In this document: piece after piece, positions 1 to 45,426 of the stretch
How the letters are laid out: each line of letters begins with the position of its first letter
How positions within the stretch are numbered: position 1 is the stretch's first letter
DNA from: Bacteroidota bacterium
Lineage (GTDB): Bacteria; Bacteroidota; Bacteroidia; Palsa-948
NCBI GenBank assembly: GCA_003164895.1
Contig: PLUL01000023.1
Coordinates: forward strand, 1-45,426
Length of the DNA stretch: 45,426 nt
Direction: 5' to 3'
Made by a program: the position numbers and the translations under genes
Notes under the pieces: generated by a model
What the model saw: only the letters and a program-made list of their open reading frames with translations
Databases searched by the model: none
What the model was told of the DNA's origin: nothing

Positions 1-43
1 CAGATTCGTAGTCTGACGCTCTATCCAATTGAGCTACGAAGCC
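1..43 (-). tRNA. tRNA-Arg (anticodon ACG), partial at window edge
   Basis: Read on the minus strand from position 43, the sequence starts with acceptor strand GGCTTCG. It continues with a D arm whose GCTC and GAGC halves pair, and an anticodon stem starting TCAGA. The seven-base loop CTACGAA puts ACG at positions 34-36, so this is the CGN-reading arginine tRNA. The window ends inside the 3' side of the anticodon stem, so the variable loop, T arm and 3' acceptor strand are missing. Confidence 0.88.
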
Positions 44-67
44 ATTTAAGAATGCAAAGATAAAATC

Positions 68-1060
68 TTATTCTTTCGATTTATCTTTTTGCTGTCCCGG
101 TTTTGAAATGGATTCGCGCATGCTCGTATCCGCCTGAATATTTTGCATCTTATAATAATCCATAATACCAAGATTTCCGCTACGGAACGATTCTGCCATA
201 GCAAGAGGAATCTGCGCTTCAGCTTCGATAACTTTTGCGCGCGCTTCCTGTGCTTTCGCTTTCATTTCCTGTTCATACGCCACCGCCATCGCTCTGCGTT
301 CTTCCGCTTTCGCCTGTGCAACTTTCAAGTCAGCGCTTGCTTGTTCGGTTTGAAGTTTTGCTCCGATATTTTCTCCTACATCAATATCGGCAATATCAAT
401 AGAAAGAATTTCAAATGCAGTTCCTGCATCCAATCCTTTTGCTAAAACTGTTTTTGAAATGGTATCAGGATTTTCCAGAACCGATTTATGGTCGTGAGCC
501 GAACCAATAGTCGTAACAATTCCTTCGCCCACTCTCGCCAATACGGTTTCTTCACCTGCTCCACCAACAAGTTGATTAATATTTGTTCTAATCGTAACTC
601 TTGCTTTCACCACTAATTGAATTCCATTTTTTGCAACGGCAGAAACCGGAGGTGTGTCAATCACGCGCGGGTTTACCGAAAGCTGTACGGCATCAAACAC
701 ATCGCGACCTGCCAAATCAATTGCAGTAGCCAATTTAAAGTTGAGCGGAATGTTTGCTTTCTCTGCCGAGATAAGCGCATTCACCACCGATTGTACGTGC
801 CCGCCCGCCATGTAGTGCGCTTCGAGTTGATCGCGCGAAAGTATAAGCCCGGCTTTGTGTCCGTTGATGAGCGCATTTACAATAACGCCCGGAGGAACTT
901 TTCTAAAACGCATCAGCGCCAGTTGTATCAACGACATTTGTACTCCGGAAAGCTGTGCGGTTACCCACAAACCTACGGGAAGTATTCTGAAAAATATCCA
1001 GAGGAAAATTAATCCTCCAAAAATAAGTAGCGCGTAAACGAGAACATTTTCTGGTGCCAT
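68..1060 (-). CDS. floA: Flotillin-like protein FloA (UPF0365)
   Basis: A 330-residue membrane scaffold protein of the bacterial flotillin family, which organises functional membrane microdomains. An N-terminal hydrophobic hairpin (about residues 5-30) is followed by an SPFH-like domain. A long Ala/Glu/Lys-rich coiled coil lies at about 235-290 ([20 protein letters not shown]). The segment [18 protein letters not shown] is typical of FloA. Length matches the family. The nfeD gene lies 59 bp upstream on the same strand, the usual FloA/NfeD pairing. The start is an ATG at 1060; a box reading TATATTCG on the minus strand (1097-1104) lies 36 bp upstream and could be its own promoter. Confidence 0.93.
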
Positions 1061-1119
1061 TTTGTTTTAGTTTAAAGTTGAATGTTAAAAACGATGCGAA
1101 TATACAAATGGAAGCAATC

Positions 1120-1581
1120 TTATTTCAGTTTTACAAATATTTTGTTTTGCTCCACTTTTTTTACGGTAATATCTTTGTCTTGGTCAATAAAACCTTCAAT
1201 CACCTGCACTTCTACCAACATATTATTGATAAGCGCTTTTCCCATCGGGTTCAGGCGTGAAATTGTTTTTCCTGAGTCGCCAATATTAATTTTTCCATCC
1301 GCCAGTGCATTTGCTTTTCCATCAATCTTAGAATGCACCTGAATTTTTTTCCAAAGCGGAGAATGAAACGCCCAGTAAACAGCAGCAGTTGTTGCAGCAC
1401 CGGTAGCAAAGAGCGAAATAATTCCCGCCATTGTTCCGTAATTCTTAAAACTAAAAATCACACCAACGAGCATTAGAATAACAGAGATGAATCCAAACAC
1501 CATTCCTGGAACAAATAAAATTTCCAGCATCAAAAGGAAAATTCCGAGAAGAATTAGTAGAATGATGGCTGTGATTGTCAT
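1120..1581 (-). CDS. nfeD: NfeD-family membrane protein
   Basis: A 153-residue short NfeD protein without the ClpP-like protease domain of long NfeD proteins. Three hydrophobic segments (about 3-22, 27-47, 52-72) are followed by a soluble OB-fold domain (about 80-153) with GKTISRLNPMGKALINN and a closing VKKVEQNKIFVKLK strand. NfeD proteins are partners of flotillin-like proteins and are thought to help assemble membrane microdomains. Its position directly upstream of floA on the same strand supports the call. The clpS stop lies 21 bp before its start, so clpS, nfeD and floA may share a transcript. Confidence 0.88.
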   Translation of the reverse strand: MTITAIILLILLGIFLLMLEILFVPGMVFGFISVILMLVGVIFSFKNYGTMAGIISLFATGAATTAAVYWAFHSPLWKKIQVHSKIDGKANALADGKINIGDSGKTISRLNPMGKALINNMLVEVQVIEGFIDQDKDITVKKVEQNKIFVKLK

Positions 1582-1602
1582 GAACGATTTACAATTAAAA
1601 TT

Positions 1603-1872
1603 TTACTCAATCGTTGCAGATAGTCCCTTATCCAAAAGTATTTCACATTTTGGTTTTAATTCATAAAAAGTACCGCGTTTCACTCCGCATTTTCCATTGT
1701 TATGAATGATGTGTGCGCATTGAACCGCCTGAATATATTCCTGACTGCAAACATCCACAAGCGTTTCAATTACGAAATCAAATGTATTCACATCGTCATT
1801 ATAAACGATGAGATCGCATTGATCAACCAATTGTTCTTTATTATTTTCTTTGGAAAGAGATTTGGTTTTCAT
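1603..1872 (-). CDS. clpS: ATP-dependent Clp protease adaptor ClpS
   Basis: An 89-residue adaptor that recognises N-degron substrates and delivers them to a Clp AAA+ unfoldase. The core shows the family features in order: LIVYNDDVNTFDFVIETL, whose Asn-Asp lies near the N-degron pocket; the helix around AVQCAHIIHNNGKCGVKRG, with the conserved His; and a C-terminal strand. The N-terminal extension is short (about 15 residues), so the protein is at the small end of the family. It is first in a same-strand run with nfeD and floA. No functional tie between ClpS and flotillins is known to me, so co-transcription is inferred only from spacing. Confidence 0.88.
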   Translation of the reverse strand: MKTKSLSKENNKEQLVDQCDLIVYNDDVNTFDFVIETLVDVCSQEYIQAVQCAHIIHNNGKCGVKRGTFYELKPKCEILLDKGLSATIE

Positions 1873-1917
1873 AACCTCGAATTTTAGAAAGCCGAAGTTA
1901 ATGAATTCCTGAAAACA

Positions 1918-4900
1918 TCACTTGTTCTTTATCTGGTCGAGCGCATCGGCTGCACTCATCTTTTTTCCGTCCTTGAAGGCGATAACGAACGATCCGCTCA
2001 AACCATTATTTACCGATTGCGTTTTTAAATTATTTGCCGTTTCGTATTCTAAAAACTCTCCTATGGTATAAACCAGCAATCCATTTTCGTCCTTAAAAGT
2101 TTTAATTCCTTTGCTGGAATTTGCAAGAAGTTTATTGGCAATATCAATCGGCACTTGTTCTTTAAACGCGCCCACCTGAACTTTGAAAACAATTCCTTTA
2201 TTGGAAGCAGTTGTTAACGCCAACGCTGATGATTCGGAAGTGGTGGTATCCGAAGGAACAAAAGTATATTCCTGTTTATCTTTCGACAAAACATTTTTTC
2301 CCTGAGAATCAATCAGCGTTTTCGCAGCCGACAAACTGATCCTTTTTCCATTGAAGTAAGCAATCACAAACGCATCAGAAATTCCTTTTCCTGCAATCGA
2401 ACTTTTTGCTTTGTTTGCTTTTATTTCATCGTCAAATCTTCCTGTGGTATAGCGAATCAATCCATTATCTGTTTTTTCGGAATTAAGCGGAGAAATATTA
2501 TAAAGCTGGTTTGCAGAAACCTGTTTCGAGAAAACTCCAACTTGAATTGCATAAAACAATCCGCTTACTGATTTCACATCTGTTGCAGTTGCAATATGTG
2601 TTTCGGGTTCATTGATGGAATTAATTTTTGCATTTTCAGTATTGTTAACGGCTGCCAAATCAATAGTTTCTCCTGCATCTTTTGCTTTTGAAAGTGCTTC
2701 GTTAATAGAAATTCTTTTTCCGTTGAAGAATGCAACAACAAATGCATCGCGATAACCCAAACCTTTAATTTGATTCTTCGCATTGTTAGCTGTTTCAAAT
2801 TTTGGAAAGATGCCGGCAGTGTATCGTTTGAAACCCTGCGGTGTATTTTCCGAAGTGATTGGTTTTATTCCTTTAAAAAGATTTTGCGGTATAGTATTTT
2901 TGAAAGCGCCAATCTGAACTTTAAAAATTAAGCCTTCGGGCATTGGCGCATCAACCGGAATTGGTTTGGCAGCGGAATAAGAACCACCTGCAACTTCTAA
3001 TTTATCAAAAAGCGCATCATAATATTTTAACAAAGCCGCATTAGGTCGCGCTTGATTTGTTGCAGTTGATGAAGTATTTGCTGGCTGATGAATTACTGGA
3101 GAGTTGTTAGTCGTTTCTGTTTTATTATTTGCTGTAGAAGCTGTCGTATTTGTTACAGGATTTTTTGTTTCAGATTTTTCTGAAGCTGAAGCGGAATTAT
3201 TTTTTGATTGAATCGGAGTTTCTGTTTTTGCAGATGTTGAAGAAGTTTCAGAAGGATGTGTTGCAGACACTGTATTTGTCGGAACTACCGCAGTTGTTTC
3301 AGGAGTAACGATTGTTGTGTTGGTTGCAGAAACTGGTTGTTTCTTTTCATCATAAATTGCCACAACCGTTGTGGATTCACGAGGAGTTACTGTAGAAGTG
3401 GATGATGTATGCGGTTCCGTTGAAGAATTAGTAACTGGATTAGTTGTTTCTGTTTTCGTTCCAGGTTTGTTTTCTGTATTAGAAGTTTCATTGTTTGCAT
3501 TTATTGTTTGAGTGCTTGCAGTTTTATATCCTGTAGCTGAAGCAATTTTTTCGTATTTTGTTTTGTCGAGCGATTGCAGATATAATGCTGATGCTCTGCG
3601 TTTGGAATTTGCATCTGCTTGCGAAACCTCAGCAAGATTTCTTAATGAATCAGCTTTTGAATGGTTGTGTATCGATTTTTTCTTCAAATCATCCGCTTGC
3701 AGTTTGAGAACATTTTGAACATTCGGATCGCTTGCTTCACTACTTTTTTGAGAAATATTTTTCGACTCCTTTAATTGATCATCACCAAGTTTTTGCGCGT
3801 CATCTGCCTGTTTATATTGCCAATCAGCATGTTTTTTATTCCAGTCGGCTTCATTTTTCAGAGAAGTATAACGCGTGTATTCAGGCATTTTTTTCACCGA
3901 ATCAGAAACGATAGGAGTTGTGGTTGAAGAAGTTGGCTGAGTGGTTGTCGGATTAGTTGATTCCGTTTTTACAGATGAAGAAGTAGTTACAGGATTTGTT
4001 GCAGTTACAGTTTTTGTATCCGAAGTTTCAGCCGGATGTGTTGCCGTAATTGTGTTTGTAGAAACAGTTGTTTCTGGAGATACCGTGGTTGTTACAGCGC
4101 TGATTGGCTGAGTAATAGATTCAGTTTTTGTTTCGGAAGATTTAACAGAAGTTTTTTCCGTTGAAGTTTTAGTTGCCGCTGCAACTAATTCAGGATGTTC
4201 CGCTTTTATTTCAGTAACCTTATCTGCACTTTGCATCGCCAACGATTGTTTTTTTTTCGATTCTTTTTCTACTTCGTCTGCCTTACCATCTTTGCCATCT
4301 TTTTTCAATCGCTGAGATTCATCGTAAAGCGTAGCAGACCAATCATTGTAAAGTTCCTGTTCATTTTTCTTTTTCTCATATTCATTTGTCACTTTTTCAT
4401 TTCCTTTAAGTTTGGTTTCGAAATAATTATTTATATTTTTTGTGCCGGTAATATTTTCAGGAGAAACAGTTGCGGTAGAAGCAGTTTCAGGATTTGCTGT
4501 AGCGACAGTATTTGTTGAAGTTGTTTTTGTTTCAGGAGAAATAATTGATGCAGCAGCAAGCGCTTCCTGTAATTTCAGATTATCAACTTTATTTCTGCTA
4601 TCTGCTGCTTTTTGTCGCTTATCTTCTACGGAAGATTGCAATTCATAAATTTTATTTTGAATTTGAGTTTTGCGCTCGTCAACCAGTTCCGAAGCAATTT
4701 GTTTTTTCAGAGATGAAATTTGCTTATCGAGCGAATCCGTCCACGATTGATAAATCACCGCAAGCGATTCTTGTTTATCAATTTCTTTGGGTTTCTTTTC
4801 CGCATCGTGCATTTGATTCACAAAAACATTCACGTAATCAGATTTTATAACAAGCGGAGAAGTTGTTGAATTGTTGATTGGTGGATTTGTTGATTCATTC

Positions 4901-7335
4901 TTTGCGGTGGACGCAATTGTTGCAGAATTATCCGCAGGATTTTTTGTTTCATGAACAACAGCAGCAGAAATTTTTGTTTCTTTCGGTTCTTCCGTTTTTG
5001 ATAACGCAGCAGTTTTTTCAGACGAATATTTTATCTCTTTCAGCACAGAAGCTTGGAGTGCTGCATTGTTCTTGATAGAATCAGCTTGAGATTTTAATTT
5101 TGATGCTTGCGAATTATACGACTCTGCATTTTTCTTTTTTGCGTCAATTTCTTTTTCAATTTCTCCCGCCTGCTGTATCAAATTTTGTTTCACAGCATCA
5201 TTGTTAGATTTGTCCGCTTCAGCTCGCAAGCGTTTTGATTCGCTTTGCATGTCTTCCACATCCTGCTGAGAATCCAAAAATTTTGCCATCACTTTATTTG
5301 CATCCGTTTGTTTTACCTGCGCCATTTTGTTCATGTCAGGCGGAAAAGAAACATTCAAGCTATCGTTCTTCTTATCTAATTTTTCTTTTTGCGCCAAGAG
5401 TTCGTTCATCTTTTTTTCGTTTGCACCTGATTTAATTGCGGTCTCTAAATTTTTAGAGTATTTTAATTCTTCATCTGCCGTTTCTTGTTTTGCTTTTGCC
5501 AAATCATCCATCTGATTGGAAAGTGTTAACGACACAGCAGCTTCTTTAGAAAGTTCCTGAGATTCTTTTCTTAATTGCACCGATTTATCTATCTGCGTTA
5601 ATTTCTCTTCCTGATTTGTATTCGTCTCAGCGGATTTCATCAACTCGGTGGCTTCTTTGTTTTTTTGCAGCGACAATTCATTTTTCTGATTTGCTAATTG
5701 CTGAGCGGCATCCGAATTTTTCCGCATCTCGTTCACATCTTTCTGAGTTTCTTTTGCATCCTGATAAGCTATGGCAATGATGTCGGTATTTGTAACCGGT
5801 TCAGCTTTCTTGGTTTCAGTTTTCGTTTCGGTTTTAGTTGCAGAAGTATTTTCTTCCACTGCTATGGCTGTGATTTCCTGTTCGGCAGGAGTAATTTCTA
5901 AAGATGCTTTTGCTTTGATATATTGCACCGCAAGCGCAAGGTCAACACTGTCAACCTGAGAATCGAAATCATTTTTAATTACAACTTTATCTTGTCCATT
6001 TTCATTCACAAGATTCAGCTGCTGCTTCAAAAGTTTTATTTCCTGCTGCGTTGGAATCACCACCAGTTCAGAAGATTTCTTAAATCCTGAAGATTCCACC
6101 GTGAACATAAATTTTCCACCGTTGGGAAGATTAAGCGCGTATGAACCATCGGAAGAATTTGAATTGAACACGCCCACCACTTCGCCTTTTGCAAGTTTGC
6201 TGACTGTAATCTTCGCGTTCGGAACTTTATCGCCCACTTCTTTTGCGAGTGTTCCTTTTACGATTGCAATATCCAGCGGCTTGCGCTCGAGTTTAATTTT
6301 GTAAACAGAAATATTTCCTTGCGCGCTTTCTCTTCTCGAAGAAAAATAAGCGGTTTTATCTTCAGCATCAGAAATAAAAAGTATGTCATCATCAGGAGTA
6401 TTGATTGCGAAATCCATATTCACCGGAGTGCCCCACGAATTTGTTTTATCATCCCATTCACTTTTAAAAATATCATAGCCGCCCATGCTATTATGTCCTT
6501 TAGAACAGAAATAAAGAATCTTTCCGTTGGGATGCAAGAACGGATAATCCTCATCGTATTTTGTGTTGATGACATCGCTCACGCGGACGGGTTTGCTCAA
6601 ATCTCCGCTTGGCGTACGAGTAACATAATAAATATCCCTGCCGTTCTTTCCGTCTTCACCATAGCTGGAATAATAAATTTGGTTTCTGTCGGGCGCGAGG
6701 TACATCACGCTCTCATCTTTTTTCTTTTTATCTATGGAAGTTTTCAATTCATCGGGCTTAACAACAATCTTAGAATTGAACTCAGAAAGATTATACGAAC
6801 GGAAAAAATCTGCCGATGGCACTTCTTTTTTTTCCAGAACAGAAAGTTCAGTAACATTTTTCAGAAGACGCATTCCGTTCTGGCACATTTCTATTTGTCT
6901 ATCCACATCAAATCTCTCCGCAAATCTTGACGACACCATGCCTTTGTACATTGTGTAAACCCGAATGGCATCGGCAAAACGGTAATTGAGATGATACGCC
7001 TTGGCAAGAAAGAAAAAAACTTCCTTATCCACGCCTGATTTCTGCCTCTTTGCCGCAAACTCAATGTATGGAATTGCCTTCCCTTTATCGTTGCCGGCAA
7101 AAAGCAAACAGGTTCCGAATTTATAATTGTACTGTGGGTCTTTTGGATACAAACTCAACAACTGCGAAAAAAGCGGATATGCTTTTACATAATCTTCTTC
7201 CTCAAAAAGTTTGTTCGCCTGTTTTTTCATATCCTCTTCGGAGGAATAAACATTTTGAGCAGAAAGATTAAATGCCAATAGCCAATAGCCAATAGCCAAT
7301 AAAACGGTAACATTATAAAAAATCCTTCGCCTCAT
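1918..7335 (-). CDS. Giant periplasmic TPR / beta-propeller / coiled-coil / triple-SPOR protein
   Basis: An 1805-residue exported protein. A signal peptide (about 1-26, ending LSAQN, no lipobox) is followed by TPR-like helices (30-150) and PD40/WD40-like propeller strands (about 185-350; YLAPDRNQIYYSSYGEDG, HPNGKILYFCSKGHNSMGGY). Next comes a carboxypeptidase-regulatory-like fold (355-430; NSSDGSYALNLPNGG). A very long Lys/Glu/Gln coiled coil with Thr/Ser-rich linkers occupies about 480-1450. Three SPOR-type repeats end it (about 1463-1540, 1590-1663, 1713-1795), each opening with FKVQIGAF or a variant and ending near NGKRIS. SPOR domains bind denuded peptidoglycan. The order TPR-propeller-CRD matches the front of PorE-type T9SS proteins, which end in OmpA-like domains instead. 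The exact role is unknown. A (GCCAATA)4 repeat lies in the signal-peptide codons. Confidence 0.8.
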   Translation of the reverse strand: MRRRIFYNVTVLLAIGYWLLAFNLSAQNVYSSEEDMKKQANKLFEEEDYVKAYPLFSQLLSLYPKDPQYNYKFGTCLLFAGNDKGKAIPYIEFAAKRQKSGVDKEVFFFLAKAYHLNYRFADAIRVYTMYKGMVSSRFAERFDVDRQIEMCQNGMRLLKNVTELSVLEKKEVPSADFFRSYNLSEFNSKIVVKPDELKTSIDKKKKDESVMYLAPDRNQIYYSSYGEDGKNGRDIYYVTRTPSGDLSKPVRVSDVINTKYDEDYPFLHPNGKILYFCSKGHNSMGGYDIFKSEWDDKTNSWGTPVNMDFAINTPDDDILFISDAEDKTAYFSSRRESAQGNISVYKIKLERKPLDIAIVKGTLAKEVGDKVPNAKITVSKLAKGEVVGVFNSNSSDGSYALNLPNGGKFMFTVESSGFKKSSELVVIPTQQEIKLLKQQLNLVNENGQDKVVIKNDFDSQVDSVDLALAVQYIKAKASLEITPAEQEITAIAVEENTSATKTETKTETKKAEPVTNTDIIAIAYQDAKETQKDVNEMRKNSDAAQQLANQKNELSLQKNKEATELMKSAETNTNQEEKLTQIDKSVQLRKESQELSKEAAVSLTLSNQMDDLAKAKQETADEELKYSKNLETAIKSGANEKKMNELLAQKEKLDKKNDSLNVSFPPDMNKMAQVKQTDANKVMAKFLDSQQDVEDMQSESKRLRAEADKSNNDAVKQNLIQQAGEIEKEIDAKKKNAESYNSQASKLKSQADSIKNNAALQASVLKEIKYSSEKTAALSKTEEPKETKISAAVVHETKNPADNSATIASTAKNESTNPPINNSTTSPLVIKSDYVNVFVNQMHDAEKKPKEIDKQESLAVIYQSWTDSLDKQISSLKKQIASELVDERKTQIQNKIYELQSSVEDKRQKAADSRNKVDNLKLQEALAAASIISPETKTTSTNTVATANPETASTATVSPENITGTKNINNYFETKLKGNEKVTNEYEKKKNEQELYNDWSATLYDESQRLKKDGKDGKADEVEKESKKKQSLAMQSADKVTEIKAEHPELVAAATKTSTEKTSVKSSETKTESITQPISAVTTTVSPETTVSTNTITATHPAETSDTKTVTATNPVTTSSSVKTESTNPTTTQPTSSTTTPIVSDSVKKMPEYTRYTSLKNEADWNKKHADWQYKQADDAQKLGDDQLKESKNISQKSSEASDPNVQNVLKLQADDLKKKSIHNHSKADSLRNLAEVSQADANSKRRASALYLQSLDKTKYEKIASATGYKTASTQTINANNETSNTENKPGTKTETTNPVTNSSTEPHTSSTSTVTPRESTTVVAIYDEKKQPVSATNTTIVTPETTAVVPTNTVSATHPSETSSTSAKTETPIQSKNNSASASEKSETKNPVTNTTASTANNKTETTNNSPVIHQPANTSSTATNQARPNAALLKYYDALFDKLEVAGGSYSAAKPIPVDAPMPEGLIFKVQIGAFKNTIPQNLFKGIKPITSENTPQGFKRYTAGIFPKFETANNAKNQIKGLGYRDAFVVAFFNGKRISINEALSKAKDAGETIDLAAVNNTENAKINSINEPETHIATATDVKSVSGLFYAIQVGVFSKQVSANQLYNISPLNSEKTDNGLIRYTTGRFDDEIKANKAKSSIAGKGISDAFVIAYFNGKRISLSAAKTLIDSQGKNVLSKDKQEYTFVPSDTTTSESSALALTTASNKGIVFKVQVGAFKEQVPIDIANKLLANSSKGIKTFKDENGLLVYTIGEFLEYETANNLKTQSVNNGLSGSFVIAFKDGKKMSAADALDQIKNK
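7274..7301. repeat. Heptanucleotide tandem repeat (GCCAATA)x4 in signal-peptide codons
   Basis: Four perfect head-to-tail copies of GCCAATA on the plus strand, without interruption. They lie in the coding strand of the giant SPOR protein and encode its hydrophobic signal-peptide core (LLAIGYWLLAFN). Seven is not a multiple of three, so gain or loss of one unit would shift the frame about 15 codons after the start. Confidence 0.93.
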
Positions 7336-7384
7336 ATTCTATAGATGCTAAAAATAAGAGATTTGCATAACAATAATTAGCCCA

Positions 7385-7392
7385 CAAAATTA
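7385..7392 (-). promoter_or_regulatory. Candidate -7 box (TAATTTTG) for the SPOR protein gene
   Basis: On the minus strand this reads TAATTTTG, matching the Bacteroidota -7 consensus TANNTTTG. It lies 49 bp upstream of the SPOR protein ATG, implying a leader of about 40 nt. A second match, TACTTTTG, lies at 7433-7440. Neither has a clear -33 TTTG at ideal spacing. The 151-bp gap 7336-7486 holds nothing else I can identify. Confidence 0.35.
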
Positions 7393-7486
7393 GTTTTTCA
7401 AGGGTAGTTTGTTGATAAAGAGGGAAGAATGCAAAAGTAGTCATGGTATAACATGCTAAACCCACAAGTCTACACGATGTAATTAT

Positions 7487-8344
7487 TTATTGCTGCACTT
7501 CCACCACCAAATATTTTGATGCGCTCCAAAACTCCTCTGCATTGGTGATAACCAATTTTTCAATCTTACCATCGGGTCCATCAAACTTGTAAGAGCCGGT
7601 TGGATGAATGGTAATTAGCTTTGCTTTTTTGCAAGCAAGCGCGATGCTTGGAGTTTCTGAAATATCTATTTTGGTGAAATAACTTTTGTTAAAATCATCT
7701 TTCAGTTTTTCAGCTCTGCCGATTCCGATGAAACCGCCTTCTTTAGTAAGCACGCCTTGATCCAGCAATTCTTTTGAAGTTCCAAAAGCATAATAAGCTG
7801 TGTTGAGTTTGCCGGATTTATCTTCGAGCATTTCCTGAGCGGCTTTGTAATTCATGCTCACTTCCGAAAGTTCTACATTCAGCTTTTCGAGCTGGGTTTT
7901 CAGTTCAGAAATTTCACCGTCTTTTTCAGCAATCTGCGCGTTCAGTCGTTCTATCATTTGCTGAAAATCGGCGATCTTCAGATTTGCTTTCTTCAATTTC
8001 TTGTTCATCGAAGAAAGTTTCTGTTTGTTCTTCACCATCAGGTCATAGATCGCCTGAATATCGCCAATTATTTTTTCTTTTTGGTTCTGATCCAATTCTC
8101 CTTTCTGACTGGAAGTGGTGAGAAGTTTTTCTTTATCCTTAATTACATCGAGGTTATCAGAAATTTCATTGAACGCGCGAATGAATCCGAAGATGGCAGA
8201 ATCTTTTGCTACTACTTGTCCGCCCAGATTCTGAGCTACGTTTTTCAAACTGTCTTCAACAGACATTTTTGCTTTTTCGTTTCCGTTGCCGCAAGAGAAA
8301 AAGAAAGGAGCTGAAATAATCAGAAAGAAGAATATATTTTTCAT
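7487..8344 (-). CDS. Coiled-coil lipoprotein of unknown function
   Basis: A 285-residue lipoprotein. The signal peptide ends in the lipobox FFFSC with Cys18 as the lipidated residue. The middle (about 90-180) is a strong heptad coiled coil (NKQKLSSMNKKLKKANLKIA, then NAQIAEKDGEISELKTQLEK). The C-terminal part is globular, with a stretch mentioning FGTSKELLDQGVLTKEGGF that recurs in Bacteroidota lipoproteins I cannot name. I chose ATG 8344 over the longer frame starting at 8362 because a near-perfect promoter (TATCTTTG at 8360-8367) overlaps the upstream ATG, and because MKNIFFFLII gives a clean signal peptide. No function is assigned. Confidence 0.8.
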   Translation of the reverse strand: MKNIFFFLIISAPFFFSCGNGNEKAKMSVEDSLKNVAQNLGGQVVAKDSAIFGFIRAFNEISDNLDVIKDKEKLLTTSSQKGELDQNQKEKIIGDIQAIYDLMVKNKQKLSSMNKKLKKANLKIADFQQMIERLNAQIAEKDGEISELKTQLEKLNVELSEVSMNYKAAQEMLEDKSGKLNTAYYAFGTSKELLDQGVLTKEGGFIGIGRAEKLKDDFNKSYFTKIDISETPSIALACKKAKLITIHPTGSYKFDGPDGKIEKLVITNAEEFWSASKYLVVEVQQ

Positions 8345-8359
8345 TGTACAAATTTTTTC

Positions 8360-8367
8360 CAAAGATA
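8360..8367 (-). promoter_or_regulatory. Promoter -7 box TATCTTTG with -33 TTTG, for the coiled-coil lipoprotein
   Basis: On the minus strand the box reads TATCTTTG, and a TTTG lies 17 bp upstream (complement of CAAA at 8385-8388), the classic Bacteroidota arrangement. The expected transcription start is about 9 nt before the ATG at 8344, so the leader is very short. This is the best-formed promoter I see in the window. Confidence 0.6.
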
Positions 8368-8455
8368 AGATTTATAGGACTTAGCAAACAATGAAAATAG
8401 AGCGAAGCCAAAGCGTCAAATAGATGCTTCGACAACGCCCTGCATGACATTAAAA

Positions 8456-8797
8456 TTATTTTTTCTCTTCCGGCTGGCAGCAACTTGCTCCAAAACCTTT
8501 GCGGAATTTTTCGCGCTCTTCTTCGCTCATGCCTTCCCATTTTCCTTTGAAGTATTGGCGCCAGTAACCGCCACGATGTCCACCGTAACATCCGCCTTTG
8601 TGTCTCCATCCTCCAAAAAGAATTCTTGCCAGAATCAATATTCCAAATGCCTGGCAATAGGTAATTATTTTTGCTCCTGCAAAAAGTTCCGGCATCAGCC
8701 AATTCCATAAATGCATCACAACATATCCTAACGCAAATGCTCCAGCAACAACCGCTATTGCGCAGAAGATTCCTTTTTTTATCCAATGTGCTTTCAT
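8456..8797 (-). CDS. Small Cys/His-rich membrane protein paired with an ECF sigma factor
   Basis: A 113-residue protein with two membrane segments (about 8-30 and 42-62). A cytoplasmic-looking tail contains HKGGCYGGHRGGYW, the segment GMSEEEREKFRKGF, and a terminal CC. LWNWLMPELF followed by a second helix ending SRILFGGW-like is a pattern I recall from unnamed Bacteroidota proteins encoded beside ECF sigma factors. The sigma gene ends 18 bp upstream on the same strand, so the two are almost certainly co-transcribed. The Cys/His-rich tail could bind metal or act as a redox switch. A role as anti-sigma factor is an inference from position only; no classical anti-sigma fold is evident. Confidence 0.8.
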   Translation of the reverse strand: MKAHWIKKGIFCAIAVVAGAFALGYVVMHLWNWLMPELFAGAKIITYCQAFGILILARILFGGWRHKGGCYGGHRGGYWRQYFKGKWEGMSEEEREKFRKGFGASCCQPEEKK

Positions 8798-8815
8798 ACA
8801 ATATTTTTTAAAAAG

Positions 8816-9379
8816 TTAATTATTTAAAAGTTCGTTATATAATTCACGAAGGCGTTCCCTGAGAAATAATACCGCATATCTTTTTCTTGAAAGAAGCGTA
8901 TTCACGCTGTCGCCTGTCATCTCTGCAATTTCCTTAAAACTTTTTTCGTCAATTTCATGAAGCATAAAAACTTCGCGCTGTTCTTTCGGAAGCTCATCCA
9001 GAGCGTTTTCCAGCTCTTCCATCGCGGCAGACCGAAGCATTTTATTTTCAGGCGAATCGTTTTGTGCGGGAAGAATATCTGCCAGATTGAGCATCTCGCC
9101 TTCATCTTCTCTTTTATAAGACAAATGTTTTTCAAGCGACTCCGGTTTTTTCTTGCGAAAAAGATCAGTGATTTTATTTCGGGCAACGGTAAACAGCCAA
9201 GCGCCAACATTCTCAATCGGCTGCGTAAAGCGCGTGGCTTCGATGAGCTGATAAAAGACATCCTGCAGAATATCTTCAGCATCATCGGCATCAGGAATGC
9301 GCTTACGGATAAAATCCAGCAAACGCGGGCTTTCCTTTTTCACCGTCTCCTGAATGGATTGGTTTTGGTGCTCCGTCAT
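8816..9379 (-). CDS. ECF-type RNA polymerase sigma factor (sigma-70 family)
   Basis: A 187-residue sigma factor with regions 2 and 4 only. Region 2 covers DADDAEDILQDVFYQLIEA and WLFTVARNKITDLFRKKK (core binding and -10 recognition). Region 4 covers ALDELPKEQREVFMLHEID and FKEIAEMTGDSVNTLLSRKR (helix-turn-helix for -35/-33 recognition). The frame is open further upstream, but ATG 9379 (MTEHQNQ) gives the normal N terminus, and a TACATTTG box (9388-9395) fits transcription starting just before it. The small membrane protein gene follows at 18 bp and may regulate it. Confidence 0.9.
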   Translation of the reverse strand: MTEHQNQSIQETVKKESPRLLDFIRKRIPDADDAEDILQDVFYQLIEATRFTQPIENVGAWLFTVARNKITDLFRKKKPESLEKHLSYKREDEGEMLNLADILPAQNDSPENKMLRSAAMEELENALDELPKEQREVFMLHEIDEKSFKEIAEMTGDSVNTLLSRKRYAVLFLRERLRELYNELLNN

Positions 9380-9387
9380 AACTGAAT

Positions 9388-9395
9388 CAAATGTA
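9388..9395 (-). promoter_or_regulatory. Candidate -7 box (TACATTTG) for the ECF sigma operon
   Basis: The minus strand reads TACATTTG, matching TANNTTTG, and ends 8 nt before the ATG at 9379, which would give a leaderless or nearly leaderless transcript. No clear -33 TTTG is visible, as could be expected if the gene is autoregulated by its own ECF factor. Confidence 0.4.
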
Positions 9396-9486
9396 AGCGT
9401 AATTGCCTTCATGCTCATAAAGACGAACGAGGAAAACAAATATTGTATGAGTTGTGAAAGTTTAGAAAGTTGGAAAGTAAAAAAGT

Positions 9487-10023
9487 TTAAGGCGGATATG
9501 GTCCGCGAAAACGGGTGCAGGGAAGATTAAAACATTGTTTAGGATAGTTCACGCTGATATTTTTCACTTCGGCGTTCTGAACTTCAAAAGTAAGATCAGG
9601 TTTTAAAAACCATTCTTTAAAGCAAACTGTATCCACCGCTTCAAAAGATTTGGTTTCGATTCTGTGTTCTTGCAAAAATTTGTTGTAGTAAGCAGTATCT
9701 TTTTTTTCTTCATCCACGATCAGATATTTTCCTGCAGGAAGTTTGGCGTGAAATTTTCCCGCAGTATCGGTGATGAGTTCCATAAATATTTTACTGTCGA
9801 AGGAATTGATTTCACCTTTCTTTATATATATCTTTTTAGTGGGTTTTGGTTTTGGAATTGCCAACTGCGCTAAAAGTTCAGCAGGTGGACGCGCCCCACC
9901 GCAGTAAGCCGAAGTTCCGGTAATTATGCCCGAAACAGAATACTGCTTTGCTTTTTTCTTTGACTCTTTTTGCTGAAAAGAAAAAAGCGTGAAGCAGAAA
10001 ACGGAAAGAAAAAATATTCTCAT
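9487..10023 (-). CDS. Secreted protein with a carboxypeptidase-regulatory-like fold, function unknown
   Basis: A 178-residue protein with an N-terminal signal peptide (MRIFFLSVFCFTLFSFQQ). After a Lys-rich stretch comes VSGIITGTSAYCGGARPP, then a beta-rich region with TDTAGKFHAKLPAGKYLIVD, the strand pattern of Cna-B/carboxypeptidase-regulatory-like domains. The C terminus has paired cysteines (KQCFNLPCTRFRGPYPP). It ends a same-strand run with an RRM protein (33 bp upstream), a sugar permease and a saccharopine-dehydrogenase-like enzyme. I do not recognise a specific function. Confidence 0.72.
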   Translation of the reverse strand: MRIFFLSVFCFTLFSFQQKESKKKAKQYSVSGIITGTSAYCGGARPPAELLAQLAIPKPKPTKKIYIKKGEINSFDSKIFMELITDTAGKFHAKLPAGKYLIVDEEKKDTAYYNKFLQEHRIETKSFEAVDTVCFKEWFLKPDLTFEVQNAEVKNISVNYPKQCFNLPCTRFRGPYPP

Positions 10024-10056
10024 GGTTTGGTTAAAAGCAAATATACTGCCAATAAA

Positions 10057-10320
10057 TCAAAGCTTATCAAACCTGCTTTTTTTCTCTACCGCTTCTTTTA
10101 CTTCCAAAGGTTTTCCCCTTAGCTCTTTTCCGTTCATCGCTTCAATGGCTTTGAGAGCATCGGCTTTCTTTTCAAACTCAATGAATCCAAATCCTTTGGA
10201 TGACCAGTCGGCACGGTCATAAATAATTTTTGTGGAAAGAATTTCTCCGTGCACCGCGAAGATGCTTTCGAGCTCTAGTTCATTTACATCCTTATGGATG
10301 TTCTTTACAAATAGTTTCAT
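10057..10320 (-). CDS. RNA-binding protein with a single RRM domain
   Basis: An 87-residue protein made almost entirely of one RNA recognition motif. RNP2 is KLFVKNI at the N terminus, RNP1 is SKGFGFIEF at about residues 47-55, and the linking pattern (beta-alpha-beta-beta-alpha-beta) is complete (ALKAIEAMNGKELRGKPLEV). The short basic tail KKSRFDKL follows. Single-RRM proteins of this size are common in Bacteroidota and Cyanobacteria and bind single-stranded RNA. Its ATG overlaps the permease stop in an ATGA (10317-10320), so translation is probably coupled to the permease gene. Confidence 0.9.
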   Translation of the reverse strand: MKLFVKNIHKDVNELELESIFAVHGEILSTKIIYDRADWSSKGFGFIEFEKKADALKAIEAMNGKELRGKPLEVKEAVEKKSRFDKL

Positions 10321-11582
10321 TTTGTTTTCCAGTTTAAAATTTTATAACCCTTGATACTGTAAAATAAAATAAAAATATAACACGGAACCATGATCCAGTA
10401 CGCCTCCTGATGTCCGATGGAAGGAACATCTGCCAGTTTTCCATAAAGCAAAGGCAGCGTCGCTCCACCTGCAATTGCCATAATGAGCAGCGCTGAACCT
10501 GTCTTTGTAAATTTTCCTAAACCATCAATTGCAAGCGGCCAGATGGCAGGCCACATCAATGCGTTGGCAAGTCCGAGCAATGCAATGAACAATACCGAAG
10601 TATAGCCATGCGTAACGATTGCAACAATGCTGAAAAGAATTCCAACCACCGCAGAAATCGCCAACGCCTTGGATTGTGAAATTAATTTCGGAATAGAAAA
10701 AATACCGATGATGTAGCCGATTACCATGGCAGTTAACGTATAAGCTGTAAAGTTTTTTGTTTCGGATAATAAAATTCCCTGCGATTGTCCGTAACTGCCG
10801 ATGGTATCGCCAGCCATCACTTCTACTCCCACATAAAGAAAAAGTGCGACCACTCCAAGAATTAAATTCGGAAATTGGAAAATACTTTTCTTCTCAGAAA
10901 CCACTTTTATTTCATCGCTTTCTTCAGCTTCAATTTCAGGAAGCGGAGAAAAATAGATCATAAGCGCCAGCACGACAAGTACACCAGCCATTATCGAATA
11001 AGGAAATACTACACGCAAAGCAAGCTCATCAAGTCGTAATGCTTTTTGAACTGCATCCAATTGCCGGATCTCTTTCACAAAAGCATCTGCGTCCGACAAA
11101 ACTATTGCACCAAGAATTATCGGAGCTAGCACTCCTGCAACTTTATTACAGATTCCCATGATGCTGATCCGTTTTGCAGCGCTTTCAATCGGACCAACGA
11201 TCGTTATGTAAGGATTGGATGCTGTTTGCAGAATTGACAATCCTGTGCCGATGATAAAAAGTCCAAGCAGAAATAATTCATACGTGCGTGTGTGCGCAGC
11301 GGGAATAAAAACCAAAGCTCCCGCTGCCATCACCTGCAATCCAAGCATCATTCCTTTTTTGAATCCTGTTTTCTCCAGCACCCATGAAGACGGCAACGCC
11401 ATTACGAAATAGGAAATATAAAATGCAAATGCAACAAGTAACGATTGAAAAGTATTTAGTTCACAGGCAATCTTTAAATACTGGATAAGAGTTCCGTTGA
11501 GCCAAGTAATAAATCCGAAAATAAAAAATAGGGCTCCGATTATAAGCGTAGGAACAAAATTCGACTTGGTTGAGTTGGTCAT
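10317..11582 (-). CDS. MFS sugar permease, FucP/GluP (glucose/galactose/fucose:H+ symporter) family
   Basis: A 421-residue polytopic protein with about 12 membrane helices. Family hallmarks are visible: FIFGFITWLNGTLIQYLK in helix 1, LPSSWVLEKTGFKKGMMLGL at the helix 2-3 loop, and LQTASNPYITIVGP in helix 4-5, the segment that defines the glucose/galactose transporter subgroup. A cytosolic Glu-rich loop (EIEAEESDE) separates the halves. The start ATG overlaps the stop of the upstream enzyme gene by one base (TAATG), and its stop overlaps the RRM gene start, so all three are translationally linked. The exact sugar cannot be read from sequence alone. Confidence 0.9.
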   Translation of the reverse strand: MTNSTKSNFVPTLIIGALFFIFGFITWLNGTLIQYLKIACELNTFQSLLVAFAFYISYFVMALPSSWVLEKTGFKKGMMLGLQVMAAGALVFIPAAHTRTYELFLLGLFIIGTGLSILQTASNPYITIVGPIESAAKRISIMGICNKVAGVLAPIILGAIVLSDADAFVKEIRQLDAVQKALRLDELALRVVFPYSIMAGVLVVLALMIYFSPLPEIEAEESDEIKVVSEKKSIFQFPNLILGVVALFLYVGVEVMAGDTIGSYGQSQGILLSETKNFTAYTLTAMVIGYIIGIFSIPKLISQSKALAISAVVGILFSIVAIVTHGYTSVLFIALLGLANALMWPAIWPLAIDGLGKFTKTGSALLIMAIAGGATLPLLYGKLADVPSIGHQEAYWIMVPCYIFILFYSIKGYKILNWKTK

Positions 11583-12931
11583 TAATTATGCTTTTCAATG
11601 AATTTGATTCCGAAATTTTCAAGTTCGGCAAGAACCGAATTGTAAATTTCTTTCACCGTTGGAACCAAAACTCCTTTCAGATTTATTTTTCCGTTCAGAA
11701 TAAGTTTTGTTGCAATTGCAAGCGGAAGTCCTACTGTTTTCGACATCGCAGTATTTACCTGATCATCTCCGATCACAACAAGCGAAGATGTTATTTTTTT
11801 GAGTTTCGATTTCTTATCCTTGAATTCAAATAAATGCTGCATCACCACCATGTCTTTATCGTTCGGCTTCAAACTCCATTTTCTCATCAACAAGTCAAGA
11901 AGAATTCCGGCAGGCGAAGCATCTTTCAATCCGATCTTTTGATTCTTAAAAATCCCCAACCACTCCAGTTTTTTCATCACAGTAGAATTTTCTTTCTCAT
12001 GCAAGAACTTTGCAAGTTTCTTCTTCACGCTTCCGCCTTTGCTGGCAGGTAAAAAAGATTCTATCAAACTGGGCCATGTTGTATTTTCAGAATCAGAAAC
12101 TTTGCAATTATCATCCGTCATTCCAAGTTGAACAAACGAATTCCATGCTTTGCAGTAACCGTGCATCCGCAACGTTCCGCGCAGCATATTTTTCACCTCC
12201 TGCAATCCGTACAACTCTTTATAAGAAAGAGAATCACGATTTGCATACGCTTCAAATTTTCCGTAGCCATCAACTAAAACTGTATCAGTAGTCGTGAATA
12301 ATCTTGGGTAAGGAATGTATTTTATTTTTCCGTTCTCTAAATATTGCGCAGTGCCCCCTGCTGATTCGCCCGTTTGTCCTGCTAAAACCACCGCGCGCGG
12401 ACTCCATGTAAATTTATATCCCCATGGATTATCATTTGATTCAGGCGCGACCAATCCACCGCAGTAAGATTTAAACGTAACCATCTTGCCTCCGTTTGCT
12501 TTTATCTCATCAATCACTTTCATAGCTGAAAGATGATCTATGCCCGGATCCAAACCAATTTCATTTAGCAAAATCACCCCTGCTTTTTTTGCTTCAGCAT
12601 CCAATTCTCTCATCTGTTTGGAAACATAACTTGCCGTAGCCAGATTTTTCTTTTGCTTCAAACATTCTTTCGCAACCGGTAAATGCAAAGTGGCAGGAAG
12701 CATGGAGATAACAATATCTGCTTTTGCAATTTCTCCGGCACGCTGCGTTTCATTATTCATATCAAAAGCAATAGCATTCGCATTCGGATGATTCCCGATT
12801 TTTTGTTTTGCAAGTTCAACAGAAATATCCGCAACGGTAATTTTCCAATTCTCTGCAGAAGAATTATCCAGAAGATATTTTATTAACGTTGAAGCGGAAC
12901 GACCTGCGCCAATGAGAAGAATGTTTTTCAT
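11582..12931 (-). CDS. Saccharopine dehydrogenase-like oxidoreductase (L-glutamate-forming type)
   Basis: A 449-residue enzyme. An N-terminal Rossmann fold begins ILLIGAGRSASTLIKYLL. The catalytic region has ILLNEIGLDPGIDHLSAMK, a SYCGGLVAPESNDNPWGYKF segment and SPRAVVLAGQ, which are typical of Lys9-type saccharopine dehydrogenases. Such enzymes split saccharopine into 2-aminoadipate semialdehyde and glutamate with NAD(P)+ in lysine catabolism, or run in reverse. No lysine-ketoglutarate reductase is nearby. Sharing an operon with a sugar permease and an RRM protein is odd for lysine metabolism. A TACCTTCG box on the minus strand (12946-12953) lies 14 bp upstream. Confidence 0.87.
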   Translation of the reverse strand: MKNILLIGAGRSASTLIKYLLDNSSAENWKITVADISVELAKQKIGNHPNANAIAFDMNNETQRAGEIAKADIVISMLPATLHLPVAKECLKQKKNLATASYVSKQMRELDAEAKKAGVILLNEIGLDPGIDHLSAMKVIDEIKANGGKMVTFKSYCGGLVAPESNDNPWGYKFTWSPRAVVLAGQTGESAGGTAQYLENGKIKYIPYPRLFTTTDTVLVDGYGKFEAYANRDSLSYKELYGLQEVKNMLRGTLRMHGYCKAWNSFVQLGMTDDNCKVSDSENTTWPSLIESFLPASKGGSVKKKLAKFLHEKENSTVMKKLEWLGIFKNQKIGLKDASPAGILLDLLMRKWSLKPNDKDMVVMQHLFEFKDKKSKLKKITSSLVVIGDDQVNTAMSKTVGLPLAIATKLILNGKINLKGVLVPTVKEIYNSVLAELENFGIKFIEKHN

Positions 12932-12979
12932 ACAGAAAATATTTACGAAGGTAAAAAGTTTAACTAATCTATTAATTGA

Positions 12980-14344
12980 TCAAAACTTCAATCGCTTAGA
13001 CACATAATTGAATCTCAGGAAAAGAGAAATAGCTGCCAACGTGAGAGCGATGGTAAGTCCGTACCAGATACCCTGAACTCCGAATCCAAAAATAAAAGCA
13101 AGCGCATAACTGCTCGGCAATCCGATAAGCCAATAACACACAAGCGTTATCACCGTAGGAATATTTACATCCTTCATTCCGCGTAGCGAGCCAAGCGCTA
13201 CCACTTGGATGCCATCGGAAAGCTGAAAGAAAGCAGCAATCAATAAAAGCGAGGCAACAATTTTCTGCACTTCGGGTTCATCGTTAAAGAAAGTTGGAAA
13301 CGTAAACCGAAGCAAGACAAAAACTATTGCAAAGAAAATTTGCGTGGTAATTACAATTGCAAACGCACTGAATGCCGCCTGACGAAGTGAAGGAATATTT
13401 TTTTCTCCCAACTGATTTCCTACACGCACACTCGCTGCCGCGCTGATTCCGCTGGCAATTAAATAAGTCATTGCGGCAAGCTGCAAAGCGATTTGATGCG
13501 CTGCCTGTTCGCGTTTTCCGATCCATCCTATCATCACTAATGCGAAAGCAAATGCTCCCACTTCAAAAACCCATTGCAGTCCCGAACCGGCGCCAATGCT
13601 GAATATTTTTTTCATCCGTTCTAAAGAAATACTTTTGAATGCAAGAGCTTGGCGGTATTTTCTAAAATGTCGGTCGTAATAAATATAAAGGAACATGGCG
13701 ACCGCCATTGCCAGCCGAGAATAAAATGTTGCCCAGCACGCGCCCATCATTCCCATAGCAGAAAAACCAAATTTTCCGTAGATAAGAATATAATTCAGCA
13801 ATACATTCAGAAGATTTGTTCCGATGGTAATGATCATAGCAAAACGAGTGAACGACAATCCTTCGGCAAACTGTTTGAAGGAAGCAAAGATTGCAAGCGG
13901 AATCATTCCGAGCATCATCACGTTGAGAAAAGGAATGGCAAGCGCCACCACATCCTTCGGCTGATCGAGATGACGCATGAGCGGAGAAGCAAAAAAAAGA
14001 AAAAGAAAAAGAAAAACATTTGTAATCACATTCACAATGAGCGCATGACTGAGAAGTTTTTTATTCTCACTTACGTTACCTATACTATCGGCTTCGGCAG
14101 CAAGCGGTGTAACTCCATACGAAACTCCCATGCCGAAAACAAGAACCAGAAAATAAAAACCGTTGGCAAGCGACACTGCCGCCTGCGCGGTGGTGCCGCT
14201 GTAACCCGCAACGCTTTCTTTAATGCCGCCCACCATGGCAATATCCACCACGCCCACCATCACATTGCCAAGGTTGCTCAGGCACACGGGCCATGCAAGA
14301 AGAATGGTTTTGCGAAAATGTTCTTTAAAATTCTTTGTGAGCAT
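12980..14344 (-). CDS. MATE family efflux transporter
   Basis: A 454-residue protein with 12 predicted membrane helices in two homologous halves. MVGVVDIAMVGGIKESVAGY in helix 1-2 and GMGVSYGVTPLAAEADSIGN in the helix 2-3 loop are typical of NorM/DinF-like MATE proteins, which exchange Na+ or H+ for cationic drugs or metabolites. Length is normal. On the minus strand a TATCTTCG box (14352-14359) lies 7 nt before the ATG, with TTG 17 bp further upstream, a plausible promoter that reaches into the first unit of the adjacent 21-bp array. Confidence 0.92.
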   Translation of the reverse strand: MLTKNFKEHFRKTILLAWPVCLSNLGNVMVGVVDIAMVGGIKESVAGYSGTTAQAAVSLANGFYFLVLVFGMGVSYGVTPLAAEADSIGNVSENKKLLSHALIVNVITNVFLFLFLFFASPLMRHLDQPKDVVALAIPFLNVMMLGMIPLAIFASFKQFAEGLSFTRFAMIITIGTNLLNVLLNYILIYGKFGFSAMGMMGACWATFYSRLAMAVAMFLYIYYDRHFRKYRQALAFKSISLERMKKIFSIGAGSGLQWVFEVGAFAFALVMIGWIGKREQAAHQIALQLAAMTYLIASGISAAASVRVGNQLGEKNIPSLRQAAFSAFAIVITTQIFFAIVFVLLRFTFPTFFNDEPEVQKIVASLLLIAAFFQLSDGIQVVALGSLRGMKDVNIPTVITLVCYWLIGLPSSYALAFIFGFGVQGIWYGLTIALTLAAISLFLRFNYVSKRLKF

Positions 14345-14368
14345 AAGTTTGCGAAGATAATAGAATGG

Positions 14369-14852
14369 AGTAAGCTCAATTTAAACGAAGCCAATATCAA
14401 TTTTTGTCAGAGTGAGCTGAATCCGAACCAAAGTGAGTTGAATCGGAACGAAAGTGAGCGTGATTTATGTCAAAGCAAGCTGAACCCGAGCGCAAGCAAG
14501 CTAAATCTGGGTATGCCGATACCTGATCGGCAGTAAACCAAGCTCAATCACTGTTAAAGCAAGCACGATTGGAGCAATAGCGAGCTCGATCCGTGTAAAC
14601 CGCGCTCACTTTGGGGCAAATCATGCTCACTTTGCAATAAATCCTGTTCACTTTGGGTTAGATCCTGTTCAAGTTGACCTCAAACCTGCGTGCCCGCAGG
14701 CAAATCATACTCATGTAGGTTTGGAAGTGTATTGCTTTGGGTTGGGTTAGTATTGTTTTAGGTTGAGACCTGCCTGCAGGAAGGCTGGTTAGTATTGCTT
14801 TGTCTCAAGTCATGTTCACTTTGGATTGAGACCTGCCTGCCGGCAGGCAGGT
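14369..14852. repeat. Degenerate array of 23 units, about 21 bp each, filling the intergenic region
   Basis: From 14345 to 14948 there is no gene I accept. The space is filled by units that begin at 14369, 14390, 14411, 14432, 14453, 14474, 14495, 14516, 14537, 14558, 14579, 14599, 14620, 14640, 14661, 14682, 14703, 14725, 14747, 14768, 14789, 14810 and 14831. All units are 20-22 bp. Left units carry AGTGAGC or AGCAAGC followed by YRAAYC on the plus strand; right units carry the complement, GCTCACTTTG. No identical repeats and no spacers are present, so it is not a CRISPR array. Units at 14682, 14768 and 14831 are GC-rich palindromes of the same length. Confidence 0.85.
14831..14852. repeat. 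Perfect 22-bp GC-rich palindrome
   Basis: The half-site ACCTGCCTGCC is followed immediately by its exact reverse complement, giving a 22-bp perfect palindrome in otherwise AT-rich DNA. A decayed relative occupies 14768-14788, a shorter hairpin (CCTGCG TGCC CGCAGG) lies at 14685-14700, and a four-mismatch copy lies at 18570-18591. It ends the 21-bp array in phase with it. It lies about 65 bp upstream of the methyltransferase promoter box. Confidence 0.9.
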
Positions 14853-14918
14853 GTGGTTTGTTCTTATGAAAAAGAAGGAGAGTTGATTAACAAAGAATAA
14901 AGAAAAGAAGATAAAAAG

Positions 14919-14926
14919 TATATTTG
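14919..14926 (+). promoter_or_regulatory. Candidate -7 box (TATATTTG) upstream of the methyltransferase remnant
   Basis: An exact TANNTTTG match 22 bp before the ATG at 14949, implying a leader of roughly 15-18 nt. No TTTG lies at the usual -33 distance. If active, it would still transcribe the HNH nuclease gene downstream. Confidence 0.45.
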
Positions 14927-14948
14927 TTGCGTATATTGAATTCAGATA

Positions 14949-15185
14949 ATGGAAGTATTTTCAGATTTATATCTTGGTGATAGCAAAAGGGAACTTAAAA
15001 AACTCCCAAACAATTCCATTGATCTCATTGTAACTTCCCCACCATATGCAGACCAAAGAAAAAACACTTATGGCGGTATAAACCCTGACGAATATGTTGA
15101 TTGGTTCTTACCAATATCAGAACAACTCTTAAGAGTGTTGAAACCAACAGGAACTTTCATTCTAAATATTAAGGAAAAAATTTGA
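14949..15185 (+). pseudogene. Truncated site-specific DNA methyltransferase (N-terminal 78 residues)
   Basis: The fragment reads as the start of a beta-class N4-cytosine/N6-adenine DNA methyltransferase. It has an N-terminal YLGDSKRELKKLPNNSIDLI strand, catalytic motif IV TSPPY at about residues 30-34, then ADQRKNTYGG and a strand ending FILNIKEK. The reading stops right there. The rest of the enzyme, including the AdoMet-binding FxGxG motif that follows in this class, is absent in all frames; instead an HNH gene begins two bases later. The product cannot be an active methyltransferase. It looks like one edge of a replacement or deletion event. Confidence 0.85.
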
Positions 15186-15186
15186 A

Positions 15187-16116
15187 ATGAGTTACGAAGG
15201 TGAAATGCTCAAAGATTTGGCAATGCCAAGTCGAAAAGAAGTTGAACAAGTTTTACTGAAAATTTTATTTAGGCACAATGGAGTAATAAAAGAGTTTGCC
15301 TCCGGTGAGGAAATTGTGAATGAAATTGCTGACGAATTTCATTTAAAGAAGAATCAAAGAACTGCTGTATTAGAAAGGATTTACCGCAAAGAAAATAGAA
15401 TTGTAAAAACACCACTTTGGCATCGTTTACTTTATCGTGCAGCAGATTCATTAGCAAAAGAAAAATTTGTTTCAAGACCGACCTCAACAATTCTGCTTAC
15501 AAATAAGAAAGAATGGATGCTAACAGAAAATGGTTTTGATGAAGCATTGAAGATTTTGAACATTCCAAAAACACAAAAGGAATTTCTTTCAACAAAATCT
15601 TATGAGGTTCAAAAAGTCGTAAAGAAATTAATTGCAACACCAAGACCAGAAAACTACAATCCATTTGATAAAGAAAAGAAAGTTGCAAAGATTACAAGGG
15701 AATCAGCAATTAGAACAAGAGGTTTTCGTCAAGCAGTTATTGAAGCTTATGATTACAAGTGTGCTTTTTGTGGAATGAAATTAAATTCTTTAACTGATAA
15801 GAGTTGGGAAGTTGAAGCTGCACATATTGTTCCCCATAGTGAAAAAGGGAAAGATGATATTTTAAATGGCTTGTCTCTATGCCACTTGCATCATTGGGCA
15901 TTTGATGCTGGCTGGTTTGCACTACACGATGATTTTACAATTCAAGTTTCCCTAAAAGTAAATTCTTTGCCTTCTGACTTTGGTAGAATGGGTGATTTTG
16001 ATTTCATTAGAATATTTTCCAATAAAAATTCAAAAATATTTCTTCCAAAAAGAAAAGAAATTTACCCTCATCAAAAGGCAATTAGTTGGCACCGTGAAAA
16101 TAAATTCTGTTATTAA
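15187..16116 (+). CDS. HNH endonuclease, restriction type, with N-terminal winged-helix-like domain
   Basis: A 309-residue protein. The N-terminal half (about 10-110) looks like a winged-helix DNA-binding domain as in Mrr-like restriction proteins (EVEQVLLKILFRHNGVIKEF, then a segment ending WMLTENGFDEAL). The C-terminal half carries an HNH nuclease: KCAFCGMKL (zinc CXXC), EAAHIVPHSEKG (first His), DDILNGLSLCHLHHWAFDAG (Asn, second Cys/His pair and final His). The catalytic residues are all present, so the enzyme looks intact. It starts one base after the methyltransferase fragment stops, and its cognate modification enzyme is not visible, so it may target modified DNA or be an orphan. Confidence 0.88.
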   Translation: MSYEGEMLKDLAMPSRKEVEQVLLKILFRHNGVIKEFASGEEIVNEIADEFHLKKNQRTAVLERIYRKENRIVKTPLWHRLLYRAADSLAKEKFVSRPTSTILLTNKKEWMLTENGFDEALKILNIPKTQKEFLSTKSYEVQKVVKKLIATPRPENYNPFDKEKKVAKITRESAIRTRGFRQAVIEAYDYKCAFCGMKLNSLTDKSWEVEAAHIVPHSEKGKDDILNGLSLCHLHHWAFDAGWFALHDDFTIQVSLKVNSLPSDFGRMGDFDFIRIFSNKNSKIFLPKRKEIYPHQKAISWHRENKFCY

Positions 16117-16129
16117 AACATTTTTAAAG

Positions 16130-16321
16130 ATGAAAAACAATAAAATTATTTATTCCCTAAACGAAAACGATATTCAGACAGTAGCTTTTCAAGAATTAGA
16201 AAGAAATTTATCTTCACATGAAATAGAAAAAATAAAAAATTCTATTGCTGAGAAAATAAACTGGTATGACGCAATTGCTGATTCAATAAATGAAACCATT
16301 GGGTCACAAGCAGAATCTTAG
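16130..16321 (+). CDS. Small acidic protein beside restriction genes, function unknown
   Basis: A 63-residue ORF starting MKNNKIIYSLNENDIQTVAF and containing LSSHEIEKIKNSIAEKINWY followed by DAIADSINETIG. The pattern of a short strand, a helix and a W-Y-[DE]-A-I helix recurs in small proteins I recall from Bacteroidota accessory regions, with no known function. It starts 13 bp after the HNH gene stop and is read in the same direction, so it is likely co-transcribed. It could be a small partner of the nuclease, but nothing in the sequence proves that. Confidence 0.62.
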   Translation: MKNNKIIYSLNENDIQTVAFQELERNLSSHEIEKIKNSIAEKINWYDAIADSINETIGSQAES

Positions 16322-16605
16322 TAGAAATAAAAAGCTGTTATTACGGCAGAGATAACAAATCGGACAAAGGTGATTATTACAAATATTGCGGTCAACAGTT
16401 TTGGGAATTTGTTTCTGGCGATCCAACTCTTTACACCGAACTAATCGAACCACTTGGACATAAAGCAAAAGAGCGCAATGATGATTTTTTGAAATCTTAT
16501 TCGCAAATGCTTAACAAATTCACAAAAGAATTTACTACGGATTTTTGTAAAAAGAATGGGGAAATTGATTGGGACAAATTAGTGCGTTTTAATTCCGCGA
16601 AATAA
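16294..16605 (+). pseudogene. 3' remnant of a type II restriction endonuclease (PmeII-like)
   Basis: An open stretch without a start codon. Its first in-frame stop upstream is at 16291-16293. It encodes SCYYGRDNKSDKGDYYKYCG, then QQFWEFVSGDPTLYTELIEP, LGHKAKERNDDFLKSYSQML and DWDKLVRFNSAK, ending at a natural stop. From memory this is the C-terminal third of PmeII-family restriction endonucleases. No part of the N-terminal two thirds lies upstream; the small ORF occupies that place and overlaps the first bases. It is the other edge of the damaged restriction-modification locus. Confidence 0.78.
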
Positions 16606-16614
16606 AATCAAAAA

Positions 16615-16640
16615 TACAGATAGGGAATTTTGAATCTGTA
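16615..16640. terminator. Possible small hairpin between convergent units
   Basis: TACAGAT (16615-16621) and ATCTGTA (16634-16640) are exact inverted repeats with a 12-base loop. They lie between the restriction remnant (plus) and the LTA-synthase-like gene (minus). The stem is AT-rich and lacks a run of T, so termination is only a weak suggestion. Confidence 0.25.
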
Positions 16641-16660
16641 CAACGACAGCCCGTGATTCT

Positions 16661-18547
16661 TTAATAATCCGAATACTCCTGAAACATAGTTTCCAAATAA
16701 CTTTTCCCTTCTTTTTCTAAGCGGGATTTTTCAGCAGGAGAAAAAGTTTTTTCAAACATAAAATTATTGTTTGGGTGTGAGTAAACCAAATATTGTCCCG
16801 GTCGCACCCATCCAAAACCATCGGAAGTTTCGTAAAGCGCAAACTGAGAAGTGTATGGATTTAAAAGATTCTTGCTCCAAGTATATTTTTTTGAAGAAAT
16901 TCCCATCTGATTCAACAGCGTGGAAGCCAGATCAAGCTGCGAGCCAATCTTTTTATAGCGGTAACCGCGGAACTCATCCTTGATTACATTTCCATAGAAC
17001 ATCATTGCAATTTTTCTGTACTCCGGCTGCTGCTGAACCCAATGTTTTGGCGAGCGGTGGCTGTGATCGGAAACAAAAACAAAAAGCGTGTTGTCATACC
17101 ATTTTTCTTTTTTCGCATTCTGAATGAATTCAAAAAGTTGCTGATCGGAATACCGGATAGAGTTCACATAATCATTTTCATCTCCGCCCCATTTCACTTT
17201 ATCTTTTTCCGCCATCGGCATATCATAAGGCGAATGACTGCTGAGCGTGAACATGGCAGCGAAGAAGGGCTGCTTTTCGTTTTTTAATTCCTGCAATTGT
17301 CGCGCAAATAAATATTCATCGTGCACGCCCAATTTTCCCTGTGGAATTTTGCTATCAAAATCTTTTCCTTCTAGAATGCGGTCGAAATTATTGTAATACA
17401 TATACGCCTTGATGTTTCCATAGCTCAACTGTCCGCCAAACAAATAAGAAGTTTTATATCCTGCGTTGTGAAACTCGGTGTTAAGACAAGGCAGGTGATT
17501 ATATTTTCCCGGCTGACCGATAATAGAAGTTCCCGAAGGCAAAGCCGGAAACGCGCTGAAGATGGCGGTCATTCCCTGATCCGAAAGATCTCCGCTTGCG
17601 TAAAGACTGTCGAACATAATTCCCTGCTTACCGAGTTCGTCAAAATGAGTTGCAGCGCTGTCGTAGCCACCCAAAGATTTAATCATATCACCTGACCAGC
17701 TTTCAAGAATTACAAGAACAATATTCGGGCGATTAGTTTTCAGAAAAGAAATGGTTGTATCCTTTTCAGTTTTATAAATTTCATCAACTGTTTTTTTCGC
17801 TTCAGGCAGAGGAAAATAAATATACGGATTACCTTCCGTATTCATTCTGTTTTCCCAAATGCTTTGCCCCAGATTCCATCCTGAATTCACCGAAGCAAGG
17901 TTCAACACATTGTGTTTTGAAAAGTAAGCATCGCTCTGCTGAATGGGAATCTGTTGAACTCCTCCGCGAATTCCAAGCGCAAGAAGAACAGGAATAACGA
18001 TAATGAAAAGAAATACGATTACATATTTTTTAAACCCTTTTGTCTGAGAAAATGAATCGAGCGGAGCAAACGGTGAAATCTTTTTGTAAAGAAAAAATCC
18101 TGCGTAAGTCAAAAGAGCGGCTGCTATCAATCCGAAAATTAAAAAAGAAGTAGAAGTTGAATTTATCACTTCCATTGGATGCTGAAGAAAGCGAACGCCT
18201 TTGATGGTAAGTTTCGTTCCCCATTCTCTGTAAGTTTTAAGTTCTGTAATTGTTATCAGAGAAAACAACGCAAGCAGAATCAGGATGTAACCGGAATGAA
18301 TTGCTGAAATAAGTTTTTTCGGAAGAAAGGAGTAAATAGAAAATATCAAAAATGAGAATCCAAGAAAGTAACACGCCATGGAAGTATCAAGATAAAGCGC
18401 CTGCCAAAACGTGGAAATAATTTCTCCTATCGAAACTCCTTTGAGTTCATCCATATTATAGAGAATAAAAATACTGCGGCAAATAATAAAGAAAACGATC
18501 CAGAAAAGATACTGACGCATAATTGTTATGAATGGATTTTTAAGCAT
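16661..18547 (-). CDS. LTA-synthase-family membrane phosphotransferase (sulfatase fold)
   Basis: A 628-residue protein: five N-terminal membrane helices (about 1-200), then a large periplasmic sulfatase-type domain. Active-site features of LtaS/OpgB-like enzymes are visible: NIVLVILESWSGD (metal-binding Glu), SDQGMTAIFSAFPALPSG (nucleophile Thr after QGM, matching QGKT of LtaS), FTLSSHSPYDMP (His), and VFVSDHSHRSP (Asp-His). The enzyme should transfer a phosphoglycerol or similar group to an envelope glycan. Bacteroidota lack lipoteichoic acid, so the acceptor is unknown. I use ATG 18547; an upstream TTG (18559) lies inside the -7 box TACCTTTG (18557-18564). Confidence 0.87.
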   Translation of the reverse strand: MLKNPFITIMRQYLFWIVFFIICRSIFILYNMDELKGVSIGEIISTFWQALYLDTSMACYFLGFSFLIFSIYSFLPKKLISAIHSGYILILLALFSLITITELKTYREWGTKLTIKGVRFLQHPMEVINSTSTSFLIFGLIAAALLTYAGFFLYKKISPFAPLDSFSQTKGFKKYVIVFLFIIVIPVLLALGIRGGVQQIPIQQSDAYFSKHNVLNLASVNSGWNLGQSIWENRMNTEGNPYIYFPLPEAKKTVDEIYKTEKDTTISFLKTNRPNIVLVILESWSGDMIKSLGGYDSAATHFDELGKQGIMFDSLYASGDLSDQGMTAIFSAFPALPSGTSIIGQPGKYNHLPCLNTEFHNAGYKTSYLFGGQLSYGNIKAYMYYNNFDRILEGKDFDSKIPQGKLGVHDEYLFARQLQELKNEKQPFFAAMFTLSSHSPYDMPMAEKDKVKWGGDENDYVNSIRYSDQQLFEFIQNAKKEKWYDNTLFVFVSDHSHRSPKHWVQQQPEYRKIAMMFYGNVIKDEFRGYRYKKIGSQLDLASTLLNQMGISSKKYTWSKNLLNPYTSQFALYETSDGFGWVRPGQYLVYSHPNNNFMFEKTFSPAEKSRLEKEGKSYLETMFQEYSDY

Positions 18548-18556
18548 AATCTGTGG

Positions 18557-18564
18557 CAAAGGTA
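18557..18564 (-). promoter_or_regulatory. Candidate -7 box (TACCTTTG) for the LTA-synthase-like gene
   Basis: The minus strand reads TACCTTTG, an exact TANNTTTG match, 9 nt before the ATG at 18547, so the leader would be only a few nucleotides. Its -33 region falls in the palindrome at 18570-18591, which it shares with the divergent promoter on the plus strand. Confidence 0.5.
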
Positions 18565-18569
18565 TAGAA

Positions 18570-18591
18570 ACCTGCCTGTCGGCAGACAGGT
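18570..18591. repeat. GC-rich imperfect palindrome between divergent promoters
   Basis: A 22-bp element related to the perfect palindrome at 14831-14852, with two asymmetric substitutions that break four positions of the dyad. An inner perfect hairpin remains (CCTGTC GGCA GACAGG). It sits between the -7 boxes of the LTA-synthase-like gene and the epimerase-CBS operon, covering both -33 regions. It is either a shared operator or a mobile palindromic repeat that landed there. Confidence 0.75.
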
Positions 18592-18610
18592 ACTCTCACA
18601 AAATTTCTCC

Positions 18611-18618
18611 TAACTTTG
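18611..18618 (+). promoter_or_regulatory. Candidate -7 box (TAACTTTG) for the epimerase-CBS operon
   Basis: An exact TANNTTTG match. It ends 6 nt before the TTG at 18625, so transcription would begin at or next to that codon, giving a leaderless message. The first possible TTG (18616) lies within the box. Confidence 0.5.
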
Positions 18619-18624
18619 TCTGCT

Positions 18625-19629
18625 TTGAAAATATCTGCATCCATATACTCCAGCAAGGATAAATCGCTTCCTGATCTCGTGAAGGAACTGGACGATTACA
18701 TTGTAGATTATTTCCACATTGATTGCAACGATGACCTGAAAGTTTTTGACGATATCCGAACCATCCGGACACTCAGCAAAACACCGATCGATCTTCATAT
18801 TATAAGTTCTGAGCCGGAAAAGTTCTTTCAAAAGATCATTGAGACAGAAGTAGAACTGGTAACTTTTCAGCATGAAAACCTGAAGAAGAAATTAGAAATT
18901 CCGAAAGAGATAAAATCCAAACTTGGGATTGCGATTATTTCGGAAACAGAAATTGATGTATTTGAGAATTATAAAGACCGATTTGATTTCATCCTGTTCA
19001 TGACCACCACTCCGGGAAAAAGCGGTGGCACATTCAACAAAGAGAACTTTAAAAAGATCCGCGACTTCCACCAAAAATATCCTGACAAAAAAGTATATGT
19101 GGATGGCGGTGTGACTGCTGATATTTCCTTTGTACTTCGGAATATGGGTGTTTACTCTGTGGTATCGGGTTCCTATTTAGTAAACTCGTCTCTAATTGGA
19201 AACGCACTTCACAATTTACGAAGCAACTATTACGTTCCATCAGGAATTCATGTACGCGACATCATGATGGGCAAAAACGAAATTCCGATTATTGGAGAGA
19301 ATGCATCTTTTTCGGAAGTGCTCAACAGCATTGATAAATATAATTTTGGTTTCACGAATGTTGCGGATGAAAGCGGAAAGATGAAAGGTCTCATTTCAAA
19401 TGCCGATGTGCGCAAAGGATTGATCAAAAAAATTTCCGACCTGAATAAAATTGAAGAGAACGACCTTATCAACCGAAACCCTATCAAAGTGTACGATGAT
19501 TTTACCGTTACCGAAATGATCGAATTCATCAAGAACACAAAACAAAATATTTTATACCTGCCTGTCGTTGACCGAAACAATAATCTGACAGGTGCTATTA
19601 CATTTACTAATCTTATTAAAGGAGAATAA
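18625..19629 (+). CDS. Ribulose-phosphate 3-epimerase-like enzyme fused to tandem CBS domains
   Basis: A 334-residue fusion. Residues 1-200 form an RPE-type TIM barrel: KISASIYSS, FHIDCND (His31, Asp33), PIDLHIISSEP (His58), FMTTTPGKSGGTF (phosphate loop region) and VYVDGGV (Asp160). These are the four metal/catalytic positions of ribulose-5-phosphate epimerases, so it should be active. Residues about 207-268 and 283-334 are two CBS domains, which normally sense adenine nucleotides. Ordinary RPEs lack them; arabinose-5-phosphate isomerase KdsD carries a CBS pair behind a different catalytic fold. The next gene starts after one base. The start must be TTG (18616 or 18625); I prefer 18625 because 18616 lies in the promoter box. 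The substrate is uncertain. Confidence 0.85.
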   Translation: MKISASIYSSKDKSLPDLVKELDDYIVDYFHIDCNDDLKVFDDIRTIRTLSKTPIDLHIISSEPEKFFQKIIETEVELVTFQHENLKKKLEIPKEIKSKLGIAIISETEIDVFENYKDRFDFILFMTTTPGKSGGTFNKENFKKIRDFHQKYPDKKVYVDGGVTADISFVLRNMGVYSVVSGSYLVNSSLIGNALHNLRSNYYVPSGIHVRDIMMGKNEIPIIGENASFSEVLNSIDKYNFGFTNVADESGKMKGLISNADVRKGLIKKISDLNKIEENDLINRNPIKVYDDFTVTEMIEFIKNTKQNILYLPVVDRNNNLTGAITFTNLIKGE

Positions 19630-19630
19630 T

Positions 19631-20632
19631 ATGATCTTACGAGTAAAAAATACTATTGACGAAAAAAAAGCAAATGAACTTGGAAAAGAGCTGGATGCAT
19701 TTGTCGTAAAATATGACGGCTCGTTGCTTCTTGTCACTCCAACCAAACTGAAAGAAGTAAGTGAGAAACATAAAGAGTTTGTTTCCGAAAGTTTTGTTTT
19801 CAATGACGACATTCAGCTTGCCAGCAAAAAATTCATTCCACACACAAGAGAGATCAAGATCAGCGATAATATCAGCATCGGAGGAAAAACAAATAACACC
19901 GTTGTCATAACAGGACCTTGTTCCGTAGAATCAGAAGAGCAGATCGAACAATCAGCACAGCTATGTGTGAAATTGGGTGTGCAAATTATCCGTGCAGGAT
20001 GTTTCAAACCAAGAACTTCTCCTTATTCATTTCAGGGAATGGGGCTTGAGGGATTGAAACTGCTCGATAAAATGAGAAGCAAGTATGGGCTTAAAGTTAT
20101 TTCTGAGGTACGCGATTCAACACATGTGCAGGATATTATTCAGTATTCAGATATTGTTCAGATCGGAGCAAAATCCATGTATGATCACGGAATTCTGAAA
20201 GCTTGTGCGAAAACAAATAAGCCGGTTCTTTTGAAAAGAGGATTCGGCACCACGCTTCAGGAGTTCGTCCAGTCAGCAGAATTTATTTTATCAGGTGGAA
20301 ATGAAAATGTAATTCTCTGCGAGCGCGGCATTCGGACATTTGAAACCAAAACAAGATTCACGCTTGATCTCTGTGGAGTTGCATGGTTGAAAGAACATAC
20401 CAATCTTCCAATAATCCTCGATCCAAGTCACGCTATTGGATATGCTTATGGTGTTCCCGATTTAACGCGTGCCTGCATGGCAATGGGCTGCGATGGTTTG
20501 CTTATAGAAACACATCCGAATCCCTCAGTTGCAAAATCAGATGCTTCACAGCAATTGAATTTTGATCAGTTCACAAAACTTTACGAATCACTTAAATCAA
20601 TTGCAACAGCTGTAAACAAAAACATTATTTAA
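19631..20632 (+). CDS. aroF: DAHP synthase family enzyme (type I-beta, AroF-like with ferredoxin-like domain)
   Basis: A 333-residue member of the DAHP/KDO8P synthase family, which joins phosphoenolpyruvate to an aldose phosphate. Residues 1-70 form the ferredoxin-like regulatory domain of Thermotoga-type enzymes. The barrel shows GPCS (Cys97), RAGCFKPRTSPYSFQGMG, VLLKRG, ILCERGIRTFE, DPSHAIG (His267), IETHPNP (Glu293) and KSDASQQL (Asp304); Cys, His, Glu and Asp are the metal ligands. KPRTS suggests a DAHP-type aldose site rather than KDO8P. The segment IGAKSMYDHG differs from the usual IGARNMQNF. It lies between an epimerase-CBS gene and a KdsC-type phosphatase gene, unusual for an aromatic pathway enzyme. 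ATG 19631 is chosen; a longer frame would run back into the upstream gene. Confidence 0.88.
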   Translation: MILRVKNTIDEKKANELGKELDAFVVKYDGSLLLVTPTKLKEVSEKHKEFVSESFVFNDDIQLASKKFIPHTREIKISDNISIGGKTNNTVVITGPCSVESEEQIEQSAQLCVKLGVQIIRAGCFKPRTSPYSFQGMGLEGLKLLDKMRSKYGLKVISEVRDSTHVQDIIQYSDIVQIGAKSMYDHGILKACAKTNKPVLLKRGFGTTLQEFVQSAEFILSGGNENVILCERGIRTFETKTRFTLDLCGVAWLKEHTNLPIILDPSHAIGYAYGVPDLTRACMAMGCDGLLIETHPNPSVAKSDASQQLNFDQFTKLYESLKSIATAVNKNII

Positions 20633-20634
20633 TC

Positions 20635-21105
20635 GTGAATAAAAAAATAAAATTCTTATCACTGGATGTAGATGGCGTTCTTACCGATGGTGGTATTTAT
20701 ATTTCCGAAGAAAGAAAAGTGACAAAAAAATTCAATGTAAAGGACGGAGTTGGCATTCGCAGCGCAATCAGTCAAGGAATTGAAGTAGGATTCATCACCG
20801 CTGGAGTACGAGGACACAAACTTGTGCAAGAGCGCGCCAAAATGCTCGGAGTAAAATATGTTCATTCCGGAAAAAATGAAAAGCTGGATGTACTGAAAAA
20901 GTGGTGCAAGAAACTTAAAATAAACTTAGATGAAGTGGCGCATGTTGCCGATGATACCAACGATATAAATATCCTTTCTGCAGTTGGCTTATCTGCTTGT
21001 CCTGCTGATTCCGTTGAAAAAGTAAAAAAGATAGCAAAAATTATTTTGAAGAAAAAAGGCGGAGAAGGTTGTGTGAGAGAATTTATTGACAACTATCTTC
21101 TATGA
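20635..21105 (+). CDS. kdsC: KdsC-type HAD phosphatase (3-deoxy-ulosonate 8-phosphate phosphatase family)
   Basis: A 156-residue cap-less HAD phosphatase that probably acts as a tetramer. Motif I is LDVDGVLTDGG (Asp11 nucleophile, Asp13 acid/base), motif II FITAG, motif III Lys in GKNEKLDVL, motif IV VADDTNDINIL. The C-terminal GGEGCVREFID matches the tail that completes the neighbour's active site in KdsC. KdsC enzymes remove the phosphate from KDO-8-phosphate or related nonulosonate phosphates. Here it follows a DAHP-synthase-like gene rather than kdsA, so the natural substrate may be a seven-carbon ulosonate phosphate. The start is a GTG two bases after the previous stop; its stop overlaps the next start (ATGA). 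Confidence 0.88.
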   Translation: MNKKIKFLSLDVDGVLTDGGIYISEERKVTKKFNVKDGVGIRSAISQGIEVGFITAGVRGHKLVQERAKMLGVKYVHSGKNEKLDVLKKWCKKLKINLDEVAHVADDTNDINILSAVGLSACPADSVEKVKKIAKIILKKKGGEGCVREFIDNYLL

Positions 21106-21497
21106 AAAAAAATCTGCTGGTGATCGCAGGAATTTCAGGATCGCTTTGTGTTGCACTGGGCGCTATGGGCGCTCACGCATTAAAAGATAAACTTCCTTTA
21201 GAAAATCTTCAGACCTACGAAACGGCAGTGCGATATCAGTTCTATCACACACTTGCATTAATTCTTGTTGTAATTCTTTCCGATAAAATTCAATCCAAAT
21301 TTCTGAACTACGCCTTCTCTCTATTCATTGCGGGAATAATTCTTTTTTCTTTCTCGCTTTATTTTCTTGCACTTCGCCCCACCATGGGAATTGGAAATGA
21401 GGAAATGAAATGGATTGGCGCAATCACTCCGCTGGGTGGAGTGAGTTTTATTTTAGGATGGATTTCATTATCTCTTTCAACTATTTCAGACAAATAA
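21102..21497 (+). CDS. DUF423 family membrane protein
   Basis: A 131-residue protein with four hydrophobic helices. GISGSLCVALGAMGAHALKD in helix 1, TYETAVRYQFYHTLALI in helix 2 and IGAITPLGGVSFILGW in the last helix are typical of DUF423 (YgdD-like) proteins, whose function is unknown. The ATG overlaps the kdsC stop by four bases, and its stop touches the next ATG, so it is translated as part of the operon. Confidence 0.9.
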   Translation: MKKNLLVIAGISGSLCVALGAMGAHALKDKLPLENLQTYETAVRYQFYHTLALILVVILSDKIQSKFLNYAFSLFIAGIILFSFSLYFLALRPTMGIGNEEMKWIGAITPLGGVSFILGWISLSLSTISDK

Positions 21498-21851
21498 ATG
21501 AAGCCACATGATATTGCAAAATTATGGCTCAAGGCATTTAATGAGCACAATTTAGAAAATCTGCTTGCTTTATATTCTGACAATGCTGAACACTTCAGTC
21601 CGAAATTAAAAATCGGAAAACCGGAAACAAATGGACTGATAAAAGGTAAAACTGCAATGCGCATTTGGTGGAAAGATGCTTTTGATCGTTTGCCGACTTT
21701 AACTTACAAGGAAGTATCTATTACTGTGAATGATGAACGCGTTTTTATGGAATATTCCCGCATTGTTTCAGGTGAAGAAAATATGAACGTAGCAGAAGTG
21801 TTGGAAATAAAAAATGGATTGATCGCAGCTTCGAGGGTTTATCACGGATAA
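21498..21851 (+). CDS. NTF2-like / SnoaL-like domain protein
   Basis: A 117-residue single-domain protein with the NTF2 cone fold pattern: LWLKAFNEHNLENLLALYSD, then IKGKTAMRIWWKDAFDRLP, and beta strands ending VAEVLEIKNGLIAASRVYHG. Such domains bind small hydrophobic molecules or act as isomerases or hydrolases. No catalytic role can be set from sequence. It begins immediately after the DUF423 stop codon. Confidence 0.82.
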   Translation: MKPHDIAKLWLKAFNEHNLENLLALYSDNAEHFSPKLKIGKPETNGLIKGKTAMRIWWKDAFDRLPTLTYKEVSITVNDERVFMEYSRIVSGEENMNVAEVLEIKNGLIAASRVYHG

Positions 21852-21879
21852 TTTTATTAATATTTTAAAATCAAAACCC

Positions 21880-22269
21880 ATGTCACTCACAGTCGAGAAT
21901 CAAAAAATTATTTTCAACAAGCTTAAAAAGAGTTTAAAAAAATGCATTCCGCCAATGGTGCATAAGAAAGGTTCGGCTAATACTTTTGAACTCATCGGAA
22001 ATAAACCGGTTCCTTACGGATATAAAAAAGAAATTGTTCCTGGAATGTTCTTCGCTTCGATTGTGGCGAGAAAAAACAGTGTTGTTTTTTATTTTTTCCC
22101 ATGCTACATGAGTTCTGCATTCAAAGGAACTGCACCTTCCTTATTCAAATGTTTAAAAGGAAAAACTTGTTTTCATTTTACAAGTCCGGAACAGGTAAAT
22201 GAAAAAGAACTTGATGCTCTTTTAAAACAAGGTGTGACTGCATGGAAGAAAGCCGGATATATGAAATAA
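21880..22269 (+). CDS. DUF1801-like (YdhG-type) small protein
   Basis: A 129-residue soluble protein. The order is a helix with LKKCIPPMVHKKGSANTFEL, strands around VPGMFFASIVARKNSVVFYF, then a KGKTCFHFTSPEQVNEKELD segment and a closing helix. This is the layout of DUF1801/YdhG proteins, a family with no firm function. It is the last gene of the plus-strand run, 28 bp after the NTF2-like gene, and converges with the DUF983 gene three bases later. Confidence 0.68.
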   Translation: MSLTVENQKIIFNKLKKSLKKCIPPMVHKKGSANTFELIGNKPVPYGYKKEIVPGMFFASIVARKNSVVFYFFPCYMSSAFKGTAPSLFKCLKGKTCFHFTSPEQVNEKELDALLKQGVTAWKKAGYMK

Positions 22270-22272
22270 TTC

Positions 22273-22632
22273 TTATTTTGGTTTTGTTCCCAGCATATTG
22301 ACCCACAAAAGCCGGGAAATTCTAAAGTTAAGCGGAAGAAGCAAAATGAGTTCGAGGGTAAATACAGCAACAAAATACCAGAAGTTGATCTCAATTATCA
22401 CTTGAAGAAAAAAATAAGTTAAAAACATAAGCCCAGCCTGCAAAGCGTAACTCATGATTGCCGCACCGAAATAAAATCCGGGTTCCTGCCTAAAATCCAT
22501 TCCACACTTCGAGCAATTATTATTCATGAGTTCAAACTTGCGAAGGTTGTATGCATTATCGCAACTGAAGAAACTCCCTTCCGAACAATTAGGACATTTG
22601 TTTTTAAAAACGCTGGTAAAAAATTTATTCAT
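22273..22632 (-). CDS. DUF983 membrane protein with zinc-ribbon-like N terminus
   Basis: A 119-residue protein. Two CXXC pairs (NKCPNCSEGSFF and NNCSKCGMDF) form a rubredoxin/zinc-ribbon-like knuckle. EPGFYFGAAIMSYALQAG and two membrane helices follow, ending at LNFRISRLLWVNM. This is the DUF983 pattern, common in Bacteroidota and Alphaproteobacteria, function unknown. The PafA-like gene ends 15 bp upstream on the same strand. Confidence 0.9.
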   Translation of the reverse strand: MNKFFTSVFKNKCPNCSEGSFFSCDNAYNLRKFELMNNNCSKCGMDFRQEPGFYFGAAIMSYALQAGLMFLTYFFLQVIIEINFWYFVAVFTLELILLLPLNFRISRLLWVNMLGTKPK

Positions 22633-22647
22633 ATTATTTTTTAAAAA

Positions 22648-24261
22648 TCATTTTACAAGAAAAGAAATCGGCTTGCTCGTGCAGCCGTTCGGTTTCGGAA
22701 TTTTCAGCAGTTCAGAAACTGTAGGAGCTATTTGAGTAATTGTAAATGCTTCCAACGAATTTCCTTGTTTTACATTATATCCCCACCAGAGCAACGGAAC
22801 GTGCGTATCGTATTCATAGGGCGAACCATGCGAGGTTCCTTTATGAAATCCCTCGAGCCAATGGGATTTCAAAACAAAAATTATATCTCCGCAGCGATCG
22901 GGATAAAATCCGGCTTTTACTTTCGAGCGAATGGAATCCTCAAAATTTTTCTTCTGAATATCTTCCGAAGAAATGGCATCTGCAATGCCATCAATTTTCA
23001 AAATATACTGAACGGATTTATTTTGCACTTCTTCCAAATTCAATTTCTTTTCAGTAATTTTCTTTCTGTCCAAATAAACATCAAAATCAGAAACCGCCAT
23101 CAGCAAAGAAGTATCTGAATAAGTTCGCAAGAAAAATTTCTTTAAAGAATCAGAAACCGCTTTTTCATCAATCACGCCCGCAGGAATATTTTTTTTCTTC
23201 GAACAAGGAACGGATTCGCTCGCGCCATGATCTGCTGTGAGAAACACAAGGACATTATTTTTTCCAACCCATTCATTCAGAAATTTTAAAAAATCCGCAA
23301 GGTCTTTATCAAGCTTAATGTAACAATCTTCAACTTCCACGCTTTGCGGACCAAATTGATGCCCGATATAATCTGTGGAAGAAACACTCACGCAGAGAAA
23401 ATCCGTAGCGTTTCCTTTTCCAAGATTTTCATTCTTAATAGTTTCAACAGCAAAATCTTTCGTGAGCGAATTTCCAAAAGGTGTGGATTTGATCAATCCT
23501 AAACCACCATTATCTTTCATCAATGTTGTAAGGTCGTACGGGAAAATTGGTTTATCTTTTCCTTTAAACGGCTCTTCACAAATATTATCATCCGCATCGC
23601 TTTCGGTGTATTGTTCAACGGGAAGTGAAGTCGTCCAAACCTGCGATAAATATTTTTTTGGCAACTCTTTCTTGTTGAAATCATTTACCCATTGAGGAAG
23701 TTCCTTCATATAATAAGTACTTGTGATCCAATTTCCGTTCGAACCATCATACCAATAAGCCGCATTTGCATTGTGTCCCGCAGGAAGAATTGCTCCTCTA
23801 TCTTTTAGCGCAATGCCAATGACTTTTGATTTACCTTCCGAAGATTTTTTTAATTCTTCTCCAACGGTTGATGAAATTAAATTCTTAGGTGACATTTGTC
23901 CGGCAGCTGAAGAACTTCCTACTGAATTCACGGATTTATCTTCTGCACAATAAACTCCTTTTTTATTTTCCTTATCAATCCAGTTGTTCGACACAATTCC
24001 ATTAGTTGATGGAGTTGCACCTGTGTAAATGGAAGAATGCCCCGGTCCGGTAAAAGTGGGAACATAATTATAATGTACATTTTTGCAAAACATTCCTTCG
24101 TTCACCAATCGCTTGAAACCGTCATTCCCAAATTTGTTCCAATATTTTTGAATATAATCGTAACGCATTTGGTCAACTACGATTCCGACAACAAGCTTTG
24201 GCTGCGCATTTGTAAGTGAAAAATGGAAAATGAAAAGTAAAAAAATATAGATTTGTTTCAT
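22648..24261 (-). CDS. pafA: PafA-type alkaline phosphatase (phosphomonoesterase)
   Basis: A 537-residue exported phosphatase of the alkaline phosphatase superfamily. The signal peptide is MKQIYIFLLFIFHFSLTNA. Active-site positions of PafA are all visible: VVDQMRYD (Asp30), PTFTGPGHSSIYTG (nucleophile Thr71), SNNW (Asn92), ALKDRGAI (Lys153, Arg155, phosphate contacts), SSTDYIGHQFGP, LTADHGASE and GTSHGSPYEYD (metal ligands). It should hydrolyse phosphomonoesters in the periplasm without phosphate induction being visible here. The frame is open 41 codons further, but ATG 24261 gives a clean signal peptide. A TACCTTCG box lies at 24281-24288 on the minus strand. Confidence 0.92.
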   Translation of the reverse strand: MKQIYIFLLFIFHFSLTNAQPKLVVGIVVDQMRYDYIQKYWNKFGNDGFKRLVNEGMFCKNVHYNYVPTFTGPGHSSIYTGATPSTNGIVSNNWIDKENKKGVYCAEDKSVNSVGSSSAAGQMSPKNLISSTVGEELKKSSEGKSKVIGIALKDRGAILPAGHNANAAYWYDGSNGNWITSTYYMKELPQWVNDFNKKELPKKYLSQVWTTSLPVEQYTESDADDNICEEPFKGKDKPIFPYDLTTLMKDNGGLGLIKSTPFGNSLTKDFAVETIKNENLGKGNATDFLCVSVSSTDYIGHQFGPQSVEVEDCYIKLDKDLADFLKFLNEWVGKNNVLVFLTADHGASESVPCSKKKNIPAGVIDEKAVSDSLKKFFLRTYSDTSLLMAVSDFDVYLDRKKITEKKLNLEEVQNKSVQYILKIDGIADAISSEDIQKKNFEDSIRSKVKAGFYPDRCGDIIFVLKSHWLEGFHKGTSHGSPYEYDTHVPLLWWGYNVKQGNSLEAFTITQIAPTVSELLKIPKPNGCTSKPISFLVK

Positions 24262-24327
24262 ATATATATTATTTAGAATGCGAAGGTAATCATCCTGCCG
24301 TAATTCGTAAATTAGCCAATCATTTTT

Positions 24328-26448
24328 ATGGCTCAGAAGAAACAAATAAAATCCACGCCTCAGAAAATACAAAAGCCAAAGCAATCTGCATTGCCAACTT
24401 TCAAACTGAATATTTGGTTTGCGGTAATTTCGGCTTTGGTTGGTTTTCTACTTTACGCGAATACCATCAAGCACGATTATGTTTTGGATGATGTGGGTGC
24501 AATCACAGGCAATGAATATGTAATGGATGGCATAAAGGGCATTCCGAAAATCCTCAGTGTAGGAATGTGGCATTTTGATAATGTGAACCTTGGTTACTAT
24601 CGTCCGCTTTCGATGATAACTTTTGCAATTGAAAATCAATTCTTCCCAAAGAATCCGCACGTGAGCCATCTTGGAAATGTGTTGCTTTACGCAATCACGG
24701 GATTTTTTCTTTGTCTGTTGTTGATGAACCTCTTTAAGAATTTTCATCCTGTATTTGCCTTCATAATCACGCTTTTTTTTATTGCACACCCGATTCATAC
24801 CGAAGTGGTGGCAAACATCAAAAGCCGCGATGAGATTCTTGCTTTTCTAAACCTCACTATCGGACTTTTTCTTTTGCTTTTTGCATATAAGAATCCAAAA
24901 ATAAACTTCAAATTTATTTTTCTTTCCTGCATTTTTTTCTACTTCGCGCTTCTTTCCAAAGAATCCGCCATGACAGGTTTACTAATCGCTCCGCTGATTT
25001 TATTTTTCTCCTATAATATTTCCATCAAACAAGCACTACTGAAAACAATTCCCTTTGCATTGATGATTCTGATTTTCCAGTTTCATAAATACGAAGTTCT
25101 CGGGTCGCTTTCGGGACAAATCCCAAAAGACATTGTAAACTATCCTTACACGGAAGCAGGCGCAAAACTCCCAACTACTTTTTTAATTTTCATGCACTGT
25201 ATCCGTTTGGTAATTTTTCCGCATCCGCTTACCTATGATTATTCTTACAACCAGATTCCTGCCGGAAGTTTTTCATCAGGATTGGTACTAATCGGTTTTC
25301 TGATAGCTGTTGCACTTGCTTATTTTAGTTTTAAAGGTCTTCTGAAAAAATCCATCCTCGCACTTGGAGTTTTAATTTTCTGCGTAACACTTGCGCCTGC
25401 ACTTGCGTTTGTTTTTCTCAGAGGAGGAATTCTTGCAGAACGATTTTTGTATGCGCCATCCTTGGGTTTCAGTATTGTGATTGTGTTTCTTATCATGCAG
25501 TTCACAAAATCAAATCTTCAATCTACTGATTTGAAATTATCACAACTTTCTCAATATTCAAAATTCATCATTCCTGTTTTAATTATTTTTTCTCTCTATT
25601 CATTTAAAACGTTCACACGCAATCCGGTTTGGCACGACAACATGACTTTGTTTTCTACGGATGTGAATTCTTCTCCAAACTCTTGTCAGGTTCGCAGGCA
25701 TTACGGAAGCGAACTCATCAATTTGGGAATTGCGGAAAAAGATCCTCAGAAAAAAACCGAGTGGTTTAATAAAGGAACTGGTCAAATGAAAATTGCCTTG
25801 CAGATTAACCCGCATTTTGGTGATGCATTTTTTAAACTGGGTGTTGCTTATCAAACTGTGAAAGTAAATAACGATTCTGCTATTTACTATTACACACGTG
25901 CAATTCAGGAAGCTCCCGGTTATGCCATCAGCTATAACAATCTTGGGATTCTGTACGAGACCACAGGAAAACAAGAACTTGCTTCATATTATTACAATAA
26001 AGCAGTGGATGTAAATCCTTTTTTTGCTGAAGGTGTTCGCAACCGCGACAATCATAAAAAGAAAACAGGTTTGGATATAAGGATGTTCCCGACTTCAACT
26101 AATCTTGATTCGCTGGAAAATACTACTCCCGAAAAAAATCGCGATTATAATTTCTATTACAAACTTGGAACTGATTTTGCATCAAAAGGAGATTATACCA
26201 ATGCGGCTCGCTGTCTGGAAAAATCTGCAGCAATGAATCCGAGCTTTGTGGATGCGCTTGTGAATCTTGCCAACTGTTATGGAATGCTGAAGAATTACAA
26301 TAAGAACATTGAAGTGCTGAATAAGGTTGTTTCGCTCTACCCAAACAATATTCAGGCACTTGGAAATCTTGCAGTCACATACGAACTTTTAGGGAACAAA
26401 GAAAAATCGGAAGAATATAGGGATAAAGTCAGGGAACTGTCACGGTAA
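24328..26448 (+). CDS. TMTC-like GT-C glycosyltransferase with C-terminal TPR domain
   Basis: A 706-residue protein. About ten membrane helices span 25-430. The first periplasmic loop has HDYVLDDVGAITGN with the Asp-Asp pair typical of GT-C enzymes; later loops have SKESAMTG and a DUF1736-like segment. The C-terminal 270 residues carry TPR repeats (AISYNNLGILYETTGKQELA, NFYYKLGTDFASKGDYTNAA, IQALGNLAVTYELLGNKEKS). The layout matches eukaryotic TMTC O-mannosyltransferases, so transfer of a sugar from a lipid-linked donor to exported proteins is plausible. The mfd gene starts five bases after its stop. Confidence 0.83.
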   Translation: MAQKKQIKSTPQKIQKPKQSALPTFKLNIWFAVISALVGFLLYANTIKHDYVLDDVGAITGNEYVMDGIKGIPKILSVGMWHFDNVNLGYYRPLSMITFAIENQFFPKNPHVSHLGNVLLYAITGFFLCLLLMNLFKNFHPVFAFIITLFFIAHPIHTEVVANIKSRDEILAFLNLTIGLFLLLFAYKNPKINFKFIFLSCIFFYFALLSKESAMTGLLIAPLILFFSYNISIKQALLKTIPFALMILIFQFHKYEVLGSLSGQIPKDIVNYPYTEAGAKLPTTFLIFMHCIRLVIFPHPLTYDYSYNQIPAGSFSSGLVLIGFLIAVALAYFSFKGLLKKSILALGVLIFCVTLAPALAFVFLRGGILAERFLYAPSLGFSIVIVFLIMQFTKSNLQSTDLKLSQLSQYSKFIIPVLIIFSLYSFKTFTRNPVWHDNMTLFSTDVNSSPNSCQVRRHYGSELINLGIAEKDPQKKTEWFNKGTGQMKIALQINPHFGDAFFKLGVAYQTVKVNNDSAIYYYTRAIQEAPGYAISYNNLGILYETTGKQELASYYYNKAVDVNPFFAEGVRNRDNHKKKTGLDIRMFPTSTNLDSLENTTPEKNRDYNFYYKLGTDFASKGDYTNAARCLEKSAAMNPSFVDALVNLANCYGMLKNYNKNIEVLNKVVSLYPNNIQALGNLAVTYELLGNKEKSEEYRDKVRELSR

Positions 26449-26453
26449 ATATT

Positions 26454-29400
26454 GTGGAATCAGCATTTAATATTTCTTCGTTTCTGAAAACATATTTCGG
26501 AGATGAAAGAGTATTGTCTGTTTCGAAATTTTTGGATGAGAACAAATCAATTTCAATCAAAGGTCTTGCGGGTGCATCCGCTTCTTTTATCATTCGCGCT
26601 GTTGCAGAAAATAAATCGGGAATTCATCTTGTCGTTCTTCAAGACAAAGAGCAGGCAGCTTACCTTCTTAACGATTTGGAAACTCTTGGCGCAAAAACAT
26701 ATTTCTTTCCATCTTCCTTCAAAAAGCCATTCGATATTGAAGAAAGTGATACACCATCTATTCAACTCCGCGCAGAAGTTTTAAATGCGATTCGTCAATC
26801 CCAGCCCAATTCCAACACATCAACTTTTATTGTAACCTATCCTGAAGCGATTGCCGAAAAAGTAATTTCAAAAGAACATCTTGAAAAGAATTCCATTGAA
26901 ATAATTAAAGGGGAAAAGATTTCCTTACAGTTTCTTGAAGACCTTTTAAATGAATACGGATTTGAAAGATGCGATTACGTAATTGAACCCGGACAGTATT
27001 CGATTCGAGGTGGAATTGTTGACATATTTTCTTTCGCTAATGACGCCCCTTTTCGTATCGAACTTTCGGGTGATGAGATTGAATCCATCCGAACTTTTGA
27101 TACCGTAAATCAACTCTCACTTCAGAACTTTGAACGCGCTGCAATTCTTCCCAATATTCAGGAAAAAATAGAAAAAGAAAATGCTTCTTCAATTATAGAA
27201 TATATTATTGATAACCAGAAAGATAAAGAAAGTAATATAACAATTTGGATTAATAATATTTCTTACACGATCAGCACAATAGAAAATGGACTGAAAACCC
27301 TGACGGAAACTTCAAATCCGGAAATCGAACAAAGGATTCCTGACCTGTTTATCAGCGAAGCAGAACTTCAAAATATTTTTATAAAAAATCCGGTCATTGA
27401 ATTTGGAAATTCATCGTCAAAAATTTCGGAAGGAGAAGTTGTTTTTAATTTTTCACCACAACCTGATTTCAATAAAAATTTCGATCTTCTTTTCAGCAAT
27501 CTGAATAAATTATCTTCTGATGGATTTGCCAATTTGATTCTTTTTGACAACCCAAAACAGCTTGAACGGCTTCGCGCAATTTATGAAAGTATTTTTCCTT
27601 CTTCTGCAAGCGATTTAAAAGCTCTGCCATTCAGTGAAGATTTAGGAGGAATTCACGAAGGATTTATTGACAATGAAAAAAAGATTGCTTGCTACACCGA
27701 CCATCAAATATTCGGTCGTTACCACCGGTATAAATTAAAAAGCAGCGGTTTTAAAAAGAATGAAGCTATCACAATGAAAATGCTGAAGTCGCTTCAGCCG
27801 GGAGATTTTGTAACTCACATTGATTACGGCATCGGAAGATTCGGAGGGCTGGAAAAAATTGAAGTGAACGGAAAACAGCAGGAAGCGATTCGCCTTGTTT
27901 ACAAAGACAACGACACGCTGCACATCAGCATTCATTCGCTTCACCAGATTTCCAGACATACCGGAAAAGAAGGCGAAGCTCCGCGGCTTGACAAACTCGG
28001 TTCGAATGCTTGGTCGAATCTGAAACGAAAAACAAAAAAGAAAGTCAAGGAAATTGCGTTCGACCTCATTAAACTTTATGCGGAACGAAAAGCGCAGATA
28101 GGTTTTGCATTTTCCCCCGACAATTATTTGCAAACCGAAATTGAAGCTTCCTTTATTTATGAAGATACGCCTGACCAAGTAAAATCTACTGCGGATGTGA
28201 AACGCGACATGGAAGAAAATTTTCCGATGGACAGATTGATTTGCGGAGATGTTGGTTTTGGAAAAACTGAAATTGCAATTCGCGCTGCATTCAAGGCAGC
28301 TTTGGATGGAAAACAAACTGCCGTGCTTGTGCCGACAACTATTCTTGCGCTTCAGCATTACAAAACTTTTTCAGAGCGGATGAAAGAATTTCCGGTTACG
28401 GTGGATTATATCAATCGTTTCAAATCAGCTAAGGAGCAAAAAGAAACCATCAAAAAACTGGGAGAAGGAAAAATTGATATTCTCATCGGCACGCATCGCC
28501 TGATAGGAAAAGATGTGAAGTTCAAAGACCTTGGTTTACTTATTGTAGATGAAGAACAAAAATTCGGAGTAGGTGCAAAGGACAAACTAAAACTTTTGAA
28601 AGCAAATGTTGACACACTCACACTCACCGCAACTCCGATTCCCCGCACACTTCAATTTTCGATGATGGGTGCAAGAGATCTTTCGGTGATAAACACGCCG
28701 CCGCCAAATCGTTATCCGGTTCACACCGAAGTTTCTCAGTTCAATGAAAAAATAATTAAAGAAGCAATTAACCATGAACTTCAGCGTGGCGGACAAGTTT
28801 TTTTTGTTCACAACCGCGTTCAAACCATAGGAAGATTTGCCGAGTTGATTCAAACGCTTTGTCCGAAGGCAAGAATTTTAGTAGCGCACGGACAATTAAA
28901 AGGCGAAGTGCTTGAAAAAGCAATGCTTGATTTTGTGGAAGGAGAATACGATGTGCTGATCTGCACAACTATTATTGAATCCGGACTCGATATTTCAAAT
29001 GCGAATACGATCATTATTAACGATGCCCAGAATTACGGCTTAAGCGATCTGTACCAATTAAGAGGAAGAGTCGGGCGTTCAAACAAAAAAGCATTTTGTT
29101 ATTTGCTCACTCCTCCATTTGCTTCGCTCACCAACGAAGCAAAAAAGCGTTTGAGAGCGATTGAAGAATTTTCTGATCTCGGCAGCGGATTCAATATTGC
29201 CATGCGCGATCTTGACATTCGCGGCGCGGGAAATCTTTTGGGCGCTGAGCAAAGCGGATTTATCACAGACATCGGATACGAAATGTATCAAAAAATTCTG
29301 GATGAAGCAATGAGTGAATTGCGTGAAGAGTTGGCCGTTGGCAGTATTCAGTTGGCAGACGGAAAACCACATCAACCATCAACCATCAGCCATCAACCAT

Positions 29401-29855
29401 TTGTTCGTGATTGCACGATAGACACCGACCTCGAAGTTTTAATTCCGGATGAATACGTTGAAAATATTGCAGAGAGGATTTCACTCTATCAGCAATTGGA
29501 CAACAGCAAAACCGAAGATGACCTGATTGCTTTTGAAAAACAATTGATAGACAGATTTGGCGAAATTCCTGTACAGACAAAAAAGCTCATCAATATTGTT
29601 CGCCTCCGATGGCTGGCAGTGGAACTTGGTTTTGAAAAACTTATTTTGAAAAACGGAAAACTCGCCGCGTGGTTTGTCTCCAATCAAAAATCGCTGTACT
29701 ACCAAAGCGAAATATTTTCAAAGATTCTTCAGTTCGTTCAATTGAATCCAAGAAATTGTTCCGTAAAACAAGGAGAAGAAAAACTCACCCTTTCAATAGA
29801 AAAAATAAAAAGCATTGATGAAGCGATGGAAATGTTGAGAAAAATGAAAATCTGA
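26454..29855 (+). CDS. mfd: Transcription-repair coupling factor Mfd
   Basis: An 1133-residue protein, full length. It removes stalled RNA polymerase at DNA lesions and recruits UvrA. The UvrB-like N-terminal modules lie at about 1-330. The polymerase-interacting CarD-like domain covers LQPGDFVTHIDYGIGRFGGL at about 445-520. The RecG-like translocase has Walker A GDVGFGKTEIA, the DEEQKFGV box, LTATPIPRTL, and QLRGRVGRS. The C-terminal TRCF domain includes DEYVENIAERISLYQQL. The start is GTG. A repeat-derived insert HQPSTISHQPF lies just before the C-terminal domain. Confidence 0.96.
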   Translation: MESAFNISSFLKTYFGDERVLSVSKFLDENKSISIKGLAGASASFIIRAVAENKSGIHLVVLQDKEQAAYLLNDLETLGAKTYFFPSSFKKPFDIEESDTPSIQLRAEVLNAIRQSQPNSNTSTFIVTYPEAIAEKVISKEHLEKNSIEIIKGEKISLQFLEDLLNEYGFERCDYVIEPGQYSIRGGIVDIFSFANDAPFRIELSGDEIESIRTFDTVNQLSLQNFERAAILPNIQEKIEKENASSIIEYIIDNQKDKESNITIWINNISYTISTIENGLKTLTETSNPEIEQRIPDLFISEAELQNIFIKNPVIEFGNSSSKISEGEVVFNFSPQPDFNKNFDLLFSNLNKLSSDGFANLILFDNPKQLERLRAIYESIFPSSASDLKALPFSEDLGGIHEGFIDNEKKIACYTDHQIFGRYHRYKLKSSGFKKNEAITMKMLKSLQPGDFVTHIDYGIGRFGGLEKIEVNGKQQEAIRLVYKDNDTLHISIHSLHQISRHTGKEGEAPRLDKLGSNAWSNLKRKTKKKVKEIAFDLIKLYAERKAQIGFAFSPDNYLQTEIEASFIYEDTPDQVKSTADVKRDMEENFPMDRLICGDVGFGKTEIAIRAAFKAALDGKQTAVLVPTTILALQHYKTFSERMKEFPVTVDYINRFKSAKEQKETIKKLGEGKIDILIGTHRLIGKDVKFKDLGLLIVDEEQKFGVGAKDKLKLLKANVDTLTLTATPIPRTLQFSMMGARDLSVINTPPPNRYPVHTEVSQFNEKIIKEAINHELQRGGQVFFVHNRVQTIGRFAELIQTLCPKARILVAHGQLKGEVLEKAMLDFVEGEYDVLICTTIIESGLDISNANTIIINDAQNYGLSDLYQLRGRVGRSNKKAFCYLLTPPFASLTNEAKKRLRAIEEFSDLGSGFNIAMRDLDIRGAGNLLGAEQSGFITDIGYEMYQKILDEAMSELREELAVGSIQLADGKPHQPSTISHQPFVRDCTIDTDLEVLIPDEYVENIAERISLYQQLDNSKTEDDLIAFEKQLIDRFGEIPVQTKKLINIVRLRWLAVELGFEKLILKNGKLAAWFVSNQKSLYYQSEIFSKILQFVQLNPRNCSVKQGEEKLTLSIEKIKSIDEAMEMLRKMKI
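29370..29400. repeat. Heptanucleotide tandem repeat (CATCAAC)x4 within mfd
   Basis: Four and a partial copies of CATCAAC, one with a single A-to-G change (CATCAGC), lie in the linker before the Mfd C-terminal domain. The encoded peptide HQPSTISHQP is not a normal part of Mfd. The unit resembles those at 7274-7301 and 38935-38952. Confidence 0.88.
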
Positions 29856-29857
29856 TT

Positions 29858-30199
29858 TCACAATTCCTCATCCATTCTCCTATAGAAAATCAGAAAGAAA
29901 ACAGTAAAAATAATTGAAAGCCCAATCTCCACATAAGCAATATCTTGCACAACTAAGGAAAAAATAATTTTGGCAAAAAAAGCTGAAATGCAAATCATCA
30001 CGCCCCAACGTTTCATGTGCCAGATGCCGATAAAAGAAATAAACTGCAACGCAACCATGGTTCCATAAATTGCCGGAGCCCAGTCGCTGATTTTTTTTAT
30101 GGTGGGGGAAAAAACAAAAACAAAACTTCCTAAACTCCACATTATTCCAATGATGCAGATGATGGTGAGAATGATGGGACGGTTTCTAATAACTTCCAT
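29858..30199 (-). CDS. Small four-helix membrane protein, function unknown
   Basis: A 113-residue hydrophobic protein with four predicted helices (about 9-30, 42-62, 66-85, 88-107). It begins MEVIRNRPIILTIICIIG, has WHMKRWGVMI in the second loop and ends with a charged YRRMDEEL tail. No family is recognised. It follows the FtsX-type permease gene after three bases on the same strand, so it is likely co-expressed, but a joint function is not shown. Confidence 0.75.
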   Translation of the reverse strand: MEVIRNRPIILTIICIIGIMWSLGSFVFVFSPTIKKISDWAPAIYGTMVALQFISFIGIWHMKRWGVMICISAFFAKIIFSLVVQDIAYVEIGLSIIFTVFFLIFYRRMDEEL

Positions 30200-30202
30200 A
30201 AC

Positions 30203-31447
30203 TTAATTTGTTCTTATCGCTTCCACTGGATCCAACTGCGATGCGTTATAAGCAGGTACAAAACCCGAAACCACTCCAATCAAAGCAGAGATAGTTAATC
30301 CAAGAATAATATTTGATTTCGTCAGATTTATATTCATATCCATTGCCGCTTCCACAATAAAAGTTCCTCCATAAATTAAAAGCAAACCGAAAGTTCCACC
30401 GATAACAGAAAGCATTACCGCTTCAGCAAGAAACTGCAAGAGGATAAAATAATTTTTTGCGCCAAGAGATTTCTGAATGCCGATAAGATTTGTTCTTTCT
30501 TTCACCGACACAAACATAATGTTGGCAATTCCGAAGCCGCCAACCAAAATTGAAAATCCACCGATAATCCATCCAGCAATTCCAACAATGCTGAACAAAC
30601 CATCAAACTGAGTGGAAAGCATGGATGTTTGATTGAGAGCAAAATTATCTTCTTCAATTGGTTTCAGTTTTCGGATTCCGCGCATGATTCCGGTAAGTTC
30701 ATCTTTCAACTCTTCGTTTGAAATTCCCGGTCTTGCTTTTACGCGAATGGTCGGGTCAATCCGGTCGCTTCGCAAATCAACCAAATTTCTTGCAAAATTT
30801 ATCGGGATAACAACCGCAGCATCCATAGAATTACCCAACATGCTTTCACCTTCTCGTTTGAAAACTCCGATTACAATAATTTTACTTCCTTTCACTGTAA
30901 TAATTTTTCCAATCGGATCTTCCTGAGGAAAAAGTCCTTCAGCAATGGTGTTTCCAATAATCGCAATCGGTCTTCCGGTAGCCGATTCCATCTCGCTGAA
31001 ATATCGCCCTTCACCAACTTCAAATGTTTTGACAGTATAATAGTCGTGCGATGCGCAAATAATATTTGCATTTTCCACGCTGCTGCTTTTATATTTAACA
31101 GTGAATGGAGTTGAAATTGAAAAACAGGCGGCTTCGCTTTTCTGACTTTGCTTTTGTATCTCATTCAGTTCGCTGATACTCGATACAGGGCGATTCATGT
31201 ATTTCCACCATGGATAATCTGGACCAAAAGTCCAAGGCCATTTCTGAACATAAATAACATCGTCTCCCATTGACTTCACGCTATCGCGAAGTTTTTTCTC
31301 TAAGGAATCTGTCATCGTGAAAACAGAAATGATTGCAAAGATTCCAATGGTGATTCCGAGCAACGAAAGAAAACTTCTCAGCTTGTTTGTTACTAATGCC
31401 TGAACAGCAAATAAAAAACTTTCTTTAAAAAGAGTCAGAAATAACAT
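30203..31447 (-). CDS. ABC transporter permease of the MacB/FtsX family
   Basis: A 414-residue permease. A first helix (about 20-45; NKLRSFLSLLGITIGIFAII) is followed by a large periplasmic MacB_PCD domain to about 280. Three more helices form the FtsX domain, with GFGIANIMFVSVKERTNLIG and SLGAKNYFILLQFLAEA, and a final DPVEAIRTN. Such permeases work with a MacB-type ATPase in peptide/antibiotic efflux or lipoprotein handling. No ATPase gene lies next to it here. A TACATTCG box (31470-31477, minus) is 22 bp upstream of its ATG. Confidence 0.9.
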   Translation of the reverse strand: MLFLTLFKESFLFAVQALVTNKLRSFLSLLGITIGIFAIISVFTMTDSLEKKLRDSVKSMGDDVIYVQKWPWTFGPDYPWWKYMNRPVSSISELNEIQKQSQKSEAACFSISTPFTVKYKSSSVENANIICASHDYYTVKTFEVGEGRYFSEMESATGRPIAIIGNTIAEGLFPQEDPIGKIITVKGSKIIVIGVFKREGESMLGNSMDAAVVIPINFARNLVDLRSDRIDPTIRVKARPGISNEELKDELTGIMRGIRKLKPIEEDNFALNQTSMLSTQFDGLFSIVGIAGWIIGGFSILVGGFGIANIMFVSVKERTNLIGIQKSLGAKNYFILLQFLAEAVMLSVIGGTFGLLLIYGGTFIVEAAMDMNINLTKSNIILGLTISALIGVVSGFVPAYNASQLDPVEAIRTN

Positions 31448-31612
31448 ATTTCAGTGAATCAAATTTTAACGAATGTACGAAAACTACAAAACCTATTTTT
31501 CTATCTGAGTTCGATTTAGTTAATATTATGTTAGTAAACTCTCTATTTTGTCTTATCTTTAAGAATGAAGCGAAAGGTTGAATTTGATAGCTTTACCTTT
31601 TAACAAATTACA

Positions 31613-33145
31613 ATGACCGAAGATAAAAAAATTAAAAGTGCGCTCATTTCTGTTTTCTACAAAAACAATCTTGAGCAGATAGTAAAAAAACTTGGCGAGC
31701 TTGGAGTTAAAATTTTCAGTACAGGAGGAACACAGGAATTCATTGAAAAACTTGGCGTGAAAGTTACACCAGTTGAAGAGCTTACTTCCTACCCATCTAT
31801 TCTCGGGGGAAGAGTGAAAACGCTTCACCCGAAAATTTTTGGTGGTATTTTAAGCCGAAGAGAAAAAAACGAAGATGCTTCTCAATTGGCAGAATATCAG
31901 ATTCCGGAAATTGATTTGGTGATTGTGGATCTATATCCATTTGAAGAAACGCTGACTAAAACAAAAGATGAAAAAGAAATAATAGAAAAAATTGACATAG
32001 GAGGAATTTCATTGATTCGCGCAGCAGCAAAAAACTTTACTGATGTTGTAATTGTTCCGTCAAAAAATGAATATTTATTCCTGCTGAAAATTCTTGAAGA
32101 TAAAAAGGGCATTTCTTCTCTTGAAGAAAGAAAACATCTTGCCACAAAAGCTTTTGGAGTGTCTTCTAAATATGATACAGCAATTCATTCCTACTTTAAC
32201 GGAAGCACATCGGTTGCATCTTATAATATGAATGGCTCTGCGTCTAAAATGAAAAAACTTCGCTATGGAGAAAACCCTCATCAGCAGGGAACATTTTATG
32301 GCGACTTTGAAAAAATGTTCACACAATTGAACGGAAAGGAACTTTCATACAACAATCTTTTAGACATTGACGCTGCGGTAAATTTGATAGCGGAATTCAC
32401 CGATACAACTTTTGCAATTCTCAAACACAACAACGCCTGCGGAATTGCTTCAAGAAAAAACCTAATTGAAGCATGGAAAGATGCGCTTGCGGGTGATCCG
32501 GTTTCTGCTTTTGGAGGAATATTAATTACAAATACAAAAGTTGACATAGAAACTGCCGAAGAGATAAACAAACTTTTTTTCGAAGTGATTATCGCGCCTG
32601 ATTTTGATGAAACTGCGATGAATCTTCTCAAGCAAAAACAAAACAGAATTATTCTTCAACAAAAGAAAGTTGAGCTTTCTCCAAAAATCATCCGAACAAC
32701 TCTGAATGGTTATTTGGAACAGGACAGAGATTCAAAAACAGAATCTGCTGACGAAATGAAAACAGTTACAAAAATTTCCCCATCAAAAGAAGAATTGAGC
32801 GATTTGATTTTTGCAAATAAACTTGCAAAGCATACGAAATCAAATACAATCGTTCTGGCGAAAAATAAACAACTTCTGGCGAGCGGAGTCGGGCAAACAT
32901 CAAGAGTGGATGCGCTCAGGCAGGCAATTCTGAAAGCAAAAACTTTTGGCTTTGATTTAAAAGGAAGCGTGATGGCATCGGATGCATTTTTTCCTTTTGC
33001 AGATTGCGTGGAAATTGCCCACGAAGAAGGAATCTCTTCTGTAATTCAACCGGGCGGCTCAGTGAAAGACAAAGATTCGATTGAATATTGCGACAAAAAT
33101 AAAATGTCAATGGTGTTTACCGGCACCCGACATTTTAAACATTGA
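31613..33145 (+). CDS. purH: Bifunctional purine biosynthesis protein PurH
   Basis: A 510-residue bifunctional enzyme for the last two steps of IMP synthesis (AICAR transformylase and IMP cyclohydrolase). The N-terminal cyclohydrolase shows STGGTQEFI, SYPSILGGRVKTLHPKIFGG and DIGGISLIRAAAKN. The transformylase shows LRYGENPHQQG, KHNNACG (catalytic Lys-His), SAFGGI, and PGGSVKDKDSIEYCDKNKM before FTGTRHFKH at the C terminus. Length is normal. The 165-bp gap before it, shared with the divergent permease gene, has no perfect -7 box on the plus strand; the nearest is TATCTTTA. Confidence 0.96.
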   Translation: MTEDKKIKSALISVFYKNNLEQIVKKLGELGVKIFSTGGTQEFIEKLGVKVTPVEELTSYPSILGGRVKTLHPKIFGGILSRREKNEDASQLAEYQIPEIDLVIVDLYPFEETLTKTKDEKEIIEKIDIGGISLIRAAAKNFTDVVIVPSKNEYLFLLKILEDKKGISSLEERKHLATKAFGVSSKYDTAIHSYFNGSTSVASYNMNGSASKMKKLRYGENPHQQGTFYGDFEKMFTQLNGKELSYNNLLDIDAAVNLIAEFTDTTFAILKHNNACGIASRKNLIEAWKDALAGDPVSAFGGILITNTKVDIETAEEINKLFFEVIIAPDFDETAMNLLKQKQNRIILQQKKVELSPKIIRTTLNGYLEQDRDSKTESADEMKTVTKISPSKEELSDLIFANKLAKHTKSNTIVLAKNKQLLASGVGQTSRVDALRQAILKAKTFGFDLKGSVMASDAFFPFADCVEIAHEEGISSVIQPGGSVKDKDSIEYCDKNKMSMVFTGTRHFKH

Positions 33146-33241
33146 GATGTGAATAAGAAATTCTGTTAATTGTTAATCGTTGTTAATTAATCGTGAAGTT
33201 TGAAAATTGTAAATAAAAATTTGTAAATAGTAAATTCAACC

Positions 33242-34264
33242 ATGGGATTTTTCAGTTTTCTTACACAAGAAATAGCAATTGACCTTGGCACGGCGAACAC
33301 CGTCATCATTCACAACGACCGAGTTGTGGTGGATGAACCGTCCATCGTTGCCATCGAGCGCAGTTCAGGAAAAGTAATTGCCGTAGGAAAAATGGCAATG
33401 CAGATGCATGGCAAAACGCACGAGAACATAAAAACTATTCGTCCGCTTCGCGATGGTGTAATTGCAGATTTCAATGCAGCCGAATTTATGATTCGCGGGA
33501 TGATTAAAATGATAAATCCGGGAAGAAGATTATTTGCTCCTTCGCTTCGCATGGTAATTTGTATTCCTTCTGGAATTACTGAAGTTGAAAAACGCGCGGT
33601 GAAAGATTCTGCCGAACACGCAGGCGGAAAAGAAGTTTATCTCATTCACGAACCGATGGCTGCCGCACTTGGAATCGGTATTGATGTGGAAGAACCGATG
33701 GGAAATATGATCGTTGATATTGGAGGTGGAACGAGCGACATTGCCATCATCGCGCTTGGCGGAATCGTTTGCGACAAATCCATTCGCATTGCGGGCGATG
33801 AACTTACCGCCGATGTGGAAGATTACATGAGAAGACAACACAATATTTTAATCGGCGAACGCACTGCTGAAAGAATTAAAATTGAAGTTGGAGCTGCAAT
33901 CCCGGATTTGGACAATCCTCCGCCCGATTATCCTGTTCACGGAAGGGATTTAATGACAGGTGTTCCAAAAGAAATTTATGTTTCTTATACTGAAATAGCT
34001 CATGCGCTTGATAAATCCATTTCTAAAATTGAAGAAGCGATACTGAATGCGTTGGAAATCACTCCACCCGAACTTGCTGCGGATATTTACAGAACAGGAA
34101 TTTATTTAACAGGCGGTGGTGCATTATTGCGGGGACTTGATAAACGTGTTTCGCTGAAAACAAAATTACCAGTTCATGTTGCGGAAGACCCGCTTCGCGC
34201 AGTAGCACGCGGAACAGGAATCGCGTTAAAGAATGCAGATAAATTTCCATTCTTAATCAGATAA
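33242..34264 (+). CDS. mreB: Rod shape-determining protein MreB
   Basis: A 340-residue bacterial actin. ATP-binding motifs are AIDLGTANTVI (phosphate 1), DIGGGTSDIAIIALGG (phosphate 2) and YLTGGGALLRGLD (adenosine). It polymerises under the inner membrane and organises elongasome synthesis of peptidoglycan. It leads the mreB-mreC-mreD-mrdA-rodA series, with purH 96 bp upstream. Confidence 0.96.
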   Translation: MGFFSFLTQEIAIDLGTANTVIIHNDRVVVDEPSIVAIERSSGKVIAVGKMAMQMHGKTHENIKTIRPLRDGVIADFNAAEFMIRGMIKMINPGRRLFAPSLRMVICIPSGITEVEKRAVKDSAEHAGGKEVYLIHEPMAAALGIGIDVEEPMGNMIVDIGGGTSDIAIIALGGIVCDKSIRIAGDELTADVEDYMRRQHNILIGERTAERIKIEVGAAIPDLDNPPPDYPVHGRDLMTGVPKEIYVSYTEIAHALDKSISKIEEAILNALEITPPELAADIYRTGIYLTGGGALLRGLDKRVSLKTKLPVHVAEDPLRAVARGTGIALKNADKFPFLIR

Positions 34265-34287
34265 TCGAATTTTCGTTATCGAATGAA

Positions 34288-35124
34288 ATGCGTAACCTAA
34301 TTTTATTCCTTTCAAGAAATTATTACATCATTCTTTTTCTTTCGCTTGAATCTCTTTCCATTTTTTTTCTTATCCAGAATAATCATTTTCAACGTTCGCA
34401 TTTTCTGAATTCTTCCAATGTAATTGCAGGAAATATTTACGAAACATATTCCGGCATCACGGATTATTTCGGATTGAAAACAACAAATAAAAAACTTGCA
34501 GATGAAAACGTAATGCTTCGCAATTCTCTTCGACAAACCGTTTCATCGGAAATAAGTTCTCCCATAACCGTAAATAATAATTTATACAGGCAAAAATATA
34601 TTTACATGGTTGCCAAGGTGGTAAATAATTCTACCAACCGAAGAAAAAATTATCTCACGTTGAATATCGGTTCAAAACAAGGTGTAAAAAAAGAAATGGG
34701 TGTAATTGCCAGCGATGGAATTGTTGGAATTGTGGTTGATGTTTCAGAAAATTTCTGTTCCGTAATGTCCGTTCTTCATGCTGACAATCGAGTTCCTGTA
34801 ACGATAAAAAGATTTGGAGAAAATTCAATTTTGGTTTGGAATGGAAATGAAGATGATGAATGGCACGCAAAAATGAAACTTATTCCTTCTCACCTCCAAC
34901 TTGTAAAAGGAGATACGGTTGTAACAAGTTCCAATTCCTCAATTCATCCGGCAGGAATAATGGTAGGAACTATTGAGAGTTTTGAAAAAATTGCCGGAAA
35001 TACATTTTACAATGTAACCGTAAAATTATCTACCGATTTCAACCGCTTGTCTTATGTAAATATTGTAAACAATCTAATGAAAGACGAACAAACTACTTTA
35101 GAAAAAACATCTCAGCATGATTAA
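34288..35124 (+). CDS. mreC: Rod shape-determining protein MreC
   Basis: A 278-residue protein: one N-terminal membrane helix (about 10-30), a short coiled coil (about 60-85), then two beta-barrel domains with LNIGSKQGVKKEMGVIASDG and IVGIVVDVSENFCSVMSVLH, typical of MreC. It activates PBP2-RodA within the elongasome. It starts 23 bp after mreB and overlaps mreD by eight bases. Confidence 0.93.
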   Translation: MRNLILFLSRNYYIILFLSLESLSIFFLIQNNHFQRSHFLNSSNVIAGNIYETYSGITDYFGLKTTNKKLADENVMLRNSLRQTVSSEISSPITVNNNLYRQKYIYMVAKVVNNSTNRRKNYLTLNIGSKQGVKKEMGVIASDGIVGIVVDVSENFCSVMSVLHADNRVPVTIKRFGENSILVWNGNEDDEWHAKMKLIPSHLQLVKGDTVVTSSNSSIHPAGIMVGTIESFEKIAGNTFYNVTVKLSTDFNRLSYVNIVNNLMKDEQTTLEKTSQHD

Positions 35125-35629
35125 CGAAGTAATAAAAAATATTCTTCGATTTATTTTTCTTGTTTTCTTTCAGGTATTGATTCTGAACAACATTCAGTTA
35201 AGCGGATATTTGAACCCTTTTCTCTATGTACTTTTTATTCTCATGCTTCCTTTTGAAACTCCAAAATGGCTCGTGCTTATTCTTGCTTTTGTTCTCGGCA
35301 TCAGCATTGATATGTTTTCCAACACAGGCGGACTTCATGCTGCGGCTTCCGTTTTCATGGCATTTCTCAGAGAACCGATTTTGAAATTAATTGCTCCACG
35401 CGATGGCTACGATGTGGTGCAAAAACCGACTATTCAACAGTTTGGCTTCGGCTGGTTTTTTTCTTATGCGGGAATTTTAGTTTTCATACATCATTTCTTT
35501 TTATTTTACTTGGAAGTTTTTCATTTCGCAAATTTTTTCTCAACTTTTTTTCGGGTGATTCTCAGTTCTTTTTTCACACTCACACTTATTTTCATCAGTC
35601 AGTTTTTCTTTTCTAATCCCAAATCGTAA
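35117..35629 (+). CDS. mreD: Rod shape-determining protein MreD
   Basis: A 170-residue membrane protein with about five helices. It has GISIDMFSNTGGLHAAASVF, a conserved stretch of Bacteroidota MreD, followed by MAFLREPIL. It completes the MreBCD complex in the inner membrane. Its stop shares one base with the mrdA start (TAATG), so translation is coupled to PBP2. Confidence 0.9.
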   Translation: MINEVIKNILRFIFLVFFQVLILNNIQLSGYLNPFLYVLFILMLPFETPKWLVLILAFVLGISIDMFSNTGGLHAAASVFMAFLREPILKLIAPRDGYDVVQKPTIQQFGFGWFFSYAGILVFIHHFFLFYLEVFHFANFFSTFFRVILSSFFTLTLIFISQFFFSNPKS

Positions 35630-37497
35630 TGACCTCTCAATTCTCCGATAGGAAATATGTCATCATCGCGATTTTTTCTTTTATCATTCTGATTTATCTT
35701 ATCCGAATTTTTTACATCCAGATAATTGACGACCAATATAAACTCACCGCAAGAAATCAGGCATTCCGCTATATGACAGATTATCCTGCTCGTGGAAATA
35801 TTTTTGACAGAAAAGGAAAACGACTTGTTTATAATCAGGCAGCTTACGATTTAATGGTGATTCCAAAACAAGTAAAACATTTTGATACGATAGATTTCTG
35901 CAAAGTGCTTGGCATTGACAAAGAAACTTTTTCAAGAAGAATGTTGAAAGCACGGCTCGCGCCGAATTCTCCCTTGAAACCATCCGTCTTTGAAAAAGAA
36001 ATTTCTGTTGAACATTCTGCCATTCTCAATGAAAAACTTTACAAGTTTTCAGGATTTTTTCTTCAGCCGCGAACTCTGAGAAAATATCCAAACTCAATTG
36101 CAGCACATCTTCTTGGTTATGTGGGCGAAGTTTCTCCTGACATGACCGACACAAGCGATTATTACAAGAATGGAGATTACATCGGCATAAGCGGTTTAGA
36201 AAAAGCGTATGAAAAATCTTTGCGAGGAGTAAAAGGAATTCATATTGAAGTGGTGGATGTTCACAATCGTCCGCAAGGAAGTTATATGAATGGAATTTAT
36301 GATACCGTTTCTGTTGCCGGAAAAGATATTACAAGCACATTGGATGCAAAACTTCAAGAGTACGGAGAAAAACTTATGCAAAATAAAATCGGAAGTATCG
36401 TTGCAATTGACCCTTCCACAGGAGAAATTCTTGCTTTCGTTTCAAGTCCGAGCTATGACCCGAATCTTCTTATCGGCAGTACACTTCCAAAAAACTTTTC
36501 GATACTTCAACAGGATTCTTTGAAGCCGCTTTTCAATCGTGCGCTGATGGCATCATATCCTCCGGGTTCTACTTTCAAATTGGTGGAATCAATAGTCGGA
36601 CAGAATGAAAATGTTTTATCTACTTCATCTTCTTTTTTCTGTCCTGGAGGATTTAATTATGGAGGCGCAAGAATGTTGAAGTGCGATGCGCACCATGGTT
36701 ATTTACTTCTTGAGCCAGCAATCGAACATTCCTGCAATACTTATTTCTGCAACGTATTCAAAGTAATAATTGATAACAGAAAATACAAAACCATGGAAGA
36801 ATCTTTTACTTCGTGGAGAAATTACATCACTAGTTTTGGAATCGGTACTCATTTAAATTCTGATATTCCAAATGAATTGCGCGGTTCGCTTCCTACAATT
36901 CCATATTACAACAAAATATTTGGGGAACACAGATGGCATTCTTCCACTATTATTTCACTCGCAATCGGTCAAGGCGAAGTTGGAATCACGCCTCTGCAAA
37001 ATGCAAATGTGGTTTGCATTATTGCCAACCGCGGATTTTATTATATCCCTCACACGGTGAAATCAATTGCCAGAAATGAAAATGACCCTTCGTTAGTGCG
37101 ATTCAAAGAAAAACATTATACGTTGGTAACGGATACTGCGTATTACAGCGTGGTAGTGGAAGGAATGAGCGAAGTAGTAAAAAGCGGAACGGCTGCCGCT
37201 TCAAAAATTCAGGGAATAGAAATGTGCGGTAAAACAGGAACGGCACAAAATCCTCACGGGAAAGACCATTCTATGTTTGTATGTTTTGCCCCAAGAAATA
37301 ACCCGAAAATTGCGGTTGCGGTGGCAGTTGAAAACGGAGGATGGGGAGCAGAATGGGCTGCACCTATTGGAAGTTTAATGGTTGAAAAATATTTAACCGA
37401 TACAATTACTCGCCCGGTTATTGAAAAGAAAATGCTCGAAGCAGATTTTATTCACCATAAAATTGTCAGCAAACAAAAAACAACACATGCAGAATAA
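35629..37497 (+). CDS. mrdA: Penicillin-binding protein 2 (elongasome transpeptidase)
   Basis: A 622-residue class B PBP. An N-terminal membrane anchor (about 10-30) is followed by the dimerisation/pedestal domain (DYPARGNIFDRKGKRLVYNQ). The transpeptidase has SxxK in YPPGSTFKLVES, SxN in EHSCNTYFC, and KTG in MCGKTGTAQNPHG. It cross-links peptidoglycan during cell elongation with RodA, whose gene follows after 29 bp. Confidence 0.95.
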   Translation: MTSQFSDRKYVIIAIFSFIILIYLIRIFYIQIIDDQYKLTARNQAFRYMTDYPARGNIFDRKGKRLVYNQAAYDLMVIPKQVKHFDTIDFCKVLGIDKETFSRRMLKARLAPNSPLKPSVFEKEISVEHSAILNEKLYKFSGFFLQPRTLRKYPNSIAAHLLGYVGEVSPDMTDTSDYYKNGDYIGISGLEKAYEKSLRGVKGIHIEVVDVHNRPQGSYMNGIYDTVSVAGKDITSTLDAKLQEYGEKLMQNKIGSIVAIDPSTGEILAFVSSPSYDPNLLIGSTLPKNFSILQQDSLKPLFNRALMASYPPGSTFKLVESIVGQNENVLSTSSSFFCPGGFNYGGARMLKCDAHHGYLLLEPAIEHSCNTYFCNVFKVIIDNRKYKTMEESFTSWRNYITSFGIGTHLNSDIPNELRGSLPTIPYYNKIFGEHRWHSSTIISLAIGQGEVGITPLQNANVVCIIANRGFYYIPHTVKSIARNENDPSLVRFKEKHYTLVTDTAYYSVVVEGMSEVVKSGTAAASKIQGIEMCGKTGTAQNPHGKDHSMFVCFAPRNNPKIAVAVAVENGGWGAEWAAPIGSLMVEKYLTDTITRPVIEKKMLEADFIHHKIVSKQKTTHAE

Positions 37498-37526
37498 TGA
37501 ATGTTTAATCCGTAATTTATAGCGAT

Positions 37527-38819
37527 ATGTCTCGAGAGCAAAAAAGCATATTCCAAAACATAGACTGGATTATAACAGGAATATTTCTCATTCTTTTATT
37601 GATCGGCTGGATAAATATTTACGCTGCCGTTTACAACGAAGAACACAGCAGCATCTTTGACATTTCGCAGAAGTACGGAAAACAATTGATGTGGATAACA
37701 GGTTCGCTTCTCATTGCAATCGTTATTTTAATTATTGACGCAAACTTTTTTACAGCGTTCCCCTATCCGATTTATATAATAAGTTGCGTTACGCTTATTG
37801 CGGTAATTTTTTTTGGAACAGAAATTTCAGGTAGTAAATCTTGGTTTCGATTTGGCGATTTCGGAATTCAACCTGCCGAGTTTGGAAAATTTACAGTTGC
37901 ACTTGCACTTGCAAAATACATGAGTGGAATGGATACACGAATTGCCGATTTCCAAACAAAAGTCGTAGCATTCTTTATTATTCTTTTTCCTGCAGTTCTT
38001 ATTTTTCTTCAAAAAGAATTAGGAACTGCGTTAGTTTATACCGCATTTATTTTCGTTATGTTTCGCGAAGGATTTTCAGGAAATATTATGCTTGGAGGAT
38101 TTTTTGCAATACTTCTTCTCATCTCGGCATTGCTTGTAAATAAAGTGATGCTTGTGATTCTTCTCGCAGTCGTTGCGGTCATCGTCTCATTCATAATTTG
38201 GATGAACAGTCGAAACAGAAAAAAAGCAAGACAAATTATTATAGGAGTTTTTGCTTTGCTGGTCGTTGCTTCCGGTTCTGTGTTTGGAGTTGATTACGCA
38301 TTCAGCAAAATGAAACCACATCAAAAAGTCCGCATCAATGTTTTTCTGGGAAAAGACGTGGATAAAGATTTGAAAAAAAAAGCCGGTTACAATGTGAATC
38401 AAAGTTTAATTGCCATCGGCTCAGGAGGGCTATCGGGAAAGGGGTTTTTACAGGGAACCCAAACCAAATATGAATTTGTTCCGGAGCAGAGTACGGATTT
38501 TATTTTTTGCACCGTTGGTGAAGAATGGGGATTTATCGGAAGCGCATTTGTTTTGTTTCTTTTCCTTGCATTAATACTCAGAATAATTTTTGTCGCTGAA
38601 CGGCAACGTTCATCCTTTAGCAGAATTTATGGTTATGGAGTTGCTTCCATTTTATTTTTTCACATATCCGTAAATGTGGGAATGACCATCGGGTTTGCAC
38701 CTGTGATTGGAATTCCTCTGCCGTTTTTCAGCTATGGTGGTTCTTCTCTTTGGGCGTTTACAATTTTGCTATTTATTTTTATCAAGCTAGATTCGAATCG
38801 GCTGCTTATTTTGAGGTAA
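37527..38819 (+). CDS. rodA: Rod shape-determining protein RodA (SEDS glycosyltransferase)
   Basis: A 430-residue SEDS-family protein with about ten membrane helices. It has KSWFRFGDFGIQPAEFGKF, the loop IGSGGLSGKGFLQGTQTKYE, and the catalytic segment FVPEQSTDFIFCTVGEEWGF with the essential Asp. It polymerises glycan strands with PBP2. The 3' end overlaps the convergent dehydrogenase gene by 14 bp. Confidence 0.94.
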   Translation: MSREQKSIFQNIDWIITGIFLILLLIGWINIYAAVYNEEHSSIFDISQKYGKQLMWITGSLLIAIVILIIDANFFTAFPYPIYIISCVTLIAVIFFGTEISGSKSWFRFGDFGIQPAEFGKFTVALALAKYMSGMDTRIADFQTKVVAFFIILFPAVLIFLQKELGTALVYTAFIFVMFREGFSGNIMLGGFFAILLLISALLVNKVMLVILLAVVAVIVSFIIWMNSRNRKKARQIIIGVFALLVVASGSVFGVDYAFSKMKPHQKVRINVFLGKDVDKDLKKKAGYNVNQSLIAIGSGGLSGKGFLQGTQTKYEFVPEQSTDFIFCTVGEEWGFIGSAFVLFLFLALILRIIFVAERQRSSFSRIYGYGVASILFFHISVNVGMTIGFAPVIGIPLPFFSYGGSSLWAFTILLFIFIKLDSNRLLILR

Positions 38820-39756
38820 GAGAAATTATTTTCTCCGCCAATATTCTCGCCATTTTTTCGCTCGATTCAAAACTCCAACCGGCAATATGAGGAGTGAGAA
38901 TTACTTTGTCGGATGATTTGAGATATTGCAAAGCTGTTGGTTGTTGGTTGTTCGCAACAGGTTGAATTAATTCAAATGAGGTTTCTTCGTATTCCAAAAC
39001 ATCCAAGCAAGCTCCAGGAATTTTTCCGTTTTTAATATTTTTTACTAAATCATCAGTTTTTATAATTGGCCCGCGCGAAGTATTGATGAGACAAATATTT
39101 TTTTTGAACCTCTTAATGAAGGAATCGTTTACCAAATTTTTCGTTTCATCTGTAAGAGGTAAATGCAGACTCAAAATATCTGCTTCGGAAAATATTTCTT
39201 CTATAGAAGATTCTTTTACAGAATCCTTTCCAAAATATTTCTTGTATTTATCGTAAGCGAGGATTTTCACATCAAATCCTCTCAGCAATTTTGCAAAAGC
39301 ACTTCCAGTATTTCCAAATCCGTAAATGCCGATTGTTTTTCCTTCAAGCTCTGTTCCACGGTTTATCTCACGATTCCATTGACCATTCTTAACTTCGTTA
39401 TTTGCTTTGGAAATATTATTTAGCACATTGAGCAACATGCCGAGTGCATGTTCTGCAACTGCATTTCTGTTTCCTTCGGGAGAACTTAGGCATTTTATTC
39501 CTTTATTTTCTGCATAAGCAACATCAATGTGTTCCATTCCGGCGCCAACGCGAGCTATGAATTTCAAATTTCTTCCAGTATCTATAAATTGTTTATCAAT
39601 ATTAATTCTACTTCGGAGAATAACTCCTTCGTATTGAGAAATCTTTTTTTCGATTTCTACTTTTGAAGAATGAAAATCTTCTTCGCAAATAAAATTATTC
39701 TTCTCCAATTCTTTTTTGAGAGAAGGATGCGCAGAGTCAAGAAAAAGAATTTTCAT
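38806..39756 (-). CDS. D-2-hydroxyacid dehydrogenase (SerA-like, short form)
   Basis: A 316-residue NAD-dependent dehydrogenase. The nucleotide site is GIYGFGNTGSAFAKLL. Catalytic and substrate residues sit in VGAGMEHIDVAYAENKGIKC, INTSRGPIIKTDDLV, CLDVLEYEE and LTPHIAGWSFESS (His). It lacks the C-terminal ACT domain of long SerA, and could act on 3-phosphoglycerate or another 2-hydroxyacid. The peptide VANNQQPTALQYL near the C-terminal end comes from a heptanucleotide repeat and replaces normal sequence. A TACATTCG box (39813-39820, minus) lies upstream. Confidence 0.88.
   Translation of the reverse strand: MKILFLDSAHPSLKKELEKNNFICEEDFHSSKVEIEKKISQYEGVILRSRINIDKQFIDTGRNLKFIARVGAGMEHIDVAYAENKGIKCLSSPEGNRNAVAEHALGMLLNVLNNISKANNEVKNGQWNREINRGTELEGKTIGIYGFGNTGSAFAKLLRGFDVKILAYDKYKKYFGKDSVKESSIEEIFSEADILSLHLPLTDETKNLVNDSFIKRFKKNICLINTSRGPIIKTDDLVKNIKNGKIPGACLDVLEYEETSFELIQPVANNQQPTALQYLKSSDKVILTPHIAGWSFESSEKMARILAEKIISLTSK
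38935..38952. repeat. Heptanucleotide tandem repeat (TGTTGGT)x2.5 in the dehydrogenase gene
   Basis: Two full copies and one partial copy of TGTTGGT on the plus strand (CCAACAA on the coding strand). They encode part of ANNQQPTA, a linker not expected in this enzyme family. The unit belongs to the same CCAWYAR pattern as the repeats at 7274-7301 and 29370-29400. Confidence 0.8.
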
Positions 39757-39897
39757 TTTTTTAGAATAGAATTCCGCGAAGAATGATAGCTTTTACGGAA
39801 AATAAATTTCCACGAATGTACGAATGAAAATTATTTGGATAAAACAAAATGAAAATAATCAGAAATAAAACAGGGTGGAGATTTTTTTCAACTAAAA

Positions 39898-41199
39898 TTA
39901 CTTAGAAAGGAATTTTGAAGAAACATATCCTATTTCATCGTTGTATTTTATTTTCCACCAATCTGAATTTACTTTTTCAATAACTTCTACAGAAGCATTT
40001 TTATTTATTTTCATAATAAGAGTATAATTTGATCCGGCTCCAGAACGCATATTAAGCGATTCGCAGGTTACTTTATAAGTATCTTTTGCCACAGACGTTT
40101 TCACTGATTTTTCTGCTGGCTTTGGAGTTTCATTAACAGTTGTTTGTGTAGCGGGTTTTGCAGGTTCAGTTGGTTCTTGTGCACTATCATCGTGTTTAAC
40201 TTTTTTAGTTTTCTTTCCACCCATTGGAAAAGCTCTGGAAATATTGAATCCTAATTTATATCCGCCTTTTGTCCATGAATCTGGCGAATAAGGAATAAAA
40301 TAATTTGGAGTAATCCCTTGAGCATTTGTAAAATCAATATGGAAAACATGTCCTCCAGTTTCAAGTTCAAATCCAACTGCAAGCGGAGCAAAATATGGAT
40401 TCGCAGTATTATTCATTCGATATTTTGAATACACATAAAAATAATCGGCAAGAATAGAAAAGCTTCGGGTAATTTTTATTCGAACGCCTGCACCTACGGA
40501 ATAAAGATCTGTTTCGTCCTGCACATTATTAGATGTATTTACACTGGCAAGAACATAATTTCGGTGCATATAGGTTGGCGCAACAACTACAGATAGCCAC
40601 TTTGCAAATTTGCGCGCCAATATAATTTGAGATGTGTATGAAATACGATCATGCAAAACTGTCGTTGATTTCAACTCTTCATTTCTTATCCAAGCGGTAT
40701 CAGCACCAGTATAAATAGAAGATTTTAATTTAGGAGTTAAAGAAGCAATTGAATACGCGCAAATTGATAGTGGAATACTGTTATCAAGAGTTTGTTCAAG
40801 AAATCTCCATTTCACAGAACCGTCAAATGCCTCATCTCTTTTGTTGCGAGCTACTCCAACCTGCAATTTTTTCGTAATACCGTAGTCAAATGAAATGCGC
40901 ACATCAGAAATTGCATCCCAACCATAAAGAGTATGAAAACCGCCATTGCTAGCTCCACCTAAATTTCCAAAGCGATGCGAGATATTAAAATTTAATGCTC
41001 CTTCACCTGTCGTCTGCGGAGTTTGAAGATTGATAAGTTGAGGATCCTTAAACATTGCAGTAACTTTGTTTAAAGATTTGTCTTTCTTTTTATCAGACTT
41101 ATCTACATCATCAAGCATTTTCATTAAATCGTCTTGAGCAAATAAGAAACGAGGGAACAAGGAGGTAAAAAAAACAACAATCAGCAATAACTTTTTCAT
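39898..41199 (-). CDS. DUF5777-type outer-membrane beta-barrel with C-terminal SH3 domain
   Basis: A 433-residue exported protein. The signal peptide ends FLFAQ. Residues about 50-320 alternate as beta strands of an outer-membrane barrel (LNFNISHRFGNLGGASNGGF, then FDYGITKKLQVGVARNKRDE), as in DUF5777. A Lys/Pro/Thr linker leads to a bacterial SH3 domain (about 370-433: ESLNMRSGAGSNYTLIMKIN, DWWKIKYNDEIGYVSSKFL). DUF5777 genes often lie beside YceI and cytochrome genes in Bacteroidota, as here. The SH3 fusion probably ties the barrel to peptidoglycan or a partner protein. The 141-bp gap 39757-39897 contains nothing else apparent. Confidence 0.82.
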   Translation of the reverse strand: MKKLLLIVVFFTSLFPRFLFAQDDLMKMLDDVDKSDKKKDKSLNKVTAMFKDPQLINLQTPQTTGEGALNFNISHRFGNLGGASNGGFHTLYGWDAISDVRISFDYGITKKLQVGVARNKRDEAFDGSVKWRFLEQTLDNSIPLSICAYSIASLTPKLKSSIYTGADTAWIRNEELKSTTVLHDRISYTSQIILARKFAKWLSVVVAPTYMHRNYVLASVNTSNNVQDETDLYSVGAGVRIKITRSFSILADYFYVYSKYRMNNTANPYFAPLAVGFELETGGHVFHIDFTNAQGITPNYFIPYSPDSWTKGGYKLGFNISRAFPMGGKKTKKVKHDDSAQEPTEPAKPATQTTVNETPKPAEKSVKTSVAKDTYKVTCESLNMRSGAGSNYTLIMKINKNASVEVIEKVNSDWWKIKYNDEIGYVSSKFLSK

Positions 41200-41273
41200 A
41201 AGCTAAATTTTTTCTTCATGAAGAAAATGCGCGAATTAAAAAAACAGGTTCATTAATTCAGAATAATAAAAAA

Positions 41274-41828
41274 TTATTTTTTGTATTCTGTTAATGCTCC
41301 TTTTACAGTAACTTCTATATTTTCAGCAATGTTCGTAGCCACTAATTTTGGGACTTCGATTTTGTAGTCTTTAATCGTTATAAAGAATTTGGTTTCGAAA
41401 GAAATTATCTCATCCTTGATCGTAGCAACTGCATTGATCGTAATGTCCTTTTCCACACCGTGCATAGTGAGTTTTCCGGTAACAGTAACTTTATAAGTTC
41501 CGTCTTTTTTAAAATCAGCAATCTTTTCATTTATTTTTCCAGAGAAAATTGCATAAGGATATTTATCACTCTCTAAATATTTTTCATTGAAATGTTCTTC
41601 CATCAACTTATCGTCGAAAACAAAAGCTTTGATGGTAATTTTAATAGCTACTTCTTGTGTTGCTGTATTCAGAATCGGTTTAGTACTCTTATTAATCGCA
41701 TAGATATCTTCAATCGGTCCTTTGGAGAAAAAACTAATGTCACATGTTTTACCCATATAAATTTGAGCTTTCATCATCATACTGCCTAATGACATGATTG
41801 AAACGAGGAGGATTTTTTTTGCTTGCAT
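41274..41828 (-). CDS. YceI family periplasmic protein
   Basis: A 184-residue exported protein with a signal peptide (to about MMKAQ). The lipocalin-like YceI barrel is visible: GKTCDISFFSKGPIEDIYAI, then AFVFDDKLMEEHFNEKYLES, a TVTGKLTMHGVEKDITINAV strand pair, and VPKLVATNIAENIEVTVKGA at the end. YceI proteins bind polyisoprenoids and often sit beside respiratory or cytochrome genes. It lies 74 bp upstream of the DUF5777 gene on the same strand. Confidence 0.93.
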   Translation of the reverse strand: MQAKKILLVSIMSLGSMMMKAQIYMGKTCDISFFSKGPIEDIYAINKSTKPILNTATQEVAIKITIKAFVFDDKLMEEHFNEKYLESDKYPYAIFSGKINEKIADFKKDGTYKVTVTGKLTMHGVEKDITINAVATIKDEIISFETKFFITIKDYKIEVPKLVATNIAENIEVTVKGALTEYKK

Positions 41829-41875
41829 ACAGTTTTGTTTTGTGAGTGGTTTGGTTTATTTATCTGATTTGAAAT

Positions 41876-42805
41876 TTAGTTATTAGGCGATCCGGCATCG
41901 AGCCAGCATTGGATTTTACTCTTTAATGAATCAGGAATTCCAGCTGGGTTTGGCATAAAAGTGGGGTTTCCATCTATAACTCTTGCTTTTAATGCACCGC
42001 TACTAACTTGTGCTTGCACGGCAGTATAAGTTGTGAGATCATATGGCGCAGCTGAATTACCAGCAATATGGCAACCATGCATAGTACAATATGTCTGCAT
42101 TATTGGCGAAATAGATTTTGCATAAGTTACACCGCTGCAATTTGCGTTGGCGCCATTGCTGCCAGTAATGGTTATATTATCAAGATAAATCCATTCTCCC
42201 CAATCGGAACGATTTTCAAATGCAAGCATTACTTTATGTCCACCGAGATTATTCGCAGTAATTTTATCTGTTCTCCAATCAGAAGAACCTGCCGGCACAT
42301 AACAAGGTGGAGAAGTGGTGATAATCGGAATATTTGAGAGCATAATTCCTCCTTTAAGATATATCTGGCTCCAGGTAGAACCGCCGTCAGTAGAAGCATA
42401 AACTGCAAGTGAATCGGTATAAGTGGTACTCTTAAAATTAAAAACAGCATACGCCACGTCAAAAGCAATACTCACATTCGTTGCTTGAGTAAGATCATAA
42501 ACAGCTGTCCTAAACCGATCCTTCCTGCCTGTCATGTCTGTAGTTCCATCACCGCTGCAATTATTAAAGCCGATACAGTTGTTACTATTGTGCCCAACAG
42601 TTGTAACAATTTGCCACGCTGCATCATTATCTGGATTCCAGAAAGTCCAACCAGCAGGCAGATTAGAACTACTTTCAAATCCTTCAACCATACTAAAATT
42701 AAAGGGAACAGTTGGCAATTTACCTCTATCCTTAGCGCAGGAATGAAAAATAAGAATTCCAACTATAATTAGAGGAAGTAAACGCGAAAAAATCACTTTG
42801 CTCAT
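41876..42805 (-). CDS. Lipoprotein with choice-of-anchor-J-like domain and C-terminal cytochrome-c-like domain
   Basis: A 309-residue lipoprotein: lipobox IFHSC with Cys23. Residues about 40-215 form a jelly-roll domain (EGFESSSNLPAGWTFWNPDN, AFENRSDWGEWIYLDNITI) shared with the T9SS substrate next door. The C-terminal 80 residues look like a small cytochrome c: ISPIMQTYC then CTMHGCHIAG, which is a CX4CH motif at Cys240, Cys245 and His246. A possible Met ligand lies in PTFMPNPAG (Met284), and a final helix ends WLDAGSP. CX4CH is not the usual CXXCH but is known from cytochrome c3. Haem binding is therefore likely but unproven. Confidence 0.8.
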   Translation of the reverse strand: MSKVIFSRLLPLIIVGILIFHSCAKDRGKLPTVPFNFSMVEGFESSSNLPAGWTFWNPDNDAAWQIVTTVGHNSNNCIGFNNCSGDGTTDMTGRKDRFRTAVYDLTQATNVSIAFDVAYAVFNFKSTTYTDSLAVYASTDGGSTWSQIYLKGGIMLSNIPIITTSPPCYVPAGSSDWRTDKITANNLGGHKVMLAFENRSDWGEWIYLDNITITGSNGANANCSGVTYAKSISPIMQTYCTMHGCHIAGNSAAPYDLTTYTAVQAQVSSGALKARVIDGNPTFMPNPAGIPDSLKSKIQCWLDAGSPNN

Positions 42806-42865
42806 ACCGGCAAATATTTGTAGTATATATTATAGATGGGAAAACCTATTTTTTAGTTGGGTTGA

Positions 42866-45238
42866 TTACTGAATATTTAATTTTTTAGTCCATGAATTTG
42901 TGCCATCGCTTATTTTGATAAAATACATTCCTCTTGGAAAGTCGTTTGCCTGTATTGTCCCATTGAAGGTACTTCCATTAGAAATAATATCACCTGCTTT
43001 TGCTTCTTCCCCAATTACATTATATATTGAATAATGAACTTTTCCCACACTGCTTGCACCTTCAATTGTAAATGATGTGGAAGCAGGATTAGGATAGATG
43101 CTGAATCCTGCAAGAGAGTTAATGGATTCAACACCATTTCCTTGTACATTAATATTTATATTATCAACATAAACCCATTCTCCCCAATCTGAACGATTTT
43201 CAAAAGCAAACATCACACTTGGTTTTCCTGCAAGATTTCCTAAGCCAATATTATCCGTTCTCCAATCAGAAGCAGCAGGTGTCCAGCACGACTGTGTGGT
43301 TATTGAATTTGAAAGTGAGGTTCCTCCTTTTAAATATACCCGAATCCATGTAGTGCCGCAATCTGTAGAATAATAAACGGCAAGTGTATCGGTGAACAAT
43401 TGATTCTTATAATTAAGAACAGAATAAGCCACATCAAAAGACAGACCCGAAGTATTTGTTGCGCTGGTGAAATCATAAGCAGATGTTATAAATTTATCTA
43501 TTCTGCCTGCCATATTAACGCCTGTTCCCATTCCATTACAATTATTAAATCCAATACTTTGGTTGCTATTATGTCCAGCTGTTGTAACAACTTGCCATGT
43601 TACTGAATTATCCGGATCAACCAACGTCCAACCTGTTGGAAGATTAGCACTGCTTTCAAATCCTTCCGCTAAAGGAATTGCCATAGAAGTATTTGAAACA
43701 TTAAATGTACTCTGCGACTGACCATTCAAAGGTTGCAGATTTGGTGAACCGTTTGGATTAACAACAGAGCTATAAAATGTATGTGCACCAACAGAAACTC
43801 CTGCTATTGCAGGAAGATTTACATTAATAGAAGCTCCTGATGCAAGTGATCCTGCCCATGGAGAAGTTAAAACCGGATTAGAATCATAATAGTAATTAAT
43901 GGTACAAGATGTCATTGTGGGTGTTCCCAAATTTTTAACAGTTACCTTTGGGACAAAAGAAGATGCACACATAGTTCCAGTTGGTGTGGTGATAGAAGAC
44001 ACACTTGCACTGGTACCCGTACCGGTACAACTTACTGTAACGACAGAATTCACTGCGCATCCTACATGATCTGTAACTGTCAGTGTATAGCTACCTGTTG
44101 GTAATCCGGAAATAGCTGAAGTGGTTTTACCATTACTCCATAGATAAGTATAAGGAGCAGATCCTCCGGAAACAGTTGAGGTAATACTTCCATCGCTTGC
44201 GGAACACGTTGAAGCAGGAGTAGGAGTTGTTACTGTAGACGGACCTCCAGCATCTTGTATGTTAGCAACACCAGTGGCAGTACATCCATTAACATCAGTT
44301 ACTGTTACAGTATACATGCCAATCGCCAATCCTGTAATGCTTGCAGTTGCTTTACCGTTAGACCATAGATAGGTATATCCTGATGTTCCTCCACTAGCAG
44401 ATGCGCTAGCTGTTCCAGTTGAACCTCCACAACTTGTATTTGTAGTAGTAACATTGGGTGTAATAGCAGTAGGTGCCGTAACTGTAACAGCAGAAGTTGA
44501 GGTTCCATTTGCATCATGAACAGTAACTGAATAAGTTCCGGCAGCAAGTCCTGTTGCTGTAGCAGTTGTTTGAATAGGGTTGGTATTCCACGAATAAGTA
44601 TAGGGTGCTGTACCGTTTGCAGTAGCCGTAGCCGAACCTGTATTGCTATTACTGCACTTAGAATTTACAGAAGTTGTTGTTACTGTTAGAGATGGTGCAG
44701 ATGAAGCTGCAGTTAATGTTATATTGGTTTGTTTAATTTTATCACCACTTGTACCTCCATCACCATTTGCACCTAATACGCAACTATATAAATACACTGA
44801 CCCACTTGCAGGTGCAGTCCACTTGAATGAAAAAGTTCCAGATGTGGAAGACTGATTGTGGGTGAGAGTAGTTGGAGCAGTACCAGAAGTTTTACAATTT
44901 GTGGTTACTACAGTTCCCCACGTTCCTGCATTCGTTGCAGAAGAAGTACTCCCATTCAATATTTCTACATTCAAACCATATTTAGCGGTACCAGAACCCA
45001 CAACACTAATCGTATAAGTAGTTGAAGGAACATAAGTAGTGTTTCCAGATCCAAAAGCAGGTATAGCAGAAATAACAACAGTCGGTGCTGTTCCACCTCC
45101 ATGGCATCCGGAACAAGTTCCGCCGTCAACTGGCGACCCCGAACATCCGGTAATTCCACTTGCATGCATAAGAAATGTAAACCCGGAAATAGTAGCCATT
45201 GTTGCTACTGTAAGTGAGAGTAAAATAATTCTTTTCAT
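42866..45238 (-). CDS. T9SS-secreted multidomain protein with N-terminal CXXCH, SprB repeats and sorting domain
   Basis: A 789-residue exported protein. A signal peptide (about 1-26) is followed by TCSGCHGGG (haem-type CXXCH at 42-46) and a choice-of-anchor-V/Reeler-like domain (to about 180). Three SprB-type repeats follow (YTYSWN or YTYLWSNGK, then GTYSVTVHDANG-like strands), then a CARDB-like domain. A jelly-roll domain (about 545-710) is closely similar to that in the neighbouring lipoprotein. It ends in a type A T9SS sorting domain (FSIYPNPASTSFTIEG to FPRGMYFIKISDGTNSW). It should be exported through T9SS to the cell surface. ATG 45238 is chosen for its signal peptide over an ATG 57 bp upstream. 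The remaining bases to 45426 show no gene. Confidence 0.88.
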   Translation of the reverse strand: MKRIILLSLTVATMATISGFTFLMHASGITGCSGSPVDGGTCSGCHGGGTAPTVVISAIPAFGSGNTTYVPSTTYTISVVGSGTAKYGLNVEILNGSTSSATNAGTWGTVVTTNCKTSGTAPTTLTHNQSSTSGTFSFKWTAPASGSVYLYSCVLGANGDGGTSGDKIKQTNITLTAASSAPSLTVTTTSVNSKCSNSNTGSATATANGTAPYTYSWNTNPIQTTATATGLAAGTYSVTVHDANGTSTSAVTVTAPTAITPNVTTTNTSCGGSTGTASASASGGTSGYTYLWSNGKATASITGLAIGMYTVTVTDVNGCTATGVANIQDAGGPSTVTTPTPASTCSASDGSITSTVSGGSAPYTYLWSNGKTTSAISGLPTGSYTLTVTDHVGCAVNSVVTVSCTGTGTSASVSSITTPTGTMCASSFVPKVTVKNLGTPTMTSCTINYYYDSNPVLTSPWAGSLASGASINVNLPAIAGVSVGAHTFYSSVVNPNGSPNLQPLNGQSQSTFNVSNTSMAIPLAEGFESSANLPTGWTLVDPDNSVTWQVVTTAGHNSNQSIGFNNCNGMGTGVNMAGRIDKFITSAYDFTSATNTSGLSFDVAYSVLNYKNQLFTDTLAVYYSTDCGTTWIRVYLKGGTSLSNSITTQSCWTPAASDWRTDNIGLGNLAGKPSVMFAFENRSDWGEWVYVDNININVQGNGVESINSLAGFSIYPNPASTSFTIEGASSVGKVHYSIYNVIGEEAKAGDIISNGSTFNGTIQANDFPRGMYFIKISDGTNSWTKKLNIQ

Positions 45239-45426
45239 AGGTAAAAGTTTTATTTTTTTAAGGTTGGTGTTTATATTGGTTTTATAAAAAATCACTATTT
45301 CTATGTTTTATAATTCAAAGGGCTATGGACACTTTTTTGTAGTTCAAAATATTTTGTCTCAATTATGATTTATGTCATTATTTGTTGTACCATTTCATGT
45401 TATACTTGTTTAGTTTCACTACGTTG

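Follow-up and report, generated by a model that had tools for sequence, protein, structure and literature searches.

The intergenic stretch at 14,369-14,852 of the window (the whole 45,426-nucleotide stretch of DNA analysed here) holds 23 degenerate units at a pitch of exactly 21 bp. Tentatively, and with something short of even confidence, we take it to belong to a class of iteron-like scaffolds, found between genes across the genus, in which half-sites related by dyads, set two helical turns apart, would be bound by a putative dimeric protein. The recurrence of the same strict spacing with different words suggests landing strips for pairs of DNA-binding proteins and not random stutter. The usual bacterial intergenic repeats consist of one conserved element that has spread, or of random slippage, whereas here many unrelated words lie on one exact two-turn ruler that survives the decay of the words; the arrays thus point either to a putative protein that organises the chromosome at a fixed pitch or to a new kind of mutational ruler.

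Over 14,369-14,852 the identity at lag 21 is 0.464, compared with 0.251 ± 0.020 in 1000 dinucleotide-preserving shuffles (z = 10.6; shuffle maximum 0.311). A sequence-only reading had proposed a periodic array here, to be abandoned if its lag-21 identity proved no higher than in shuffled sequence; the array stands well above the shuffles and had, if anything, been understated. Lags 42 (0.466) and 63 (0.461) score about the same as lag 21, every other lag from 5 to 69 gives at most 0.331, and no 200-bp segment of the window scores higher for any period from 10 to 79. When the sequence is divided into 21-mers, the register does not slip through 23 units (14,368-14,850); each takes exactly 21 bp, two full helical turns, so that the strict period claimed earlier holds while the 20-22 bp unit spacing quoted with it does not. 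Unit-to-unit identity is only about 45%, and because the units are so degenerate Tandem Repeats Finder picks up just two fragments, 14,411-14,459 and 14,606-14,671. That low identity, along with one fixed pitch across loci, agrees with the earlier judgement that simple slippage did not make the array, and sets it apart from a slippage VNTR or microsatellite, with its near-identical units of variable length. Nor is it a CRISPR array, in which near-identical repeats alternate with unique spacers of ~25-40 bp; the period here is 21 bp, the core is degenerate and the linker is about 5 bp.

The array has two arms of opposite polarity, a layout that, like its palindromic units, the earlier reading had overlooked. 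In the left arm (14,368-14,598, forward strand) 11 units, each 21 bp long, carry the core CAAAGYNANNNGGATT facing forward, as in AAAGTGAGCGTGATT; in the right arm (14,599-14,850, reverse strand) 12 such units carry it reversed, as in TCACTTTGGGGCAAATCATGC. The left-arm words resemble AAAGTGAGCNTGATTTNNNNC and the right-arm words are their reverse complement, in register, so that the unit orientations read as 11 minus signs followed by 12 plus signs, with a single switch near 14,599. When the arms are split at that point their direct identity is 0.268 and their reverse-complement identity 0.421, a symmetry with Z = 5.0 that none of 500 permutations reached. The left-arm core lies at phase 2 modulo 21 in the local frame, and the right-arm core is displaced by +1 bp relative to it. 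A GC-rich palindrome, ACCTGCCTGCCGGCAGGCAGGT, occurs three times in the right arm, each copy filling a whole 21-bp unit in register: a variant (AACCTGCGTGCCCGCAGGCAA) at 14,683-14,703, seen in the unit layout and as inverted repeats I5 and I7; a variant of the 22-bp form at 14,768-14,789; and the perfect palindrome in the last unit, at 14,831-14,852. The 22-bp motif is also dispersed elsewhere in this genome (C23:73632, C48:18570, C1:81507), in relatives, of which one (G013) has 29 matches, and in other Bacteroidetes families.

Beyond the last unit lies a tail (14,853-14,932, forward strand) that recurs, 74-80% identical, at arrays C71 and C44 and partly at C74. It ends in TATATTTG, which fits what we take to be the Bacteroidetes -7 promoter consensus, TAnnTTTG. 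Tails of about 80 bp with this promoter-like end occur here and at L063 ~16855-16937, L033 3595-3655 and L065 9040-9100; the arrays that share them, the C74 array of another family among them, adjoin unrelated genes.

A survey for periods from 7 to 70, covering 880 kb of the source genome plus about 750 kb from five relatives in the genus, detected some 26 intergenic arrays with several unrelated motifs in the ~1.6 Mb sampled from these six genomes of an uncultured Bacteroidetes genus. Nearly all of the strong non-coding arrays (score >= 0.55) have a period of 21, 42 or 63, the one exception being 7; the coding-called repeats of the same genomes have many periods, with no concentration at 21, 42 or 63. 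The search of the genome and its relatives suggested by the sequence-only reading thus found many similar arrays, with different words and the 21-bp spacing kept. Their density in the sampled stretches of the source genome is about one per 60 kb. Such arrays were essentially absent from 380 kb of four other families; five more were found in 1.4 Mb around a conserved gene elsewhere, all in uncultured Bacteroidetes. In the pyruvate:ferredoxin oxidoreductase gene the closest named relative, at 94% identity, is the genome of an uncultured Bacteroidetes from groundwater. An exact two-unit motif had no match in 84,980 other species. We found no description of arrays of this kind in the open literature, the ground covered by a search outside which most subscription journals lie.

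Within the source genome, BLAST and pattern searches place about five dispersed arrays in one family, here called F1: that of the window and those designated C44 (beyond the end of a secA-like gene), C71, C26d and C15. They have in common the core CAAAGYNANNNGGATT, the two-arm layout where complete, and distal units or tail, and judged from their alignments they are homologous copies. The +1 bp displacement of the reversed core relative to the forward one, modulo 21, recurs in each of the four complete F1 arrays. Another family, with ATAACATCGTGATGTTGG, has members at C74 and C26, and a third, with ATTACAATA followed by TACTATC, at C26, C37 and C59; further arrays of the genome look unique. 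At the C15 contig end (G000, L036 3730-4145) the F1 fragment adjoins an unrelated 21-bp array, CACAGTCGGACATCAAACATT, which runs to the end of the contig; arrays appear to break the assembly.

Dyad symmetry in register relates the units of the arrays. When the column frequencies of each array are matched, about one fixed axis, to those of its reverse complement, the symmetry exceeds that of column-permuted versions of the same array with a combined Z of 10.4 over the 26 arrays at 21 bp. This whole-unit test is stronger than a search for palindromes within 6 bp of an axis, which gives mild enrichment (mean z 0.74). Three layouts of unit orientation occur: the units all point the same way, they alternate, or they switch once in mid-array. 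Most families other than F1 are without two arms. Conserved columns cluster (combined Z 6.5 over 31 arrays) in a way that divides each unit into a core of ~16 bp and a linker of ~5 bp at the fixed two-turn pitch. Such units, half-palindromic or inverted relative to their neighbours, would let a dimeric DNA-binding protein sit either way round, every copy facing the same side of the helix; binding might be cooperative, as a patch or filament. As each array has different words, there may be several cognate proteins, or the binder may read pitch and dyad geometry over sequence. Several observations weigh against a scaffold: its binder is putative, the motifs differ completely between arrays and species, and the core is not clearly better conserved than the linker between F1 paralogs (core/linker mismatch 0.22/0.38, 0.36/0.42, 0.38/0.46 and 0.28/0.15; P 0.05-0.41, one pair reversed), as it would be expected to be with one sequence-specific binder.

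Of the multi-site binding or bending region proposed earlier, putative binding survives as the best remaining reading, and specific bending does not: predicted curvature of the window array is 0.62, versus 0.55 for column-permuted arrays of the same period (z 0.5), and the combined Z over 26 arrays is -0.05. A single long hairpin or cruciform is likewise rejected, the axes recurring every 10.5 bp with none dominant (0.408 vs 0.404 vs 0.396). The window array does fold better than shuffled sequence, with z -3.75 for one strand and -3.54 for the other, as it would if the arrays worked as structured RNA, a series of hairpins in transcripts. We consider this very improbable, as the excess self-complementarity over column permutations is equal on the two strands across 26 arrays (combined Z -8.8 and -9.1), which is what DNA dyads, rather than a transcript, predict; there is also no dominant hairpin axis, and in Rfam nothing reached the gathering score for the window array, a chance snoRNA hit falling far below it.

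It is even less credible that the arrays encode heptapeptide-repeat proteins. Coding would account for a period of seven codons, divisible by three, and for the lack of indels, and open frames do run through the arrays at L048 (103 aa) and L049 (88 aa), as any stop-free 21-bp unit will give. Stops, however, occur in all frames of the window, C44 and C26d arrays, and the substitutions between C44 and C26d show no codon-position bias (47/44/35), which already refutes coding for family F1. The earlier claims that the window array is non-coding and that its heptapeptide frame is antisense to the MATE gene are both borne out: stops in all six frames leave none open across the whole array, and the antisense ORF (13,649-14,536) covers that gene and the left part of the array.

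The strictness of the pitch is clearest among the F1 paralogs. C44 and C26d align over 280 bp without a gap and with 79 mismatches, and C44 and C71 over 347 bp without a gap and with 131, a divergence of 28-38%. At other in-register shifts identity falls to only 0.33-0.47, so the aligned copies are true positional homologs. In genus alignments gaps open once per 7.9 mismatches in intergenic DNA and once per 35.9 in coding DNA. The intergenic rate predicts 10-17 indels in these pairs, and the chance of none is 4.5e-5 for C44/C26d and 6e-8 for C44/C71; at the coding rate (1 per 36 mismatches) it is only ~0.03-0.1, which tells against the scaffold if a gene-like indel rate applies. Free intergenic DNA would thus hardly be expected to give such gapless stretches, and at the coding rate they are only mildly surprising, the comparisons being non-independent through common ancestry. 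The sole length difference seen, between C44 and C26d, is a net of exactly 21 bp, one whole unit. These paralogs thus show the fixed integral-turn spacing, apparently under constraint, of a helically phased array, though a mutational cause may account for it.

The main rival, which we regard as a doubtful but real possibility, is such a cause: a mutational mechanism that itself measures out two turns, leaving arrays that have no cellular function. Hairpin-assisted template switching, or unequal exchange tolerating only whole units, might be responsible, and the degenerate arrays would merely be old. Near-perfect young arrays do exist (0.95 at lag 42 in G004 L085; 0.92 in G005 L092), motifs are specific to species and array, positions turn over, neither gene end is preferred, the self-complementarity alike on both strands would suit hairpin intermediates, and the single change in length amounts to a whole unit. 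Ordinary slippage, however, yields many unit lengths, and nearly all those here are multiples of 21; moreover, unit similarity in F1 has decayed to ~0.41-0.47 while the pitch has been kept over more than 100 paralog substitutions, which a past mutational event fails to explain unless indels are unusually rare there. The phased scaffold is favoured because the pitch outlives the sequence and the dyad relations stay in register; the periods of 21, 42 and 63, the core/linker clustering and the common +1 bp offset argue for it as well, and selection rather than mutation would then keep the pitch. A broader proposal, which we rate as rather unlikely, is that the arrays, at tens per genome and with pitch and dyad geometry but not sequence conserved, are a chromosome-wide set of phased scaffolds, in a lineage of uncultured Bacteroidetes, for a putative filament-forming or architectural dimer that reads spacing and not a word.

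The surroundings of the window array bear on its mobility and on any regulatory role. To its left lies the MATE efflux transporter gene (12,980-14,344, reverse strand; PF01554, E 4e-48; ATG at 14,344), whose start and conserved leader, TATCTTCGCAAACTT, are common to relatives. A sliding lag-21 scan detects a weakly periodic start at 14,327-14,367, over the leader and first codons. A MATE-specific regulatory role is not supported. Four genus relatives have the MATE gene without an array, arrays are absent from the orthologous MATE and NSUN loci examined in relatives, and positions differ between species, which is a further point against the scaffold. A promoter-only element had been considered, given the F1 TAnnTTTG tail and the apparent promoter linkage of most of the first arrays inspected by eye. 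Arrays nevertheless lie in divergent, tandem and convergent gaps alike, facing 27 gene 5' ends and 22 3' ends over 26 arrays; with this balance and the array-free orthologous loci, they are not fixed promoter parts.

To the right, the restriction-modification scar reported earlier is real: a truncated DNA methylase (14,949-15,185, forward; PF01555, N6_N4_Mtase, profile positions 1-55 of 221) is followed by an HNH_2 endonuclease-like gene (15,187-16,116, forward; profile match). In the relative G004 the whole of 14,345-16,660 is missing and the MATE and sulfatase genes adjoin, so the array and scar here form a 2.3-kb insert. The F1 arrays might form the ends, foldback-like or iteron-like, of an element that is mobile or once replicated, the unit being a transposase or Rep site. 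In favour of this, the window array borders the insert, whole arrays have been duplicated to several loci (C44 matches C26d for 254 bp with 74% identity, E 3e-42), the two opposed arms have nearly equal unit numbers, and arrays share a tail. The proposal is improbable, as no common left end was seen, no transposase or replication gene occurs among the flanking genes tested, neither 72,556 plasmids nor 50,697 phages gave a match, and most other families have no two arms.

Among known systems, iterons, which plasmids and phages carry at their replication or partition loci, are direct, degenerate repeats of ~20 bp at a two-turn pitch, bound on one helical face. The arrays resemble them in pitch and degeneracy, and one-face binding may be a further likeness; with 21 bp x 23, the window array falls within the ~17-22 bp repeats at about two-turn spacing typical of iteron origins. 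Unlike iterons, the arrays reach ~24 units, comprise several motif families, occupy many chromosomal intergenic sites and can switch polarity. No replication initiator gene lies beside the window array, whose flanks are MATE, the methylase fragment, HNH_2 and sulfatase, and no Rep or Par gene was among the flanking genes tested. REP units consist of a single conserved palindrome of 20-40 bp, variably spaced and often RAYT-linked; REP/BIME elements share with the arrays dispersed intergenic palindromic units in alternating orientation, but lack the constant 21-bp pitch and the variety of motifs. Drosophila foldback elements have two inverted arms of short tandem units, as do the F1 arrays, but here there is no common left end or demonstrated mobility, and the layout is mainly that of F1.

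The nearest published analogues found are the Borg repeats and the TAACTGA heptamers, which differ in length rule, perfection and placement. Borg genomes have many intergenic arrays each, with array-specific motifs and fast turnover, as here; their units repeat perfectly and vary widely in length, with only 14-38% of the intergenic lengths divisible by three (PMC9879509), whereas the present units, often degenerate, almost always measure 21 bp or a multiple of it, and the arrays are thus not of the Borg type. TAACTGA repeats are also intergenic bacterial arrays, in Beggiatoaceae, Cyanobacteria and some Bacteroidetes, and in Maribeggiatoa lie mostly immediately 5' of start codons (PMC4679880); they are one 7-bp sequence, unlike the 21-bp, many-motif arrays here with no gene-start preference. 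The window itself has tandem heptamers at 7,274-7,301 (GCCAATA), 29,370-29,400 (CATCAAC) and 38,935-38,952 (TGTTGGT); seven divides 21, and period-7/14 stretches occur in relatives too. The near-perfect 21/42-bp arrays of genus relatives (0.92-0.95; L085 2825-3180, L092 12180-12590, L155 14260-14710) look recently expanded, and one has strictly alternating unit orientation.
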